This document shows positions 1-64,000 of a DNA stretch of 64,000 nucleotides, piece after piece. This DNA comes from an uncultured Rhodospirillales bacterium. Its GTDB lineage: Bacteria; Pseudomonadota; Alphaproteobacteria; Acetobacterales; Acetobacteraceae. The stretch spans positions 1 through 64,000 of the forward strand of contig CAIYSR010000162.1 of assembly GCA_903928895.1 (NCBI GenBank), written 5' to 3'. The notes beneath the pieces are model-generated. The model had not been told where the DNA came from and ran no database searches. It was given only the letters and a program-made list of their open reading frames with translations. Position 1 is the stretch's first letter. Every line of letters starts with the position of its first letter. The translations under genes and the position numbers were made by a program.

Positions 1-1010
<1,010 letters not shown>

Positions 1011-1022
1011 AGGAAGACCGCC

Positions 1023-1397
1023 ATGACCGCCATCCGCTACACCAAGGACCACGAATGGGTGCGCCTCGACGGCGGCATCGCCACCGTCGGCATCACCCAG
1101 CATGCGCAAGAAGCGCTGGGAGACGTTGTTTTTGTTGAATTGCCGGAAGCTGGCCGCACGGTCGAGGAGGGCGAGGCCTGCGCGGTGGTGGAAAGCGTGA
1201 AGGCGGCGTCAGACGTCTATTCGCCGCTCTCCGGCAAGGTGGTCGAGGCCAACCAGGCGATCGTCGACGAGCCCGGGCTGGTTAACCAGGCGTGCGACGG
1301 CGACGGCTGGTTCTTCAAGCTCGAACTCGCCGACGCGGCGGCTTTCGACGCGCTGCTGGACGCGGCGGCCTACCAGGCGCTGCTGGAGACCTTGTGA
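1023..1397 (+). CDS. gcvH: Glycine cleavage system H protein
   Basis: H-protein is the lipoylated carrier that shuttles the aminomethyl intermediate between P-protein and T-protein. It has 124 residues, normal for the family. The lipoyl attachment site is Lys60 in the context [14 protein letters not shown], and the N-terminal YTKDHEWV motif is intact. The ATG at 1023 follows an AAGGAAG purine stretch. Its TGA (1395-1397) overlaps the gcvP ATG by one base, so translation is probably coupled. Confidence 0.98.
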
Positions 1398-4267
1398 TGG
1401 ACGCGCTTGCAGAACTGGCCCTGCTGGAGGCGCAGGACAGTTTCGTCGCGCGCCACGTCGCCCCGTCCGACGCCGATATCGCCGACATGCTGACGCTCGT
1501 CGGCGCCGCCACCCTCGATGACCTTGCCGCGCGCACGGTGCCCGGAAGCATCCGGGCCCAGCAAGCAATGGAATTGCCCCCGGCGATCGACGAAAACGCC
1601 GTGATCGCCGAACTGCGCGATCTCGCCGCCCGCAATGTGCTCAAGAAATCCCTCATCGGCATCGGCTATCACGGCACCCACACGCCCCCGGTGATCCTGC
1701 GCAATGTGCTGGAGAACCCGGGCTGGTACACCGCCTACACGCCCTACCAGGCCGAGATCGCGCAGGGCCGGCTTGAGGCGCTGGTGAATTTCCAGACCAT
1801 GATCTGCGAGTTGACGGGGCTCGACATCGCCAACGCCTCGCTGCTCGACGAGGCCACCGCGGCGGCCGAGGCGATGCATATGGCGCATGGCCAATCCAAG
1901 GCGAAATCCGACGTGATTGCGGTCGCGGACGATCTGCACCCGCAGACCCGTGCCGTGCTGGCGACACGGGCGTGGCCGCTCGGGATCCGGCTGGCCGATG
2001 TGCCGGCCGGCGACGAGGCGGCGATCGCCGCGGCGAAACCGTTTGCCGTGGTGTTACAGTACCCGGGCACCACCGGAGCCGTGCGCGATCTGCGCGGCGA
2101 GATCGCCGCTGCCCATGCCGTCGGCGCGCTGGCGATCGTCGCGGCCGACCCGCTGAGCCTGGTGCTGTTGACGCCGCCGGGCGAGATGGGGGCGGATATC
2201 GTGGTCGGCTCGGCGCAGCGTTTCGGCGTTCCGATGGGCTTCGGCGGACCGCATGCCGGGTTCTTTGCCACCCGCGATGCGCTGAAGCGCGCGATGCCGG
2301 GGCGCCTCGTGGGCGTGAGCGTGGATGCGGCCGGGGCGCCGGCAATGCGGCTCGCGCTGCAAACCCGCGAGCAGCATATCCGCCGCGAGAAGGCGACCTC
2401 GAACATCTGCACCGCCCAGGTGCTGCTCGCGGTGATGGCCGCGATGTATGCGGTGTGGCACGGGCCGCAGGGACTGAAGCGGATCGCCCGGCGGGTCAAT
2501 TTGCAAGCGCGCCTGCTGGCGGGCGCCGCTCAGGCCGGCGGCTTTGGGCTGCGCTATGACAGCTTCTTCGACACGCTGGCGCTCGAGGCCGGCGGCCGCG
2601 CCGATGCGCTGATGGCGGCGGCGTTGGCCGCCGGGTTCAACCTGCGCCGGATCGATGCGACCGGAGTCGGCATCGCGCTCGACGAAACCGTTACTCGCGC
2701 GGAGCTGGAAACGCTGGCAGCAGTGCTCGGCGGCACGCTCGGGGCGGCTCCGGCGTCGCTGTCCGGTGCCATCGCACGCACCAGCGCGCTGCTGCAACAG
2801 CACGTGTTCGGCGCCTATCATGCCGAGCACGAGATGCTGCGCTACCTGAAGCGGCTGGAGGACAAGGATGTCGCGCTCAACCGCTCGATGATTCCGCTCG
2901 GCTCCTGCACCATGAAGCTCAACGCGACGGCCGAGATGATCCCCATCACGCTGCCCGGCTTCGCCGAGATGCATCCGTTCGCGCCGGCGGATCAAACCCT
3001 GGGCTACAAGGAGATGATCGACCGGCTGACCGGATGGCTGTGTCAGGCGACCGGGTTTGCCGGCGTGTCGATCCAACCCAACGCGGGCAGCCAGGGCGAA
3101 TATGCCGGGCTGCTCGCGATCCGGGCCTGGCACCAGAGCCGTGGCGAGGGAACCCGCGACGTCTGCCTGATCCCCTCCTCGGCCCACGGCACCAACCCGG
3201 CTTCGGCGACCATGGCGGGCTACAAGGTGGTGGTCACTGCCTGCGACAAGGATGGCAATGTCGATGTCGCCGATCTTGCTGCCAAGGCGGCACTGCACGG
3301 GCCCAAGCTGGCGGCGCTGATGATCACCTACCCCTCGACCCATGGCGTGTTCGAGGAGGAAATCCGGGACATATGCCGCCTCATTCATGATCAGGGCGGG
3401 CAGGTCTATATGGACGGCGCCAATATGAACGCCCAGGTCGGCCTCACCAGCCCGGGCGCGATCGGGGCGGATGTCTGCCATCTGAACCTGCACAAGACGT
3501 TCTGCATTCCCCATGGCGGCGGCGGTCCCGGCGTCGGTCCGGTCTGCGTGGCCGCCCATCTGGTGCCTTTCCTCCCCAACCATCCGCTGCGCGCCGACGC
3601 CGGTCCGGCGACTTCGTACGGGCCGGTCGCCGCCGCACCCTTTGGCAGCGCCCTGATCCTGCCGATCAGCTACGCCTATATCCGCATGATGGGCACGGCG
3701 GGGCTGACCAAGGCGACCGAGGTCGCGATCCTGAACGCCAACTACATGGCCCGCCGCCTCGCCGCCCATTTCCCGATCCTCTACACCGCAAAATCCGGCA
3801 TGGTGGCGCATGAGTGCATCATCGACTGCCGCGGCTTCGGCGCGGACTCGGGCGTGCAGGTCGAGGATATCGCCAAGCGCCTGCAGGATTTCGGCTTCCA
3901 TGCGCCCACCATGTCATGGCCGGTCGCGGGCACGCTGATGATCGAGCCGACCGAGAGCGAATCGAAGGCCGAAATCGACCGGTTCTGTGATGCGATGATC
4001 GCCATCCGCGGTGAGATCGCGGCAATCGCGGCGGGACGGCTGGACAAGGCGGACAACCCGCTGAAACACGCCCCGCACACGGCACGCGAGGTGATGGCGA
4101 CGGACTGGGCGCACCTCTATTCGCGCGAGCAGGCCGCCTTCCCGCTGCCCTTCGTGGCCGCCAGCAAATACTGGCCGCCGGTCAAGCGGGTCGACAACGT
4201 CTATGGCGACCGCAACCTGGTTTGCACCTGCGCGCCGCTGGAGGCCTACGCCGAAGCCGCCGAGTAG
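1397..4267 (+). CDS. gcvP: Glycine dehydrogenase (decarboxylating), P-protein
   Basis: This is the PLP enzyme that decarboxylates glycine and loads the remaining aminomethyl group onto H-protein. I place the start at the ATG at 1397, which overlaps the gcvH stop and gives [20 protein letters not shown]; anything upstream in this frame is gcvH read out of frame. The product is about 956 residues, the length of the single-chain (fused alpha plus beta) P-protein. Both homologous halves are present. The PLP lysine is about Lys700 in [16 protein letters not shown]. The last 22 nt overlap, tail to tail, the 3' end of a small minus-strand gene. Confidence 0.98.
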
Positions 4268-4455
4268 GGGTCGCGGGAAGAGAACTCCGCCGTGTCCTGT
4301 TGCATCGGCGGCAGGACGCGGCGGAGATAGTCGGACCATGCCCCGGTCAGCACCTGCTGGGCCGAGCGCAACACCCCCTCATTGGCCGCGAGGCGCTCGG
4401 GCTCCACATCCAGGAACCGGGGCACTCGGGCAGTGTGAACCTCGTGGGCGATCAT
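4246..4455 (-). CDS. Small hypothetical protein convergent with gcvP
   Basis: This is a 69-residue ORF I do not recognise, beginning [20 protein letters not shown]. The case for a real gene is the start context: reading the minus strand, AGGAGGT lies about 6 nt before the ATG, a near-perfect Shine-Dalgarno at ideal spacing. The product looks soluble, with no signal peptide or membrane segment and a charged, alpha-helix-like middle. Its stop lies inside the last codons of gcvP, giving a 22-nt tail-to-tail overlap. An upstream in-frame extension to 4632 exists but has no ribosome site. Confidence 0.5.
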
Positions 4456-4661
4456 CGGGCGACCTCCTGCTCGGGAACGTGCGTCATGCGTCACTCTGGC
4501 ACGCAGCGGGTTTACGAGAGATGAAGGCCCCCGGATGCGCGACAAAGCCATGCTCGGCGCCAATTCCGACCGTATCGCGTCCCAATCATGGCCCTCGCAT
4601 GGCAGGTGCGGCCAGCCAACGGGGCGTGGCACAACCCGAGGCAGGCTGATAAGCTCGGCTG

Positions 4662-6323
4662 ATGCATTACATCCCGTCCCGTCCGCGTTCGATCTTCCTC
4701 GCCTTGTCGCTGCTCTCGGCCTGCGCCGCCTCCGGACCGACCAGCCCGGAGACAGGGGTTGCGCCCGGCGTGGCCGCCGCCTACCTCACCGCCCGTTTTG
4801 CCTCGGGGCAGGGTGACAATGAATTCGCCGCCGGCCAGTACCTGCGGGCGCTCGAGGGCGATCCTTCCAATCTCGACCTGCGCCAGCAGGCCTTCATCAC
4901 GGCCCTGCTGGCGGGGCAACCCCAAGCCGCGAAGCTCGCGCCGATGATGGCAGACGACCAGGCGGCGATCCTGCTGCTGGCCGGGCTCGACGCCAAAGCC
5001 GGCCGCTGGGAACAGGCGGAGGCCCGCATCGCCGGACTGCCGCGGCAGGGGCTGGCGCAGATCCTCCAGCCGCTGCTGATCGCCTGGGTCCAGGCCGGCG
5101 AGGGCCGCACCGATGCCGCGCTGGCAGCCCTGGCCGGCGCGCCGGACGCGCAGCGGCTCAAGGCGCTATACGAGCTGCACGGCGCGATGATCGCCGATCT
5201 CGGCGGCAAGACCGCCGAGGCGGACCGGCTCTATCGCGCCGCGATCACGGATTACGGCGGCACCGATTTCCAACTCGCCCGTCACGTCGCCTCGTGGCAG
5301 GCGCGCCAGGGCCAGGCCAATGCGGCCCGGCAGACCCTGGAGGCCCTGGCCGAGGTCGCGCCCGAATTCGCCATCGCCATCCAGGGGCTGACCGCCAAGG
5401 CGGCGGAGCCCGTCGTGACCAGCGCGGTCGACGGGATGGCCGAGACCTACCTGACCCTCGCCGCAGCCCTGCGTGGACAGGAGCGGGCCGCTTTCTCGCT
5501 CATCCTGGTGCAGCTCGCGCTCGACCTGAAGCCCACACACGCGGGGGCCCGCCTGCTGGCGGCCGACCTGCACGAGGGCCGGGCCAAGCCCGAGCTCGCG
5601 ATGGCCGCTCTCGCGGCGGTGCCGGCGCAGGACCCGCTCGCCGCCCTGGTTCGGCTGCGCCAGGCCGCGCTGGCGGACAAGCTCGGCAAATCCGACGAGG
5701 CCTTGCAGCTGCTCGACCAAATCGCCCAGGCCGCCCCCGCCCGCCCGGAAGTGCCGACCATGCAGGGCGACTTGCTCCGCCAAAAGAAGAAATACACGGA
5801 GGCGATCGCCGCCTACGACCGTGCCATCGCCCTGCTGCCGCCGCCCGCGACGCGGCCGCACTGGCCGCTCTATTATAACCGCGGTATCGCGCTGGATCGG
5901 GCGAAACAATGGAGCAAGGCCGAGGCCGACCTGCTGCTCGCCCTCAAGCTGCAACCGGAGCAGCCCTTCGTGATGAACTATCTCGGCTATTCCTGGACCG
6001 AGCAGGGCCGCAACCTCGGCAAGGCCCGCGAGATGATCGAGCGGGCCGTCGCGCTGCGGCCCAACGACGGCGAAATCGTCGACAGCCTCGGCTGGGTGCT
6101 GTTCCGCCAGGGTGACGTGCGCGGGGCAACCAAATACCTCGAACGCGCGGTCGAGATGATGCCCGAGGATGCGACCATCAACGGCCATCTCGGCGACATC
6201 TACTGGGCCGGCGGGCGCAAGCGTGAGGCCGGCTTCCAGTGGCGCCGGGCGCTGACCCTGAAGCCCGATCCGGACGAGATCCCCGCCTTCCAGGCCAAGC
6301 TGCGCGACGCCGCCGGGAACTGA
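4662..6323 (+). CDS. Tetratricopeptide-repeat lipoprotein
   Basis: The product has 553 residues. The N-terminus carries basic residues, a hydrophobic stretch and a lipobox LLSAC with Cys21, so it is probably a lipoprotein anchored at the periplasmic face. The remainder is alpha-helical TPR sequence. The clearest repeats lie in roughly the last 200 residues ([20 protein letters not shown], then [60 protein letters not shown]). TPR lipoproteins of this shape usually act as scaffolds in envelope assembly; the partner here is unknown. ispE begins 5 nt after the stop, so the two are likely co-transcribed. Confidence 0.85.
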
Positions 6324-6328
6324 GGGCG

Positions 6329-7183
6329 ATGCTGCACGAGGCGGCACCGGCAAAGGTCAACCTGTTCCTCCACGTCACCGGCAAGCGGGAAGACGGGTAT
6401 CACCTGCTCGACAGTCTCGTCGTCTTCGCCGGCTGTGGCGACGAACTCACAGTGACGGCCAGCGACACCCTGACCTTGCAGGTCTGCGGGCCCTTCGGCG
6501 CGACGCTGGCCGGCGAGGGCGACAACCTCGTGCTGCGCGCGGCCCTGGCACTTGCGGCGGCGACGGGGGTGCGGGCCACCGGGGCATTGGTCCTGATCAA
6601 GAACCTGCCGGTCGCCTCCGGCATCGGCGGCGGCTCGGCCGATGCAGCGGCGGCGCTGCGGCTGCTGGCGCGGCACTGGGGGGTGCCGGCGGCCGACGAC
6701 GTGCTGGCTCTGGGCCTCGGCGCCGACGTGCCGGTCTGCCTCGCCGGTCAGGCCGCGCGGATGCAGGGGGTGGGCGAGCGCCTTGGCCCGGCCCCGGCCC
6801 TGCCCGATTTTGGCCTCGTCCTGGTCAATCCCGGCGTGGCGGTGGCGACCCCGGCGGTTTTCCGCGCGCGACACGGCGGCTTCCGCCTCCAGGCCGACCT
6901 GCCCGATGCTTGGCCCGACGCGGCAGCCCTGGTCGCGACCCTGGCCGCCTGCGCCAACGACCTCGAGGCCCCAGCCATCGCCCTCGCCCCGGTGATCGGC
7001 GAGGTGCTGGAGACCATTCGGACCACCCCAGGCGCCCTGCTCGCGCGCATGAGTGGATCGGGCGCGACCTGCTTCGCCCTGTTCGCCACGGCGAAGGAAG
7101 CAGAGGGGGCGGCGGAAAAATTGGACCGCCCGGGCTGGTGGTCCTGGGGCGGTGGGGTTGCGGCGCGCGCGATCGCGACCTAA
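6329..7183 (+). CDS. ispE: 4-diphosphocytidyl-2-C-methyl-D-erythritol kinase
   Basis: IspE phosphorylates the 2-hydroxyl of CDP-methylerythritol in the non-mevalonate isoprenoid pathway. The ATG at 6329 gives a 284-residue protein of normal length beginning [16 protein letters not shown]; the ORF extends upstream, but that part is the TPR gene out of frame. GHMP-kinase landmarks are [17 protein letters not shown] near the N-terminus, the ATP-binding loop [17 protein letters not shown], and the C-terminal [12 protein letters not shown]. tRNA-Gln starts 12 nt after the stop, so both could share a transcript. Confidence 0.97.
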
Positions 7184-7195
7184 TCAGGGGACGAT

Positions 7196-7270
7196 TGGGG
7201 CGTAGCCAAGCGGTAAGGCAGCGGATTTTGATTCCGCCATTCGGAGGTTCGATCCCTCCCGCCCCAGCCA
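7196..7270 (+). tRNA. tRNA-Gln (anticodon TTG)
   Basis: The 7-bp acceptor stem TGGGGCG pairs with CGCCCCA, followed by discriminator G and an encoded CCA. The anticodon arm GCGGA/TCCGC encloses a loop with anticodon TTG, and the T-arm carries GGTTCGATCC. All arms fold cleanly. A decayed serine-recombinase remnant lies about 190 bp downstream in the opposite orientation. Confidence 0.97.
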
Positions 7271-7455
7271 TTTTCTAAATGATTCAATTTAAACAGTAAT
7301 ATCAAACTGTTGCGGCGATTCGATATTGCAATGCTCCCACTGCCATTTCCCAATTTGCTCCCACTACCCTCAGCGCTCCACGGTCGATCCGACAGTTTCC
7401 GACCTAGGCCAACTTTCAAAACTAACATTTCAGACTCTGGTAGCTGAGGAGATCT

Positions 7456-7640
7456 GGGTGATATCCGGTCGCCCGCTTCATCGAACACCAACCCCGTCAG
7501 CCGCCGAGCCAATCCCTACCGACTCTCCGTCCGCGTGACCGTCGCAGTCCGCTGCCGCTTCTGAACGGCCGCGAAGGTGTCACGATCGATGATCGCGGCG
7601 TGATGCCCCGGGGTGAACCTCACCTCATACCGACCGCCAA
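7456..7640 (-). pseudogene. Serine-recombinase remnant (frameshifted, truncated)
   Basis: Reading the minus strand from 7640, one frame gives EVRFTPGHHAAIIDRDTF followed by AAVQ and ends at TAG (7516-7518). The next frame continues at 7512 with RRLTGLVFDEAGDRISP. In large serine recombinases an (H)xAIID..xF..VQ block is followed about 30 residues later by a LL(T/A)GL(V/L)FDxxGxRxxP block, so these look like two adjacent parts of one protein separated by a frameshift. The catalytic N-terminal domain is absent. Upstream the similarity stops at a palindromic repeat that begins at 7651; downstream it fades before tRNA-Gln. The family match is from motif recognition only. Confidence 0.6.
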
Positions 7641-7650
7641 CCCGGCGCGC

Positions 7651-7703
7651 GATACCAACCCACGCAAAGGCTGGAAGACTCAGCCGTTGCGTGGGTTGAT
7701 ATT
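7651..7703. repeat. Palindromic repeat, GATACCAACCC family, copy 1
   Basis: This is an inverted repeat of about 23-nt arms around a 7-nt loop: GATACCAACCCACGCAAAGG plus CTG on the left, answered by CAGCCGTTGCGTGGGTTGAT plus ATT on the right (about 20 of 23 positions pair). The same left arm recurs at 26092. It lies at the broken end of the serine-recombinase remnant and 46 bp beyond the stop of the minus-strand transporter, so it could also act as that gene's terminator, although no T-run follows. Confidence 0.75.
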
Positions 7704-7749
7704 AGAGACAATCTCAAACAGCGACGCTCCGATGCGACTCGCCTGGGAG

Positions 7750-8958
7750 TTAGGACTGTTTGGGGTCCGCCTTGGGTACCGGGCGCAGCAGATCGGCGAT
7801 GACGAGGCCGGTCGAGCCGAGAACCATCAGGGTTGCCATGCCGCGTGGCGTTCCATCCGAGAAGAAGCCGACCACCAGGCCGCCGACGGCGCCGAGAAGG
7901 AACTGGCCGGTGCCCAGCACGGCGGAGGCGCTGCCGGCTTGGTGGGCCTGGTGGGTGAGCGCGCCAACCACGGTGTTCGGGTTGAGGAAGCCCATGCAGC
8001 CCACCGCCACCAGCAGCGGCGCGAGCACAGCGAAGAACGAAGGCGACGGCCAGAACGCGGCCATCGCCAGCAAGGTGGTGGCGCACAGGTGAACGCGCGA
8101 GACAAACCGCAGCACGCGCGACGGGCCGATGCGGCGGACCAGGCGCGCGTTGATCTGCGAGTTCGCGATCAACGTGACCGAGCAGAGTCCGAACAGCAGT
8201 GCGTAACCCGAGGGCGAGAGCCCGAAGCCGCGAATGAACACCGGCGAGGAACCGGAGAGATACGCGAAGAACGAGATCGACGCGCAGCACGCCATCGCCG
8301 CGTGCGACAGGAACCAGCGGTCTCGCAGTATTGCCGCGTAGCGTTGCAGTTGCTGGGCGGGGTGCAGGGCGATACGGTTTTCGGGCGGCAGCGTGTCGGG
8401 CAGGAGGAACCACACCACGGCGCAGCAGATGCAGGCGTAGGCGGCCAGTATCCAGAAAATCCAGCGCCAGGAGCCGAAGATCAGCACGGCGCCACCGATG
8501 CTGGGGGCCAGGATGGGTGCGACGCCGAGCACCAATGTGAGCTGCGACATCATCACGGCCGCTTCGTGCCCGGTCGCGAGGTCGCGCACCATGGCGCGCG
8601 GGATGACCGAGCCTGCGGCGCCGCCGAAGGCCGAGACGGCGCGGAAGATCGCCAGCCAGAAGATGCTGGGCGAGAGGGCCGCGCCGACCGAGGCAATCGC
8701 GTAGATCGCCGTGCCGACCATGATCGGACCGCGTCGGCCGAAGCGGTCCGACAGAGTGCCCTGCGAGATCTGGCCGAGTGCCAGGCCGGCAAAATAGCTC
8801 GCCAGCGTGATCTGGGCGGAGCCGGTGGGCGCTCCGAACGAGGCCTCAATGGCGGAAAAGGCAGGAAGATACATGTCGATCGAGGCGGGCCCGATGGCGG
8901 TGAGGAAGCCCAGCAGCCATGGCAGCCAGGACGGGTAGCGCCGTGCCGCGCCGCTCAT
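7750..8958 (-). CDS. Bcr/CflA-type MFS multidrug exporter
   Basis: This is a 402-residue, very hydrophobic inner-membrane protein with the 12-helix layout of drug:H+ antiporter family 1. Helix 1 carries the characteristic FLTAIGPASIDMYLPAFSAI, and the loop between helices 2 and 3 carries motif A, GTLSDRFGRRGPIMVG. An acidic-aromatic drug-transporter motif around RAMVRDL and a central cytoplasmic loop (PDTLPPENRIAL) also fit Bcr/CflA. The substrate cannot be told from sequence. It stands alone, convergent with the recombinase-remnant region, with about 270 bp of unassigned DNA upstream of its start. Confidence 0.9.
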   Translation of the reverse strand: MSGAARRYPSWLPWLLGFLTAIGPASIDMYLPAFSAIEASFGAPTGSAQITLASYFAGLALGQISQGTLSDRFGRRGPIMVGTAIYAIASVGAALSPSIFWLAIFRAVSAFGGAAGSVIPRAMVRDLATGHEAAVMMSQLTLVLGVAPILAPSIGGAVLIFGSWRWIFWILAAYACICCAVVWFLLPDTLPPENRIALHPAQQLQRYAAILRDRWFLSHAAMACCASISFFAYLSGSSPVFIRGFGLSPSGYALLFGLCSVTLIANSQINARLVRRIGPSRVLRFVSRVHLCATTLLAMAAFWPSPSFFAVLAPLLVAVGCMGFLNPNTVVGALTHQAHQAGSASAVLGTGQFLLGAVGGLVVGFFSDGTPRGMATLMVLGSTGLVIADLLRPVPKADPKQS

Positions 8959-9225
8959 CCGCGTCGCCAGATCGTGGCCGAGGGGAGCAAGGCCGATGGT
9001 AGCGGCGGGATGACGTTCTTCATCAGGTGGTTCCCACGCGGATGGGAGATCATGCTATGAACGGCCCATGGTATCGGCAAGGGCGCTGTGCCGGCTCGGT
9101 GTGGCTTGCTGCGAGTGGATGATGCGCCGTGATGGCCACCATCCCGTTGGGACCCGCCTGCGACGGTCAATCCCAAAAGCTCCGATTGTCCACCCCACAG
9201 GTGCCCTGCTGCGTCGGGTTAGAGC

Positions 9226-9456
9226 TCAACGGAAGTCGACAGCCCGAGCGACCGGGGCAGTGATGTCCTGCTTCGAGTGCGGGAAGTCCACCGGCTCGGT
9301 CCGGAATATGTTCGCGCCGCGTTCGAGCGCCGAGGCCACGGTAGCAGGATCGCCATAAGCAGGGATCATGAACACCGACAGATCAGGCCGCAGGGCCTTC
9401 ACGATCTGCAACAGTTCGAACCCGGTCATGCCGCCAAGTTCGATGAGGCAATCGTC
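9226..9456 (-). pseudogene. Response-regulator receiver-domain remnant
   Basis: The minus-strand reading frame gives DDCLIELGGMTGFELLQIVK, then a segment with PDLSVFMIPAYGDPATV, ERGA and a final EPVDF. This matches the second half of a FixJ-type receiver domain (DCLIxDxxMPGMTGxEL..., MITAYGD, KPVDF). Compared with the family, about three residues are missing where the phosphoacceptor Asp should be, and the conserved Lys before PVDF is Glu. The first half and any output domain are absent and no ribosome site precedes it. I read it as a decayed fragment. Confidence 0.6.
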
Positions 9457-9595
9457 CGGTTGGAAGCTCAGATGAGGGTCCTGCGGGAGGCTCGGTTCCT
9501 GGCATTTTGGGTGGTCGCGCGAGGCCAGTATGTGAACCCACCGGTTTCACTACGAAGCCTTACCGGCGGGTTGCACCGCGTGCCTACTTCCGCAA

Positions 9596-11023
9596 ATGAT
9601 GTCGCAGGGACGGAAAAGGCCGAACTCGTTGAGCGATGCGACAGGAATTCTGGCGGTTTTTAGGCCCGAGCACCGACTTCGGGCCTTAGTGATCGGTGGC
9701 GGCATATTAATACACGCCATCAATGTTTTCATCGTCATCACCATCCTGCCCTCGGTGGTGCGTGATATCGGCGGGTTGCCTTATTTCGCCTGGAATACCA
9801 CCCTCTATGTGCTCGCCTCCGTGCTGGCGGGGGGGGTCTGTGCCCGGATCCTGCCGCGGGTCGGTGCACGCGTGCATTACCGGGCGGCGCTGGTGGTGTT
9901 CGCGCTGGGCTCGGCGATCTGTGCGCTGGCTCCGTCCATGCCGGTGCTGCTTGCCGGGCGGCTGATGCAGGGGTTGGGCGCGGGGTCGGTCTCGGCCTTA
10001 TCATACACGATGGTGCGGACCCTGTTTCCGGCGCCGATGTGGCCGACGGCGATTTCGGTGATCTCGGCCTCCTGGGGGGTGGCAACGACACTGGGGCCGG
10101 CGTTCGGCGGGATGTTCGCAGGCGCAGGAATGTGGCGCTGGGCATTCTGGCTGGTCGCCGCGGTTGCGCCGTGCTTGTGGCTGCTGGTCGAGGCCGCGTT
10201 GCCGCGCGACCTGGCACGTGCACCGAGTCCGACCCGCAGGATGGCGTATCTCAATCTCGCCGTGCTGTGCCTGAGCGTGCTCGGCGTCTCCATCGGCAGT
10301 GCCGGGAGCGGGGTCTGGCGCAATCTCGCCGGGCTGGCGCTCGCGGCGGGCGGGCTTGGATGGTTCGTGCAACTGGAGCGACACGGGGCGCGGCGCCTGA
10401 TGCCGGTGGGGGCGACGAGGACCGCGGCCGGGCTGGGGGCGACCTTCGCCGCGATGATGGCGTTGGTGGTAGCGGTGAACACGGAGATTTTCGTGCCGTA
10501 TTTCCTGCAGACGCTGCACGGGATGGCGCCGGCGCATGCCGGATATTTGTCGGCACTGATGTCGTTCGGCTGGACCGTGGGCGCAATGGCAGTCGCGGGC
10601 GCCGGGGTGCGGGCGGCGCAAGGGTGGATGCGCGTTGGGCCGGTCGTGATCGCGTTCGCGCTGGCCGGCATGGCGGTGCTGATGCCGGCGTCCGGACTCG
10701 GCGCAAGTTCGATCGGCGGACTCGGGCTGTGCCTGTTCGCGCAGGGACTCGGGATCGGCATGTGCTGGCCACATATCTGCGCCGGGGTGTTCGGGTTCGC
10801 ACCGGTGGGGGAGCAGGACCTGGCTGCGGCGTCGATGACGATGGTGATCATGGTCTCAAACGCACTGGGCTCGGCGCTGGCCGGGATGGTCAGCAATATG
10901 GCCGGGCTGGCCGATGGCGGGATCGCGGGGGCGGGGGCAGCGGCATCGCTCCTGTTCGGCGGATTTATCCTGGCACCTGTTGGGGCGTTCATGGCGGTCC
11001 GGCGAATCCTTGCCTTGCAGTGA
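9596..11023 (+). CDS. MFS transporter, EmrB/QacA-like
   Basis: The product has 475 residues and at least 12 predicted membrane helices, with no signal peptide. Its N-terminal half carries the MFS pattern VFIVITILPSVVRDIGG in helix 1 and GRLMQGLGAGSVSALSYTMV in helix 4, typical of the drug:H+ antiporter group; the helix 5 region has GVATTLGPAFGGMFAG. The start is uncertain: ATGs at 9596 and 9599 are adjacent, neither has a strong ribosome site, and the first 25 residues look non-conserved. It ends 25 nt before the diaminopropionate lyase-like gene, so co-transcription is likely. An amino-acid or amide substrate would suit those neighbours, but that is inference. Confidence 0.85.
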   Translation: MMSQGRKRPNSLSDATGILAVFRPEHRLRALVIGGGILIHAINVFIVITILPSVVRDIGGLPYFAWNTTLYVLASVLAGGVCARILPRVGARVHYRAALVVFALGSAICALAPSMPVLLAGRLMQGLGAGSVSALSYTMVRTLFPAPMWPTAISVISASWGVATTLGPAFGGMFAGAGMWRWAFWLVAAVAPCLWLLVEAALPRDLARAPSPTRRMAYLNLAVLCLSVLGVSIGSAGSGVWRNLAGLALAAGGLGWFVQLERHGARRLMPVGATRTAAGLGATFAAMMALVVAVNTEIFVPYFLQTLHGMAPAHAGYLSALMSFGWTVGAMAVAGAGVRAAQGWMRVGPVVIAFALAGMAVLMPASGLGASSIGGLGLCLFAQGLGIGMCWPHICAGVFGFAPVGEQDLAAASMTMVIMVSNALGSALAGMVSNMAGLADGGIAGAGAAASLLFGGFILAPVGAFMAVRRILALQ

Positions 11024-11048
11024 AGCAGCTTGCGTTGGACGATGGGCC

Positions 11049-12209
11049 ATGATGTCAGCGCACCCGTTCCGCCTCTTCCTGAACCCCAATGCCGGGATGC
11101 CGGGCACCGTGGTTCTGCCGGATGGCGGCTATCGCCGGGCGCGGGCCGAGATCACATCATGGCCCGGCTATGCGCCGACGCCGCTGCGGGAATTCCCGGA
11201 CATTGCGGCCGCGGCCGGCATCGGCTGCCTGCGGATCAAGGACGAGGCCGGGCGCTTCGGGCTCGGCAGCTTCAAGGCGCTGGGCGGGGCCTATGCGGTC
11301 TACCAGGTGCTGGCGAGCGAACTGGCGCGGCGCGGGATTGCCGCCAATGCACGTTCGGCCGACCTGGCGAGCGGGGCATATGGCGCGGCCACGGCAGAGA
11401 TCACCGTGACCTGCGCGACCGACGGCAATCATGGCCGCTCCGTCGCCTGGGGCGCGCAGCGGTTCGGCGCGCGCTGCGTCATCTTCGTGCACGAGACGGT
11501 AAGCCAGGGACGGGTCGATGCCATCGCCCAGTACGGCGCCGAGGTGCGACGGGTACCGGGGAACTATGACGACGCCGTGCGGGCGGCGGCCGAGGTGGCG
11601 GCAGCGCGCGGATGGTTCGTGGTCTCCGATACCTCGTGGGAAGGCTATACCCAGGTTCCGGTCGACGTGATGCAGGGATATCGGCTGATGGCCGATGAGG
11701 CCATCGCGCAGTGGAGCGGCGCGGCGCCGAGCCATGTTTTCATTCAGGGTGGCGTCGGCGGGGTGGCGGCCGCAGTCTCGGTGCAGATGCGGGGGAGCTA
11801 TCGGCCGGCACCGTGTCTGGTCGTGGCCGAGCCGGACAAGGCGGCATGCCTGCTGGCAAGTGCCGAAAGTGGGGAGCCGGTGGCGATCCCGGGCGATCTC
11901 GATACGTTGATGGCGGGCCTCGCCTGCGGCGAACCGAGCCTGCTGGCGTGGCAAGAACTCGGGCGGGGGGCGGCAGCGTTCATGGCGGTGCCGGATGAAG
12001 CGGCGGTGGATGGCATGAAGCTACTACGGCGGCACGGCATGGTGGCCGGCGAATCCGGCGTGGCCGGGCTCGCCGCGCTGCGGCTGGCCGCCGCCGATCC
12101 GGCTGCCCGCCAGGCGCTTGGGCTCGACGCCCACAGCCGGGTGCTGCTGTTCAGCACCGAGGGGGCCACCGATCCCGCGCTCTATGCCGCGCTTGTCGGT
12201 GATGGCTGA
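11049..12209 (+). CDS. Diaminopropionate ammonia-lyase-like PLP enzyme
   Basis: This belongs to the tryptophan-synthase-beta fold (type II) PLP enzymes, closest by motif to diaminopropionate ammonia-lyase (YgeX/DpaL), which converts 2,3-diaminopropionate to pyruvate and ammonia. The ATG at 11049 gives about 386 residues (family about 400). The Schiff-base Lys is Lys76 in LGSFKALGGAYAV, as expected near position 77. The substrate loop CATDGNHGRSVAWGAQ, the segment SDTSWEGYTQVP and a C-terminal GESGVAGLAAL are present. Its stop overlaps the start of the exported amidase by 8 nt. Threonine dehydratase-type activity is a less likely alternative. Confidence 0.85.
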   Translation: MMSAHPFRLFLNPNAGMPGTVVLPDGGYRRARAEITSWPGYAPTPLREFPDIAAAAGIGCLRIKDEAGRFGLGSFKALGGAYAVYQVLASELARRGIAANARSADLASGAYGAATAEITVTCATDGNHGRSVAWGAQRFGARCVIFVHETVSQGRVDAIAQYGAEVRRVPGNYDDAVRAAAEVAAARGWFVVSDTSWEGYTQVPVDVMQGYRLMADEAIAQWSGAAPSHVFIQGGVGGVAAAVSVQMRGSYRPAPCLVVAEPDKAACLLASAESGEPVAIPGDLDTLMAGLACGEPSLLAWQELGRGAAAFMAVPDEAAVDGMKLLRRHGMVAGESGVAGLAALRLAAADPAARQALGLDAHSRVLLFSTEGATDPALYAALVGDG

Positions 12210-13998
12210 AGGAACCCGCCTCCGCCTGCTGCTGGTGGCCGTGCTGCTGTTGTCCGCCACCGCGGCCAGTGCGGCCCAGAAGCCGGTGCCGTTCAGACCC
12301 ACCCCGTTGCAGCGCTTTCGACTCCTGCCCCCGCCTCCCCCGCCACCGCCGGGCTCCCCACAGCCCTTCGCCCCCACGGAGCCCGCCATGACCGAAACCA
12401 AGCCTGCCGTCTGCGTCGAGAATGCCCCGTTCGCGGAGTTGCAGGACGCGCTCGCCGCCGGGCGGATCACGGCGGCGGATATGACGCGCGCCTATCTGGC
12501 GCGGATCGCGGCCTATGACCAGGGCGGGCCAAAGCTGAATTCCATCCGCGAGGTCAACCCGGATGCCGTCGGCATCGCCGAGGCGCTTGACGCGGCGGCA
12601 AAGAAGGGCAGCAAGCGCGGCGCGCTGCATGGCTTGCCGATCCTGCTGAAGGACAACATCGCGACCGCTGACCACCAGCACACGACGGCGGGGTCGCTGG
12701 CATTGGCCGACGCCTTCGCCCAGCGCGATGCGACCGTGACCGCGAAGCTGCGCCAGGCCGGGGCGGTGATCCTTGGCAAGGCGAACTTGACCGAGTTCGC
12801 CAATATTCTCGCCATCGGGATGCCGTCGGGCTACTCGTCGCTGGGCGGGCAGGTGCGCAATGCCTATGCGCCGGCGCTGGACGGCAAGGGCGTGCCGATC
12901 GTGCCCCCGGGAGGGTCGAGCGCGGGATCCGCGGTAGCAGTGGCGGCCGGGCTGGCGGCGGCGTCGATCGGCACGGAAACATCAGGCTCGCTGCTGTCCC
13001 CGGCCGGCCAGAACGGACTCGTGACGGTCAAGCCGACGGTCGGGCTGGTGAGCCGGGCGGGCATCATTCCCATCGCGGCAAGCCAGGACACGGCCGGACC
13101 AATGACCCGAACGGTGCGCGATGCGGCGCTTTTGCTGGGCGTTCTGGCGGGGCCTGACCCGCTCGACAAGGCAACCGCGGCGGCGCCGAAGGCCGTCGAC
13201 TATCTCGCCGGACTCGACCGGGACGGACTGCGTGGGGTGCGGATCGGCGTGCCGAGCAATCCAGCGGATCCGGCGAACGACGTCTACTGGCGCCCGCTTT
13301 CCGATCAGGCACGCGCGGTGATGGAGCGCACCATCGTGGCGCTGCAGGATGGCGGAGCGGTGATCGTGCGGGAGAACATACCGACCGAGGGCTGGATCGG
13401 TGGGCCGGGCACCGACATGGCGGTCCTCAACCGCAATCCCGAAAGTCCGGACCTGAACAGGATCGCGCGACTGCCGATCGTGTTCGTCTACGAACTCAAG
13501 CACGACATGAACCTCTATTTGCGGGACTGGGCAAAAGGCACCGCGATGCGGACCCTGGGCGATATCGTGGCCTTCAACGGCGCCCATGCCGAGCGCGCGC
13601 TGCGCTTCGGACAGGATATTTTCCTGGCTGCTGAGGGGACGAGCGGAACCCTGCAGGACATCGAATATCTGTCGGCACGGCAGAACGATCTGCGGGCGGC
13701 GAAGTCGCGCGGGCTCGATACCTACATGGACGAGAACCGGCTGGACGCGGTGCTGTTCCCGGGAACCGCCGGGGCCGCGATCACCGCGAAGGCGGGCTAT
13801 CCGAGCGTTCAGGTGCCAGCGGGGTTCATCTCCGGTGCCGGTGGCGCGGCGACGCCAGAGTATCCGCTGGGAGCCACGTTCTCGGGGCGGGCCTGGAGCG
13901 AGGCGACGCTGCTGCGGATCGCGTACGCCTTCGAACAGTCGACGCTGGCACGGCGCCCGCCGGACGGGCTTGCGGCATTGCAGGACGGGTGCCGCTAG
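12202..13998 (+). CDS. Exported amidase (amidase-signature family)
   Basis: The product is about 598 residues from the ATG at 12202, which overlaps the previous stop. Residues 1-25 form a signal peptide (LLLVAVLLLSATAASAA). A proline-rich linker with a run of eight prolines follows before the catalytic domain, so the enzyme should act in the periplasm. The Ser-cisSer-Lys triad is readable: Lys150 in LPILLKDNI, the serine pair 239-240 in GGSSAGS, and nucleophile Ser263 in GTETSGSLLSP. The family hydrolyses carboxamides and some peptide amides. Overlap with the lyase gene suggests that an amide is cleaved outside and its product degraded inside, which is inference. Confidence 0.92.
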   Translation: MAEGTRLRLLLVAVLLLSATAASAAQKPVPFRPTPLQRFRLLPPPPPPPPGSPQPFAPTEPAMTETKPAVCVENAPFAELQDALAAGRITAADMTRAYLARIAAYDQGGPKLNSIREVNPDAVGIAEALDAAAKKGSKRGALHGLPILLKDNIATADHQHTTAGSLALADAFAQRDATVTAKLRQAGAVILGKANLTEFANILAIGMPSGYSSLGGQVRNAYAPALDGKGVPIVPPGGSSAGSAVAVAAGLAAASIGTETSGSLLSPAGQNGLVTVKPTVGLVSRAGIIPIAASQDTAGPMTRTVRDAALLLGVLAGPDPLDKATAAAPKAVDYLAGLDRDGLRGVRIGVPSNPADPANDVYWRPLSDQARAVMERTIVALQDGGAVIVRENIPTEGWIGGPGTDMAVLNRNPESPDLNRIARLPIVFVYELKHDMNLYLRDWAKGTAMRTLGDIVAFNGAHAERALRFGQDIFLAAEGTSGTLQDIEYLSARQNDLRAAKSRGLDTYMDENRLDAVLFPGTAGAAITAKAGYPSVQVPAGFISGAGGAATPEYPLGATFSGRAWSEATLLRIAYAFEQSTLARRPPDGLAALQDGCR

Positions 13999-14030
13999 CA
14001 GCAGGACCGGTCCCCGCTGGACCGCACGCC

Positions 14031-15185
14031 TCAACCCGCCAGCAGGTCCGCCGTGATCTCGTCGATCGTGCGCACGCCGACATTTGCCATCGCGGTGGTG
14101 AGTTCGTGCCGCATCAGGTCCAGCACGCGGGTTACGCCAGCCTCGCCGCCGACGGAGGCGCCCCACAGGGTTGCGCGGCCGGTCTGCACCAGGTCGGCGC
14201 CGAGGGCGCGGGCCTTGATGATATCGAGGCCGCGGCGAATGCCGGAATCGACGATGATGGTGGTCTTGCCGCCGACCGCCGCCACCACGCCGGGCAGGGC
14301 GTCGAACGTGGCCATTGCGGCATCGAGGTTGCGGCCGCCGTGGTTGGAGACCACGAGCCCATCGGCCCCGAGTGCGACCATATCAAGCGCGTCCTGCGGA
14401 TGCATGATCCCCTTGACCAGCAACTTGCCCGGGAACAGGTCGCGCAGGCGCTGGATCTCCGCACGATCGACGGTGTCGCTGAGGCCGAGCCGGGGGGCGA
14501 TGGCGGGGCGGGTGCGGCGCCGGTTGTATTCGGGCGGGTGGTTGCGCATTTCCGGCAGACCGCCGGCCAGGACGTATTTCAGCAGCGTGCCGAGCAGCCA
14601 GCGCGGATGCAGCGTCATGTCGGTGAGGTTGGCCGCGGTGAGGCGGAGTGGGACGCCGAAGCCATTGCGGGCATTGTATTCGCGGTTGGGCGAGACCGGA
14701 GTGTCGACGGTGACGACGAGGGCCTCGGCCCCGGCCGCGGCGACGCGGCGGACCAGCTCGTAGGTGATCTCGCGCGCGGGCCAAACGTAGAGCTGGAACC
14801 ACAGGCGGCCGCCAACCTCCCTGGCCACGCGTTCAAACGGAACTTGCGAGCCGGTGGCCATGCAGTACGGAATGCCGGCGGCCTTGGCGGCGCGGGCGAG
14901 GCCGAGTTCGGCCTCGAACCACATCAGGCCGGCGCCGCCGGTCGGCGCGATGAGCATCGGCATGTCGATTGTCCGGCCGAACAACGAGGTGCCAAGGTCG
15001 CGGTTGGAGACGTCGAACGGGGCGCGGGGGAGGATGCGGATGCGCTCGATCGCGGCGCGGTTGTTGCGCACCGCGATTTCGTCCTCGGTCGCGCCGTCGA
15101 TGTACTCGAAGAGCCATTTCGGCAGGCGCCGCTTCGCGGCACGGCGGAATTCGGCGACGTTGTAGAGGCCGGCTAGATCGGTCAT
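14031..15185 (-). CDS. FMN-dependent alpha-hydroxy-acid oxidase/dehydrogenase
   Basis: This 384-residue protein is of the L-lactate dehydrogenase (LldD)/glycolate oxidase/mandelate dehydrogenase family, which oxidises L-2-hydroxy acids with FMN in a TIM barrel. I start it at the ATG at 15185 (MTDLAGLYNVAEFRRAAKRR), where family similarity begins, although the frame is open for 65 more codons upstream. Visible signatures are LIAPTGGAGLMW, PYCMATGS, LVVTVDTPV, the active-site His in VVSNHGGRNLDA, and the FMN phosphate loop VDSGIRRGLDIIKA. It is divergent from the enoyl-CoA hydratase gene with a 114-bp intergenic region. Exact substrate unknown. Confidence 0.92.
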   Translation of the reverse strand: MTDLAGLYNVAEFRRAAKRRLPKWLFEYIDGATEDEIAVRNNRAAIERIRILPRAPFDVSNRDLGTSLFGRTIDMPMLIAPTGGAGLMWFEAELGLARAAKAAGIPYCMATGSQVPFERVAREVGGRLWFQLYVWPAREITYELVRRVAAAGAEALVVTVDTPVSPNREYNARNGFGVPLRLTAANLTDMTLHPRWLLGTLLKYVLAGGLPEMRNHPPEYNRRRTRPAIAPRLGLSDTVDRAEIQRLRDLFPGKLLVKGIMHPQDALDMVALGADGLVVSNHGGRNLDAAMATFDALPGVVAAVGGKTTIIVDSGIRRGLDIIKARALGADLVQTGRATLWGASVGGEAGVTRVLDLMRHELTTAMANVGVRTIDEITADLLAG

Positions 15186-15299
15186 GTCCGGCGTTCCCGT
15201 CCCGAGGCTGTTTGAAGCGGGAGCCTGCACCCGGGGGGCGGGTGGATCAAGGCGGGTGGGATCGGGTAGGGTCCCGGCCGACCAAAGAGGGACGCCACC

Positions 15300-16067
15300 A
15301 TGAGCGATACGACCGGCCTGCCGACGCTGACCGTCGAGGGCCATTGCGCCACCATCCGGCTGAACCGGCCGGAAGTCCACAACCGGATTGAACCGCAGGA
15401 CATCGTCGAGATGATGCGACTGCTCGATGGGGTGGACGCCGATTTGAACGTGCGCGTGCTGATTCTCACGGCCAGCGGGAAATCCTTCAGTTCGGGCTTC
15501 TTCATCCAGGAGATCGGGACGCGGGCCGAATCGACCACCGCCGGGTTCGACGCCATGACAGACCGGATGGAGCGCGTGCGGATGCCCACGATCGCCGCGC
15601 TAAACGGCGGCGTCTATGGCGGGTCGACCGATCTGGCGTTGTCCTGTGATTTCCGCATCGGCGTCACCGGCATGAGCATGTTCATGCCGGCGGCGAAGCT
15701 GGGGCTGCACTATTATCCCGGCGGGATGCAGCGCTATGTCAGCCGCCTCGGCGTCGATACGGCAAAACGGCTGTTCCTCACCGGCGAGCGGCTGGGGGCG
15801 GAGGAACTGCTGCGGATCGGCTTCCTTACGGAACTGGTGGCGCCGGAGGGACTGGCCGCGGCGGTAGCGGCACTGGCCGCGCCGCTCCAGACCAACGCGC
15901 CGCTGGCGGTGCAGGGGATGAAGACCGCGCTCAACGATATCGCACGCGGCGATGCCGATCTCGCCGCCATCGCCGCGCGGGCCGCAGCGGTGGCGAAGTC
16001 GGCCGATTTGCAGGAAGGGCGCGCGGCGTTCGTCGAGAAGCGGGCGCCGGTGTTCAAAGGCGTCTGA
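15300..16067 (+). CDS. Enoyl-CoA hydratase/isomerase-family protein
   Basis: The product has 255 residues, normal for the crotonase fold, with CoA-ester chemistry in the cytoplasm. The oxyanion-hole regions appear as KSFSSGFFIQEIG (about residues 60-72) and LNGGVYGGSTDLALSCDFRI. The segment where hydratases carry a catalytic Glu instead reads AAKLGLHYYPGGMQRYVSR, without an obvious Glu, so it may be an isomerase or another crotonase activity. The next gene, a hydroxyisobutyrate dehydrogenase homologue, begins 22 nt downstream. The pair suggests branched-chain or hydroxy-acyl acid breakdown. Confidence 0.88.
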   Translation: MSDTTGLPTLTVEGHCATIRLNRPEVHNRIEPQDIVEMMRLLDGVDADLNVRVLILTASGKSFSSGFFIQEIGTRAESTTAGFDAMTDRMERVRMPTIAALNGGVYGGSTDLALSCDFRIGVTGMSMFMPAAKLGLHYYPGGMQRYVSRLGVDTAKRLFLTGERLGAEELLRIGFLTELVAPEGLAAAVAALAAPLQTNAPLAVQGMKTALNDIARGDADLAAIAARAAAVAKSADLQEGRAAFVEKRAPVFKGV

Positions 16068-16089
16068 AGCAAAGGGCAGGGCAACGGAC

Positions 16090-16977
16090 ATGAAGATCGG
16101 CTTCATCGGCGTCGGCAACATGGGCGGCCCGATGTGCCGCAACATCATCCGCAACACGAACCACGAGGTCGTCGTGTTCGATTTGAATCCCGCGGCGATG
16201 GCGGCCTGTACGGGGGCCATCGCCGGCGCGTCGGCGGCGGCGGTTGCCGCCGCGTGCGACGTGGTGTTGATCTCGCTGCCGCTCCCCGCGGTGGTGGAGG
16301 CGGCGGTGCTCGGGGCGGACGGGGTGGCGGCCCATATGCGGCCGGGCACGGTCCTCATCGACCTGTCGACCAACGCGCCCTCGACGGCCCAGCGGTTGCA
16401 CGCGGCGCTGGCAACCCGGGGGGTGGCGATGCTGGAAGCGCCGGTTTCGGGTGGCGTGGCCCGGGCGGTCGATGGATCGATCACCATCATGGTCGGCGGC
16501 GAGGCGGACGTGTTCGCGGCGCAGCGTCCGGTGCTGGCGTCGTTCAGCGGCGCGGTGATCCATGTCGGCGCGGTCGGCATGGGTTCAACCGCCAAGCTGA
16601 TCAACAACATGCTGGCGTTCGCGAACATGGCGACCGCGGCGGAGGGGCTGATGATGGGAGTCGCGGCGGGGATCGATCTCGGCAAGCTGGCCGAAGTGGT
16701 GATGGGCAGTTCGGGAGCGAGCGCCTCGTTCAGGTCGATGACCACGCGGGCGCTGAGCGGAGATTTCAAGGCGTCGTTCGCGCTCGACCTGGCGCACAAG
16801 GACCTTCGCCTGGCGCAGCAGCTCGCCGATGAGACCGGAGTGCCGAGCCCGATGGGGGCGGCGGCGCTGAACCTGCTGCGGATGGCGCGCGGGCATGGGC
16901 TCGGGGCCGCGGATGTGACCGCGATGATCGCGGTCTATGAGAAGGCGCTTGGCCTGGAGGCGCGGCTCAAGTCCTGA
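16090..16977 (+). CDS. 3-hydroxyisobutyrate dehydrogenase-like beta-hydroxyacid dehydrogenase
   Basis: This 295-residue NAD(P)-dependent oxidoreductase starts at the ATG at 16090, giving MKIGFIGVGNMGGPM with a Rossmann GxGxMGxxM loop. The substrate-binding motif APVSGGVARAVDGS and the catalytic Lys in GSTAKLINNML are intact. The family oxidises 3-hydroxyisobutyrate, tartronate semialdehyde and related beta-hydroxy acids. Position directly behind an enoyl-CoA hydratase homologue fits valine-type catabolism, but no other valine gene is present, so the substrate is open. The PrpD gene starts 72 nt further on. Confidence 0.9.
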   Translation: MKIGFIGVGNMGGPMCRNIIRNTNHEVVVFDLNPAAMAACTGAIAGASAAAVAAACDVVLISLPLPAVVEAAVLGADGVAAHMRPGTVLIDLSTNAPSTAQRLHAALATRGVAMLEAPVSGGVARAVDGSITIMVGGEADVFAAQRPVLASFSGAVIHVGAVGMGSTAKLINNMLAFANMATAAEGLMMGVAAGIDLGKLAEVVMGSSGASASFRSMTTRALSGDFKASFALDLAHKDLRLAQQLADETGVPSPMGAAALNLLRMARGHGLGAADVTAMIAVYEKALGLEARLKS

Positions 16978-17049
16978 ACCGGTCGGCGGTGCGCGTTGGC
17001 AGGGCGGGCAGTTTACGGCATGGTGGGGCCAACATTCGAGGGTGCCCCC

Positions 17050-18447
17050 ATGTCCGTCACCAAGACCTTGGCCGACTTCAGCGCCGCGATCCGGCTCGAC
17101 GCGCTGCCCGCCGATGTGGTGGGGCGGGCGCGTTTCCTGGTGCTCGATCTGGTCGGCAATATCGTGCGGGCGCGGCATGACGCCGAGAGCACCCCTGCCT
17201 TGCTGGCGGCCACCCGGGCTCTTGGCTTCGCCGGGGGCAATTCCGGCGTCTTCGGTGACGAGGCCCGCTACACCCCGGCCGGGGCCGCCTTCATCAACGG
17301 CACGCTGGCCCATTCGCTCGACTTTGACGACACCCATGCCGCCGGCTCCCTTCACCCCGGCGCCCCCGTCATCCCGGCCGCGCTGGCCGCCGGTGAAATG
17401 GCGGGCGCCTCGGGCGCCGATGTGTTGGCGGCGATTATCGCCGGCTACGAGGTGACCTGCCGCGTCGCGCTCGCGCTGCCCGCGGGCGAGCACTACAACC
17501 GCGGCTTCCATCCCACCGCGACCTGCGGAGCTTTCGGTGCCGCCGCCGCCGCCGGCCGTGTCTTCGGCCTCTCCGGCGACCAGATCGCCTCGGCACTCGG
17601 CATCGCGCTGTCGCAAAGCGCAGGCTCGCTGCAATTCCTCGCCAATGGCGCCTGGACCAAGCGGTTCCAGGTTGGCTGGGCCGCCATGGCCGGCCTCACC
17701 GCCGCCACCTTCGCCCGCGAGGGGTTCAAGGGGGCGGCCGAGGCGCTGGAGGGCAAGCATGGCTTCATGCGCGCCTATGCGCCGAACCCGACGCCGGAGC
17801 GCGCGCTGCAGGATCTTGGCACGGTCTTCGAGCTCATGCTGACCGCGGTGAAGCCCTACCCATCCTGCCGCTATGGCCATGCCGGAATCGATGCGGCGCT
17901 GATGCTGCGCCAGGAACTCGGCCTCAAGCCCGAGGAGGTCGAAAGCGTCACCTACGGCCTCTCCCATGCCGGCATGCTGCTCGTCGGCCTGCCGCCGGAA
18001 AAGAAGGTCGACCCCCGTAATGTGGTCGACGGCCAGTTCTCCGGCCCCTTCGTGCTGTCCTCGGCCTTGGCGACCGGCGCGATGGGCTGGGACAGCTACA
18101 AACTGCTGAACGACAACACCATCCGCGCCCTGCTGCCCAAGGTCGCCTGCGCGCACGACGAGGAGATCGAGGCGGAATTTCCCCGCAACATGTCGGGCAA
18201 GATCACCCTGGTCGCTCGCGGCCAGACCCATGTGCGCAAGGTGGTGGTGCCCAAGGGCGAGCCCTCGAACTTCCTCAGCGAGGACGAACTGCGGGCCAAG
18301 TTCGCGGGGTTGACCGATGCGGTGCTCGGCGCCGAGCGGGCCGCTCGACTGGCCGATGCGGTGCTCGCGATCGACGCGACGCAGGATGTCGCGTCCCTTG
18401 TGCGGCTGGCTGCGCCGCTCATGCCGACGCGGATGGCCGGCGAGTAG
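17050..18447 (+). CDS. MmgE/PrpD-family protein
   Basis: The product has 465 residues from the ATG at 17050. The family includes 2-methylcitrate dehydratase and cis-aconitate decarboxylase. Recognisable family segments are GTLAHSLDFDDTHAAGSLHP, the ALAAGEMAG and AIIAGYEV segment, the GFHPTATCGAFGAAAAAG block and KPYPSCRYGHAGID. It is not beside prpB or prpC, so methylcitrate-cycle function is not supported; a general dehydratase or isomerase role on a dicarboxylate is as far as I would go. Its last 29 nt overlap the 3' end of the convergent MFS gene. Confidence 0.9.
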   Translation: MSVTKTLADFSAAIRLDALPADVVGRARFLVLDLVGNIVRARHDAESTPALLAATRALGFAGGNSGVFGDEARYTPAGAAFINGTLAHSLDFDDTHAAGSLHPGAPVIPAALAAGEMAGASGADVLAAIIAGYEVTCRVALALPAGEHYNRGFHPTATCGAFGAAAAAGRVFGLSGDQIASALGIALSQSAGSLQFLANGAWTKRFQVGWAAMAGLTAATFAREGFKGAAEALEGKHGFMRAYAPNPTPERALQDLGTVFELMLTAVKPYPSCRYGHAGIDAALMLRQELGLKPEEVESVTYGLSHAGMLLVGLPPEKKVDPRNVVDGQFSGPFVLSSALATGAMGWDSYKLLNDNTIRALLPKVACAHDEEIEAEFPRNMSGKITLVARGQTHVRKVVVPKGEPSNFLSEDELRAKFAGLTDAVLGAERAARLADAVLAIDATQDVASLVRLAAPLMPTRMAGE

Positions 18448-19618
18448 ACGAGGGCGCCGCGAAGCGGTCAGCCTTCCCGCCCATCGGCCAGACGTCGAGC
18501 AGGCACGCCAGGATCAACGCCGCACTGCCGGCGGTGAACAGCGTGGCGTAGGCGCCGTCGCTCCGGGCAAACATGAAGGCCATGCGATAGGCGGCGATCG
18601 CCTGGAAGGCACCGAAGGACGCGGTGGCAGCGCCCCAGATGGCACGGTGGCGCAGCGGGTCGCCGCCGGCGATCTCCTGGGCGCGGCCCATCACCACCGA
18701 GACGATCCCCGGGGTGAAGGCCCCGACGATGAAGCTCGACAGCGCGAGCACGGCACCGTGCGTGCTCAGCAGCGGCAAGGCCACCGCGATCGCTTGCACC
18801 GGCAGCGCCCAGTGCAAGGCCCGGCGGAAGCCGATCCGGTCGGAGACGAAGCCGGCCGCGAGCGGTCCGACCAGTGCACCCGCGCCATAGACCAGGAAGA
18901 AGACCGCGCCGAGATCGACACCACGACCGAGGCCGCGCGCCACGAAATCGACCAGGAAGACCATATGCGGCACCAGCCCGACCGAGCACAGCCCGTACTG
19001 GAGGATCAACGCCCAGGCGCCGCCGCTCGGCCGCGCCGTCGGCGTGTCAAGCGAAAGCGGCGCCGCCGGCCAGCCGTTCCAGGACGAGGCCGCAAGCGCA
19101 AGCGTGACCATGCCGAGGGCGATCCAGGCGGCTTCCACCCGCGCGCGGATGAGCAGGGGCAGCAGCGTGCCCGCCACCACCACACCGATGCCGACGCCGC
19201 TGAACATGATGCCGCCGATCCGGCCGCGCAGGGGGCCGGGCGTGATCGCCATCACCGTGGGCGCCGCGAGCGCCATCAGGGTGCCGCCGGCCAGGCCGGC
19301 GGCGAAGCGCCAGGCAAAAAACCAGGCAAACGGCAGTCGGATCGCGCAGGCCAGGAAGGCGATGCCGACCAGCACCATCATGAACCGCAGCACCCGCGCC
19401 GCCGGAACCCGTCGCGCGATGGGCGCGGCGAGCAGGGCGCCGACGAGATAGCCGGCCAGGTTGGCGGCGCCGAGATAGGCCGCTTCCCCGGGCGCGAACC
19501 AGCCGGCCCCGATCAGCACCGGGATCAGCGGCGTATAGGCGAAGCGCGCGAGGCCGATACCGATCAGGCAGGCGCACAGCCCGGCCCAGGCGCCGCGGGC
19601 GACGCCGGGGGCAAGCAT
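18419..19618 (-). CDS. YbfB/YjiJ-family MFS transporter
   Basis: A 399-residue integral membrane protein with about 12 helices. The N-terminus LIGIGLARFAYTPLIPVLI is typical of the YbfB/YjiJ MFS subgroup, and GAANLAGYLVGALLAAPIAR corresponds to helix 2 and the following loop. It is the last gene of a tight minus-strand set: its ATG (19616-19618) is 1 nt past the RidA-like stop. The 3' end overlaps the convergent PrpD gene by 29 nt. The substrate is unknown; with a RidA and a dehydrogenase in the operon, a small metabolite exporter or importer is plausible. Confidence 0.88.
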   Translation of the reverse strand: MLAPGVARGAWAGLCACLIGIGLARFAYTPLIPVLIGAGWFAPGEAAYLGAANLAGYLVGALLAAPIARRVPAARVLRFMMVLVGIAFLACAIRLPFAWFFAWRFAAGLAGGTLMALAAPTVMAITPGPLRGRIGGIMFSGVGIGVVVAGTLLPLLIRARVEAAWIALGMVTLALAASSWNGWPAAPLSLDTPTARPSGGAWALILQYGLCSVGLVPHMVFLVDFVARGLGRGVDLGAVFFLVYGAGALVGPLAAGFVSDRIGFRRALHWALPVQAIAVALPLLSTHGAVLALSSFIVGAFTPGIVSVVMGRAQEIAGGDPLRHRAIWGAATASFGAFQAIAAYRMAFMFARSDGAYATLFTAGSAALILACLLDVWPMGGKADRFAAPSSTRRPSASA

Positions 19619-19619
19619 A

Positions 19620-20081
19620 TCAGGCCTTGATCAGGACGATCGCCTCGACCTCGGTTGAGATATTGCCGGGAAGGCTACCCATCCCCACCGCCGAACGGGC
19701 CGGGCGTCCGCTCTCGCCGAAGACCTCGACAAACAGATCGGTGCATCCGTTGATCACCTTGGGATGGTCCTGGAACTCGGGGATGGCGTTCACCATGCCG
19801 AGCACCTTCAGGATGCTGTCGACCCGATCGAGCGAACCCAGGGCGGCACGCATGTTGGCGAGCAGGTTGAGGCCGCACTGGCGGGCGGTGACATAGGCTT
19901 CGGCGACGGAGACGACCGAACCGACTTTGCCGGTCATGCTGGACCCGTCGGCCAGGCGCGGGCCGACGCCGGAGAGGAACAGCAGCCCAGCGCCGATCCG
20001 CCATGGCACGTAGTTGCCCCCCGGCGAGGGCGGCGGCGGCAGGACCAGGCCAAGCTCGATGATGCGTTGTTCGGCGCTCAT
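19620..20081 (-). CDS. RidA/YjgF-family protein
   Basis: This 153-residue protein starts at the ATG at 20081 (MSAEQRIIELGL). RidA-type proteins hydrolyse reactive enamine/imine intermediates from PLP enzymes, or are relatives with other deaminase roles. Family features are LFLSGVGPRLADGS in the first third, the middle helix with ARQCGLNLLANMRAALGS, and the terminal EVEAIV. The usual terminal catalytic Arg block (normally R-V-E-I-E) reads ISTEVEAIV, with no clear Arg beside it, so deaminase activity is uncertain and it may belong to a divergent subgroup. The MFS gene follows after 1 nt. Confidence 0.87.
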   Translation of the reverse strand: MSAEQRIIELGLVLPPPPSPGGNYVPWRIGAGLLFLSGVGPRLADGSSMTGKVGSVVSVAEAYVTARQCGLNLLANMRAALGSLDRVDSILKVLGMVNAIPEFQDHPKVINGCTDLFVEVFGESGRPARSAVGMGSLPGNISTEVEAIVLIKA

Positions 20082-20103
20082 GGCGATTCTCCGGATCGAG
20101 GGC

Positions 20104-20928
20104 TCAACGGGGAGCGAAAAAGGCGGCGAGTTGGGCGACGGGGCCTTCGGCGGTGCCGGCGGCCCGGTCCAGCGCCAGTTCCTCATAGAGGCGGGCCATG
20201 GCGGCGTGAATGCCGGAAGCCGGCGTCTCGCCAAGGAAGGCCGAGATCTCCTCCATCTCGGCGACCCAGCGATAGGCCTTGTCAAACATGTCGGGCACCG
20301 AGCGGGCGAAATAACGCATCAGCTCGGGCTGGCTGGCCGTCAGCTCGGCATGCAGCGCCGCCGCCGCCCCGGACGCCTCGGCCCCCAGCACCATCGCGCT
20401 GCCCAGCGCGGTGAGCCCCTTGGTGATTCCGGCGTAGCTCATCTTGAGGGCGGAGGCTGCGCCAATGTCGCCGGAGATGGGACGCCAGTCGATGCCCCAG
20501 CCTGCGAGCGCATTGAGTTCGTGCGCATGTACGCCCGAGGCGTAGAAGCGCGGGCCGGGTCCAGTCGCGCCCGGAGGGCCGCCGATGATCCCGGCATCGA
20601 CAAAACGGGTCGTCGGCAAGGCGGCGGCGACGTCGCGAACGGTTTGCGGACTGACCGCGTTGCAATCGGCGTAGAGCACGCCAGGCCGCAGCACCGGCGC
20701 CAGGCGGCGGCCAAGGTTCAAGGCCTCGCCCGGCGGCAGGATGGCCAGAACGGCATCGGCCCAGAAGGCAAGCTCCGCCTCGGTGTCGAACCGGGTGAGC
20801 CCTGCAGCGCGCGCAGCACTGCCGGCGCCACGGCCGTCGAGGGTCACCGCGATCGTGGCGCCGCGATCGTGGAGCCGGCGGGCCACCGCCGCTCCCATCG
20901 CCCCCGGCGCGATGACGGCGATGCGCAT
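20104..20928 (-). CDS. NAD(P)-binding 6-phosphogluconate-dehydrogenase-like protein (DUF1932 type)
   Basis: The product has 274 residues from the ATG at 20928 (MRIAVIAPGAMGAAVARRL), with a Rossmann nucleotide-binding loop at the N-terminus in the form of the beta-hydroxyacid dehydrogenase superfamily. The middle has DAVLAILPPGEAL and VDAGIIGGPP. The C-terminal helical domain (residues 170 onward: ALKMSYAGITKGLTALGSAM) resembles the domain that replaces the usual 6PGDH C-terminus in DUF1932 proteins. The start lies 1 nt past the LpxR-like stop, so the two are co-translated. Substrate unknown. Confidence 0.82.
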   Translation of the reverse strand: MRIAVIAPGAMGAAVARRLHDRGATIAVTLDGRGAGSAARAAGLTRFDTEAELAFWADAVLAILPPGEALNLGRRLAPVLRPGVLYADCNAVSPQTVRDVAAALPTTRFVDAGIIGGPPGATGPGPRFYASGVHAHELNALAGWGIDWRPISGDIGAASALKMSYAGITKGLTALGSAMVLGAEASGAAAALHAELTASQPELMRYFARSVPDMFDKAYRWVAEMEEISAFLGETPASGIHAAMARLYEELALDRAAGTAEGPVAQLAAFFAPR

Positions 20929-20929
20929 C

Positions 20930-21937
20930 TCAGAACCGGACCGACACTGCGAGCGAGCCGAACTGGTGCAGCCCGCCCTTCTGGCTCTTGAATTGCTCGG
21001 TCTGCACCACGTGCGTATAGGTGACGCGCGCACCGAGCACGAGCAGGCCGAACCCGCCCTGCGCCTCACCCATGAAAACCTGGCGCTTGGCATGCGGTCC
21101 GTTGCGGAATACGTCGCCGTCGATGGTGATATCGCGCAGCACGGCCTGGCCATCGACGCCGGCGAAGACGTACCAGCCAACATCGCGCGAGGGACGAAAC
21201 CCGTCGCCGCCGGAGAGACCAGGACGCAGCCGCGCGACTCCGAAATCGGCGTCGAGTCCCTGGCCGAGGCGGACGGTCATGCCCGTCTCGATATAATCCC
21301 GGACCGTGCCGACGCCGGCCGTGAGGTCGGGCAGGAGGTCGGTCTCGAGCGGGCCAACGGTGACCAGCTTGACGCGGTAAACCCGCGACGAGGTGATCTG
21401 CACCACCGGTTCATTGCCGATCTGGCGTCCCCAGCCGCGATTCCTGCCTTGGCCGATGAGGTCATGAAAACCGTTCTGCATGCTCTGGCCGCCCGCGGAG
21501 GGGCCGATCATACCAATCCCGACAGTCAGCGCGCTGCGATGGGTGGCGGTATCCGAGGTGAGCCCCCCGGTTGCCATCATGATCGCGGAGTAGGGATAGT
21601 CGCCCCGCGGCGCGACCGTTGACTTGGTGTCATAGGGCGTGTGGAGCTGGTGCGTCAGGTCGATGGTCCAGCGGCGCGCGCCGTCGCCCCACAGTTTCTG
21701 AGCGGTCTCGGCCAGCCCGGCGGGAAGCCCCCCGGTGGGCGATGCGTACCCGAGGCGCAGACCATTGGTGTAGTAGCGGTCGGTCACCTTGTTGGAGCTG
21801 ACCGAGGCGTTCTCGTCCTGCAGGGTCCAGACCCCGGCGGGATCGGCGGGAAGCGGAGCAGCGCGGGCGGCTCCGGGCGCCGGGAGTGCACAAGCGCAGC
21901 CCAGGCCGGTCAGCAGCAGAAAGCGAAGCAGGGTCAT
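20930..21937 (-). CDS. LpxR-like outer-membrane lipid A deacylase homologue
   Basis: This 335-residue protein has an N-terminal signal peptide (residues 1-27, ending APGAARA), alternating amphipathic strands and a C-terminal Phe (SLAVSVRF), as in outer-membrane beta-barrels. The segment ENASVSSNKVTDRYYTNGLR near residues 42-61 matches the LpxR/DUF2219 signature ((E/D)N(D)xxxxTDRYYTNG). LpxR removes the 3'-acyloxyacyl chain from lipid A. In known LpxR a buried Asn, Asp and His line the active site; the Asn of the DN/EN motif is visible here, and I cannot assign the others with confidence. It heads a minus-strand operon of soluble metabolic proteins, an unusual partnership. Confidence 0.8.
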   Translation of the reverse strand: MTLLRFLLLTGLGCACALPAPGAARAAPLPADPAGVWTLQDENASVSSNKVTDRYYTNGLRLGYASPTGGLPAGLAETAQKLWGDGARRWTIDLTHQLHTPYDTKSTVAPRGDYPYSAIMMATGGLTSDTATHRSALTVGIGMIGPSAGGQSMQNGFHDLIGQGRNRGWGRQIGNEPVVQITSSRVYRVKLVTVGPLETDLLPDLTAGVGTVRDYIETGMTVRLGQGLDADFGVARLRPGLSGGDGFRPSRDVGWYVFAGVDGQAVLRDITIDGDVFRNGPHAKRQVFMGEAQGGFGLLVLGARVTYTHVVQTEQFKSQKGGLHQFGSLAVSVRF

Positions 21938-22004
21938 CGCGAGTCCGTTCCGTCGCAGAACCCATCACTAGCCGCAAACCGGTGCCATGGGAATCCCGGA
22001 CTGT

Positions 22005-23357
22005 TCACAACCGCGCCTGCTCGGCGGCGGCGCGCCAACCGATCATCCGCGCAAGGGGAATCGGGCGGCGCCCGGCGACGCGCTCGACGACGAGGCGCAG
22101 GTCAGCCGCGGCGCCCGCTTTGAGGGCGGCGTCGGCAAATATCTGCTCCAGGACATCCTGCTGCGCGTGACTGCCGCCCAAGCGGTGCATGCCGCCCAAG
22201 GCCGGGCGCATGAGCGCGATGGCGTCGCCGTGTCGGCCGGCGCGGTGGGCGACCAGCGCCTCGCAGATCGGCACAGCAAAGTCGCGCACGACAGACGCGA
22301 TGGTGCCGCGGCCGGCAGCAAAGGAGCGCATCGCCTCGATCATGCGGCAGGCCGCCTCGGTTCGGCCCGTGGCGGTCAATGCCATCATCCAGTGCGGCAG
22401 GGTGAAGGCGGAAAGGCAGTCACCGATGCGGGCCTCGGCCTTGTCGGCGAGCTCGATCCAACGATCACCGACATCGACGCCGAGGCGCTCCAAGCGGAAC
22501 AGCATGGCGCAGGCGTTCTGCACATCGATGTAGACATCGGGTTGGGCGATGGTGAGGGGAGAGGCCTGGTTGCGGAAGCGGGTGTCGTAGAAGTCGAGCA
22601 CGCAAGCGGTGTTGCCCTGCTCCAGGTGATACAGCGCGGCATGCCACCACAAATGGTGCTGGAGGTTGTTGCCGCCCTCCCAGTGCGGCGCCAGGCCGGA
22701 GAGCCACAGCAGCCCCTCGGACCGGCGGCCCTGCATTTCCATCACGTGGGCGACGGCGTGGGCGGCCCAGAGGTCGGACGGGTCGATCTCGATGGCGCGG
22801 CGGCCGGCAGGCTCGGCGGCGAGCAGGTTGCCGGCCTCCTCATGGGCGAAGCAGCGGCAGGCGAGGATGGTGGCATAGGCCGTTCCGTCGGCCTCCGACC
22901 AGGCCGGCATGATGCGTTCGACCGAGGCCACCATGTCGGCCGGACGGCCCAGCCAGAAATCGATGAAATGGACCAGCCGGAAAGCGATCACATCGCGCGG
23001 ATGGTCGCGCAGGATACTCTCCCAGATCGCGATGGTGCGGAACATGTCCCCGCCGATCCAGGCCGCAAGCGCCTCGACATGGGCGCGCTCGCGCGGCGTT
23101 GCGTGGGCGGTGAGGGCGCGGGCGGTCTGCTCGCAGGCGACCGCGGCGGGGACGAGGGCCTGCTTGTAGCCGAGCATCATCAGGTAGCCCTGGATGCAGT
23201 GGCCGAGGCCGAACCCAGGGTCGGCGGCGAGCAGCGCCTTGAGGCGTTGGGGGAGGTCGAGCCGGTTCTTCAGATAGCCCAAGACGAAATGGTCGTAGGC
23301 CGTTACCGCCTCATCGGAAGCAATGGTGAGGACAAGGCCTTGGGCATCGTGGCGCAT
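22005..23357 (-). CDS. TPR-containing protein, TTC38-like
   Basis: The product has 450 residues from the ATG at 23357 (MRHDAQGLVLTIASDEAVTA). It is mostly alpha-helical with short TPR-like helices throughout. Distinctive pieces are SDEAVTAYDHFVLGYLKNR, GHCIQGYLMMLGYKQALVPA, HAVAHVMEMQGRRSEGLLWL and HHLWWHAALYHLEQGNTA, which resemble the TTC38-like family found in many alphaproteobacteria. No signal peptide. Function unknown; such proteins are generally protein-interaction scaffolds. The Gfo/Idh gene ends 55 nt upstream on the same strand. Confidence 0.75.
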   Translation of the reverse strand: MRHDAQGLVLTIASDEAVTAYDHFVLGYLKNRLDLPQRLKALLAADPGFGLGHCIQGYLMMLGYKQALVPAAVACEQTARALTAHATPRERAHVEALAAWIGGDMFRTIAIWESILRDHPRDVIAFRLVHFIDFWLGRPADMVASVERIMPAWSEADGTAYATILACRCFAHEEAGNLLAAEPAGRRAIEIDPSDLWAAHAVAHVMEMQGRRSEGLLWLSGLAPHWEGGNNLQHHLWWHAALYHLEQGNTACVLDFYDTRFRNQASPLTIAQPDVYIDVQNACAMLFRLERLGVDVGDRWIELADKAEARIGDCLSAFTLPHWMMALTATGRTEAACRMIEAMRSFAAGRGTIASVVRDFAVPICEALVAHRAGRHGDAIALMRPALGGMHRLGGSHAQQDVLEQIFADAALKAGAAADLRLVVERVAGRRPIPLARMIGWRAAAEQARL

Positions 23358-23412
23358 GGCGGGCTCCGGAAAAGAGGGACGGTGCAATGGGGACCAGGGG
23401 CGCGGGCCGCCG

Positions 23413-24552
23413 TTACACGTCCACCCAGATCCCGCCGCCGCGCCGCGAGGCCAGCGCCGCCTCGACGAAGGCGAGTCCGGCAACCCCGTCCACGGCGGTC
23501 GGGAATTCCAAGGCAAGTGGATCGGCGGCGAGGCCTGTGATGCGCGCAGCGATGGCTTCGGCCGCGTCGCGGTAGAGATTGGCGAAGGCTTCGGTCAACC
23601 CCTCCGGGTGGCCGCGGGCGATGCGCAGCACCCGCCTGGCCGCGGGCAGCAGATCCGCGTCGCCGCGAGCAAGGCGCTGCACCGGCCTGCCGTTCAATGC
23701 CAGTATGAGATGATTGTTCTCGCGGTGGGTCCACGCGATATGGCCATCGGCGCCGAACACCCGCAGCGTGATGTCGTTCTCGGTGCCGGCCAGTGCCTGG
23801 CTTGAAACCAAAGTGCCGCGCACCCCACCCTGCAAGCGCAGCAGCATGGCGCCGTAATCATCGACCTCGCGGCCGGGCACGATGGCGCCGAGATCGGCGG
23901 ACAGTCGGGTCAGCCCCCGTCCGGTGACGTGGCAGGCGAGGTGGTGGGCGTGGGTGCCGATATCGCCGAGCACAAGGGAGGGGCCGGACCGCTCCGTGGC
24001 GAGTTTCCAGCGCAGCTTGGGGGTCAGCTCGCCGGCCTCGACCGGAATACTCATGCCGGCCTGGAGATACTCCACCTGCACGGCGCGCAGGTCGCCGATC
24101 ACCCCGGCCGTGACCATGGCGCGGGCCTGACGGATCATCGGATAGCCGGTATAGGCGTGGGTGAGACAGAAGATATGGCCCTCGGCTGCCCTGGCGATGG
24201 CCCGGGCATCGGCCAGGGAATTGGCCAGCGGCTTGTCGCAGATGACATGGACACCGGCGGCGAGGGCGGCGATGCACTCAGCGAGATGGCTATCATTCGG
24301 GGTCATGATCGCCACCGCGTCGAGCCGGGCGGCGGCAAGCATCGCGGGAACATCGGCATAGCCGGTGAAGCCGAGCTCGGCGGCAAAGCTGCGGGTCTTG
24401 TTCGGATCCGAAGAGAGCACGCCGCCGACGATCTCGAAATGACGGTCGAGCAGGGCGGCGGCGCGGTGGATCGGGCCGATAAAGCTGCCGGGCCCGCCGC
24501 CGATGACACCGAGGCGCAGGCGGCGGCCGAGGGCCTTGAGTGGGTCGGTCAT
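23413..24552 (-). CDS. Gfo/Idh/MocA-family oxidoreductase
   Basis: This 379-residue NAD(P)-dependent dehydrogenase starts at the ATG at 24552, behind a GGAG-type ribosome site; an ATG 15 nt upstream is also possible. It has a GVIGGGPGSFIGPIHRAA Rossmann loop, the diagnostic VICDKPLANSLADA segment (EKP-type motif with Asp replacing Glu) and a C-terminal alpha/beta domain. The family acts on sugars, inositols and related polyols. Histidines in GDIGTHAHHLACHVTG fit the catalytic Gfo/Idh H-x(3)-H-type arrangement. It shares its strand with the TPR protein downstream. Substrate unknown. Confidence 0.92.
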   Translation of the reverse strand: MTDPLKALGRRLRLGVIGGGPGSFIGPIHRAAALLDRHFEIVGGVLSSDPNKTRSFAAELGFTGYADVPAMLAAARLDAVAIMTPNDSHLAECIAALAAGVHVICDKPLANSLADARAIARAAEGHIFCLTHAYTGYPMIRQARAMVTAGVIGDLRAVQVEYLQAGMSIPVEAGELTPKLRWKLATERSGPSLVLGDIGTHAHHLACHVTGRGLTRLSADLGAIVPGREVDDYGAMLLRLQGGVRGTLVSSQALAGTENDITLRVFGADGHIAWTHRENNHLILALNGRPVQRLARGDADLLPAARRVLRIARGHPEGLTEAFANLYRDAAEAIAARITGLAADPLALEFPTAVDGVAGLAFVEAALASRRGGGIWVDV

Positions 24553-24657
24553 GATCAGGCTCCGCAACAGGGGGATGGCGGCGGATCATGACGCGGGCCG
24601 CCGGGGGCGAAAAGGACGAGGAAGACGGGCGGCGCGCCCGTCTTCCTTGAGACCGGC

Positions 24658-24810
24658 TCACAGAAGCTTCGCGGCGCCCTGTATCTGTTGGCCCTGCTCT
24701 GCATCAACGTCCGCTCCCTGACGGCGCAGCATGGCCAATCCCGAGACGATATACCAGCCTCCACCACCGCCCGGACGACCGGAGATTTTGGGCTGATCGG
24801 TTAACGTCAT
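24658..24810 (-). CDS. Possible small hypothetical protein
   Basis: A 50-residue ORF, starting MTLTDQPKISG, with a glycine run at residues 14-18 followed by WYIVSGLAMLRRQGADVD. The composition is protein-like and it fills the otherwise empty 400-bp stretch between the Gfo/Idh start and the YdjC-fold gene. Against it: there is no clear Shine-Dalgarno, and the frame stays open a further 24 codons upstream to 24882, so the start is undecided. I do not recognise the sequence. Confidence 0.35.
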   Translation of the reverse strand: MTLTDQPKISGRPGGGGGWYIVSGLAMLRRQGADVDAEQGQQIQGAAKLL

Positions 24811-24959
24811 GTTCACAGGGTTCGCCGTATTCCGACACAGTTCGGCCTGTACATCTTCGTCAACCGGCGGGAGGAGGAGCACGCATTGCGGGTCCGGTTC
24901 GTCATCGTGTTGCCATATCTCGACGCTCAGCCCGTCGTACCCGCGGGGGCGTTGCCCCG

Positions 24960-25850
24960 GTGAGAGCCCCTGCCCTGCCCAGCCTCGCGGCCGCCTTGGG
25001 CCATTCGCCGCGCACGCGATTGGTCATCCTGCAGCAGTGCGACGTCGGCATTTCCGCCGGTGCCAATGCGGCATTCCTTGAGCTGTCCCGCTGCGGCGGC
25101 ATCACCGGCGGGGCAGCGATGGTGCCCTGCCCATGGTTCCCTCAGATCGCTACCGCGGCGCGCGAGCGGGAGCTCGATCTGGGGATCCGGCTTACACTGA
25201 CCTCGGAGTGCCCGGATTATCGCTGGGGGCCGGTTTCACCGGAAGGCCACGCGTTGGCGGATCGCCATGGCTACCTGCCCCGCACGGTGCAGGAGCTCCG
25301 CGATCGGCTCGATTGCGTCGCCGCAGAGGCCGAACTGCGGGCCCAGATCGACCGCGCGGTGGCCATGGGCGTGCGACCAACCCATCTCGACACCCACTTG
25401 GACGTCTGCCTGATCCCCGAACTGCGTGACCTCTATGTCCGCCTCGGCGCGGACTACCGCCTGCCGGTCATCCTGCCTCGTGCCTATGAAGACCGCGCAG
25501 GCGCCCTACCACAAGGGCTCCGCCCGCTGCGCGACGATGCCGCGTACGCGGCCTTGCTCCACCACGTCGGGCAGCCGCAGATCGATCAGGTTCGCAAGCT
25601 GTCGGACTACCCCGACATAGCCATCGCTAATTCATATCGGTCACTGATCGTCAGCTTGATCCCCGGGGTCACGCTCGTGCCGTTGTGTTGCAGTACCCAA
25701 GCGGACAGCGAGATGACAGCCTTCCCCGGCGCAGCCGCACGAACCGATGGATATCGCCTGCTGCGCTCCGCCTTGGCGCAGCGGTGGTTGGCAGAGGCGA
25801 GCATCATCCCAATCGGGATGCGCGTTGTGAAGAACTTCCTTTACCCCTGA
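24960..25850 (+). CDS. ChbG/HpnK (YdjC-fold) carbohydrate deacetylase-like protein with altered metal site
   Basis: The product has 296 residues from a GTG at 24960. The family removes N-acetyl groups from carbohydrates using a divalent metal. Family-like blocks are RLVILQQCDVGISAGANAAF (normally NADDFG-type), GGAAMVPCPWFPQIA, LGIRLTLTSECPDYRWGPVS and THLDTHLDV. Two metal-site positions differ from the consensus: the first Asp pair is reduced to CDVG, and the conserved His of H-L-T-x-(S/T) is Arg (IRLTLTSE). The second histidine pair (HLDTH) is intact. It may be a catalytically weakened or re-purposed member. A start within the preceding 60 nt cannot be excluded. Confidence 0.75.
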   Translation: MRAPALPSLAAALGHSPRTRLVILQQCDVGISAGANAAFLELSRCGGITGGAAMVPCPWFPQIATAARERELDLGIRLTLTSECPDYRWGPVSPEGHALADRHGYLPRTVQELRDRLDCVAAEAELRAQIDRAVAMGVRPTHLDTHLDVCLIPELRDLYVRLGADYRLPVILPRAYEDRAGALPQGLRPLRDDAAYAALLHHVGQPQIDQVRKLSDYPDIAIANSYRSLIVSLIPGVTLVPLCCSTQADSEMTAFPGAAARTDGYRLLRSALAQRWLAEASIIPIGMRVVKNFLYP

Positions 25851-25894
25851 CCCCGCCTTGCTCGCCTCCGCACAATGGAATATCGAGCCCCATC

Positions 25895-25984
25895 GGATGG
25901 GTGGCCGAGTGGTTTAAGGCAGCGGTCTTGAAAACCGCCGTGCGTGTGAGCGCACCGTGGGTTCGAATCCCACCCCATCCGCCA
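25895..25984 (+). tRNA. tRNA-Ser (anticodon TGA)
   Basis: The acceptor stem GGATGGG pairs with CCCATCC, followed by discriminator G and an encoded CCA. The anticodon stem GCGGT/ACCGC encloses loop CTTGAAA with anticodon TGA. A long variable arm (GTGCG...CGCAC) identifies a class II tRNA, and the T-loop is GGTTCGAATCC. It is followed by an A/T-rich stretch and then by palindromic repeats and an IS remnant. Confidence 0.98.
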
Positions 25985-26091
25985 GACTATAACATATTGT
26001 TTTTATTTAATATTCCCCCCCATCTTGCACTCCACTCTAGCTCCTAACAAGAGGGGTTTATTGCGGAGAGGGTGTTGGATGCCGGTCCACT

Positions 26092-26144
26092 GATACCAAC
26101 CCGTGCAAAGGTTGACTCTTCCAGCCTTTGCGCGGGTTGGTATC
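26092..26144. repeat. Palindromic repeat, GATACCAACCC family, copy 2
   Basis: The left arm GATACCAACCCGTGCAAAGG is complementary at 19 of 20 positions to the right arm CCTTTGCGCGGGTTGGTATC, around a 13-nt centre. The arm sequence is nearly the same as in copy 1 at 7651. It sits about 110 bp after tRNA-Ser in a 400-bp stretch without genes. Confidence 0.8.
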
Positions 26145-26205
26145 CGCGCCGGGGTGGCGGGCGCCGGCGTCCGTTGCGCGCTTTCGCGCGACGCGCCAAA
26201 AGAGA

Positions 26206-26266
26206 CTCATACCGGCCGCCGTTGACCCATTCTTCATAGGTCAATCTTGACGGCGGTTGGTATGAG
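26206..26266. repeat. Second palindrome, CTCATACC type
   Basis: The left arm CTCATACCGGCCGCCGTTGA pairs with the right arm TTGACGGCGGTTGGTATGAG at most positions; an inner pair TTGACC/GGTCAA flanks a loop of about 11 nt. It differs from the GATACCAACCC family but shares the xxATACC outer end and a GTTGGTAT inner edge. The 17-nt sequence CTCATACCGACCGCCAA at 7624-7640 resembles its left arm. It lies 127 bp upstream of the readable IS5 remnant. Confidence 0.7.
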
Positions 26267-26392
26267 ACGGTCTCGGTCCGCCTGTAGAGCGATGGGATCG
26301 TTGAATATCTCTGAGCGGCCCTTCGCATAGTGCCATTTGCGGCGACGACTCCGCCCATCCCAGCCACGTACCATGAACGAGAGGCCCGCGTG

Positions 26393-26562
26393 ATGTTCCT
26401 GGTGCAGCCAAAACGCTGGATCGTTGAACGCGGCACGACCTGGTTCAACCGATGCCGCAGGCTGGCCAAGGACTGGGAATGCCTCAACGCCCGGCGCTGG
26501 CTTTCCTCCGATGGGCGTTCATCCGCATCATGCTCAGAATCCTATGTCAGAGCCGTATTTGA
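26393..26562 (+). mobile_element. IS5-type transposase C-terminal remnant (frameshifted)
   Basis: One frame reads PKRWIVERGTTWFNRCRRLA followed by KDWECLN. Another frame then continues ALAFLRWAFIRIMLRILCQ and stops at TGA 26560-26562. In IS5-group transposases these two blocks are contiguous (PKRWIVERTxAWLxRCRRLAKDxE..., ALAFLRxAxIRxMLRxLC), so a single-base shift near 26490 separates them. The DDE domain upstream and the inverted terminal repeats are not recognisable. It is a dead fragment, downstream of tRNA-Ser and the palindromes. The 178 bp from its end to the amidase stop holds nothing I can identify. Confidence 0.75.
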
Positions 26563-26740
26563 TCCCGGATGGCCTCTAACAACTTCGCCAGACACTTCAC
26601 GGCACTGAAGTGGAAAACACCATCCCAGACCATCTGCGGCGACTGAAAATCCATCCCGTCAGCGTTTGTGATCGGCCCGCGCCAGTTCATACCGGAACCG
26701 CACAACTCGCCCGCACCACGAAAGGGCCTAAAGCCCCCGA

Positions 26741-28135
26741 TCACCAAACCATCACCGGCGTGACGGCGGCCATCATCCAGCGGCCGATGGCAACGCAGCT
26801 GGCATCGGCGTGCGGCTGCCGCATCACCTGCACACCCACCGGCATACCGCCCACCGCCAGCAGCGGCAGCGTCACCGCTGGGGCGAACAGCAGAGAACTC
26901 GGTGCATTGAAGACGAAATCGCCGGTGGGCCGCGGGACCAGCGGCTGGCCCGGCGGGTCGCCGCTCCACAGTGGCGCCGGACCTGGGCAGGCCAATGTGA
27001 TGATACCGTCTGCCATCGGGGCGATGGCGGCGTGGACGCGCTGGGCGATATCGCGGCGCAGAAGGGCGGCGCGATATTCGGCCGGCGTCATCGCTTCTGC
27101 CTTGGCCAGGGTGGCCTGGGCGCGGGGGCTAACATCCTCTGGATACAGATCCACCAAGCCACGCTGGCTCCAGCGGTTCTCCCAGCCGGTGATGGCGCCG
27201 CAGACCGATCGTGCGTCCGACACTGCCTGTTCGAGTGCCTCGATGAGCGGATCGTCCGTGCGGCGCAGCAGGGCGACACCCTGTGCTTCGAGCTGAGCCA
27301 GCAGACGGGCCAAGGCCTCCCGGCTTGACGCGTCGAGCGCCGCCCAGCCCTCGGTCTCCAGAACGATCAGCCGCTCCGGCCGGCGCGCCCGCGGCGGTGT
27401 CGGCGGACCTGACAGCCCGGGGCAGCCGCGGTCGCCACCGACGCGGCACACAATCTCGATGGCGACCTGCCACATATCCTCGATGGAGCCGGCATGCGGG
27501 CCGTGTGTGCTCATGCTGGTGGCCTGACGTTCGCCACGGTTGATGCCGCCCTGGGTCGGCTTGAGCGCAAAATTGGCACAGTAGGCGGCTGGGCGGATGA
27601 TCGAGCCGCCGACCTGGGTGCCGATGGCGGCCGGCAACATACCCGCTCCCACCGCAGCGCCCGAGCCGGACGAGGAGCCGCCGGGGGTCCGGGCCGGGTC
27701 GAACGGGTTGGTGGTCGGCCCCGGATGGGCACCACCGAGCTCGGCGGTGACGGTCTTGCCGAAGATGACCGCGCCGGCCTGACGCAGCGCCAAGACGGCG
27801 GCGTTGTCGCGGCGGGGGAAATTGTCCGCGTAGGCCGCGCAACCCATCTGGGTCGGCATATCCTTGGTTTCGAGCAGGTCTTTGATCCCCACCGGCATGC
27901 CGTCGATTGCCGATAACGGCCGGCCGGCTTTCCAGCGCGCCGCACTCGCATCGGCGGCGGCACGGGCGGCTGCGTCATTGCGGGCGGCAAAAGCCTGCAC
28001 CACCGGCTCGCGCGCGGCCACAACCTCGAGGCAACGTTCCAGGTAGGCGCGTGGCGTATCGGCGCCGGCCTGGAACGCCGGGATGGCGTCGTGAAACGTC
28101 AGTGGCTTGAAGATATGCGGATCATACGTACCCAT
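26741..28135 (-). CDS. Amidase (amidase-signature family)
   Basis: This 464-residue cytoplasmic amidase has no signal peptide. The Ser-cisSer-Lys triad is visible: Lys in PVGIKDLLET, serines in PGGSSSGSGAAV and the nucleophile in IGTQVGGSIIRPA. The C-terminal part is typical (SSLLFAPAVTLPLL, then GMPVGVQVM). The ATG at 28135 is preceded on the minus strand by GGGAGGAA, a good ribosome site. It begins 17 nt past the stop of the solute-binding-protein gene, so the two are one transcription unit. That suggests the imported substrate, perhaps an amide or peptide, is hydrolysed by this enzyme. Confidence 0.93.
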   Translation of the reverse strand: MGTYDPHIFKPLTFHDAIPAFQAGADTPRAYLERCLEVVAAREPVVQAFAARNDAAARAAADASAARWKAGRPLSAIDGMPVGIKDLLETKDMPTQMGCAAYADNFPRRDNAAVLALRQAGAVIFGKTVTAELGGAHPGPTTNPFDPARTPGGSSSGSGAAVGAGMLPAAIGTQVGGSIIRPAAYCANFALKPTQGGINRGERQATSMSTHGPHAGSIEDMWQVAIEIVCRVGGDRGCPGLSGPPTPPRARRPERLIVLETEGWAALDASSREALARLLAQLEAQGVALLRRTDDPLIEALEQAVSDARSVCGAITGWENRWSQRGLVDLYPEDVSPRAQATLAKAEAMTPAEYRAALLRRDIAQRVHAAIAPMADGIITLACPGPAPLWSGDPPGQPLVPRPTGDFVFNAPSSLLFAPAVTLPLLAVGGMPVGVQVMRQPHADASCVAIGRWMMAAVTPVMVW

Positions 28136-28151
28136 CGCCGGTTCCTCCCGA

Positions 28152-29717
28152 TCAAGCCCGCTTCATGCCCCACAGGATCATGATGCCGGTGACCCGATCC
28201 TTGAGGTTTTTGCGCAGTGCCGTGCGGGCGTAGTAGGACCCGGTCGGCACGTAGGTCACCTCGTCGAGCGCAACACGCTGGATCTCCGCGGCGATGGTCT
28301 GCTGCATCGCGAGATTGGGTGCGTCGAACCAGCGGTCTCGCAACGTCTCGAGTTCGGGCACCGATGGCCATCCCGGCCAGGCCGCCTTGCCGTTGCCGCG
28401 GATGAAGCTGTTGACCGCCGGATCGACGAAATCGAAGCTGGCCGAACTGGTGCACAGCGCCGACCAGCCGCCTTTCTCCACCGGTTCCTGCGAGTTCCGC
28501 CGCTGGATCACAGTGCCCCAGTCCGACAGCGCGAAATCGAGGTTCATGCCGATCTGGCGGAACATGTCAGCCGCCACCTGGGTCATGGCGGCCGGAGCCA
28601 GGATGTCAGTCGGGCCGATGAGGCGCGTGAGCTGACCGGCATAGCCGGACTCCTTGAGCACCGCGCGGGCCCGCTCGACCCCGCGGGGCGCGAGCAGCCG
28701 CTCCATGCCCGCCGTGTTCGCCATCGGGGTTCCCGGCGTATAGACACCGACATTCTCGACGAAGCCCGACGGATCGGGGCCGACGATGGCACTCATGTAG
28801 TCCGACTGCACCACTGCGGCCAGCATGGCCTGACGCACCTTCTTGTCGTTGAACGGCGGATGCAGATGGTTCAGCCGCAGCAGGCCGCACAGCGGCCGTG
28901 GGTCGATGAGTTCGATGGCGATATTGGCGTTGCGGCGCATGAGGTCCTGCAACTCCGGCGGGGGCTGCTCGTACCAGTCGATCTCGCCGCGCTGCAGGGC
29001 GGCCGACGCGGTGGCGGCATCACCGATGATCTGCCACTCCACCCGGTCGAAAAACGCCTCCTTCGAGCCGGCGATCAGGCTTGGTGCTCCGGCGCGCGGC
29101 AGGTAGCGCGGGTTGCGATCATAAACGATGAGGCTACCGGAGTTGTACTCGCTCTTGCGGAACATGAACGGGCCGGAGCCGGTGGCGTCGTCGATCTGCT
29201 TGAAAGGGTCGGTCCGGGCGATGCGCTCGGGCATGACAAAGCAGGCCGAACTCACCTGGGCGAGGCCATTGAAAAGCAGCGGGAAAGGCTTCTTCAGCCG
29301 CAGCACCAGCCGCCGGTCATCCAGGGCGGCAACCTCGTCGAGCTTCTCGGCCAGTTTCTGCCCATAGGCCGTGCGCGGCATCCAGCGGGTAATGCTGGCC
29401 GCGGCGTCGCGCGCCAGCACCGGCGTGCCGTCATGAAAAGCGAGCCCGGGGCGCAAGGTGATGATAACCCGCCGCCCGTCCTCCTCGATGACATGGCCTT
29501 CCGCCATTTGAGGCTGCGGCGTGAGATCCCCATCCACGCCATAGAGCGTGTCATAGACCATGTGGCCGTGGTTGCGGGTGATGTTGGCCGTGGTCCAGAC
29601 CGGGTCAATCGAGGTCAGATTCGCCTGCGGCACCGCCCTGATCACCCGGGCCGGCTGGGCCACGGCGGGAGCCGCGAGCGCGGCGGTTGAGGTTGCAAGG
29701 AAGGCCCTGCGTTTCAT
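28152..29717 (-). CDS. Periplasmic family-5 (dipeptide/oligopeptide type) solute-binding protein
   Basis: The product has 521 residues. The ATG at 29717 gives MKRRAFLATSTAALAAPAVA, an export signal with paired arginines (Tat-like but lacking the full twin-Arg box), and has a GGAGCG site just upstream; an ATG 21 nt earlier is less likely. The mature part has the SBP_bac_5 layout: VYDTLYGVDGDLTPQPQMAE, LRPGLAFHDGTPVLARDAAA, RLNHLHPPFNDKKVRQAMLA. Family members deliver peptides, nickel or glutathione to DppBCDF-type importers. No permease lies beside it. A paralogue is at 44219 and an importer lacking a binding protein is at 50132-53877. Confidence 0.9.
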   Translation of the reverse strand: MKRRAFLATSTAALAAPAVAQPARVIRAVPQANLTSIDPVWTTANITRNHGHMVYDTLYGVDGDLTPQPQMAEGHVIEEDGRRVIITLRPGLAFHDGTPVLARDAAASITRWMPRTAYGQKLAEKLDEVAALDDRRLVLRLKKPFPLLFNGLAQVSSACFVMPERIARTDPFKQIDDATGSGPFMFRKSEYNSGSLIVYDRNPRYLPRAGAPSLIAGSKEAFFDRVEWQIIGDAATASAALQRGEIDWYEQPPPELQDLMRRNANIAIELIDPRPLCGLLRLNHLHPPFNDKKVRQAMLAAVVQSDYMSAIVGPDPSGFVENVGVYTPGTPMANTAGMERLLAPRGVERARAVLKESGYAGQLTRLIGPTDILAPAAMTQVAADMFRQIGMNLDFALSDWGTVIQRRNSQEPVEKGGWSALCTSSASFDFVDPAVNSFIRGNGKAAWPGWPSVPELETLRDRWFDAPNLAMQQTIAAEIQRVALDEVTYVPTGSYYARTALRKNLKDRVTGIMILWGMKRA

Positions 29718-29848
29718 GGCGGCGCTCCATCGGATCATGCCACCCCACGCTAGGCCACACGCTTGTCACCCCGCAACCGGGCAGCGATCGCCCGGACAAT
29801 TTTGCCCGGTCGGATATCGAGCCTGCCAAATATTGAACTTTGCCGATC

Positions 29849-30027
29849 GCGAAGAAGGACCCCCAGGCAGGAAGGAAGCGTTTCTTTTTTTGAAAAAAGA
29901 AACAAAAAAACTTTACCCGTGGCTTCGCCGTGGATGAAACGACCCACTCCAGCGGACAAAAGTTTTTTGCTTCTTTTTTTCAAAAAAGAAGCGCTTCCCT
30001 GTCCCGATTAAGGAAGCGCCATTCCTT
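29849..30027. repeat. A/T-tract double-hairpin repeat, copy A
   Basis: The core element (29874-29998) runs from GGAAGCG to CGCTTCC. It holds one hairpin of TTTC-T7 against A6-GAAAC near each end, the outward runs A7CTT/AAGT6 that also pair with each other, and a 45-bp central segment with GTGGCTTCGCCGTGGATGAA. The flank GATCGCGAAGAAGGA on the left and CGATTAAGGAAGCGCCAT on the right are shared with copy B. The copy lies in the 323-bp gap between the D-aminoacylase-like gene (ending at 30041) and the solute-binding gene, where it could terminate transcription in either direction. Confidence 0.85.
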
Positions 30028-30040
30028 TCCGGGGTTGGTA

Positions 30041-31729
30041 TCAGGACGCGCGGATCAACCGGCCGGGCAAAGCCCCGGTCGCCACTCCGTCGCGGTGCAC
30101 GGCCACGCCCGACAGGATCGTTGCGGTGTACCCATCCGTGCGCTGCACCAGCCGCCGGCCGCCCGCAGGCAGGTCGTAGCGGACCTCGGGCGCATGGGCG
30201 CGCAGCTTGTCATAGTCGATCACGTTGAGGTCGGCCTTGCAGCCCGGTGCCACCAGCCCGCGATCGGTCAGCCCCAGGGCCAGCGCATTGTCACGCGACA
30301 GCCGCCGGATCACCCATTCCAGCGGCAACCGCTCGCCCCGGCTGCGATCGCGGGTCCAGTGCGTGATCATCGTGGTCGGCGCGGACGCATCGCAGATGAT
30401 CGAGACATGGGCGCCGCCGTCGCCGAGCCCCATGATCGTGTTGGGGTGCTGCATCATCTCCTGAACCGCGCCAAGATCGCCGGCGGCGTAGTTGATGATC
30501 GGCCGGTACAAGATGTTCCGCCCGTCGCGCTCCATCAGCAGATCGTACGCCATCGCCGCCGGCTCCAGCCCGGCGCGGGCCGCGCGGGCGGCCACGCTGG
30601 CCTCCGGTGGCGGTTCATAGTCGGGGCTCTCGCCCATCGGGAATATCTTGTCCCACGTCGTCAACCGGTGCCGCAGCGTCACGTCCTCGGTATGCTCGGC
30701 CAGAAGTTTCGCGCGGAAGCCGGGCTGGCGCAGGAAGTCCAGTTTCGCCGGGAAGGGCAGCTTCGCCACCTCCTGCCAGGAGGGGCAGCCGATGAAGGGG
30801 TTCTGCGAAATCTCGAAGCCGAGCATCACCCCCACCGGCCGTGCCATCACCTGGCCGAAGATCTTATGGCCAGCGGCGTTGGCCGCCTCGATATGGCCGA
30901 GAATGCGGCGCCAGGCGTCCGGCCGCTGTTCGCGTTGCAGCAGGGAGATCGTCATCGGCCGTCCCGAGCCGGCCGCCAGACGCCGCAGCATGGCGAACTC
31001 GCCATCGACGTCCTCGAAATCGGAAATCACCTGCATCCAGCCGCTGCCCAGTGCCGCCGCGATCTCGGCAAGTTCGGCCTCCTCGGCGCGCAGGGTCGGG
31101 ATATGCCGGCCGTCCAACGTCTTGTGCGCCAGGGTGCGCGACGTCGAGAAGCCGAGCGCGCCGGCCCGCATGCCCTCGGCGGCCAGCCGCGCCATCTCTG
31201 CCCGATCCGCCGCCGTCGCCGGCTCGCGATTGGCGCCGCGCTCACCCATCACATGAACCCGCAGCGCGGCGTGGGGAACCTGCGCGGCAACGTCGGCATC
31301 ATATTGCCGTGCCGCCAGCGCATCGAGAAACTCGGGAAATGTCTGCCAATTCCACGGCAGCCCCTCGGTCAGCACAACCTCGGGAATGTCCTCCACCCCC
31401 TCCATCAGTTCCACCAGCATTTTGCGCCGCTCGGGCAGGCAGGGGGCAAAACCGACGCCGCAATTGCCGATCAGCACTGTCGTCACGCCATTCCACGAGG
31501 AGGGCGTGATATGGCTGCCCCAGGTAGCCTGGGCATCGTAATGGGTGTGAACGTCGACAAACCCGGGCGTAACGATCTTGCCGCGCGCATCGATCTCCTC
31601 GGCCCCCCGCCCGCGCACCTCGCCCACCGCGACGATGCGGCTCCCCGCGATGGCGACGTCCGCCACCCGCGGCGGGGCGCCCGAGCCATCCACCACGGTC
31701 GCGTCGCGGATCACCAGTGTCAGGTCCAT
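30041..31729 (-). CDS. N-acyl-D-amino-acid deacylase-like amidohydrolase
   Basis: The product has 562 residues from the ATG at 31729, which is preceded by a GGGAGGAA ribosome site. It is a metal-dependent amidohydrolase of the D-aminoacylase/dihydroorotase superfamily. The metal-binding HxH appears in PGFVDVHTHYDAQATWG (about residues 52-68), a further catalytic Asp in MGLGDGGAHVS, and the second-sphere segment is GVTTVLIGNCGVGFAP. The small N-terminal and C-terminal beta-sandwich regions are present (VAPGCKADLNVIDYD). Members cleave N-acyl-D-amino acids; other amidohydrolase substrates are possible. The stop coincides with a GATACCAACCC half-repeat. Confidence 0.88.
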   Translation of the reverse strand: MDLTLVIRDATVVDGSGAPPRVADVAIAGSRIVAVGEVRGRGAEEIDARGKIVTPGFVDVHTHYDAQATWGSHITPSSWNGVTTVLIGNCGVGFAPCLPERRKMLVELMEGVEDIPEVVLTEGLPWNWQTFPEFLDALAARQYDADVAAQVPHAALRVHVMGERGANREPATAADRAEMARLAAEGMRAGALGFSTSRTLAHKTLDGRHIPTLRAEEAELAEIAAALGSGWMQVISDFEDVDGEFAMLRRLAAGSGRPMTISLLQREQRPDAWRRILGHIEAANAAGHKIFGQVMARPVGVMLGFEISQNPFIGCPSWQEVAKLPFPAKLDFLRQPGFRAKLLAEHTEDVTLRHRLTTWDKIFPMGESPDYEPPPEASVAARAARAGLEPAAMAYDLLMERDGRNILYRPIINYAAGDLGAVQEMMQHPNTIMGLGDGGAHVSIICDASAPTTMITHWTRDRSRGERLPLEWVIRRLSRDNALALGLTDRGLVAPGCKADLNVIDYDKLRAHAPEVRYDLPAGGRRLVQRTDGYTATILSGVAVHRDGVATGALPGRLIRAS

Positions 31730-31982
31730 GCGTTCCTCCCCGTTTTCGCCCAGCCTAGCGCGGAGGCCACAACGATGCACCATCCCAATAGCCCGGACGA
31801 ATCCGGCATGCACCGGGACGCGCGGCGCCAGCCCGGCCCTTCACCGGTCTGACTGGCGAACGGCTCTGGCAAATCCTCCGAAATTCGAGCCATATGCCGC
31901 ATGGCGGGACGGTCGACGCGCGTCTCGCCGCAGCCAATTCCGTTATCGTACCCCGAGATTGTATCAAGCCAGGAGCACCCGA

Positions 31983-32237
31983 ATGCGCGCTATCTTCGTG
32001 ATGATCAAATGCGAGATGGGTCAGGTCTACCGCGTCGCGCAGACCGCTGCGGACACCATCGAGGCGCTCTCCGAGTTGCATTCCACATCCGGCCAATATG
32101 ACCTGCTCGGCAAATTCTACCTTGAGCCCGACCAGGATACCGGACTGTTCGTGACCGAGCAGTTGCAGACCATCCCCGGCGTGAAGGACACCTATACCTT
32201 GGTGACCTTCAACGCGTTTGTGGGCGGCCAGAAGTAG
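31983..32237 (+). CDS. Stand-alone Lrp/AsnC ligand-binding (RAM) domain protein
   Basis: This 84-residue protein starts at the ATG at 31983, behind a CAGGAG site. The sequence (MRAIFVMIKCEMGQVYRVAQ...) has the alternating strand/helix pattern of the ferredoxin-like RAM domain that in Lrp/AsnC regulators binds an amino-acid effector and drives oligomerisation. No helix-turn-helix precedes it; the gene is complete at this length. Such single-domain versions may sense amino acids and bind full-length regulators. It is convergent with the OYE gene, whose stop is 1 nt past this one. The 250 bp upstream contain no gene I can support. Confidence 0.85.
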   Translation: MRAIFVMIKCEMGQVYRVAQTAADTIEALSELHSTSGQYDLLGKFYLEPDQDTGLFVTEQLQTIPGVKDTYTLVTFNAFVGGQK

Positions 32238-32238
32238 C

Positions 32239-34213
<1,975 letters not shown>

Positions 34214-34217
<4 letters not shown>

Positions 34218-35062
34218 ACATCCTCTCGATCCAGTCCTGGGTCGCCTACGGGCATGTCGGGAACGCCAGCGCGATGTTCCCCTTGCAGCGACTGGGTGCC
34301 GAGGTGTGGGCGGTCAACACGGTGCAGTTTTCGAACCACACCGGCTACGGCGACTGGACCGGCGACGTCTACAGCGGCACCCAGGTCGCCCGCCTGATCG
34401 ACGGCATCGAGCGCCGCGGAGCGCTGTCGCGCTGCGATGCCGTCCTCTCCGGCTACATGGGCGACGAAGGCATCGGCCATGCCATCCTCGACGCCGTCGC
34501 CCGCGCCAAAAAAGCCAGCCCCGACTGCCTCTACTGCTGCGATCCGGTGATCGGCGACGACGACACCGATATCTATGTCCGCGCCGGCATCCCCGAGCTG
34601 ATCCGCGACCAGGCCCTCCCCGCCGCCGACATCGCCACGCCGAACCTGTTCGAACTGCGCCTGCTGACGGGCCTGCCGACCTCGACGCTGGACGAGGTCA
34701 AGCGCGCGGTCGCAGCACTGCACGCCCTGGGCCCCAAGACCGTTCTGGTCACCTCGGTCGAAACCAACGACACCCCAAGCGGCAGCATGGACATGCTGTG
34801 CAGCGAGGGCGGCCACACCCATCTCCTGCGCACCCCCCGGCTCGATCTGCAAATCAACGGCGCCGGGGACGCGATCGCCGCCATGTTCCTGTTTCACCGC
34901 ATCAAGACCGGCAGCACCCCCCAGGCCATGGCCGAGGCCGGCAGTTCCATCTACGGGCTGCTGTTGCGGACGCACGCGGCCGGCGCGCGCGAAATCCTGA
35001 CCGTGGCCGCCCAGGACGAGTTCATCAGCCCGACCCGCCGCTTCTTGCCCATCGCCTGCTGA
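34214..35062 (+). CDS. pdxY: Pyridoxal kinase PdxY
   Basis: PdxY phosphorylates pyridoxal to PLP in the B6 salvage route. The GTG at 34214 overlaps the SDR stop and gives a 282-residue protein of normal length, starting MNILSIQSWVAYGHVGNASA after fMet. Ribokinase-fold landmarks are the N-terminal SxVAYGHVGN substrate segment, CDPVIGDDD, TPNLFELRLLTG, and the C-terminal NGAGDAIAAMFL, where the anion hole and catalytic Asp lie in the GAGD motif. Salvage PLP would serve the several PLP enzymes in this window. The next gene starts 6 nt downstream. Confidence 0.95.
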
Positions 35063-35068
35063 GCGCCG

Positions 35069-36805
35069 ATGCGCTTCCTGCGCCTCTACGCCCGGGTGAT
35101 CGCCGTCCTCAGGCCCGACCGGACCAAGGCCCTGTGGCTGATGGCCGCAAACCTGCTGATCGCCGGCCTGCTGTTTGTCGAGCCCCTGCTGTTCGGCCGG
35201 GTGATCCAGATGCTGGCCGACGGCGCCACGATGGGCCCTGCCGTGACCCTGCTCGGCAGCTGGGCCGGCGTCGGCCTGCTCGGCATCGTCGCCAGCATCG
35301 CCGCCTCACTGCACGCCGAGCGCCTCGCCCATCGCAACCGCCTGCAGGCCATGGCGCGGTTCTATCAGCACGTGCTCGCCCTCCCGCCCGCCTTCCATGG
35401 CGACACCCGCACCGGCGGGCTGATGAAGGTGATGCTGTCCGGGGCGGACACGATGTTCTGGCTCTGGCTCAGCCTGTTTCGCGATCAGCTCGGCATCTGG
35501 CTGGCGCTGATCATCCTGCCGCCGCTCACGCTGTTCCTGAACTGGCGCCTCGCCATCGCCCTCGTGGTGCTGGTCGCGCTGTTCGCGGTGCTGATCCTGT
35601 TCGTGGTGCGCAAAACCGAGGGCGGCCAGCGCCGGGCGCAGCACTGGCAGATCGAACTGGTCGGCACGGCGCAGGACGCCCTCGCCAACGTCACGGTGGT
35701 GCAATCCTTCACCCGCCTCGGCGATGAAATGCAGCGCTTCGGCGCCATCATGCAGGAGGTGATCCGCCACCAGTTCCCGGTGCTGAACTGGTGGGCGGTC
35801 GCCAATGTCATGACCCGCAGCGCCAGCACCGTCGCGGTCATCACCATCGTCATCGCCGGCACGGTGCTGCATGCCCGGGATCAGGCCAGCGTCGGCGAGA
35901 TCGTCACCTTCATGGGGCTCGCGAGCCTGCTGATTTCCCGGCTGGACGCGGCGACGCAGTTTGCCACAAGGCTGTTCAGCGAAATGCCGGGCCTCGCCGC
36001 CTTTTTTGACGTGCTGGACGCCGAAAGCGCGGTCCCCGACCGCCCCGGCGCCTACGCCCTGCCGGCCGGGCCGGGCGAGGTCACCTTCGATGATGTGTCC
36101 TTCGCCTATCCCGCCGGCACCCAGGTGCTGTTCCAGATATCGATCGCCGCCCACCCCGGCCAGACCGTTGCCCTGGTCGGCGCGACCGGCGCCGGCAAGT
36201 CCAGCTGCATGGCCCTGCTCGAACGCTTCTGGGACCCCCAGTCCGGTGCCATCCGGATCGACGGCCACGATATCCGCGGCGTCACGCTCGACAGCCTGCG
36301 CGGGCGCATCGGCGTCGTCTTCCAGGACAGCATGCTGCTCAACCGCTCCATCCGCGAAAACCTGCTGATCGGCCGCCCCGACGCCACCCAGGCCCAGATC
36401 GAGGCCGCGACCACCGCGGCCGAGGCGCATGACTTCATCGTCGCCTCGGCCGAGGGCTACGAAACCATGGTCGGCGAACGCGGCGCCACCCTCTCCGGCG
36501 GCCAGCGCCAGCGCCTGGCGATCGCCCGCGCTTTGCTGAAGGACCCCGCGATCCTCATCCTCGATGAGGCCACCAGCGCGCTGGATGCCGAAACCGAGGC
36601 CCGCGTCGCCACCGCACTGCGCCGCCTGATCCATGGCCGCACCTGCTTCGTCATTGCTCACCGTCTCTCCACCGTACGTGACGCCGATACGATCCTGGTG
36701 TTCGAGCACGGCCGCATCGTCGAGCAAGGTAACTTAGCCGACCTCATGGCGCTCGACGGCCGGTTCGCGGCCCTGGTCGCCACCCAACTCGCCCCCGCCG
36801 GCTGA
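35069..36805 (+). CDS. ndvA: ABC exporter, NdvA/ChvA-like (cyclic beta-1,2-glucan type)
   Basis: This 578-residue half-transporter has six N-terminal membrane helices (about residues 20-300) and a C-terminal ATPase. The membrane part shows the NdvA-like VEPLLFGRVIQML and VGEIVTFMGLASLLISRLD. The ATPase has Walker A GATGAGKSS, the signature LSGGQRQRLAIARALLKDP, Walker B ILILDEATSALD and the H-loop VIAHRLST. NdvA/ChvA exports cyclic beta-1,2-glucan to the periplasm; no glucan synthase (ndvB) is in the window, so the substrate remains an inference. A multidrug MsbA-like role is the main alternative. Confidence 0.8.
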   Translation: MRFLRLYARVIAVLRPDRTKALWLMAANLLIAGLLFVEPLLFGRVIQMLADGATMGPAVTLLGSWAGVGLLGIVASIAASLHAERLAHRNRLQAMARFYQHVLALPPAFHGDTRTGGLMKVMLSGADTMFWLWLSLFRDQLGIWLALIILPPLTLFLNWRLAIALVVLVALFAVLILFVVRKTEGGQRRAQHWQIELVGTAQDALANVTVVQSFTRLGDEMQRFGAIMQEVIRHQFPVLNWWAVANVMTRSASTVAVITIVIAGTVLHARDQASVGEIVTFMGLASLLISRLDAATQFATRLFSEMPGLAAFFDVLDAESAVPDRPGAYALPAGPGEVTFDDVSFAYPAGTQVLFQISIAAHPGQTVALVGATGAGKSSCMALLERFWDPQSGAIRIDGHDIRGVTLDSLRGRIGVVFQDSMLLNRSIRENLLIGRPDATQAQIEAATTAAEAHDFIVASAEGYETMVGERGATLSGGQRQRLAIARALLKDPAILILDEATSALDAETEARVATALRRLIHGRTCFVIAHRLSTVRDADTILVFEHGRIVEQGNLADLMALDGRFAALVATQLAPAG

Positions 36806-36916
36806 AATGGTGCAGTGCACACCAACCATTTGCATTTCCCGCCCCGAATGGCGCAGCCTCGGTGCCCCGGGCCGGTCGCGGCCGTGCGGCCGGTCCCCAA
36901 CAGGGGAGGATCGCCG

Positions 36917-37351
36917 ATGACTGTCGCTGCGATGCTGAAGCACAAGGGCCACGAAGTGGTCTCCGTGCACCCGACGACCACGGTGGCGGACCTTGCCGCC
37001 GTGCTGACCTCACACCGCATTGGCGCCGCGGTGGTGCTGAACGATGGCGGCCGTCTCCATGGCGTGGTCAGCGAGCGCGACATCGTCGTCGCTCTGGCCG
37101 CCCATGGCGCAGCCACGCTCGATATGACGGTGGACGCGCTGATGACCCACGACGTGGTCACCGCCACGCGCCACACCACCGTGGCGCAGGCGATGGCACT
37201 GATGACCGAAGGCCGCTTTCGTCACCTGCCGGTGCTCGACGGTGACCGCCTGATCGGCGTCATCAGCATCGGCGATGTGGTGAAGGCACGGATGATGGCC
37301 CAGGAAGGCGAGGTCGAAAGCCTGCGCGCCTACGTCGCCGGCGCCGCATAA
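36917..37351 (+). CDS. CBS-domain pair protein
   Basis: This 144-residue protein starts at the ATG at 36917, behind GGGGAGGA. It consists of two CBS domains and nothing else: residues 8-60 with VSVHPTTTVADLAAVLTSHR and RLHGVVSERDIV, and residues 75-135 with DVVTATRHTTVAQAMALM, LPVLDGDRLIGVISIGDVV. Paired CBS modules bind adenosine nucleotides and report energy state to partner proteins. It is separated from the ABC exporter by 111 nt and is probably a separate unit. The hairpin repeat copy B follows as a likely terminator. Confidence 0.93.
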   Translation: MTVAAMLKHKGHEVVSVHPTTTVADLAAVLTSHRIGAAVVLNDGGRLHGVVSERDIVVALAAHGAATLDMTVDALMTHDVVTATRHTTVAQAMALMTEGRFRHLPVLDGDRLIGVISIGDVVKARMMAQEGEVESLRAYVAGAA

Positions 37352-37380
37352 GACCAACCCTGCTGGATATTGACCTTCGC

Positions 37381-37567
37381 GGATCGCGGAGAAGGAACAG
37401 CAGCGAGGAAGGAAGCGTTTCTTTTTTTGAAAAAAAAGAAACAAAAAAACTTCACCCGTGGCTTCACCAAGGATGAAACGACCGACTCCGACGGACAAAA
37501 GTTTTTTGCTTCTTTTTTTCAAAAAAGAAGCGCTTCCCTGCCCTGATTATGAAAGCGCCATCCTTTT
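37381..37567. repeat. A/T-tract double-hairpin repeat, copy B
   Basis: This has the same layout as copy A: GGATCGCGGAGAAGGAACAG lead-in, GGAAGCG...T7/A7 hairpin, central segment with GTGGCTTCACCAAGGATGAA and GGACAAAAG, then the GCTTC-T7/A6-GAAGC hairpin ending at CGCTTCC (37531-37537), and the trailing flank GATTATGAAAGCGCCAT. It sits in the 257-bp gap between two convergent genes (CBS protein and glycine-zipper lipoprotein), the classic place for a bidirectional terminator. Confidence 0.85.
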
Positions 37568-37608
37568 CAAAATCCGCTACAACAGGGCGGGGGATGGCTG
37601 CCTCCCGC

Positions 37609-37845
37609 CTACTTCCAAACCGGCTTGCCGAGGTCGATCTGGTCCTGCGTGGTGCTCCCGCCGGTGACAGCGCCGACCCCCGCACCGATGCCGGCGCCGA
37701 CCAGCACGCCCACTGGCCCGCCGAGCAGCCCGATCACCGCGCCGCTGGCGGCGCCGGTGCCGGCACCCGTGCTCACGCGATCGAAATTGCCGCTGCCGCA
37801 CCCAGCCACCAAGGCCACGGCTGGAATCAAGAACAAGGCGCGCAT
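37609..37845 (-). CDS. Small glycine-zipper lipoprotein
   Basis: The product has 78 residues. I choose the second of two close ATGs (37845), because GGAGG lies 8 nt before it and only 2 nt before the first (37851). The signal ends in a lipobox VAGC with Cys16. The rest is a glycine-zipper membrane segment (ASGAVIGLLGGPVGVLVGAG), of the type seen in small outer-membrane lipoproteins such as the OsmB/SlyB/Rick17kDa group. Convergent with the CBS protein gene. Function unknown. Confidence 0.85.
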   Translation of the reverse strand: MRALFLIPAVALVAGCGSGNFDRVSTGAGTGAASGAVIGLLGGPVGVLVGAGIGAGVGAVTGGSTTQDQIDLGKPVWK

Positions 37846-38046
37846 GGTCATAGCCTCCGCGGGGTTGCGATCCCCGTTCCTTAGCAGAGCCCGGCCGATT
37901 CTAAGCAGGCTTTCGCAGGACGGACCACGGATGCATTTGCAAACATCTTGCAGTCGAAAGCCAGCTGAGCATTCAGCAAGAGCGCAAACCTGGGAGGGTT
38001 TGCTTAGCCCGCCCAAGTCCGGCCCGCCCGAACCGCACGACGACAC

Positions 38047-38724
38047 TCAACGCCGCGGAAACGGTTGCGCCAGGGAGCCGCCGGCACCGCAGTAGCGGGC
38101 TGAGACATCGTCCTTGGGATCGCCATGCCGGGCCGCGAGTCCGAGCCGGGTCGGCGTCAATGTGAGGACATGGCTGCCCTGGTTGATCCCACGAGGCTCC
38201 ATCCGCGTCACCGTCAGGCCGCCCGCGCCGTCGCTGCGGCCAATTCCGGTAAAGCTGCATCTCCAGTTCGCCGCGGTCACGCGTAGGTTCACCAGCACGA
38301 CAGTGCCGGGGGCGAGCATGATCACAAGTTCGCGCGTCGGCTCGACCGGCGTGCCGTACCGCCCCACCACCCCATCGAGCGGCGAAGCGGCCCGCGGATC
38401 CGGCTTGTAGCCGAGCACGGCCAGACGGCTCAAATATTGCTGCAACAGGCAGGTCGGTACCGGGCCGCAGCGGGCCCGCGCGGCTGTCCACTCCTGGTGC
38501 CCCTTGAGCAGCAAATCTCCCTGCGGATCATCCTCGTCGGCCAGCCCGAGGGTCTCCACCGCGTCGGCATAGGCCGCGACCGCCCTCTCATCGAGCTGCG
38601 ACAAGGCCGGCTCGGCGCAGATCGTCTTCTCGATCGCCGTCGCCGCACGGGTGCAATCGAATGACGCGCCTTGCGCGCCGGCGCTCGCGAACAGAAACAC
38701 AATCGTGAAAGCAACCGGTCTCAT
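38047..38724 (-). CDS. Secreted LprI-like N-terminal domain protein (DUF1311)
   Basis: The product has 225 residues with an N-terminal signal peptide (residues 1-19, VFLFASAGAQG). The following segment SFDCTRAATAIEKTICAEP with Cys24 and Cys36, then QLDERAVAAYADAV, is the DUF1311/LprI N-terminal pattern of periplasmic proteins; LprI-type proteins can inhibit host lysozyme, but most members are uncharacterised. Additional cysteines in GPVPTCLLQQYL and NWRCSFTGI suggest further disulphides. The C-terminal half does not match anything I know. Isolated gene. Confidence 0.8.
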   Translation of the reverse strand: MRPVAFTIVFLFASAGAQGASFDCTRAATAIEKTICAEPALSQLDERAVAAYADAVETLGLADEDDPQGDLLLKGHQEWTAARARCGPVPTCLLQQYLSRLAVLGYKPDPRAASPLDGVVGRYGTPVEPTRELVIMLAPGTVVLVNLRVTAANWRCSFTGIGRSDGAGGLTVTRMEPRGINQGSHVLTLTPTRLGLAARHGDPKDDVSARYCGAGGSLAQPFPRR

Positions 38725-38808
38725 GCGCCACTCCGCTCGCCAGAAGCGATGATGACGGATCGCCCGGCCGCACGCCAGAGCAAGCCCGGGCGCGCCCCGC
38801 GCTGCGGG

Positions 38809-38940
38809 TCAGGCCGCCTGGAGTCCCGCCAGGACCCGATCGGGCGTTTGTTGGAACGGCATGTCGAGTGCGGCGATTCGCGCCGCCAGCAGCGCCAGCG
38901 CGATCTGGCCCGCGATCGACAGGTTGTGCAGTGTCGTCAT
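38809..38940 (-). CDS. Possible 43-residue small protein
   Basis: A short ORF starting MTTLHNLSIAGQIALALLAA and ending with a charged PDRVLAGLQAA tail. On the minus strand GGAGG lies 7 nt before this ATG (and 4 nt before an alternative ATG 3 nt upstream), a strong ribosome site for so short a frame. A hydrophobic stretch (residues 8-25) could be a short membrane or amphipathic helix. Nothing homologous is known to me. The remaining DNA between the DUF1311 gene and the flavin reductase holds no other gene I can support. Confidence 0.45.
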   Translation of the reverse strand: MTTLHNLSIAGQIALALLAARIAALDMPFQQTPDRVLAGLQAA

Positions 38941-39113
38941 CATCGAGCCTCCACAATGCGCCGCCACCCTTGCGCGAACCGATGAAAGACGGGTGAATCG
39001 GGCGGACCGCCAGGGTTGCACCCAGCGCATTGCCTGCGTAGAGCCACGGCCCTGGACAGAACTGGCCGATGCGGGCCTTCTCGGCGCCATCCGCATTCCT
39101 CCTGGAGCCCGCC

Positions 39114-39746
39114 ATGCTGTTCGATTTCGACACCCTGTCCCCGCAGGACCGCTACAAGCTCCTGGTCTCCACCGTCGGCCCGCGGCCGATCGCATGGGTC
39201 GTGACCCAGGACGCCAACGGCGTCACCAACGCCGCCCCCTTCTCCTTCTTCAACGCCATCTCGGGCGATCCGCCGCTGGTGATCATCGGCATCGGCGGGC
39301 GCAAGCCGGGCGATGCCAAAGACACCGGCAACAACATCCGCGAAACCGGACAGTTCGTGGTCAACATGGTCTCCGATGCCAACGCCCAGGCCATGAACGT
39401 GACCGCGATCGATTTTCCGCACGGCGTCGACGAGATTGCCGAGGCCGGGCTCACCACCCTGCCCTCCGTCAAGATCAAGGTGCCGCGCATCGCCGAGAGC
39501 CCGGTCGCCTTCGAGTGCGAGCGCTTCATGAATATCGACCTGGGGACCGACCGCACGCTGGTGATCGGCAAGGTGCTGGCCGTGCATGTGCGCGACGATG
39601 CGGTGCTCAACGCCGAGCGCTGCTACATCGACAACGCGAAACTCGACCTGATCGGCCGCCTGCACGGCGCCGGCTGGTACAGCCGCACCCGCGACCGCTT
39701 CGACCTGCCACGCATCGCCCTGGCGGACTGGACGCGGCGCACCTGA
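39114..39746 (+). CDS. Flavin reductase-like FMN-binding-domain protein
   Basis: The product has 210 residues from the ATG at 39114, which has a CTGGAGCC site upstream. It is of the flavin-reductase-like split-barrel family. Typical segments are LVSTVGPRPIAWVVTQDANG, APFSFFNAISGDPPLVIIGI and the N-T-(G)-x-FVVN block in ETGQFVVNMVSDAN. These proteins bind FMN and supply reduced flavin to partner monooxygenases or reduce small substrates; no partner monooxygenase is adjacent. The stop (TGA 39744-39746) lies inside the beginning of the MFS reading frame. Confidence 0.9.
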   Translation: MLFDFDTLSPQDRYKLLVSTVGPRPIAWVVTQDANGVTNAAPFSFFNAISGDPPLVIIGIGGRKPGDAKDTGNNIRETGQFVVNMVSDANAQAMNVTAIDFPHGVDEIAEAGLTTLPSVKIKVPRIAESPVAFECERFMNIDLGTDRTLVIGKVLAVHVRDDAVLNAERCYIDNAKLDLIGRLHGAGWYSRTRDRFDLPRIALADWTRRT

Positions 39747-39790
39747 TCCCGCGCATCCTCAAGCCCCTCGCGACCCCGGCGGTTGCCCTG

Positions 39791-41002
39791 ATGTGGGGTG
39801 GCCTGTCGGTCGCCTCGCTGGGCGACCAGGTGTTCGCAGTGGTGTTGAGCTGGAGCGGGGCGACATTGCTGGGCACCAATTCAGGCTATCTGGCCGCGAC
39901 CCAGGCGATGGGGATGCTGCTGGTGGCGCTGTTGTCCGGCGCCTGGGCGGACCAGGTCGAGCATCGCCGCATGATGATCCTGGCCGACCTGCTGCGCTGC
40001 GCAACGCTGGCGGCGGTGGCGGTGGCCTGGCACCTGAACGGCGGACCGCTGGGCTGGACCCTGTTCGCCGCCGCCTTCCTGATGATGGCGGGCATCGGGC
40101 TCTATCGCCCGGCGATGCAGACCGTGGTGCCAGGGATCGTGCGCCAGCCGGAGGAACTGCCGGCGACCAACGCGATGATCGATACCTCCGAGCGCCTCGC
40201 CCGGCTGCTCGGACCGACGCTGGTCGGCATGGCCTCCGCCGCCACGCCGCTGGCCGGCTTCGTGGCCTGCGCCGCCGCCGGTTTCGCGGCCTCCGCGGCG
40301 AGCACCTGGGCGATCCTGCGGCGCGGGCCGGAGCGGCTGGCGGCGGCGAGCCGGCCTGGGGTGATCGAGGCGGTCGCCGCCGGGTTCCGCGCGCTGCGGC
40401 CGCAACCGCTGCTGTGGTTCATGCTGTGGGCCAACATCGTCATCAACGGCGCCTGGTTCGGTGCCTTCTTCGTCGGCCTGCCGCTGATCATCGAGCGCAG
40501 CGGAGTGACCGCGCCGGGCGGCCGCGGCGGACTCGCGGTGTACGGGCTGGTGATGGCGGGATATGGCGCGGCCAACCTGATCTCGACCATCATGATGGGC
40601 AGCCTTGGCGCGCGCGGCGTGTCGGGCAGGATGATCTTTCGCGGCAATTTCCTGCTCGGCGCCGGGATCGCGCTGATGGGGCTGGCCGGCAGCTACGCCA
40701 CCGGGCCGTGGCTGTTCGCGCTGTTGTTCGCGGGTTCAGCGATGTCCGCCGCCGGCGGGCCGATGCAGGACGTGACCATGGCGACGTTGCGCCAGATGTT
40801 GGTGCCCCGCCGCCTGATGGGGCCGGCGGTGCGGGCCTCGATGCTGGTCAATCAATCCGGCTCGCTGCTCGCCATGCTGGCCGCACCAAGCGCCTTCGGC
40901 CAGATCGGCGTGGCCCCGGCGGTCCTGGTCTGTGGGATCGCGATCGTGGCCGTAGGAATGATCGGCCTCCGCCGGTTCGGAACCGTCAGCGCGCCGGAAT
41001 AG
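39791..41002 (+). CDS. MFS transporter, DHA3/EntS-like
   Basis: A hydrophobic protein of about 403 residues from the ATG at 39791, with about 11-12 helices. Landmarks are LSVASLGDQVFAVVLSW in helix 1, GAWADQVEHRRMMILADLLR (motif A region), and a middle RPAMQTVVPGIV block, characteristic of the DHA3 siderophore/macrolide exporter group. The start is doubtful: family-like sequence (PRILKPLATPAVAL) continues upstream of 39791 to a CTG at 39743 that forms CTGA with the flavin reductase stop, which would add 16 residues and complete helix 1. No ATG, GTG or TTG lies between. Confidence 0.85.
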   Translation: MWGGLSVASLGDQVFAVVLSWSGATLLGTNSGYLAATQAMGMLLVALLSGAWADQVEHRRMMILADLLRCATLAAVAVAWHLNGGPLGWTLFAAAFLMMAGIGLYRPAMQTVVPGIVRQPEELPATNAMIDTSERLARLLGPTLVGMASAATPLAGFVACAAAGFAASAASTWAILRRGPERLAAASRPGVIEAVAAGFRALRPQPLLWFMLWANIVINGAWFGAFFVGLPLIIERSGVTAPGGRGGLAVYGLVMAGYGAANLISTIMMGSLGARGVSGRMIFRGNFLLGAGIALMGLAGSYATGPWLFALLFAGSAMSAAGGPMQDVTMATLRQMLVPRRLMGPAVRASMLVNQSGSLLAMLAAPSAFGQIGVAPAVLVCGIAIVAVGMIGLRRFGTVSAPE

Positions 41003-41066
41003 GGAGATATGACGGCCAGACAAATGCGGGTCCGGATTGGCCGAACCGAGTGGTGGCCGTCCCGGA

Positions 41067-42065
41067 CTAGCGCAGCATTCGCATCGCCCGGCGTATCACG
41101 CGGCGCACCGGGGCCGGCAACTTCCGGGCGGCGCGCCGCAGCAGTCCCGGCCGGACCGTCACCACCGGGATTGCCTCGCCTTCCAGCACCGCGACATAGG
41201 CATTCGCGCGTGCGCACCCATCGAATGGATGAAACGATGCGCTCCAGCCGTTGCGGCGAAACGCCTCCATCAGGAAGCCGTGGGTGAAACCCAGCTCCAT
41301 CCAGCCATAGCGCCGAATGCAGAACAGGCTCAGCCCGTCGAGCCGCGGCCCCCAGGCGTAGGGCACGCCGTCCCCCGCATCCGCCACCACCGGCTCGCCG
41401 CACAGCACCAACCGCCCCCCCGGCCGCAGCCGCTCGCGCAGTCTGGTCAATAGCGCATCGAAGTCGAAAGCGTGATGGAACGCCTCGAAGAAGACGATCC
41501 GGTCGAACGTCTCGCCGGCGAAGCCCTCCCCGAAAGCGGCCTGCTCGGCCTTCACCTCGAGGCCCATCGCATTTGCCTGCCGCTCGAGATTGGCGACGGC
41601 TTGCGCGTCGATGTCCACGCCGAATCCCTGCGCGCCGACCCGGGCCAGCAGCAGCAGCAGCTGGCCGCTGCCTGGCCCATATTCCAGCACCCGTGCCGCC
41701 GCGCCCGCCGGCAGCGCCAGCAGCTTGGCCATATGGCCCCAGCAATACAGGAAGTCGCCGAGGAATCCGGCATCGCGGAACGACCACGGCGTCAGCCCGG
41801 TCCAGAGATCGGCCTGCGGCGCGGCGAGCGATGCCTCGTCGCGCACGGGCTCATACACCCCGTCACGTCCGCGCAGTTCGAGATAGAGCGCCATCGCCCG
41901 CTCGCGGTATTCCGCCGAGAATGGATCGAGCCGGTTCATCGCCGCGACCGCCGGATGATCGGCCACCAGGGTCGACAGATGATGATACTCGAGCGTGCTC
42001 GGCGCCGCACCGCTGACCGCCTCGATGGCGCGTTCCAGCTCGACGAATGGCACGCGTCGCAGCAC
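41067..42065 (-). CDS. Class I SAM-dependent methyltransferase
   Basis: The product has about 332 residues. SAM-binding motif I is VLEYGPGSGQLLLLLARV (about residue 120), followed by the acidic GFGVDIDAQAV and motif FDRIVFFEAFHHAFDFD. The C-terminal part is basic (RRAARKLPAPVRRVIRRAMR). The start is uncertain: GTG at 42065 lies 6 nt past the aldolase stop and GTG at 42053 is also possible. No ATG serves; an ORF start at 42170 would lie inside the aldolase gene. Co-transcribed with the aldolase; acceptor substrate unknown. Confidence 0.85.
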   Translation of the reverse strand: MLRRVPFVELERAIEAVSGAAPSTLEYHHLSTLVADHPAVAAMNRLDPFSAEYRERAMALYLELRGRDGVYEPVRDEASLAAPQADLWTGLTPWSFRDAGFLGDFLYCWGHMAKLLALPAGAAARVLEYGPGSGQLLLLLARVGAQGFGVDIDAQAVANLERQANAMGLEVKAEQAAFGEGFAGETFDRIVFFEAFHHAFDFDALLTRLRERLRPGGRLVLCGEPVVADAGDGVPYAWGPRLDGLSLFCIRRYGWMELGFTHGFLMEAFRRNGWSASFHPFDGCARANAYVAVLEGEAIPVVTVRPGLLRRAARKLPAPVRRVIRRAMRMLR

Positions 42066-42070
42066 GCCGC

Positions 42071-42859
42071 CTACGCCGGGGCGATCGACGCCAGGAACTT
42101 CGCCCGCGCGGTGGCCGCCTGAAGGATAAACATCTGGTCGGCACCGCCCAGCACAAACAGCGCGCCCCATTCGATGTAGGTCCGTGCCCAGACATCGTCA
42201 TAGACACCTCCGAGCCCGGCAAATTTGCCGTGCTTGCGGCTGGCGGCGATGACTTTGCGATAGGCGTCCTGGACACGCTCATGCCCGACCTGGCCCGAAA
42301 TCCCCATATCGGCGCTGAGGTCCGACGTCCCGATGAGCAGCACGTCGATCCCCGGCGTCGCCGCGATCGCGTCCGCATTGGCCACCGCCTCCGCGGTCTC
42401 GATCATCGCGACCACCATCACCTCGTCGTTGATCTCCGCCTGTGCTTGCGCCGCCGGCGGCGGGCTGAACCCATAGACCGCAATGCCGCCGCCCCAGGAG
42501 CGGTGTCCGCGCGGCGGATAGCGCAGCGCATCGGCCACCCTCTTGGCCTGCGCCGGGGTGTCGACATGGGGGATGACGATCCCCATCGCCCCGTTGTCGA
42601 GCGCCCGGGTCGCCTCGTCGAGCGCGTCGAAGCACACCCGCACGATCGGTGTCACCCCGGTCGGCAGGGCGGCGATGCACAGCTGGGTCGCCTCGTTGAT
42701 GGAGAACGCGCCGTGCTCCATGTCGATGAACAACCAGTCGAACCCGGCCGCCTTGGCATACATCGGCGTCGCCACCGTGCGCAGCGCCCCGGCCCCGAAG
42801 CCGATCGAAAGTTTGCCTGCCCGCAGCCGCGCCAGCGACGTGTTCTGGATGATGGCCAT
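42071..42859 (-). CDS. HpcH/HpaI-family aldolase
   Basis: This 262-residue class II aldolase of the HpcH/HpaI/CitE barrel family cleaves 2-keto-3-deoxy or related hydroxy-acid substrates with a divalent metal. Family features are FDWLFIDMEHGAFSINE near residues 40-56, ALDNGAMGIVIPHVDT, VMVVAMIETAEAV and the Gly-rich LLIGTSDLSADMG. The ATG at 42859 has a GGGGAGGA site. The methyltransferase gene follows closely on the same strand. The downstream neighbour does not identify the substrate. Confidence 0.9.
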   Translation of the reverse strand: MAIIQNTSLARLRAGKLSIGFGAGALRTVATPMYAKAAGFDWLFIDMEHGAFSINEATQLCIAALPTGVTPIVRVCFDALDEATRALDNGAMGIVIPHVDTPAQAKRVADALRYPPRGHRSWGGGIAVYGFSPPPAAQAQAEINDEVMVVAMIETAEAVANADAIAATPGIDVLLIGTSDLSADMGISGQVGHERVQDAYRKVIAASRKHGKFAGLGGVYDDVWARTYIEWGALFVLGGADQMFILQAATARAKFLASIAPA

Positions 42860-42968
42860 GTGATGTCCTCCCCTGATGTCGGCGCAACCCTACGCTTCCG
42901 CTGCGCACGTGCAATCCATGGCGCGATCCGCTAGACGCGAGGCAACGCAGTCCCGAGGGGGAACCTAC

Positions 42969-44174
42969 ATGTCCGCATCGCTGGCCTTCAATCCGCTCGA
43001 CCCCGCCTTCATTGCCGATCCCTACCCCTTCTACCATCGTCTGCGCGCGGCGATGCCGGTCTGGCAGTCCCCCCTCGGCATGTGGATCGTGACGCGGCAC
43101 GAGGATGCCGCCGCCTTCCTCAAGGACCGGCGCTACGGCAAGAACTACGTCGGCAACATCACCCGCCAGCACGGCCCGGAGGCCATGCTCGAACCCGCCC
43201 GTGCCTCGCTCGGCCGCACCATGCTGGTGCTCGACCCGCCCGACCACACCCGCCTGCGCGGCCTCGTCACCAAGGCCTTCACCGCGCGGCGGGTCGAGGA
43301 CATGCGCCCCCGCATCGCCGCCATCGTCGACCAGTTGATCGAGCGCGTCGCTGCCCGGCGCCAGATGGACGTCATCGCCGATTTCGCCCATCGCCTGCCC
43401 ATCATCGTGATCTGCGACATGCTCGGCATCCCCGAGGAGGACCAGGGGCAGTTCTTCGAACGCTCCCGCGTCAACGGCCGTCTGATCGACCCGGTGCCGA
43501 TGAGCCGCGAGGAGCTGGACCTGGCCAACCGCAACACGCTGGAGACCGATGCCTATTTCCAGGGCCTGTTCGAACGGCGGCGTCGCGAACCGAAGGACGA
43601 CCTCATCACCAAGCTGGTGCAGGCCGAGGAGAAGGGGGACCGCCTGAGCACCGCCGAGCTCACCGCCAATGTCGGCCTCCTGTTCGCCGCCGGCCACGAG
43701 ACCACCGCCAACCTGATCGGCAACGGCCTGCTCGCGCTGCATCGCAATCCTGACCAGTGGGCGATGATGAAGGCCGACCCCGCGCTCATCCCCAATGCGA
43801 TGGAGGAGCTGCTGCGCTACGACAGCTCCGTGCAGATGACCGGCCGCAGCACGGTCGAGGACGTGGAGCTGGGCGGCGTCGCCATCCCTGCCGGCCACTC
43901 GGTCGTCGCCTTCCTCGGTGCCGCCAACCGCGATCCGGCGGTCTACGAGAACCCCGACCGGCTCGACATCACGCGGCAGGATATCCGCCCGCTATCGTTC
44001 GGCGGTGGCATCCACCACTGTCTCGGCGCCCAGCTCACCCGCATCGAGGCGCAGGAAGCCTTCGCCGGGTTGATCCGGCGCCTGCCCGACCTCGAATTGC
44101 CGGAGAAGGACGCACCGCAATGGCGCCGCAGCTTCACCCTGCGCGGCCTCACCACCTTGCCGGCGCGCTGGTAA
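42969..44174 (+). CDS. Cytochrome P450
   Basis: The product has 401 residues from the ATG at 42969. It is a soluble bacterial P450 (no N-terminal anchor). The I-helix is LLFAAGHETTANLIGN with the acid-alcohol pair, the K-helix ExxR is AMEELLRYD, and the heme loop FGGGIHHCLGAQL places the axial cysteine at about Cys351. The EDEAAAFLKDRRYG and N-terminal PLDPAFIADPYPFYHRLR patterns fit the CYP107-like bacterial group. No ferredoxin or reductase gene is adjacent. The solute-binding protein gene follows 44 nt downstream. Substrate unknown. Confidence 0.95.
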   Translation: MSASLAFNPLDPAFIADPYPFYHRLRAAMPVWQSPLGMWIVTRHEDAAAFLKDRRYGKNYVGNITRQHGPEAMLEPARASLGRTMLVLDPPDHTRLRGLVTKAFTARRVEDMRPRIAAIVDQLIERVAARRQMDVIADFAHRLPIIVICDMLGIPEEDQGQFFERSRVNGRLIDPVPMSREELDLANRNTLETDAYFQGLFERRRREPKDDLITKLVQAEEKGDRLSTAELTANVGLLFAAGHETTANLIGNGLLALHRNPDQWAMMKADPALIPNAMEELLRYDSSVQMTGRSTVEDVELGGVAIPAGHSVVAFLGAANRDPAVYENPDRLDITRQDIRPLSFGGGIHHCLGAQLTRIEAQEAFAGLIRRLPDLELPEKDAPQWRRSFTLRGLTTLPARW

Positions 44175-44218
44175 CGCGCCAAGCCTGGCCGGCCACGGGT
44201 GGGCGACGAGGAGCAATG

Positions 44219-45796
44219 ATGGCGAGGACGTCGGATCATGGAATCGCGCGCCGCGGCATGGTCGCAGGGGCCGCCGCGCTGGCGATGCCCCGGCTCGTCC
44301 GCGCGCAGGAGAGTGGCACGCTGAATTTCGTGCCTGTTGCCGACCTCACCGTGCTCGACCCTTTGTTCGCCGGTCCTGACGTCACCGGCCACCATGCCGC
44401 CCAGGTGTTCGATACGCTCTACGGCATGGACAGCCGCCTCGTCCCCCAGCCGCAGATGCTTGCCGGCCACGAAATTCTGGACGATGGCACGCGCTGGCGG
44501 CTGACCCTGCGCCAGGGTCTGCGCTTTCACGACAATGAGCCCGTCCTGGCGGCTGACGCCGTCGCCAGCCTGCGCCGCTGGGGCGCCATCGACGTGCTGG
44601 GCATGAAACTGTTCAGCATCACCGACGCCCTCAGTGCCATCTCCGACGACGTCCTTGAATTCCGCCTCCGCCGCCCCTTCCCGCTCCTGCCGACGGCCCT
44701 GGCCAAGCCGGCGGCCTATACCCCCTACATCATGCCCGCCCGCCTCGCCGCCCTGGCCGGCACCGGGAAGCTGACCGAGATGGTCGGCAGCGGTCCCTAT
44801 CGTTTCGTCGCGGCGGAACGCGTGGTCGGCGCCCGCGTCGTCTATGCGCGCTTCGATAGGTATCAGCCGCGTCCGGAGGCGCCGAGCTACTGGTCCGGCG
44901 GCAAGCATGCGCATTTCGCGCGCGTCGTCTGGCACGTCATGCCCGATGCCGCCACCGCCGCCGCCAGCCTGCGCAAAGGCGAGATCGATTGGTGGGCCGA
45001 TGTGCCGCCCGATCTCGGCCCCCTGCTGGCGCGCGACCCGCGCCTCGTGGTCCAGGTCCAGGACTTCATCGGCGGCGAGATGATCATGCGGTTCAACGCA
45101 CTCCACCCGCCGTTCGACAATCCCAAGGTCCGCGCCGCCATCCTGCCGGCCATCGATCAGGCGGAATTCATGACCGCCATCGCTGGCGACGACCGCCGCC
45201 TGTGGCGCGACCGCGTGGGTGTCTTCAGTCTGGGCAAGCCGATGAGCACCGATGCCGGCATCGAGGTCATGGCCGGCGACGTCGCCGCCAGCCGCCGCCT
45301 GCTCGCCGCCTCGGGCTACCAGGGCGAGCGTATCGTCGTGCTCGCCGTCGCCGACTACCCGAGCATGTTCGCTGCCGCCCAGGTCGGGGCCGACCTGCTG
45401 CGCCGGATCGGCTTCAATGTCGACCTGCAAACCATGGATTACGGCACCCAGATGCAGCGCCGCGGCAGCCGTGCCGCCTTGGGGCAGGGCGGCTGGAGTG
45501 TCTTTTTCAACTGGTTCAACGGCTATAACCGGTACGATCCGGCCGCCCATCTCGGCATCACCAGCACCTGGGCCGGCTGGCCCCGGATAGACGAGATCGA
45601 GGCGCTGCGCGATCGCTGGTTCGACGCGCCCGATCTCGCCGCGCGGCAGGACATCGCCCGGCAGATCCAACTCCTGGTGTGGCGGGACGCGCCCTATATC
45701 CCGCTGGGGAGCTATTACCCGCTGACCGCCTATGCCAAGGGCCTTGCCGGCGTGCCCAAGGGCGGCGTCACGTTCTTCAATGTCCGCCGTGCCTGA
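44219..45796 (+). CDS. Periplasmic family-5 solute-binding protein, paralogue of the one at 28152
   Basis: The product has 525 residues. Of two adjacent ATGs (44216, 44219) the second is better spaced from AGGAG. The N-terminus has an arginine pair and a Tat/Sec-like signal (RRGMVAGAAALAMPRLVRAQ). The SBP_bac_5 layout matches the other copy: VFDTLYGMDSRLVPQPQMLA, LRQGLRFHDNEPVLAADAVA, RFNALHPPFDNPKVRAAILP. By eye the two share long aligned blocks throughout. No ABC permease is adjacent; the P450 is just upstream on the same strand, so a possible ligand relationship is open. Confidence 0.88.
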   Translation: MARTSDHGIARRGMVAGAAALAMPRLVRAQESGTLNFVPVADLTVLDPLFAGPDVTGHHAAQVFDTLYGMDSRLVPQPQMLAGHEILDDGTRWRLTLRQGLRFHDNEPVLAADAVASLRRWGAIDVLGMKLFSITDALSAISDDVLEFRLRRPFPLLPTALAKPAAYTPYIMPARLAALAGTGKLTEMVGSGPYRFVAAERVVGARVVYARFDRYQPRPEAPSYWSGGKHAHFARVVWHVMPDAATAAASLRKGEIDWWADVPPDLGPLLARDPRLVVQVQDFIGGEMIMRFNALHPPFDNPKVRAAILPAIDQAEFMTAIAGDDRRLWRDRVGVFSLGKPMSTDAGIEVMAGDVAASRRLLAASGYQGERIVVLAVADYPSMFAAAQVGADLLRRIGFNVDLQTMDYGTQMQRRGSRAALGQGGWSVFFNWFNGYNRYDPAAHLGITSTWAGWPRIDEIEALRDRWFDAPDLAARQDIARQIQLLVWRDAPYIPLGSYYPLTAYAKGLAGVPKGGVTFFNVRRA

Positions 45797-45918
45797 CCCG
45801 AGGCCGGGCCCGTGCCCGCCCGGCGGCAGCGATGGCGGTGCTGCGAGCGGTTGAACATCGCAGGCCGCGACGATGCGACGTGGCGCGAGCGCCCAGCTTG
45901 CGCTACACAGACAATCCG

Positions 45919-48900
45919 ATGCTGATTCCATTCTCGTCCGACGATCTCGCCCGCGTCTTCGATTCGCGCACTCTCACCCGTGGCCGCTCGCTGGTCCTGC
46001 TGGGCTCGGTCGAGGTCAGCCTCGGCGAGGATGCGATCGCGGTGACGGTGGAACATCTCGGTCAGCGCCAGACCGCCAGCATCGTGCCGTCCGCGATGGG
46101 GCATCGCGTGGTGTTCCTCAACAAATGCAGTTGCGGCCAGCCCGGCTGCGCCCATCTGGCCGCCGGCGCCCTGGCGGCGCTCGACCGATTTGCGTCGCTG
46201 CGCAAGGCTGCGCCGACAAGTGCGATCGACCGGCTCTCGGCCGCGCGCGAGGCGTCGCCGCGCCCGGGATTGGCGCGCGCGCCTTTGCCGACAACCGAAC
46301 GTCAGCGTCTGGTGTTCGAACTCTCGCCCGCCCCCCCGCCGCACGCCTGCCAGGTCGCCCCCATCCTGATCGGCGAACGCAGCGGCCGCGAGGAGCCGAT
46401 TTCCCCCAAACGCATCCTCGCCGATCGCGCCCACAGCGAGACCAGCCGCATCATGGCCCGCATGCTCGGCGGCGGCGATGCCGTCAAATGTGCCATCGCA
46501 CCGGCCGCCGTCGCCAACGTCCTCGGCCTGCTCGGGCGCCTCGGGCGCGCCCGCTGGCAGGCCACTGGCACCGTCCTCATCCCCGGCGAGGAACGCGTCT
46601 TCGCGGCCTCCGAGCCGCCGAAACTCCCCCCGGACTCCGCGGTGATCCTCGGCGACACCGGTCCCTGGTACGTCGATGCCGCCAGCGGTAAAATCGGCCG
46701 CGCCCGCCTGCGCCAGGCCTCCGCCCCGCCGCCCCCCATCCCCGAGGCCCCAAAGCGCCGCCCCCTCCCCCGCGGCCAGCGCGCCGCCCCGGTCAGCTAC
46801 AGCGCCGCCGACCCGTCCTTCGTCGAGATCCCCCCGATCCCGGTCCTTCGCCTGCGCCGGATCGACTGTCCGGACGAGATGGGCAAGATGCAGCGCGTCG
46901 ACGCGCTCACCGTCGATTTCGACTATGGCGGCACCCTCACCGCGCCCGAGGACGAGCGCCAGTTCGTCAAGGCCAAGGCCACTCCCAACAGCTTCCAGCC
47001 CCAGGCCTTCATCCGCCGCGACCGCGCCGCCGAGGCCTCGGCCCTGACGATGATCGCCGCCGACGGCTTCGCCCAAATGCGCCTCGCCGAGGGGCCCACC
47101 GCGCGTGGACGCCTCGCCTATGTCTTCCGCGGCCGCGACGCCGCCGAACGCTGGCAGGGCTTCGTCTCCGGCCGCGTCCCGGCTTTGCAGGGCCTCGGCT
47201 GGCAAAACCGGATCGACAAGGAATTCGGCCCCCGCGTGGTCCAGTCCGTCGGGGACACCGACGTCCGCGTCAGCGACAGCGCGCCGGGCAGCTTCTCGCT
47301 CGATTTCGGCATCGAGATCGACGGCGCCCGCATCCCCCTGCTCCCCATCCTCACCCGCCTGCTCGACCGTGGCGGCATCGAAGCGGCCCAGGTCGTCGAC
47401 GGCGAACTGCTCACCTCGCTCGATGATGGCCGCGTCCTCAAACTCCCCGCCGAACGCATCGGCCGCCTCCTCACGGTGATGGCCGACCTGCTCGATGCCG
47501 CCCGCCGGACCAGCGAAAACATCATCGAGCTCCCCGCCACCGAAGCCTCCAGCGTGCTCGACCTGGAAGACCTCCTCACCACAAGATGGGAGGACGCCGG
47601 CGCCATCGAGGCCTACGCCACGCGCCTGCGCGACGGCGCCAGCATCCCCACCGTCAAAATCCCCGTTCGCTTCAAGGCCGAACTCCGGCCGTACCAGCAG
47701 CACGGCGTCGACTGGCTGCAACATCTGCGCGAACACGGCTTCGGCGCCTTCCTCGCCGACGACATGGGCCTCGGCAAAACCGCCCAGACCATCGCCCATA
47801 TCGCCATCGAGCACGATCAGGGCCGCCTCGACCGCCCCGCCCTCATCGTGGTTCCGACCAGTCTTGTCACCAACTGGACGGACGAGCTGACCAAGTTCGC
47901 CCCGCACCTCCGCGTCATGGTCCTGCACGGCCTCGACCGCCACGCCAAGCGCGGCGACCTCGGCGGCATCCATGTCGTCATCACCACCTACACCGTACTG
48001 GCGCGGGACATCGAGGAGATGCGCGATCTGCCCTGGCACATCGTCGTGCTCGACGAGGCCCAGGTGATCAAGAGCCCCGACGCCAAGGCGACCAAGGCGG
48101 TCTGCCAGCTCGACACCAGGCACCGCGTCTGCCTCTCCGGCACGCCGATCGAAAACAACCTCCAGGAACTCTGGAGCGAATTCGCCTTCCTCATGCCCGG
48201 CCTGCTCGGTGACGCGAAGGGCTTCACCAAGCGTTTCCGCACGCCGATCGAGAAAAACGACGACCCCATCCGCCGTGCCCAGCTGATCCGCCGGATCAAG
48301 CCGTTCCTGCTCCGGCGCACCAAATCCGAGGTCGCCACCGACCTGCCGCCCAAGCACACGATCCTGCGCCACATCAACCTCGCCCCCGAACAGCGCGAGC
48401 TCTACGAGACCATCCGCGCCACGCTGCAGGAGGAGGTCCGCGAGCGCATCGCCGAGCTCGGCACCGCGCAGAGCCGCATCGTCATGCTCGACGCGCTGCT
48501 CAAGCTGCGCCAGGTCTGCTGCGATCCAAGGCTGGTCAAGCTCGCCTCCGCCCGGCTGGTCGATACCTCGAGCAAGCTCGACGAGCTGATGGAGATGGTC
48601 AGCGAGATGATCCCCGAAGGCCGCCGCATCCTGCTGTTCTCGCAGTTCACCTCGATGCTCGACCTCATCAAGCCGCGCCTGACCGAAGCCGCCATCCCCT
48701 TTGTCGAACTCCGCGGCGACACGCGGGACCGCGCCGAGCCGGTCCGCGCCTTCCAGGCCGGCGAAGTGCCGCTCTTTCTCATCAGCCTCAAAGCCGGCGG
48801 CCGCGGCCTCAATTTGACCGCCGCCGACACCGTCATCCACTACGACCCGTGGTGGAATCCCGCCGCGGAGGACCAGGCCTCCGACCGCGCCCATCGCATC

Positions 48901-49092
48901 GGCCAGACCAAATCGGTGTTCGTCTACAAACTCATTGCCGCCGATACGGTGGAAGACCGCATCGTCGAACTCCAGCGCCGCAAGGCCGACCTCGCCAATA
49001 TCGCGCTGGGCGAGGAAGGCGAAATCGAAGGCATCGACAACGACGATCTCGCCTTCCTCTTCGCCGGTCCGGAAGACCGCCTCGCCGCCTAG
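45919..49092 (+). CDS. SWIM zinc-finger SNF2-family helicase
   Basis: The product has about 1057 residues from the ATG at 45919. The N-terminal region carries a SWIM-type zinc knuckle (CSCGQPGCAHLAAGALAAL, CxC...CxH, near residues 72-81). A long acidic/proline-containing middle leads to the ATPase at about residue 580 onward: Walker A DDMGLGKTAQ with Lys620, motif II VLDEAQVIKSPDAKATKA, then the second RecA half with SLKAGGRGLNLTAADTVI and the DRAHRIGQTKSVFVYK motif. Such RapA/HepA-related SWI2/SNF2 proteins remodel nucleoprotein complexes or act at RNA polymerase; function here is unspecified. It stands alone. Confidence 0.93.
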   Translation: MLIPFSSDDLARVFDSRTLTRGRSLVLLGSVEVSLGEDAIAVTVEHLGQRQTASIVPSAMGHRVVFLNKCSCGQPGCAHLAAGALAALDRFASLRKAAPTSAIDRLSAAREASPRPGLARAPLPTTERQRLVFELSPAPPPHACQVAPILIGERSGREEPISPKRILADRAHSETSRIMARMLGGGDAVKCAIAPAAVANVLGLLGRLGRARWQATGTVLIPGEERVFAASEPPKLPPDSAVILGDTGPWYVDAASGKIGRARLRQASAPPPPIPEAPKRRPLPRGQRAAPVSYSAADPSFVEIPPIPVLRLRRIDCPDEMGKMQRVDALTVDFDYGGTLTAPEDERQFVKAKATPNSFQPQAFIRRDRAAEASALTMIAADGFAQMRLAEGPTARGRLAYVFRGRDAAERWQGFVSGRVPALQGLGWQNRIDKEFGPRVVQSVGDTDVRVSDSAPGSFSLDFGIEIDGARIPLLPILTRLLDRGGIEAAQVVDGELLTSLDDGRVLKLPAERIGRLLTVMADLLDAARRTSENIIELPATEASSVLDLEDLLTTRWEDAGAIEAYATRLRDGASIPTVKIPVRFKAELRPYQQHGVDWLQHLREHGFGAFLADDMGLGKTAQTIAHIAIEHDQGRLDRPALIVVPTSLVTNWTDELTKFAPHLRVMVLHGLDRHAKRGDLGGIHVVITTYTVLARDIEEMRDLPWHIVVLDEAQVIKSPDAKATKAVCQLDTRHRVCLSGTPIENNLQELWSEFAFLMPGLLGDAKGFTKRFRTPIEKNDDPIRRAQLIRRIKPFLLRRTKSEVATDLPPKHTILRHINLAPEQRELYETIRATLQEEVRERIAELGTAQSRIVMLDALLKLRQVCCDPRLVKLASARLVDTSSKLDELMEMVSEMIPEGRRILLFSQFTSMLDLIKPRLTEAAIPFVELRGDTRDRAEPVRAFQAGEVPLFLISLKAGGRGLNLTAADTVIHYDPWWNPAAEDQASDRAHRIGQTKSVFVYKLIAADTVEDRIVELQRRKADLANIALGEEGEIEGIDNDDLAFLFAGPEDRLAA

Positions 49093-49200
49093 GGGGAAGA
49101 CAGGCAGGGCTCCGCTCGCAGGGCAATCGGGTGAAGGACCCTCGTTGCGGTCCGCACGCCTCTCGGGCGGTCCGAGCGTGGGTGGACCGTCCGAACAGCA

Positions 49201-49297
49201 GGAAGATTGCCCACAGAGGCAGGGAGGCTCGGAGAAGACATACCAAGCCGCGTGCTTGCTTCTCCTAACTCCGTGCCTCTGTGGTCAATCTTCTTCC
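49201..49297. repeat. Long inverted repeat with CACAGAGGCA core
   Basis: The left arm (49201-49237) AGATTGCCCACAGAGGCA... and right arm (49259-49297), whose complement reads AGATTGACCACAGAGGCAC, pair at about 30 of 37 positions and enclose a 21-nt centre. The arm motif CCACAGAGGCAxGGAG is of a kind found as dispersed repeats in proteobacterial genomes. The right arm ends 33 bp before the readable start of the SHMT-like remnant, so the repeat may mark a rearrangement junction. Confidence 0.75.
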
Positions 49298-49329
49298 TGG
49301 CTTGCTGCTTTCCATTGCCGCCGGACTGG

Positions 49330-49746
49330 ATGGCGTTCGGCCGGGAGGATGCCACGCATATAGCCGCGACTTCGCTGGCCCTGGCGGAAGGGCTGGCGAA
49401 GCGCGGGGTCAAAGTGTTTGGGGCCGGGCGAAGCATGACGCAGTCGCGTCATGTTGTGGTCGCGGGCCATCCCTTTGGCGGGGGCCGGGCGGCGTCGAGG
49501 CTGTTGTCGGGGTCGAATAGGCTCGCCTGCGGAATCGGGTTGCCGATGGCGGACATTCCGGGCGATGTGAATGGGTTGCGGCTGGGGACGCCGGAGATCG
49601 TGCGCTGGGGGATGGGGCCCGGGGACATGGATGTGCTGGCCGGATTTTTCGACGACGTGCTGAACGGGGCGCGGGCGGCGCAGTCGGTCGCGCCGGAGGT
49701 GACGGCGGGGCGGCGGGGGGGCTCGACGCTGCCTTTTGCGCGGCAG
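49330..49746 (+). pseudogene. C-terminal remnant of a serine hydroxymethyltransferase-like enzyme
   Basis: About 139 residues resemble the C-terminal third of SHMT-like PLP enzymes: MAFGREDATHIAATSLALAE, then a hxTQSRHVVVAG strand, HPFGGGRAASRLLSGSNR, and NGLRLGTPEIVRWGMGPGDM, where SHMT normally has GLRLGTxxxTxRGM. It continues to SVAPEVTAGRR, which resembles the final FDDVL...VAPEV region of the family. The N-terminal two thirds, including the PLP lysine region, are missing. No ribosome site precedes it. I regard it as a dead fragment. Confidence 0.6.
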
Positions 49747-49933
49747 GGGGCTCGGCGGGATCGGGCAGGGTGCCTTCCTGCCAACTGGTATAGAGCTGCT
49801 CGAAGAGGGCGCTGAGGTGGGCAATGCGGGCCCAGGCGAGGGCGGCGAGCGCGTCTTGGGTGCGCGCGCGGGGCGCAAATGCGGCGAGGGTGGCCTTGAG
49901 GCCGGTGAGGAGGAGGGCGGTAAGGGTCGACAT
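49409..49933 (-). CDS. Hypothetical protein with Ala/Pro-rich tail, overlapping the SHMT remnant in antisense
   Basis: The first about 60 residues (MSTLTALLLTGLKATLAAFA, then ARTQDALAALAWARIAHLSA) look like a genuine alpha-helical protein and resemble short uncharacterised proteins that I associate with Acetobacteraceae (recollection, unverified). The rest is Ala/Pro/Arg-rich and reads antisense across the SHMT remnant, so it may be out-of-frame read-through past the original end. The ATG at 49933 has no ribosome site; a GTG at 49960 in frame is an alternative. Probably a gene whose 3' end was replaced at this junction. Confidence 0.45.
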   Translation of the reverse strand: MSTLTALLLTGLKATLAAFAPRARTQDALAALAWARIAHLSALFEQLYTSWQEGTLPDPAEPPAAQKAASSPPAAPPSPPARPTAPPAPRSARRRKIRPAHPCPRAPSPSARSPASPAATHSHRPECPPSATRFRRRAYSTPTTASTPPGPRQRDGPRPQHDATASCFARPQTL

Positions 49934-50131
49934 GTCGTTAGTTTTTATAATTGACGTCACGGCGCGTCAAGGGAAAGATTCGGAGGAAGCGCTGCATCCT
50001 TGAAAAAAGATGGGCGGATGCGTGTTCGCGAGCGAACGCCCCCGAATGCCGCCGCGCCGCCAGCTGTTGTCGGGTTGGCGGGCCGCGCGGTTACAGGCTA
50101 GCCTGCCCGCCCGGGAGAGACCCACAAGAAC

Positions 50132-51052
50132 ATGCCGCGTTTCCTGCTCCATCGCCTGCTGCACGGCGCGCTCAGCATCCTGGGCGCGAGCATCATCATC
50201 TTCGTCATCTCCCGCCTCTCCGGCGACCCGATCCTGCTGCTGCTGCCGAACGACGCGCCGGCCAGTGTCATCGCCGCCATGCGCGCCGATCTCGGCCTCG
50301 ACCGCCCGCTGTGGACGCAGTACCTGATCTTCCTGCAACACGCGCTGACCGGCGATTTCGGCCGCTCCTATCGCTGGCAGATGCCGGCGCTCAAGCTCAT
50401 CCTCGACCGTCTCCCCGCCACCATCGAACTCGCCTCCTGCGGCCTGCTGTTCTCGGTCGCCATCGCGCTGCCCATCGGCGTTCTCTCCGCGGTCCACCGC
50501 GGCGGCTGGATCGACCGCATCGGCCGCCTCTTCGCCATGCTCGGCCAGGCCATGCCCGCCTTCTGGGTCGGGCTGCTGCTGATCCTGGTCTTCGCGATCA
50601 AGCTCGACTGGCTCCCCGCCTTCGGTCAGGGCGGCCCCAGCCACGTCATCCTGCCCGCCATCGCGCTCGGCTGGTACCCGGTCGCGGCCCAGACCCGCGT
50701 CATCCGCTCCGCCATGCTCGACGTGCTCGACAGCGACCACATCCGCCTCGCCCGCGCCCTCGGCACCCCGGAACGCCAGATCGTGTGGAAATACGCGCTG
50801 CGCAACGCCGCCATCCCGCTGCTGACCATGCTCGGCGTCTACTTCGCCGGCATGCTCGGCGGCTCCTTCGTGGTGGAGACCATTTTCGCCTGGCCCGGGG
50901 TTGGCCGCACCGTGGTGGAAGCAGTGTTCTCCCGCGATTTCCCGGTCGTCCAGGCCGGCGTGCTTTTTACGGCCATCCTGTTTGTTGCTTCCAACCTGCT
51001 GGTGGATCTTTCCTATGGGCTGGTCGACCCCCGGATCCGCGATGCGCGGTAG
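50132..51052 (+). CDS. ABC transporter permease, DppB/OppB type
   Basis: The product has 306 residues with about six membrane helices. It starts MPRFLLHRLLHGALSILGAS, with the short cytoplasmic N-terminus and first helix typical of DppB. The conserved EAA-loop region appears as RLARALGTPERQIVWKYALR with the G in the normal place. C-terminal FVVETIFAWPGVGRTVVEAV is family signature. It is the first gene of the importer operon (dppB-C-D-F order), and its stop is followed within 5 nt by hairpin repeat copy C. A solute-binding gene, which normally leads such operons, is absent. Confidence 0.92.
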   Translation: MPRFLLHRLLHGALSILGASIIIFVISRLSGDPILLLLPNDAPASVIAAMRADLGLDRPLWTQYLIFLQHALTGDFGRSYRWQMPALKLILDRLPATIELASCGLLFSVAIALPIGVLSAVHRGGWIDRIGRLFAMLGQAMPAFWVGLLLILVFAIKLDWLPAFGQGGPSHVILPAIALGWYPVAAQTRVIRSAMLDVLDSDHIRLARALGTPERQIVWKYALRNAAIPLLTMLGVYFAGMLGGSFVVETIFAWPGVGRTVVEAVFSRDFPVVQAGVLFTAILFVASNLLVDLSYGLVDPRIRDAR

Positions 51053-51057
51053 GAAAA

Positions 51058-51139
51058 CGGATAAAAGTTTTTTGCTTCTTTTTTTCAAAAAAGAAGGCCT
51101 TCTTTTTGTGAACAAAAAGAAGCAAAAAAACTTCATCCA
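51058..51139. repeat. A/T-tract hairpin repeat, copy C (inverted dimer without central segment)
   Basis: The sequence reads AAAAG-T6-GCTTC-T7-C-A6-GAAGG, then CCTTC-T5-GTGAAC-A5-GAAGC-A7-CTTCATCC. It is thus a back-to-back pair of the repeat ends, centred on GGCC at 51097-51100, with arms that can pair over about 35 nt. The central segment of copies A, B and D is absent and the two ends are turned outward. It occupies the junction between dppB and dppC, where a start codon and leader would be expected. Confidence 0.8.
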
Positions 51140-51968
51140 TGGTTTGAGCGGACTCCCCTGGGCGGCACTTGGCGTTATTGCGGTTGTGCTGATTTGCGCG
51201 GCCGGGGGGGAGGCGCTGCTGCCGCAGGATCCGGGCGACCTCGATCTCGGTGCGGCCTTTCGTCCCCCTTTCTGGCTCGATGGCGGGGACCTCGCGACCC
51301 CGCTGGGCGCCGACAATCTCGGCCGCGACATCCTCTCGCGCATCATGGCCGGCGCCCGGGTGACGGTGATCGTCGCCTTCTACGCCATCCTGCTCTCCGG
51401 CAGCCTCGGCGCCCTGATCGGCATGATCGCCGGCTTTTTCGGCGGCTGGGTCGATCAGGTACTGATGCGCTTCATCGAAATCCAGCAATCCATCCCCTCC
51501 ATCGCCTTGGCTCTCCTGCTCGCCGCCGCGCTGGAACCCGGGCTTTCCACCGTCGTCGTCGTCATCGTGCTGACCTACTGGGCCTGGTATGCCCGGATCA
51601 TCCGCGGCGAAATCCTCGCACTCAAAGGCCGCGACTACGTCGCCTTCGCCCGCATCGCCGGCGTCAGCACGCCGGTCATCTTCCTGCGCCACCTGCTGCC
51701 CAACATCTTCAATACCCTCATCGTCCTCGCCACGCTCCAGGTCGGCCAGGTCATCCTGTTCGAAGCCTCGCTCTCCTTCCTCGGCCTCGGCATCCAGCAG
51801 CCCGACATCTCCTGGGGCCTCATGCTGGCCGACGCGCGGCAGTACATCACCAACGCCTGGTGGGCGATCACCATGCCCGGCATCGCCATCATGCTGACCT
51901 GCCTCGCCGCCAACGTCTTCGGCGACTGGCTGCGTGACCGGCTCGACCCCAAGCTGAGGCAGCTATGA
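51108..51968 (+). CDS. ABC transporter permease, DppC/OppC type (start within repeat)
   Basis: The product has about 286 residues if it starts at the GTG at 51108, which lies inside repeat copy C, giving MNKKKQKNFIHGLSG, then the first helix LPWAALGVIAVVLICAAGG. A TTG at 51144 is the alternative (MSGLPWAALGVIAVVL). The frame is open further upstream but that sequence is dppB out of frame. Family landmarks: PLGADNLGRDILSRIMAGAR, and the EAA-like FARIAGVSTPVIFLRHLLPN; the C-terminus [15 protein letters not shown] is standard. Its stop overlaps dppD (ATGA). Either start lacks a good Shine-Dalgarno, so translation may depend on the repeat. Confidence 0.85.
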   Translation: MNKKKQKNFIHGLSGLPWAALGVIAVVLICAAGGEALLPQDPGDLDLGAAFRPPFWLDGGDLATPLGADNLGRDILSRIMAGARVTVIVAFYAILLSGSLGALIGMIAGFFGGWVDQVLMRFIEIQQSIPSIALALLLAAALEPGLSTVVVVIVLTYWAWYARIIRGEILALKGRDYVAFARIAGVSTPVIFLRHLLPNIFNTLIVLATLQVGQVILFEASLSFLGLGIQQPDISWGLMLADARQYITNAWWAITMPGIAIMLTCLAANVFGDWLRDRLDPKLRQL

Positions 51969-52933
51969 CGCTGCTCACGGTCGAGAACCTGCAAACCCAT
52001 CTTCATCTCCAGCGCGGCATCCTGCGCGCCGTCGACGGCGTGAGCCTGCATGTTGACGGAGGCGAAACGCTCGGCCTGGTCGGCGAATCCGGGTCCGGCA
52101 AAACCATGACCGGCCTTTCCCTCCTGCGCCTGTTGCCCGAGGGCTCCGGCCGCATCGCCGGCGGCTCCATCAGGCTCGATGGCACCGAGCTCACCGAGCT
52201 GTCCGAAACCACCCTGGCGCGGGACATTCGTGGCAGCCGTATCGCCATGATCATGCAGGACCCGATGACCTCCCTGAACCCGGTGTTCAGCATCGGCGAC
52301 CAGGTTGGCTCCCCGCTGCGCAACCACGGCATCGCCCGTGGCGCTCGGCTCCGCAGCGCCGTCATCGACGTGCTGCAACGCGTCCGCATCCCCTCGCCCG
52401 ACCAGCGCCTCGGCGACTATCCGCACCAGTTCTCCGGCGGCCAGCGCCAGCGCGTTGTCGCCGCCATGGCGATCGGCTGCACGCCACGCCTGCTCATCGC
52501 GGACGAACCGACCACCGCGCTCGATGTCACCATCCAGGTCCAGATCATCGCGCTGCTGCGCCGCATCCAGGGCGAAACCGGCGCCGGCATCATCCTCATC
52601 ACCCACGACCTCGGCGTCGCCGCCAGCCTGTGCCACCGCATCGCCGTCATGTACGCCGGCCAGATCGTCGAGACCGCCCCGGTCCGCCGCCTCTATCGCG
52701 CCCCGGCCCACCCCTATACACGCGCCCTCCTGGCCGCGATCCCCCGCCTCGGCGACAAGCGCGCCCGTCTCGCCGCCATTCCCGGCCAACCGCCTAGCCT
52801 GATCGATCCCCCGATCGGCTGCCGCTTCGCCCCCCGCTGCGCCGAGCGCATGGACAAATGCGCCCAAGCCCCGCCGCTCACCGACCTCGGCGATGGCCAC
52901 ACCGCGTCCTGCTGGAAATTGGGAACCGCCTGA
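51965..52933 (+). CDS. ABC transporter ATP-binding protein, DppD/OppD type
   Basis: The product has 322 residues. Walker A is [19 protein letters not shown], the Q-loop [20 protein letters not shown], the signature [20 protein letters not shown], Walker [20 protein letters not shown] and the H-switch [12 protein letters not shown]. The C-terminal oligopeptide-transporter domain carries the cysteine cluster [19 protein letters not shown], which in this family can bind an Fe-S cluster. The ATG at 51965 overlaps the dppC stop, and its own stop overlaps dppF, so dppBCDF is one translational unit. Confidence 0.94.
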
Positions 52934-53877
52934 TGCTCCAGCTCGACGCCATCACCAAGCACTACCCGACGCGCCAGGGCCTGGTGCGCGCCGTGGAGGC
53001 GGTCTCCCTCACCGTCGCCCCGCGCAGCACCCTGGCGCTGGTCGGCGAGTCCGGCTGCGGCAAGACCACCATCGCCAAGATGATCCTGCGCCTCGAGACC
53101 CCCACCGCCGGGCGCATCCTGTTCGAGGGGCAGGACATTGCGGCGATGGACCGGATTGCCGTGCACCGCTACCGCCGCGCGGTGATGGCGGTCTTCCAGG
53201 ACCCCTATGCCTCGCTGAACCCGCGCATGCGCGTCGGCGCGATCATCGCCGAGCCCATCCTCGCCCACGAAAACCCCGGCCGCGCCGCCGTCACCCGCCG
53301 CATCGAGGAAGTACTGGATATCGTCGGCCTCCCCGCCGGTGCCGCCCGGCTCTACCCCCATGAATTCTCCGGCGGCCAGCGTCAGCGCATCGCCATCGCC
53401 CGTGCCTTGGCCCTGCAGCCCCGGCTGATGGTGCTGGACGAACCGGTCTCCGCGCTCGACGTCTCGATCCGCGCCCAGGTGCTGAACCTGTTGCAGGACA
53501 TCCAGGACGAATTCGGCCTCACCTACCTCGTCATCGCCCACGATCTCGCGCTGGTCGAGCATTTCAGCAGCGACGTCGCGGTGATCTACCTCGGCCGCGT
53601 CGCCGAAACCGGGCCGACCGCCGAGGTCTTCGCCCAGCCGCGTCACCCCTACACCCGAGCGCTGCTTGCCGCCGTCCCGCAGCCCGATCCTGACCACATC
53701 CTCAGCGAAGCCGCCGCCGCCGGCGAAATCGCCAGCGCTCTCAACCCGCCACCCGGCTGCCGCTTCCACCCCCGCTGCCCGCGCGCCATGGATCTCTGTC
53801 GCACCACCGTCCCGGTCCCGAGCGCGCCCCCGCACATCACCGCCTGCCACGCGCCCCACGAAGGAGCCCCGACATGA
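52933..53877 (+). CDS. ABC transporter ATP-binding protein, DppF/OppF type
   Basis: The product has 314 residues from the ATG at 52933, which shares one base with the previous stop. Walker A is VGESGCGKTTIAKMILRLE, the Q-loop AVFQDPYASLNPRMRVGAII, the signature [18 protein letters not shown], Walker B LMVLDEPVSALDVSIRAQV. The C-terminal tail has CRFHPRCPRAMDLCRTTVP, the DppF-type cysteine cluster. It pairs with the DppD-type subunit to drive the permease pair. The TPP enzyme ATG overlaps its stop (ATGA at 53874), an unusual last gene for such an operon. Confidence 0.94.
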   Translation: MLQLDAITKHYPTRQGLVRAVEAVSLTVAPRSTLALVGESGCGKTTIAKMILRLETPTAGRILFEGQDIAAMDRIAVHRYRRAVMAVFQDPYASLNPRMRVGAIIAEPILAHENPGRAAVTRRIEEVLDIVGLPAGAARLYPHEFSGGQRQRIAIARALALQPRLMVLDEPVSALDVSIRAQVLNLLQDIQDEFGLTYLVIAHDLALVEHFSSDVAVIYLGRVAETGPTAEVFAQPRHPYTRALLAAVPQPDPDHILSEAAAAGEIASALNPPPGCRFHPRCPRAMDLCRTTVPVPSAPPHITACHAPHEGAPT

Positions 53878-55550
53878 CCGAACCCCTCACCGGCTCTGAC
53901 TGGCTTGCCCAGGCCATCGCCTCGACCGGCATGGAGCATGTCTTCTTCATCGACAGCGTGCTCCGCCGCACCCTCGTCGCGCTTGAGGGCGTCGGCGTGA
54001 AGCGCGAGCTGGCCCACACCGAAAAGGGCGTGGTTTACATGGCCGACGGCTACGCCCGGATCAAGAACCAGCCCACTCTTTGCTTTGCCCAGTCCGTCGG
54101 TGCCGCCAACATGGCGGCCGCTTTGCAGGACGCCTACCTCGCCCGCAGCCCCGTCATCGCCCTGACCGGCCACAAGCCTCCCGCCCACCAGCACCGCAAC
54201 GCCTATCAAGAGGTCTCGCACGCCCCGCTCTTCGCGCCGGTGACCAAGCTCAGTGCCGACGTGGCCGCCGCCCCGGATCTGCCCCGCGCCCTGCGCCTGG
54301 CCTTGCGCGCAGCCGGATCCGGCACCCCGCGCCCGGTTCATTTGGACCTGAACGGCATCTCCGCCGAAATCATCGAAACCGGGACCATCGCCGAGCCGCC
54401 CATCCTCGACCGCGCCCTCATGGCCATCCCGCCGCACCGCCCGACGCCGGCGGACGCCGAGATCGAACATGCCGCCCGCGTCCTGCTGGCCGCCAAACGG
54501 GTCGCCATCGTGGCCGGCGAGGGGGCCGCCCAATCCGGCTGCGGCGCCGAACTGCTGGCCCTCGGCGCCGTGCTGGCCGCGCCGATCGGCACCTCGCTCG
54601 GCGCGCGTGGCATCATCCCCACCAGGCACCACCTCGCCATTGGCGTCATCGGCAACTACGCCGCCCCACCGGCGAACCAGATCGTCCACGACGCCGACCT
54701 CGTCCTCTTCGTCGGCTGCGACACCGGCGACCAGGTCACCCACACCTGGCGCATCCCGTCGGCCGACACCCCGATCGTGCAGATCGAGCTCGACCCGATG
54801 GAGATCGGCCTGAGCTACCCCAACACGCTCGGCCTCTGCGGCGATCCGCGCGAGACATTGCGCAAGCTCATCACGGCCCTCGGCAGGCCCGCCCGCGATG
54901 CCAGTTTCGCTGACCGCGCCGCGGCGGCGATGGCCACCTGGCGCGCCGGGATGCAGCCCTTGTTCACCTCCACCCGCAGCCCCGTGCAAGTCGAACGGCT
55001 CTGCGCCGAGATCGAACGCGCGCTGCCCGCCGATGGCATCCTGGTCGCCGACACCGGCTATTCCGGCATCTGGACCGGGACCTGCATCGAACTCAACGGC
55101 GCCGGCCAGACCTACCTGCGCGCAGCAGGCTCGCTCGGCTGGTCCTTCCCCGCCGCCCTCGGGGCCAAGCTCGCCGCTCCCAGCCGCAAGGTGATCTGCT
55201 TCTCCGGCGACGGCGCCTTCTACTACCACCTCGCCGAGCTCGAGACCGCACGGCGCCGCGGCATCGCCACCGTCACTGTCATCAACAACAATTCCGGCTT
55301 CGGCCAGGGCTGGCCCGCCCTCGTGCGGATGCAGGGCAATACCCCGGGGCACCCCGAGGAAATGCTGCGCTTCGGCCCGACCAATTTCGCCCAGGTGGCC
55401 GAAAGCTTCGGCGTCGCCGGCCTTCGCGTCGAGCATCCGGACGAACTTGCGCCGGCTTTGGCCCGCGCGCTGGCGATGGACGAACCCGTCGTCGTCGACG
55501 TCGTCACCGAGATCAACGACCGTGCACCGGCGCCCTGGGCCCCGGCTTAA
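53874..55550 (+). CDS. Thiamine-pyrophosphate-dependent enzyme, acetolactate-synthase family
   Basis: The product has 558 residues with the three-domain TPP fold. Domain 1 has the catalytic Glu at about Glu50 in AHTEKGVVYMADGYAR, domain 2 (about residues 200-320) the family's FAD-binding-like region with VGCDTGDQVTHTW, and domain 3 the TPP/Mg motif GDGAFYYHLAELETARRRGI...NNNSG. Relatives include acetolactate synthase, glyoxylate carboligase, benzoylformate decarboxylase, sulfopyruvate decarboxylase and oxalyl-CoA decarboxylase; none can be preferred from sequence alone. Translationally coupled to the importer, so a 2-keto acid derived from the imported solute is a reasonable guess. Confidence 0.85.
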   Translation: MTEPLTGSDWLAQAIASTGMEHVFFIDSVLRRTLVALEGVGVKRELAHTEKGVVYMADGYARIKNQPTLCFAQSVGAANMAAALQDAYLARSPVIALTGHKPPAHQHRNAYQEVSHAPLFAPVTKLSADVAAAPDLPRALRLALRAAGSGTPRPVHLDLNGISAEIIETGTIAEPPILDRALMAIPPHRPTPADAEIEHAARVLLAAKRVAIVAGEGAAQSGCGAELLALGAVLAAPIGTSLGARGIIPTRHHLAIGVIGNYAAPPANQIVHDADLVLFVGCDTGDQVTHTWRIPSADTPIVQIELDPMEIGLSYPNTLGLCGDPRETLRKLITALGRPARDASFADRAAAAMATWRAGMQPLFTSTRSPVQVERLCAEIERALPADGILVADTGYSGIWTGTCIELNGAGQTYLRAAGSLGWSFPAALGAKLAAPSRKVICFSGDGAFYYHLAELETARRRGIATVTVINNNSGFGQGWPALVRMQGNTPGHPEEMLRFGPTNFAQVAESFGVAGLRVEHPDELAPALARALAMDEPVVVDVVTEINDRAPAPWAPA

Positions 55551-55579
55551 CGGCAGTCAAAAAAAGAACAAAAAGGGAC

Positions 55580-55608
55580 TTGATCTCGTCGGCGCCCTCG
55601 GACATGAT
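55580..55608 (+). promoter_or_regulatory. Candidate sigma-70 promoter for the 72-residue membrane protein
   Basis: TTGATC (55580-55585) and CATGAT (55603-55608) are separated by 17 bp, the optimal spacing for -35 and -10 hexamers; each matches consensus at four of six positions. The expected transcription start falls on the LexA-type box at 55611-55625, so binding there would block initiation. This is inspection of sequence only. Confidence 0.45.
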
Positions 55609-55610
55609 GA

Positions 55611-55625
55611 GAACATAATCGGAAC
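55611..55625 (+). promoter_or_regulatory. LexA-type box GAAC-N7-GAAC
   Basis: GAAC ATAATCG GAAC is a direct repeat with 7-bp spacing, equivalent to GTTC-N7-GTTC on the other strand, the SOS box form recognised by alphaproteobacterial LexA. It lies 47 nt before the ATG of the membrane protein at 55673 and just past its candidate -10 hexamer. A random 8-specified-base direct repeat is expected in 64 kb about once or twice over both strands, so position rather than mere presence carries the argument. Confidence 0.55.
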
Positions 55626-55672
55626 TACGGGGTGAACGGCCCGGTGGTTCGGCTCACAACCAGAGGTGTCCG

Positions 55673-55891
55673 ATGTCCCTCCCCGTCCTGTTTGCTCTCG
55701 GCCTGATCACCATTGCAGTCACTGCCCGCTGGGCCACCGTGTCGGTCACCGGACGGGCCCGGTTCCAGCCTTGCGGCTACCGCATCGTCCGCCCCAGCCG
55801 GAATCCGGCAGTGGTTATCGGGAATGGCTTCGGCATCGGCGTGCTCAGCGGCCTTAGCTGCGTGATGCTGGCCATCGCCTTGCTCGGCTGA
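55673..55891 (+). CDS. Small membrane protein, possibly SOS-regulated
   Basis: The product has 72 residues. Two hydrophobic segments are visible: residues 3-18 (LPVLFALGLITIAVTA) and residues 46-71 (VVIGNGFGIGVLSGLSCVML and following), joined by a basic loop, so it is probably a double-spanning inner-membrane protein. The ATG at 55673 has an AGAGG site 6-7 nt upstream. I recognise no family. The upstream LexA-type box suggests DNA-damage induction; small SOS-induced membrane proteins are often division inhibitors or toxins, but nothing in this sequence shows that. It meets the receiver gene tail to tail with no gap. Confidence 0.65.
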   Translation: MSLPVLFALGLITIAVTARWATVSVTGRARFQPCGYRIVRPSRNPAVVIGNGFGIGVLSGLSCVMLAIALLG

Positions 55892-56290
55892 TCACCGCCG
55901 CGGGACGGCCTCCAGGAACGCACGCAACGCGGGTGCGCGCACCGGTTTGGCGGCGGTTTGGATCAGGGCCAGCCCCTGTGCGCGTCCCAGGGTCCGCCCC
56001 ATCGTCAGCCAGGCGTCGCCATGCCCGGTCACCAGCAGGACCGGGAGGGTCTGGTCGAACCGTGCGATCTCCCGCAGCGCCTCGAACCCATCCTCGCCCG
56101 GCATCATCATGTCGCAAATCACGCAATCCGGCCGGTGCCGCTCGAGCAGTGAGAACATCCTCTCACCCTCTTCTCCGATCACGGCCTCGAAGCCGAACGC
56201 CAGACACATGTCCGCCATGGTCGCAGCGACATCCTTCCTGTCGTCAACCACCAGGACTGTCCTCAGCGCTTCCGGCTCAGCGTGCTGCAC
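55892..56290 (-). CDS. Single-domain response regulator (receiver only)
   Basis: The product has 132 residues if it starts at GTG 56290, where receiver sequence begins; a GTG at 56398 extends it by 36 residues of no clear similarity. The receiver core is complete: acidic pair in VLVVDDRKDVAATM, phosphoacceptor Asp60 in PDCVICDMMMPGEDG, the Thr/Ser switch in VLLVTGHGD, and the Lys in AAKPVRAPAL. No output domain follows, so it would act by protein-protein contact (CheY- or DivK-like). No histidine kinase gene is in the window. Confidence 0.82.
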   Translation of the reverse strand: MQHAEPEALRTVLVVDDRKDVAATMADMCLAFGFEAVIGEEGERMFSLLERHRPDCVICDMMMPGEDGFEALREIARFDQTLPVLLVTGHGDAWLTMGRTLGRAQGLALIQTAAKPVRAPALRAFLEAVPRR

Positions 56291-56458
56291 GAGATTCCAA
56301 TACGTTCTGCTCAGACCATCAAGCACCGGGCAAATCCCGGAATGGTCCTTCGCCGCGCGGCGATGGGACGATGTTCGCACTCCCTTGTCCAGTCTCACCG
56401 CGGCACAAACAGCGGGTTTCGGATAAAATTCTCCGCATCGCCGCCGGCGGCAGCTGGG

Positions 56459-57610
56459 TCAGACGATGGTGGATTGAAGCGCCTTCAGCGTCGCGGCCAT
56501 GGTCGACGCCACCGAAAGTTTCACCCCGAACGGGGTGTCGCCATCGAGCTTCTGCAGCATCGGGCTGGACTGGGTATAGGCGACGTATTCGCCAAGTATC
56601 CCCTTCGCCTGCTGCGTCAGACGGGCATGCGCGTTCGGGTCCCCCTCGTTGAGCATCGCATCGAGCGCATCAAGCAGCCTCTCGTCGAGCCGGGCGAGGA
56701 CTTCGTCGAGTTGCCCGAGCGCGCCAAGCACCGCCGCCTCCGCCGCATCACCTTTGGCCGCCGCCGCGACCGCCGTCTTGAGCCCCTGCAGTTCGCCGCC
56801 CACCCGCTTGCGCGCCGATTCCCAGATCAGGCGGGATTTCTGCATCGTCACGAACTTGCCTTGCGCCACAGCAGGTTTCGGAGCCGCCGGCTGCGGTGCT
56901 GCGGAGCTCGGCGCGCTCTGGCCGTTCTGGGCGGAGCCGAGCAATGACTTCAAACCCGCGATTGCAACGGCGGCCCCATCGGGATCGTTGCTCCGGATCG
57001 CCAGCGTCGCCGCCATTGCGGCCTTCTTCATTTGATCAGCCTTGCCGGCATCGTTGCCCGCCGCCGCGGTAATCTGCGGAATCAGCGTCGCGAGTTCGGC
57101 CCGAACGCCTGACATATCCGGCGGCGGCGGCGGCGCTTCGGGGATCGGAGGGGGCGCAGGCGGCACAGCATCCTGCGGCGCCGGCGCGGCGCTCGCCGCT
57201 TCCGGCTGCGGCGGCTGCTCGTCCTCGGGCTCATCCTCGATCGACAAATCGACGTTGAGCTCGACCTTCTGGTAAGGCACCCGCTTGACCACCTCGACCA
57301 GCTTCACCCGCATCGAGCCCGGGGCTTCCTTGTTGATGAAGAAGCGGACCATGCCGGAATCGTAGTCGGTATCCACCAGGGCCCTTCCGTAGCGGATGGT
57401 GCTTGTGTTCAGTTGCAGCTTCGCCTTGCTCGCCTCGGCCTTCAGCATGGCGGCCACCTTCTTGGGCTTGGCCTTCTTGTCCAGCAGGATCAGCCCTTCG
57501 CCACCCGCGGTCAGCGCGATCGCCGCCTGTACCGGCTCGCGCTTGGAGAGCGCCAGCAGCGGTTTCATCTTGTCGGTCGTCATGATCGTGTCGGATGCCG
57601 GATCGGCCAT
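56459..57610 (-). CDS. Hypothetical protein with Pro-rich linkers
   Basis: The product has 383 residues from the ATG at 57610 (MADPASDTIMTTDKMKPLLA). I do not recognise it. Residues 1-125 are an alpha/beta region, rich in lysine (LDKKAKPKKVAAMLKAEASK). Residues 127-166 are a Glu/Pro linker (EDEQPPQPEAASAAPAPQDA...), 170-225 helical, 228-250 another Ala/Pro linker, and 250-383 a helical C-terminus. No signal peptide or membrane segment. It is divergent from the DUF1217 gene with 164 bp between the two starts. Function unknown. Confidence 0.75.
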   Translation of the reverse strand: MADPASDTIMTTDKMKPLLALSKREPVQAAIALTAGGEGLILLDKKAKPKKVAAMLKAEASKAKLQLNTSTIRYGRALVDTDYDSGMVRFFINKEAPGSMRVKLVEVVKRVPYQKVELNVDLSIEDEPEDEQPPQPEAASAAPAPQDAVPPAPPPIPEAPPPPPDMSGVRAELATLIPQITAAAGNDAGKADQMKKAAMAATLAIRSNDPDGAAVAIAGLKSLLGSAQNGQSAPSSAAPQPAAPKPAVAQGKFVTMQKSRLIWESARKRVGGELQGLKTAVAAAAKGDAAEAAVLGALGQLDEVLARLDERLLDALDAMLNEGDPNAHARLTQQAKGILGEYVAYTQSSPMLQKLDGDTPFGVKLSVASTMAATLKALQSTIV

Positions 57611-57774
57611 CTGAGGTTCCCCGCCGCCGTCTGTTTGTTGTGCTTGCACAGTAGCGACGACCACGTCTCGAGGAAAGGCCCATTCGCGTGGCTTCGCCAA
57701 CGAGCGCAGGTCCGGTGCCGCTTCATGGTTTGTTGATCGTCTCGATGTAGTGTCGCCGGCGGAGGATCTCGGCC

Positions 57775-58617
57775 ATGAGTGGCAGTATTGACTACACCGT
57801 GCTTTTCCCCGCCTCGGCGACGCCTGCCGATGGGCTGGTCGGCGCGCTCTACGGAAGCGCCGCACCCGCCGCCGCGTCCAGCCCGCTGCAAGCCCTCCGC
57901 GCCGCCGAAACCAACGAAAGCCGCGACATCGCCGTCACCGCGAAGCAGCCGCAGGTCGCGCGCGAGGTCGCCGCCTTTCGCGCGGCGGTGGCCAAAGCGA
58001 AAACGCCGGCCGAACTGCTGCGCAACCCGGCCGCACTCAAGGTGTTGCTCACGGCTGGGGGTCTGTCCGACCAGATCGCCTATCCGGCGTTGGCCCAGCG
58101 CGCGCTGCTGTCAAACACGAAGGACAAGGCCGCGCTGGCGAACAAGCTGAACGTCGTCGACTCGCGCTGGCAACCTTTCGTGCAGACCTATGATTTCGCC
58201 AACAAGGGTCTCTCGGTACTGACCAAGCCGCAGGTCCTGTCCAGCATCGCCAATGCCTATGCCGAGGTCAGCTGGCGCCAGTCGCTCGACGCCACCACCC
58301 CGGGCTTGTCCAACGCCCTGTCGTTCCGCGCCCAGGCCGCGGGCGTGACGTCGGTCGACCAGATCCTCGGCAATCCGATCCTGCGCGATGTCATCACCAC
58401 CGCGCTCAACATCCCCAAGCAGATCGCCTTCCAGGGCATCCCGACCCAGGAGCGCGCGATCTCGACCCGGCTCGATCTCGCCAAACTCAAGGACAAGCAC
58501 TTCGTCGATACGCTGACCCAGAACTATCTGCTGAACAAGGCAAACGACGGCACTCAGACCACCGGCCAGGCCAGCATCGAGCAACTCGCCAGCCGCGCGG
58601 CCGGCCTCGTCGTCTGA
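57775..58617 (+). CDS. DUF1217-domain protein (flagellar-associated family)
   Basis: The product has 280 residues from the ATG at 57775, behind a CGGAGGATC site. The blocks QVAREVAAFRAAVAKAKTPA (about residues 60-79) and LLTAGGLSDQIAYPALAQRA match the DUF1217 pattern, a family of alphaproteobacterial proteins that I recall as often located beside flagellar basal-body genes. No flagellar gene is near here, so this would be a stand-alone paralogue. No signal peptide is evident. Repeat copy D follows in the convergent gap to adenine deaminase. Confidence 0.78.
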   Translation: MSGSIDYTVLFPASATPADGLVGALYGSAAPAAASSPLQALRAAETNESRDIAVTAKQPQVAREVAAFRAAVAKAKTPAELLRNPAALKVLLTAGGLSDQIAYPALAQRALLSNTKDKAALANKLNVVDSRWQPFVQTYDFANKGLSVLTKPQVLSSIANAYAEVSWRQSLDATTPGLSNALSFRAQAAGVTSVDQILGNPILRDVITTALNIPKQIAFQGIPTQERAISTRLDLAKLKDKHFVDTLTQNYLLNKANDGTQTTGQASIEQLASRAAGLVV

Positions 58618-58663
58618 GTTATGGCAACCCCCGGGAAATAATGATGCGGTCTTGATTTTGTAG

Positions 58664-58820
58664 GGAAGCGCTTCTTTTTTGAAAAAAGGAAGCAAAAAAC
58701 TTTTATCGACGGGAGTCGGCCGTTTCATCCACGGGGAAGCCACGGGTAAAGTTTTTTTGCTTCTTTTTTTCCAAAAAAAAGAAGTACTTCCTTCCTGGCT
58801 GCTATTCCTTCTCCGCGATC
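58664..58820. repeat. A/T-tract double-hairpin repeat, copy D (reverse orientation)
   Basis: This is the reverse complement of copies A and B: GGAAGCG at 58664, hairpin CTTC-T6/A6-GGAAG, central segment with CGTTTCATCCACGGGGAAGC, and the second hairpin G-T7-GCTTC-T7 against A8-GAAG ending near 58791. Its outer flank, read on the minus strand, is GATCGCGGAGAAGGAA, then AGCAGC and AGGAAGGAAG, matching copy B at all but two of about 34 positions. That flank is the last 20 nt of the adenine deaminase gene plus what follows it. Confidence 0.85.
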
Positions 58821-60577
58821 AATGCCGACGGGAACACCGCGCCGGTGGTCCCATCGGTGATTCCGCGATCCGTGACATGCGGCCCCGGATTGCAGGCGAG
58901 GCTCGCGCCGACGATGGCCTTGAACGTCAGGATCGGCGGCTGCCAGTCGACGATCCGGTCCGCTGCCGCCTTCAGTGCGGCAAATCCAGCCGCCACCTCC
59001 ACCGCCGGCGCATCCGAAATCAAGCCGCACACCGGCAAGGCCAACAGCGCCTTTACCCGGCCGTCGGCCGCGACGGCCATGCCCCCGCCGCAGCCGATCA
59101 ACGCATTGGCCGCCGCCGTCATGTCGGCCGGCTCGCGCCCGAACACGACGAGATTATGGCTGTCATGGGCGACCGTCGTCGCGATCGCGCCGCGCCAGCT
59201 TGACCAGCCCTCCAGCACGCCGAGCACCGCCGCCGCCGGCGCCCGCCCATGACGATGGATCACCGCCATCATGATGGTGTGGTCGGGCAGCCGCACCACA
59301 CCATTGTCCACCGCCGCCACCGTTTCGCCCCACTCGGTGAAGCGCGGCTTGTTGACCGTCCGCAGCCGCGCCCGGTCACCCCGCGCGCCGAGCATGAAAT
59401 CGCCCGGCACCAGCGGGGCAAGATGCATGGTATCGCCGGGCAAAGGAGCCGGATCGGGCCGCAGCGGCACCACCAGCGCTCCGCCTTGCGCCACCACCCG
59501 GCCGGACGCCAGCACAACGGCGGCCTGCATTGAAACCAGGTCGTCGAAGATCACGATATCGCCGCGCCGCCCCGGCGCCACGAGCCCAAGATCACGCCGG
59601 CCCAGACGCATCGCCGCGTTCAGCGTCGCACAGCGCAGCGCGTCGATCGGCTTCATCCCGTAGGCCACCAGCCGCCGCAGCACGTCACGCATGCCCCCCG
59701 CGGTGGTCAGGTCGTCGGGGAAAATATCGTCGGTGCAAACCGTCAGCGTCTGCGGCACATGGGCCAGCTTTGCCAAGGCCTCGACCGCACCGGGCAGCAC
59801 GTAGTCGTGTGACCCGCGCAGCTCCACCGTATATCCGGCCCGCAGCTTGGCCAGCAGGTCGGTCCCGGACGTGATCTCGTGGTCGCTCTCGATCCCCGCC
59901 GCGGCGAACCCCGCCAGATCGGCCCCGGCCAGGCCGCGCCCGTGCCCGCAGACCAGCTTGCCGGCGGCCAGACCTGCTCCGACCACGCTCCCCATATGGG
60001 CGCTGCGCTCCAGCACGCCGCGCATGTCCATCACCTCGGCAACCCCGATCACCTCCGGCCAGGCCAGCATTTCCGCCAACTCGGGCCCCTCGAACGCGGC
60101 GCCTGCACGCTCCAGGCCGGGCGCCGAGGGCACGCAGGACGGGGCCAGGATCAGCACCCGCAACGGCAGATCGCGCGACGCCGCGACCGCCCAGCGCACG
60201 CCGTCGAGTCCCAGCACATTGCCGAGTTCGTGCGGGTCCCAGCACAATGTCGTTGTCCCCTGCGGCACCACCACTTCGGCATAGCGCCGCGGCGTGACCA
60301 TCGAGCTTTCGATGTGCATATGCGTGTCGATCAGCCCCGGCGCCACGATTTTCCCGGTCGCATCGATCACCTGCGCCGCATCCGTCCGCGCGCCCGGGGC
60401 ATGAACCGACGCGATCAGCGGCCCCACCAGCCCGACATCGGCCGCCCGCAATTCGGATGTCGCCACATCCGCCAGCGTCCCGCCGGTGATGACCACGTCG
60501 AACGGCGCCTCCCCGCGCGCCGCCCGCACCGCCCGATCGCGAAGTCCTGCCTCGTTGATATCCGCCGGCTCACCCAT
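58802..60577 (-). CDS. ade: Adenine deaminase
   Basis: Adenine deaminase converts adenine to hypoxanthine in purine salvage. The product has 591 residues from the ATG at 60577, preferred over the ATG at 60607 because GGAGGGC lies 4 nt before it. Metal-binding HxH is in GLIDTHMHIESSMVTP, with the second-site PHELGNVLG and DHEITSGTD, and the C-terminal part has VAHDSHNLVVFG and GGGMAVAADG, all typical of the Ade family. The last codons (ALIAEKE) lie in the flank of repeat copy D. It is divergent from the aminotransferase with 166 bp between starts. Confidence 0.93.
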   Translation of the reverse strand: MGEPADINEAGLRDRAVRAARGEAPFDVVITGGTLADVATSELRAADVGLVGPLIASVHAPGARTDAAQVIDATGKIVAPGLIDTHMHIESSMVTPRRYAEVVVPQGTTTLCWDPHELGNVLGLDGVRWAVAASRDLPLRVLILAPSCVPSAPGLERAGAAFEGPELAEMLAWPEVIGVAEVMDMRGVLERSAHMGSVVGAGLAAGKLVCGHGRGLAGADLAGFAAAGIESDHEITSGTDLLAKLRAGYTVELRGSHDYVLPGAVEALAKLAHVPQTLTVCTDDIFPDDLTTAGGMRDVLRRLVAYGMKPIDALRCATLNAAMRLGRRDLGLVAPGRRGDIVIFDDLVSMQAAVVLASGRVVAQGGALVVPLRPDPAPLPGDTMHLAPLVPGDFMLGARGDRARLRTVNKPRFTEWGETVAAVDNGVVRLPDHTIMMAVIHRHGRAPAAAVLGVLEGWSSWRGAIATTVAHDSHNLVVFGREPADMTAAANALIGCGGGMAVAADGRVKALLALPVCGLISDAPAVEVAAGFAALKAAADRIVDWQPPILTFKAIVGASLACNPGPHVTDRGITDGTTGAVFPSALIAEKE

Positions 60578-60743
60578 GCCGCCCTCCGAATACAGGTGGA
60601 TCGTCATTTAATGGTCGTTTTTGCCGAAATGGAACAGTACCCCGGCTTCGAAGGCGAAGCAGGAAACTTGACCCTTCCCCTCCCTCGCGTTGACAGCGAC
60701 AGGCCGATCCGGGAGGCTCGCCGGCAAAGCCAGGGAGACCAGC

Positions 60744-62054
60744 ATGAATCAGGTCACTGCCACCGAGCGGCGCAACTGGGCGGAGGGTAGCCTCGCGTTC
60801 GACGAGAGCCGCAGGCGCATCGCGGAGGCCTCGCAGTGGTTGGCCGGAGGCGTGTCGTCGAATTTCCGCCTCGGCATATCGCCCACGCCGCTCGTCCTCG
60901 AGCGCGCCGATGGCGCCTATCTTTTCGATGCCGATGGCAATCGTCTGATCGACTACTATCTCGGCATGGGCCCGATGATCCTCGGCCATACCCCGCGCGA
61001 CGTGATCGCGGCAGCCACCGAGCAGATGCAGAAGGGCCTGCTCTATGGCGGCCAGTCCGGCCCGGAGACCGAGGCGGCCCGCCTGTTTTGCGATATGGTG
61101 CCGTGCGCCGAGCTGATGCGCTTCTGCTCCTCCGGCAGCGAGGCGGTGCAATGCGCGCTCCGCCTCGCCCGCACCGCCACCGGCCGACGGGTCATCATCA
61201 AGTTCGAGGGCCACTACCACGGCTGGTTCGACAATATCCTGTGGTCCACCACCCCGCCCGCCGGTGCCACCGGCCCGGTCGCGGGGAGCAAGGGGCAGCA
61301 AACCACCACCGATGAAATCGAGGTGCTGCCGTGGAATGACCTTGCCACGCTGACGGCGCGCCTGGCGCGGGGCGACATCGCCGGCGTGATCATGGAAGCG
61401 ATCATGTGCAACCAGGGCGCGATCCACCCGCGCCCCGGCTACCTCGAGGGCGTGCGCGAGGCCTGTACGAAGTACGGCACCGTGCTGGTGTTCGACGAGG
61501 TCATTACCGGCTTCCGCGTCGGACCCGGCGGCGCCCAGGCGCTTCTGGGCGTGACACCCGATCTTGCGACGTTCGCCAAGGCGATCGCCAACGGATTCCC
61601 GGTCGCCGCGATCGGCGGTCGGCGGGACCTGATGGAGCTCATGACCCAGGGCGTGGTCCATGGCGGCACCTATAATGGCCAGGCGGTGGCGATGGCCGCG
61701 ACGGTGGCGGTGCTGAAACGCCTGCGCGACCCCGCGGTCCACGCCCTGATGGCTGCGCGCGGAACCCGGCTCATGCAGGGCATGCAGTCCGCCTTCGACG
61801 ATGCCGGCATCCCGGCCGTGGTTGCGGGCCTGCCGCAAATTTTCCACGTCGCGATCGGCATGACGGAGAGGCCAGCCAACTGGACCGACCTGCACAAGAT
61901 GGACCGCGCCCGCTACGTGAAATTCACCACCGCCCTGCTGCGCCACGGCGTTCGCGCCCTGGAACGCGGCGCGTGGTTCCTATCGACCGAGCACGACGAC
62001 GATGTGATCGCCTCCACCCTGGATGCCGTGAAGCGCGTGCTCAAGGAGATCTGA
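60744..62054 (+). CDS. Class III aminotransferase, glutamate-1-semialdehyde aminomutase-like
   Basis: The product has 436 residues from the ATG at 60744. It is a fold-I PLP enzyme. Typical blocks are LAGGVSSNFRLGISPTPLVL, DADGNRLIDYYLGMGPMILG, CSSGSEAVQCALRLARTATG, GHYHGWFDNILW and VFDEVITGFRVGPGGAQ; the PLP lysine is about Lys279 in TFAKAIANGFPVAAIGG. A true heme-pathway HemL would be of similar length, but HemL is usually elsewhere and the adjacent peptidase hints at an aminotransferase in amino-compound catabolism. The M81 gene starts 1 nt after the stop (62056). Confidence 0.88.
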   Translation: MNQVTATERRNWAEGSLAFDESRRRIAEASQWLAGGVSSNFRLGISPTPLVLERADGAYLFDADGNRLIDYYLGMGPMILGHTPRDVIAAATEQMQKGLLYGGQSGPETEAARLFCDMVPCAELMRFCSSGSEAVQCALRLARTATGRRVIIKFEGHYHGWFDNILWSTTPPAGATGPVAGSKGQQTTTDEIEVLPWNDLATLTARLARGDIAGVIMEAIMCNQGAIHPRPGYLEGVREACTKYGTVLVFDEVITGFRVGPGGAQALLGVTPDLATFAKAIANGFPVAAIGGRRDLMELMTQGVVHGGTYNGQAVAMAATVAVLKRLRDPAVHALMAARGTRLMQGMQSAFDDAGIPAVVAGLPQIFHVAIGMTERPANWTDLHKMDRARYVKFTTALLRHGVRALERGAWFLSTEHDDDVIASTLDAVKRVLKEI

Positions 62055-62055
62055 C

Positions 62056-63537
62056 ATGCGCATCGCGGTCGGCCAGTTCGGGCAGGAGACCAATACCTTC
62101 CTCTCCGTGCCGACCGAGGTGTCGACCTTCGAGGACGTCTATGTCCGCCGCGGCAATGCCATGCTGAGCGAATACGGCAATGCCAGGGTTGAAATCCCGG
62201 CCATGCTCGACGTCATCCGCGCGCATGGCGCCACCGCGGCGCCGCTGCTCGGCGCCTTCGCCGGCGCCGCCGGGCCATTGACGCGGGCGTGCTTCGAAGC
62301 CCTGGGGGGCGAACTCCTCCGCCGCCTGGCGGACGCCGGCCCGATCGACGGCGTGCTGCTGGCACTGCATGGCGCCATGGTGGTCGAGGACGAACCCGAC
62401 GCCGAGGGGGAACTGCTCGAGCGCGCCCGTGCCATCGTGCCCGCCCATGTCCCGATCGGCGTTTCGCTCGACCTGCACGGTCACATCACCCAGCGCATGC
62501 TGCAACCCAACGTCTTTCTGCTCGGCTTCCGCGAATACCCGCACATCGACCTCTACGAGACCGGTGAGCGCACCGCCCGCCTGTTGTTTGAGACCCTGGC
62601 CGGACGCCGCAAGCCGGTGATGGCGCTCGCGAAGCGGCCGATGGTGGTGTCTCCGATCAATGCCCGAACCACCGAGCCCCCGCTCTCCCGCGTCGTCGCG
62701 GCGGCACGTCGGATGGAAGCGGAGGGTCGCATCATCGAGGGGTCGCTGTTCCCGGTGCAGCCGTGGATGGATGTCCCCGGGCTCGGCTTCGCCGCCCTGG
62801 TTTGCGCCGATGGCGACGTTGCGGCGGCGCGCACTGCGGCGCAGGAACTTGCGGACATGGCCTGGGCGGCGCGTGAAGCGTTCATCCCGGACCTGGTACC
62901 GCTGGAGGAGGCCATTCGTGTCGGCCTGACCTCCGAGGGGCTCACGGCTGTGGGCGATGGCGGCGATGCGCCGTCGAGCGGCGCCGCCGCCGACAACACC
63001 GCGGTGCTGCGCGCCCTCCTCAAGGCCAAGGCGGATACGGCGGGGCGCACCACGCTGCTCACCTTGTGCGACCCTGGGGCGGCCAACGCGGCGGCTGCGG
63101 CCGGGATCGGCGCCGTCGTCACGCTCAAGGTTGGGCACAAGATGAGCTCCGACGGAGAACCGATTGAAATAACAGGAAAGGTCCAGGCGCTTACGGACGG
63201 CCACTACGTGATGCGAGATGCGGGGGCCGAGGGGATGGCGATGGAGATGGGGCTGACCGCGGTGCTCGCGATCGGGGACATCCGCCTTGCCATTCGCTCG
63301 TTGCGCGGCCTCGAATGGGATACCGCGATGTACACCTCAGTCGGGCTACAACCGGCCCACGCCGCCCTGGTGTTCGCCAAGTCGCCGTCGCATTTCCGGG
63401 TATCCTACGGCCCCATCGCCGCGCGCATCCTGGCCGCCGATACGCCGGGGACGACGACAGGAAACATCATGCGGCTCGCCTTCACCAACGTGACCCGCCC
63501 GCTTTGGCCGTTCGACGCCTTCCCCGAACAGAACTGA
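62056..63537 (+). CDS. M81-family metallopeptidase (MlrC-like)
   Basis: The product has 493 residues from the ATG at 62056, coupled to the aminotransferase. MlrC-type proteins are zinc metallopeptidases, named from microcystin breakdown, but most relatives act on unknown amino compounds. Metal-site candidates are Glu/His in GQETNTFL near residue 10, Asp and His in GVSLDLHGHITQRM, and a His in YPHIDLYETG. The conserved VNARTTEPPMxxI-type block is present as PINARTTEPPLSRVV, and the C-terminal RLAFTNVTRPLWPFD is typical. No signal peptide. Confidence 0.9.
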   Translation: MRIAVGQFGQETNTFLSVPTEVSTFEDVYVRRGNAMLSEYGNARVEIPAMLDVIRAHGATAAPLLGAFAGAAGPLTRACFEALGGELLRRLADAGPIDGVLLALHGAMVVEDEPDAEGELLERARAIVPAHVPIGVSLDLHGHITQRMLQPNVFLLGFREYPHIDLYETGERTARLLFETLAGRRKPVMALAKRPMVVSPINARTTEPPLSRVVAAARRMEAEGRIIEGSLFPVQPWMDVPGLGFAALVCADGDVAAARTAAQELADMAWAAREAFIPDLVPLEEAIRVGLTSEGLTAVGDGGDAPSSGAAADNTAVLRALLKAKADTAGRTTLLTLCDPGAANAAAAAGIGAVVTLKVGHKMSSDGEPIEITGKVQALTDGHYVMRDAGAEGMAMEMGLTAVLAIGDIRLAIRSLRGLEWDTAMYTSVGLQPAHAALVFAKSPSHFRVSYGPIAARILAADTPGTTTGNIMRLAFTNVTRPLWPFDAFPEQN

Positions 63538-63575
63538 GCACCGCCTGACCCTGGGACATTCGGCACCGAACGATG

Positions 63576-63600
63576 ATGCAATATATCAGTTATATTGCAT
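63576..63600. promoter_or_regulatory. Perfect 10-bp-arm palindrome, possible operator
   Basis: ATGCAATATA and TATATTGCAT flank a 5-nt centre (TCAGT), an exact inverted repeat in an A/T-rich patch of otherwise GC-rich DNA. It lies 39 bp after the M81 stop and 111 bp before the rpiB ATG. The symmetry and length fit a dimeric regulator site (GntR-like or TetR-like). Its arms are A/T-rich and not followed by a T-run, so it is not a convincing terminator. Confidence 0.45.
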
Positions 63601-63711
63601 AACTAAAAGCTTGCGTTCTGCTGCCTTGCGGGGCATCCCTGCATGCCGGCATTGCGTGCGCTCGGCGGGCAGGCAATACACGGGCGACCGCTCCCGTGAT
63701 ACAGGCGCATC

Positions 63712-64000
63712 ATGCCGAACATCGTTCTTTCACAAGATACTCCCGTCGTCGCGCTGGCTTGCGATCATGCCGGGTTTCCCCTCAAGGCCGCCGTGCAGGC
63801 GCTGCTCGAGCGCGCCGGCTGCATCGTGCTCGACCGCGGCACCGCAAGCGCGGAACGGGTCGATTATCCCGATTTCGCCCACCTCGCTTGCCACGACGTC
63901 ACAGCAGGGCGCGCGAGCTGCGCGGTGCTGATCTGCGGCAGCGGCGTCGGCATGTCGATCGCCGCCAACCGACACCCGGAAATCCGGTGCGTGCTCGCGC
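63712..64000 (+). CDS. rpiB: Ribose-5-phosphate isomerase B (3' end outside window)
   Basis: RpiB interconverts ribose-5-phosphate and ribulose-5-phosphate. The ATG at 63712 gives about 96 residues before the window ends. Family features are LACDHAGFPLKAAVQALLE, the LDRGTASAERVDYPDFAHLA block, and the active-site Cys in CAVLICGSGVGMSIAANRHP. The gene runs off the end, so length and C-terminus cannot be checked. A palindromic candidate operator is upstream at 63576. Confidence 0.92.
   Translation, partial: MPNIVLSQDTPVVALACDHAGFPLKAAVQALLERAGCIVLDRGTASAERVDYPDFAHLACHDVTAGRASCAVLICGSGVGMSIAANRHPEIRCVLA

Follow-up and report, generated by a model that had tools for sequence, protein, structure and literature searches.

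The palindrome beside a tRNA-Gln gene in the window (i.e., the whole stretch of 64,000 nucleotides from an uncultured Rhodospirillales bacterium that was analysed) is an internally deleted copy of a dispersed mobile element made of two hairpins. Insertion of this element is precise and doubles a 3-bp TNA target; orthologous sites in relatives lack it, and stop codons, read as TRA along the element's strand, are strongly over-represented among its insertion sites. The locus very probably represents a decayed tRNA-Gln island and a non-autonomous two-hairpin mobile element of the Acetobacteraceae that meet at a break.

The palindrome reported at 7651 by the earlier note is real: it spans 7651-7702, has arms of 22 nt that are 91% complementary, and folds with a z score of -6.3, none of 200 shuffles being as good. 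When window positions 7630-7709 were compared with the same genome by BLAST, about twenty further matching places were found, the longer of which consist of two hairpins and a joining linker. The element is laid out as TACC-hairpin 1-GGTA, a conserved GC-rich linker, and TACC-hairpin 2-GGTA, and is mostly 125 bp long. Its stems differ in sequence between copies yet stay paired, while both loops and the linker are nearly invariant. An Rfam search gave no match for the repeat family, which rules out a known Rfam family as its identity.

A covariance model (R1) was built from 39 ungapped 125-bp copies. In these copies, 92.2% of the paired cells form standard pairs, and both partners have changed in 24 of 40 pairs. 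The covariation score of 0.292 exceeds the shuffled value of 0.127 (0 of 500 as high) and the maximum of 0.124 reached by slid alignments; the linker's own short stem presents zero pairs with both sides changed. Part of this covariation may stem from few events, since the copies of any one genome are similar, and arm-to-arm templated correction of the palindromes could also yield paired changes without selection.

Two copies are present in the window. The focal one lies at 7628-7701 on the minus strand, and is recognised both by R1 (7627-7701, E = 2.3e-13) and by its BLAST copies in the same genome; its hairpin 1, at 7653-7701 on the minus strand, is the palindrome of the earlier note, as given by palindrome search, folding and the covariance model. 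The second copy (26091-26265, plus strand), identified by folding and the covariance model, has both hairpins (26094-26262) with a TGA on each side. R1 matches it at 26094-26193 on the plus strand with E = 6.7e-14, and its second hairpin ends at 26262. It lies about 100 bp downstream of a tRNA-Ser gene (25895-25984), such that both window copies are downstream of tRNA genes (tRNA-Gln and tRNA-Ser); a copy elsewhere (L044) also adjoins a tRNA.

Several variants of the element were observed. Some copies in the same genome carry an extra GC-rich hairpin inside the linker (L036, L037, L038, and window 26166-26193). In L068 and L077 the linker is followed by a further hairpin and linker, and these tandem arrays indicate that the hairpin-linker unit can repeat. 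Solo copies of hairpin 1, of about 49 bp and with TNA-like flanks, occur in L008, L015 and L022. Three copies in the same genome have an odd or missing left half (L010, L013 and L030); two of them (L010 1438-1630 and L013 1434-1626, 88% identical over 193 bp) have a deviating left part in common, about 67 bp ahead of hairpin 1, possibly a composite with another repeat.

The flanking triplets were compared in two sets of copies. The first set comprises 67 copies (99 linker places minus 32 without both hairpins scored), and 54 of them have equal triplets, against a permutation mean of 42.5 (0 of 100000 permutations as high); equal pairs other than TGA number 6, with 0.54 expected by permutation. 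The second set comprises 52 new copies (77 model matches in 60 loci, minus 17 weaker or opposite-strand matches and 8 duplicates of the first set), the 60 loci being hand-picked from the top of the match listing and leaning to well-kept copies. Here, 39 of the 52 have equal triplets (permutation mean of 16.9, 0 of 100000), and equal pairs other than TGA number 19, against 5.9 by permutation. The matched pairs include TGA, TAA, TCA and TTA. All 93 copies with equal triplets, a set selected for triplet equality and not for triplet bases, have T and A as the outer bases of the triplet, within a weak GnC-TNA-GnC context.

Empty sites were sought by joining the flanks of 12 copies and comparing the resulting queries with 14 genomes. 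Three of them (L297, L283 and L253) match full-length across the junction at 88-92%, in each case in another species of the same genus, and read base by base these sites hold a single TGA or TAA. Two others (L255 and L264) likewise match across the junction, at 74-75%. The L257 copy interrupts a transposase gene of the IS5 family.

Gene context was determined for 87 copies (119 minus 26 without equal flanks and 6 with short flanks), on gene calls from a simple GC-frame script. In 44 copies the triplet serves as the stop codon of a gene on the same strand, and in 4 (each with TYA) as that of a gene on the opposite strand; the others are intergenic (27), inside a called gene (9), at a start (2) or at a gene edge (1). 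Leaving aside the 9 inside called genes, 48 of 78 insertions (61.5%) are exactly at a stop codon. By comparison, stop codons make up 236 (9%) of the 2552 background TRA sites that lie outside called genes, and the expected share after local-sequence weighting, with the target preference trained on non-stop insertions only, is 15.3%. Applying the gene test in a different order gives 45 of 75 at stops, which is the set used for the strand and odds-ratio tests: stops compared with TNA sites 1-50 nt downstream of stops present an odds ratio of 5.6 (p = 1.5e-8), and the purine of the TNA is on the element strand in 68 of 75 copies (68:7). Given this bias persists away from stops (27 of 30), it seems to be a property of the reaction, and not of the genes alone. 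Part of the enrichment at stop codons could come from natural selection against other insertions. Read by eye, several 3' flanks create a start codon, e.g., that of a hisA-like gene in L131.

A search for the linker pattern in 84,980 named genomes yielded 98 stretches, and the 80 listed are nearly all labelled as Acetobacteraceae, Rhodospirillales or unclassified proteobacteria; Limobrevibacterium gyesilva (Acetobacteraceae) is among the genomes with the element. The covariance model matches 73 of 200 Acetobacteraceae genomes, in 49 of 102 genera, the richest genomes having at least 17 copies. In a class-wide draw of 289 genomes, the model under strict filters matched the element's own genome only, and two copies used as queries found no match in a plasmid collection. 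One intact copy with TGA flanks (L092) is in a metagenome-assembled genome labelled Nevskia sp. As Nevskia is a gammaproteobacterium, this copy is the product of either transfer or a binning error.

These observations would be accounted for by a putative enzyme, supplied in trans, that cuts with a 3-bp stagger and reads the shape of the hairpins together with the conserved sequence of loops and linker. An element landing on a stop codon would do no harm, since the duplicated TGA or TAA keeps the stop of the upstream gene; moreover, the last A of the element plus TGA forms ATGA, which could restore a downstream start. In searching for such an enzyme, no Y1 transposase (PF01797) was found in the element's own genome (0 of 1; controls match in 5 of 14), on which ground a RAYT/Y1 origin is rejected. 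Direct derivation from the PF13340-type IS5 elements of six genomes is likewise discarded, none of the PF13340 loci there matching the element; the IS5-type insertion sequences of G094, which also use TNA, have ends unrelated to it. The open reading frames of L013 and L030, two of the copies with an odd or missing left half, showed no evident transposase when read by eye.

An alternative to which we give considerable weight, while holding it on the whole to be somewhat improbable, is that the element is a conventional MITE, mobilised by a DDE transposase of the IS5 family (IS1031-like) with TNA as its cutting target, and that purifying selection is the only source of the stop bias. TNA is the target habit of IS1031, and both the 3-bp TNA duplication and the weak palindromic target (GnC-TNA-GnC) agree with this explanation, as does the presence, in the copy-rich genome G094, of IS5-family insertion sequences with TAA/TTA duplications (L333, L347 and L351). 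However, these insertion sequences end in GAACGCCTTTCAAAACC and not in TACC hairpins, and another copy-rich genome (G079) is without a PF13340 gene, though its assembly is fragmented. Furthermore, the 68:7 strand bias would not be expected of a symmetric cut, and it is the loops and linker that are conserved in the element, not the stem sequences. A different and more tentative suggestion, about which we are rather doubtful, is that the element is read in a folded, single-stranded form (ssDNA or RNA) and inserted, with duplication of TNA, in one orientation at stop codons, possibly in a manner coupled to transcription or translation termination; recognition would then proceed via the hairpin shape, the two conserved apical loops and the linker.

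The strong covariation and the sense-strand placement directly after stop codons would also suit a functional non-coding RNA or terminator that is placed after genes by selection and is not mobile. Nevertheless, the precise empty sites, the target duplications, the insertion within an IS5-family transposase gene and the lack of an Rfam match make this explanation very unlikely, although some copies have possibly been co-opted for function.

Besides the mobile element, the proposed explanation involves a lost island at the tRNA-Gln locus. The tRNA-Gln gene noted earlier is present (anticodon ttg; 7196-7270, plus strand; ARAGORN and Rfam RF00005), and directly 5' of it lies a gene that is presumably ispE. 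Downstream, at 7454-7624 on the minus strand, is the remnant of a large serine recombinase, comprising the end of the Recombinase domain and the start of what we take to be a zinc ribbon; the recombinase gene is missing on either side of this stretch of about 170 bp. The earlier note placed two blocks of the C-terminal half in different frames of the minus strand. Similarity to the C-terminal half was indeed found there (7456-7640), yet it is read in a single frame, interrupted by an in-frame TAG (7516-7518).

A protein search was proposed in the earlier note. Minus 7456-7640 is similar to the Pfam Recombinase domain (PF07508) at model positions 75-100 or 78-100 of 102, with E = 0.005-0.011, and to the PHROG_95 integrase, with E = 0.0035, but its PF07508 score of 17 bits at best is lower than the gathering cut-off of 21.1. 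Taken alone, this profile evidence is weak. The comparison with related genomes, also proposed there, is more decisive: 6 of 60 match the remnant, own locus included, and the best of the others (G008, from the same family and another genus) has an intact recombinase gene convergent with the same ispE-tRNA-Gln(ttg). The remnant is 69% identical to this homologue over 51 amino acids and 86% over 171 bp of DNA (window 7454-7624), and the homologue (L050) has both a Resolvase domain (PF00239, E = 1.8e-37) and a Recombinase domain (PF07508, E = 1.6e-11). This synteny at the same tRNA-Gln settles the identity of the remnant. Hence, despite the Pfam score below the gathering cut-off, a chance similarity at a locus where no element ever resided is refuted for practical purposes by the synteny, with 86% DNA identity to an intact gene beside the same tRNA-Gln in another genus.

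Among genomes of the window's own genus, G001 and G002 are without the recombinase, their tRNA-Gln being followed immediately by a different gene on the opposite strand, while G003 and G004 have different, unrelated DNA at the locus. Given that gene content after tRNA-Gln differs among the four, the locus is variable, as expected for an integration site. An att duplication of the tRNA end was sought in the window, and only the tRNA itself was matched; this is uninformative, since only a very short stretch is identical between the att sites that result from serine integrases. The results support the earlier proposal of an old integrated element beside the tRNA, i.e., that the remnant marks a lost element and that tRNA-Gln was its target. 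On this view, a large serine recombinase would have inserted a mobile island at the 3' end of tRNA-Gln; after decay of the island, all that would be left of the recombinase gene is about 170 bp containing one nonsense codon. Adjoining the remnant is an MFS transporter gene (7750-8958, minus strand), whose 86%-identical relative in G004 is on a different contig; the window gene may therefore be island cargo.

Relatives of the G008 recombinase, at E = 1e-40 or better, occur in 56 of 200 genomes of the family. A tRNA gene is beside the recombinase in 8 of the 30 loci listed, four with tRNA-Gln (G008 and three more) and four with tRNA-Ser, in every case convergent with the recombinase and on the side of its C-terminus. 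A tree of 30 rows, in which G008 itself sits on a long branch, requires 2 changes of the tRNA-adjacent label carried by 8 rows, against a shuffled mean of 7.2. The G008 homologue shares the Resolvase plus Recombinase domain make-up of large serine recombinases; the window copy, by contrast, is only a fragment and contains a stop. The known targets of serine integrases are mostly protein genes, whereas the present group is tRNA-associated. This is a smaller point, of possible use to collectors of serine integrases.

The repeat is located at the break, as the earlier note had it, with the recombinase similarity stopping at the palindrome. Besides hairpin 1, the focal copy retains some of the linker and, putatively, the last bases of hairpin 2; by eye, it fits a deletion at a shared GGCGG, and its right-hand 15 bases match the right end of the element at 14 of 15. 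These 15 bases could instead be recombinase sequence, given a gapped alignment reaches 7638. The copy is away from the stop codon of any called gene and has no matched duplication, as its left flank is TAA (7702-7704) and its right flank TGA (7625-7627), and the recombinase borders it on the TGA side only. Because the two flanks differ, we infer that the break arose from recombination between two copies, or from insertion followed by deletion; the former would account for the end of the remnant at the element.

Regarding known systems, Chen and Shapiro reportedly described CIR repeats in Caulobacter, Brucella and other alphaproteobacteria in 2003. These are the closest match in print, the likeness being to their published description. 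According to a 2007 review, CIRs (CcrM-associated intergenic repeats) are found in Caulobacter, Brucella and other alphaproteobacteria, and consist of about 110 bp with two long inverted-repeat arms and a linker, TA termini, and GANTC at the terminal loop (PMC2229807). The present element similarly has two inverted-repeat arms joined by a linker, and its consensus, TACC...GGTA, has TA at both termini. Its hairpin-1 loop window contains GANTC in 70 of 119 copies, against 808 of 26516 background windows (3.0%), and GACCCTTCC in its place in 21 of 119. It differs in presenting TNA duplication, empty sites and stop-codon targeting. Furthermore, the same review describes CIRs as strictly intergenic, marks their duplication with "?" and leaves their mobility unresolved (PMC2229807), the intergenic location being restated in another paper (PMC10969869), whereas 9 of 87 copies of the present element are inside script-called genes, one of them (L257) within that of an IS5-family transposase.

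MITEs with TA duplications (ERIC, NEMIS/Correia and RUP) are likewise short, non-coding and dispersed, with terminal inverted ends and a target duplication. Of the features by which MITEs are judged, the present element has the target-site duplication and empty sites, the latter checked base by base for three elements. In the 2007 review, ERIC, NEMIS/Correia and RUP are described as forming a single overall stem, with terminal repeats that are conserved (PMC2229807); the present element has two separate hairpins, with varying stems and kept loops and linker. REP/REPIN sequences with RAYT resemble the element in their paired palindromes, and GTAG REP ends often give a stop codon to flanking ORFs (PMC3733652). 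To our knowledge, no target duplication is expected of Y1 enzymes, whereas the present element duplicates its target, in a genome where no Y1 transposase was found. REPs tagged with CGTC are missing in Acetobacteraceae (PMC3733652).

In the open-licence literature searched, no report of the repeat family or of stop-codon-targeted TNA insertion was found. A strong one-strand preference for stop codons is known for few bacterial mobile elements, and stems that vary in sequence yet keep their pairing point to recognition by shape. With these results, a two-arm, CIR-like repeat gains a demonstrated mode of movement, i.e., a 3-bp TNA duplication with exact empty sites, and the search for its enzyme is now well defined.
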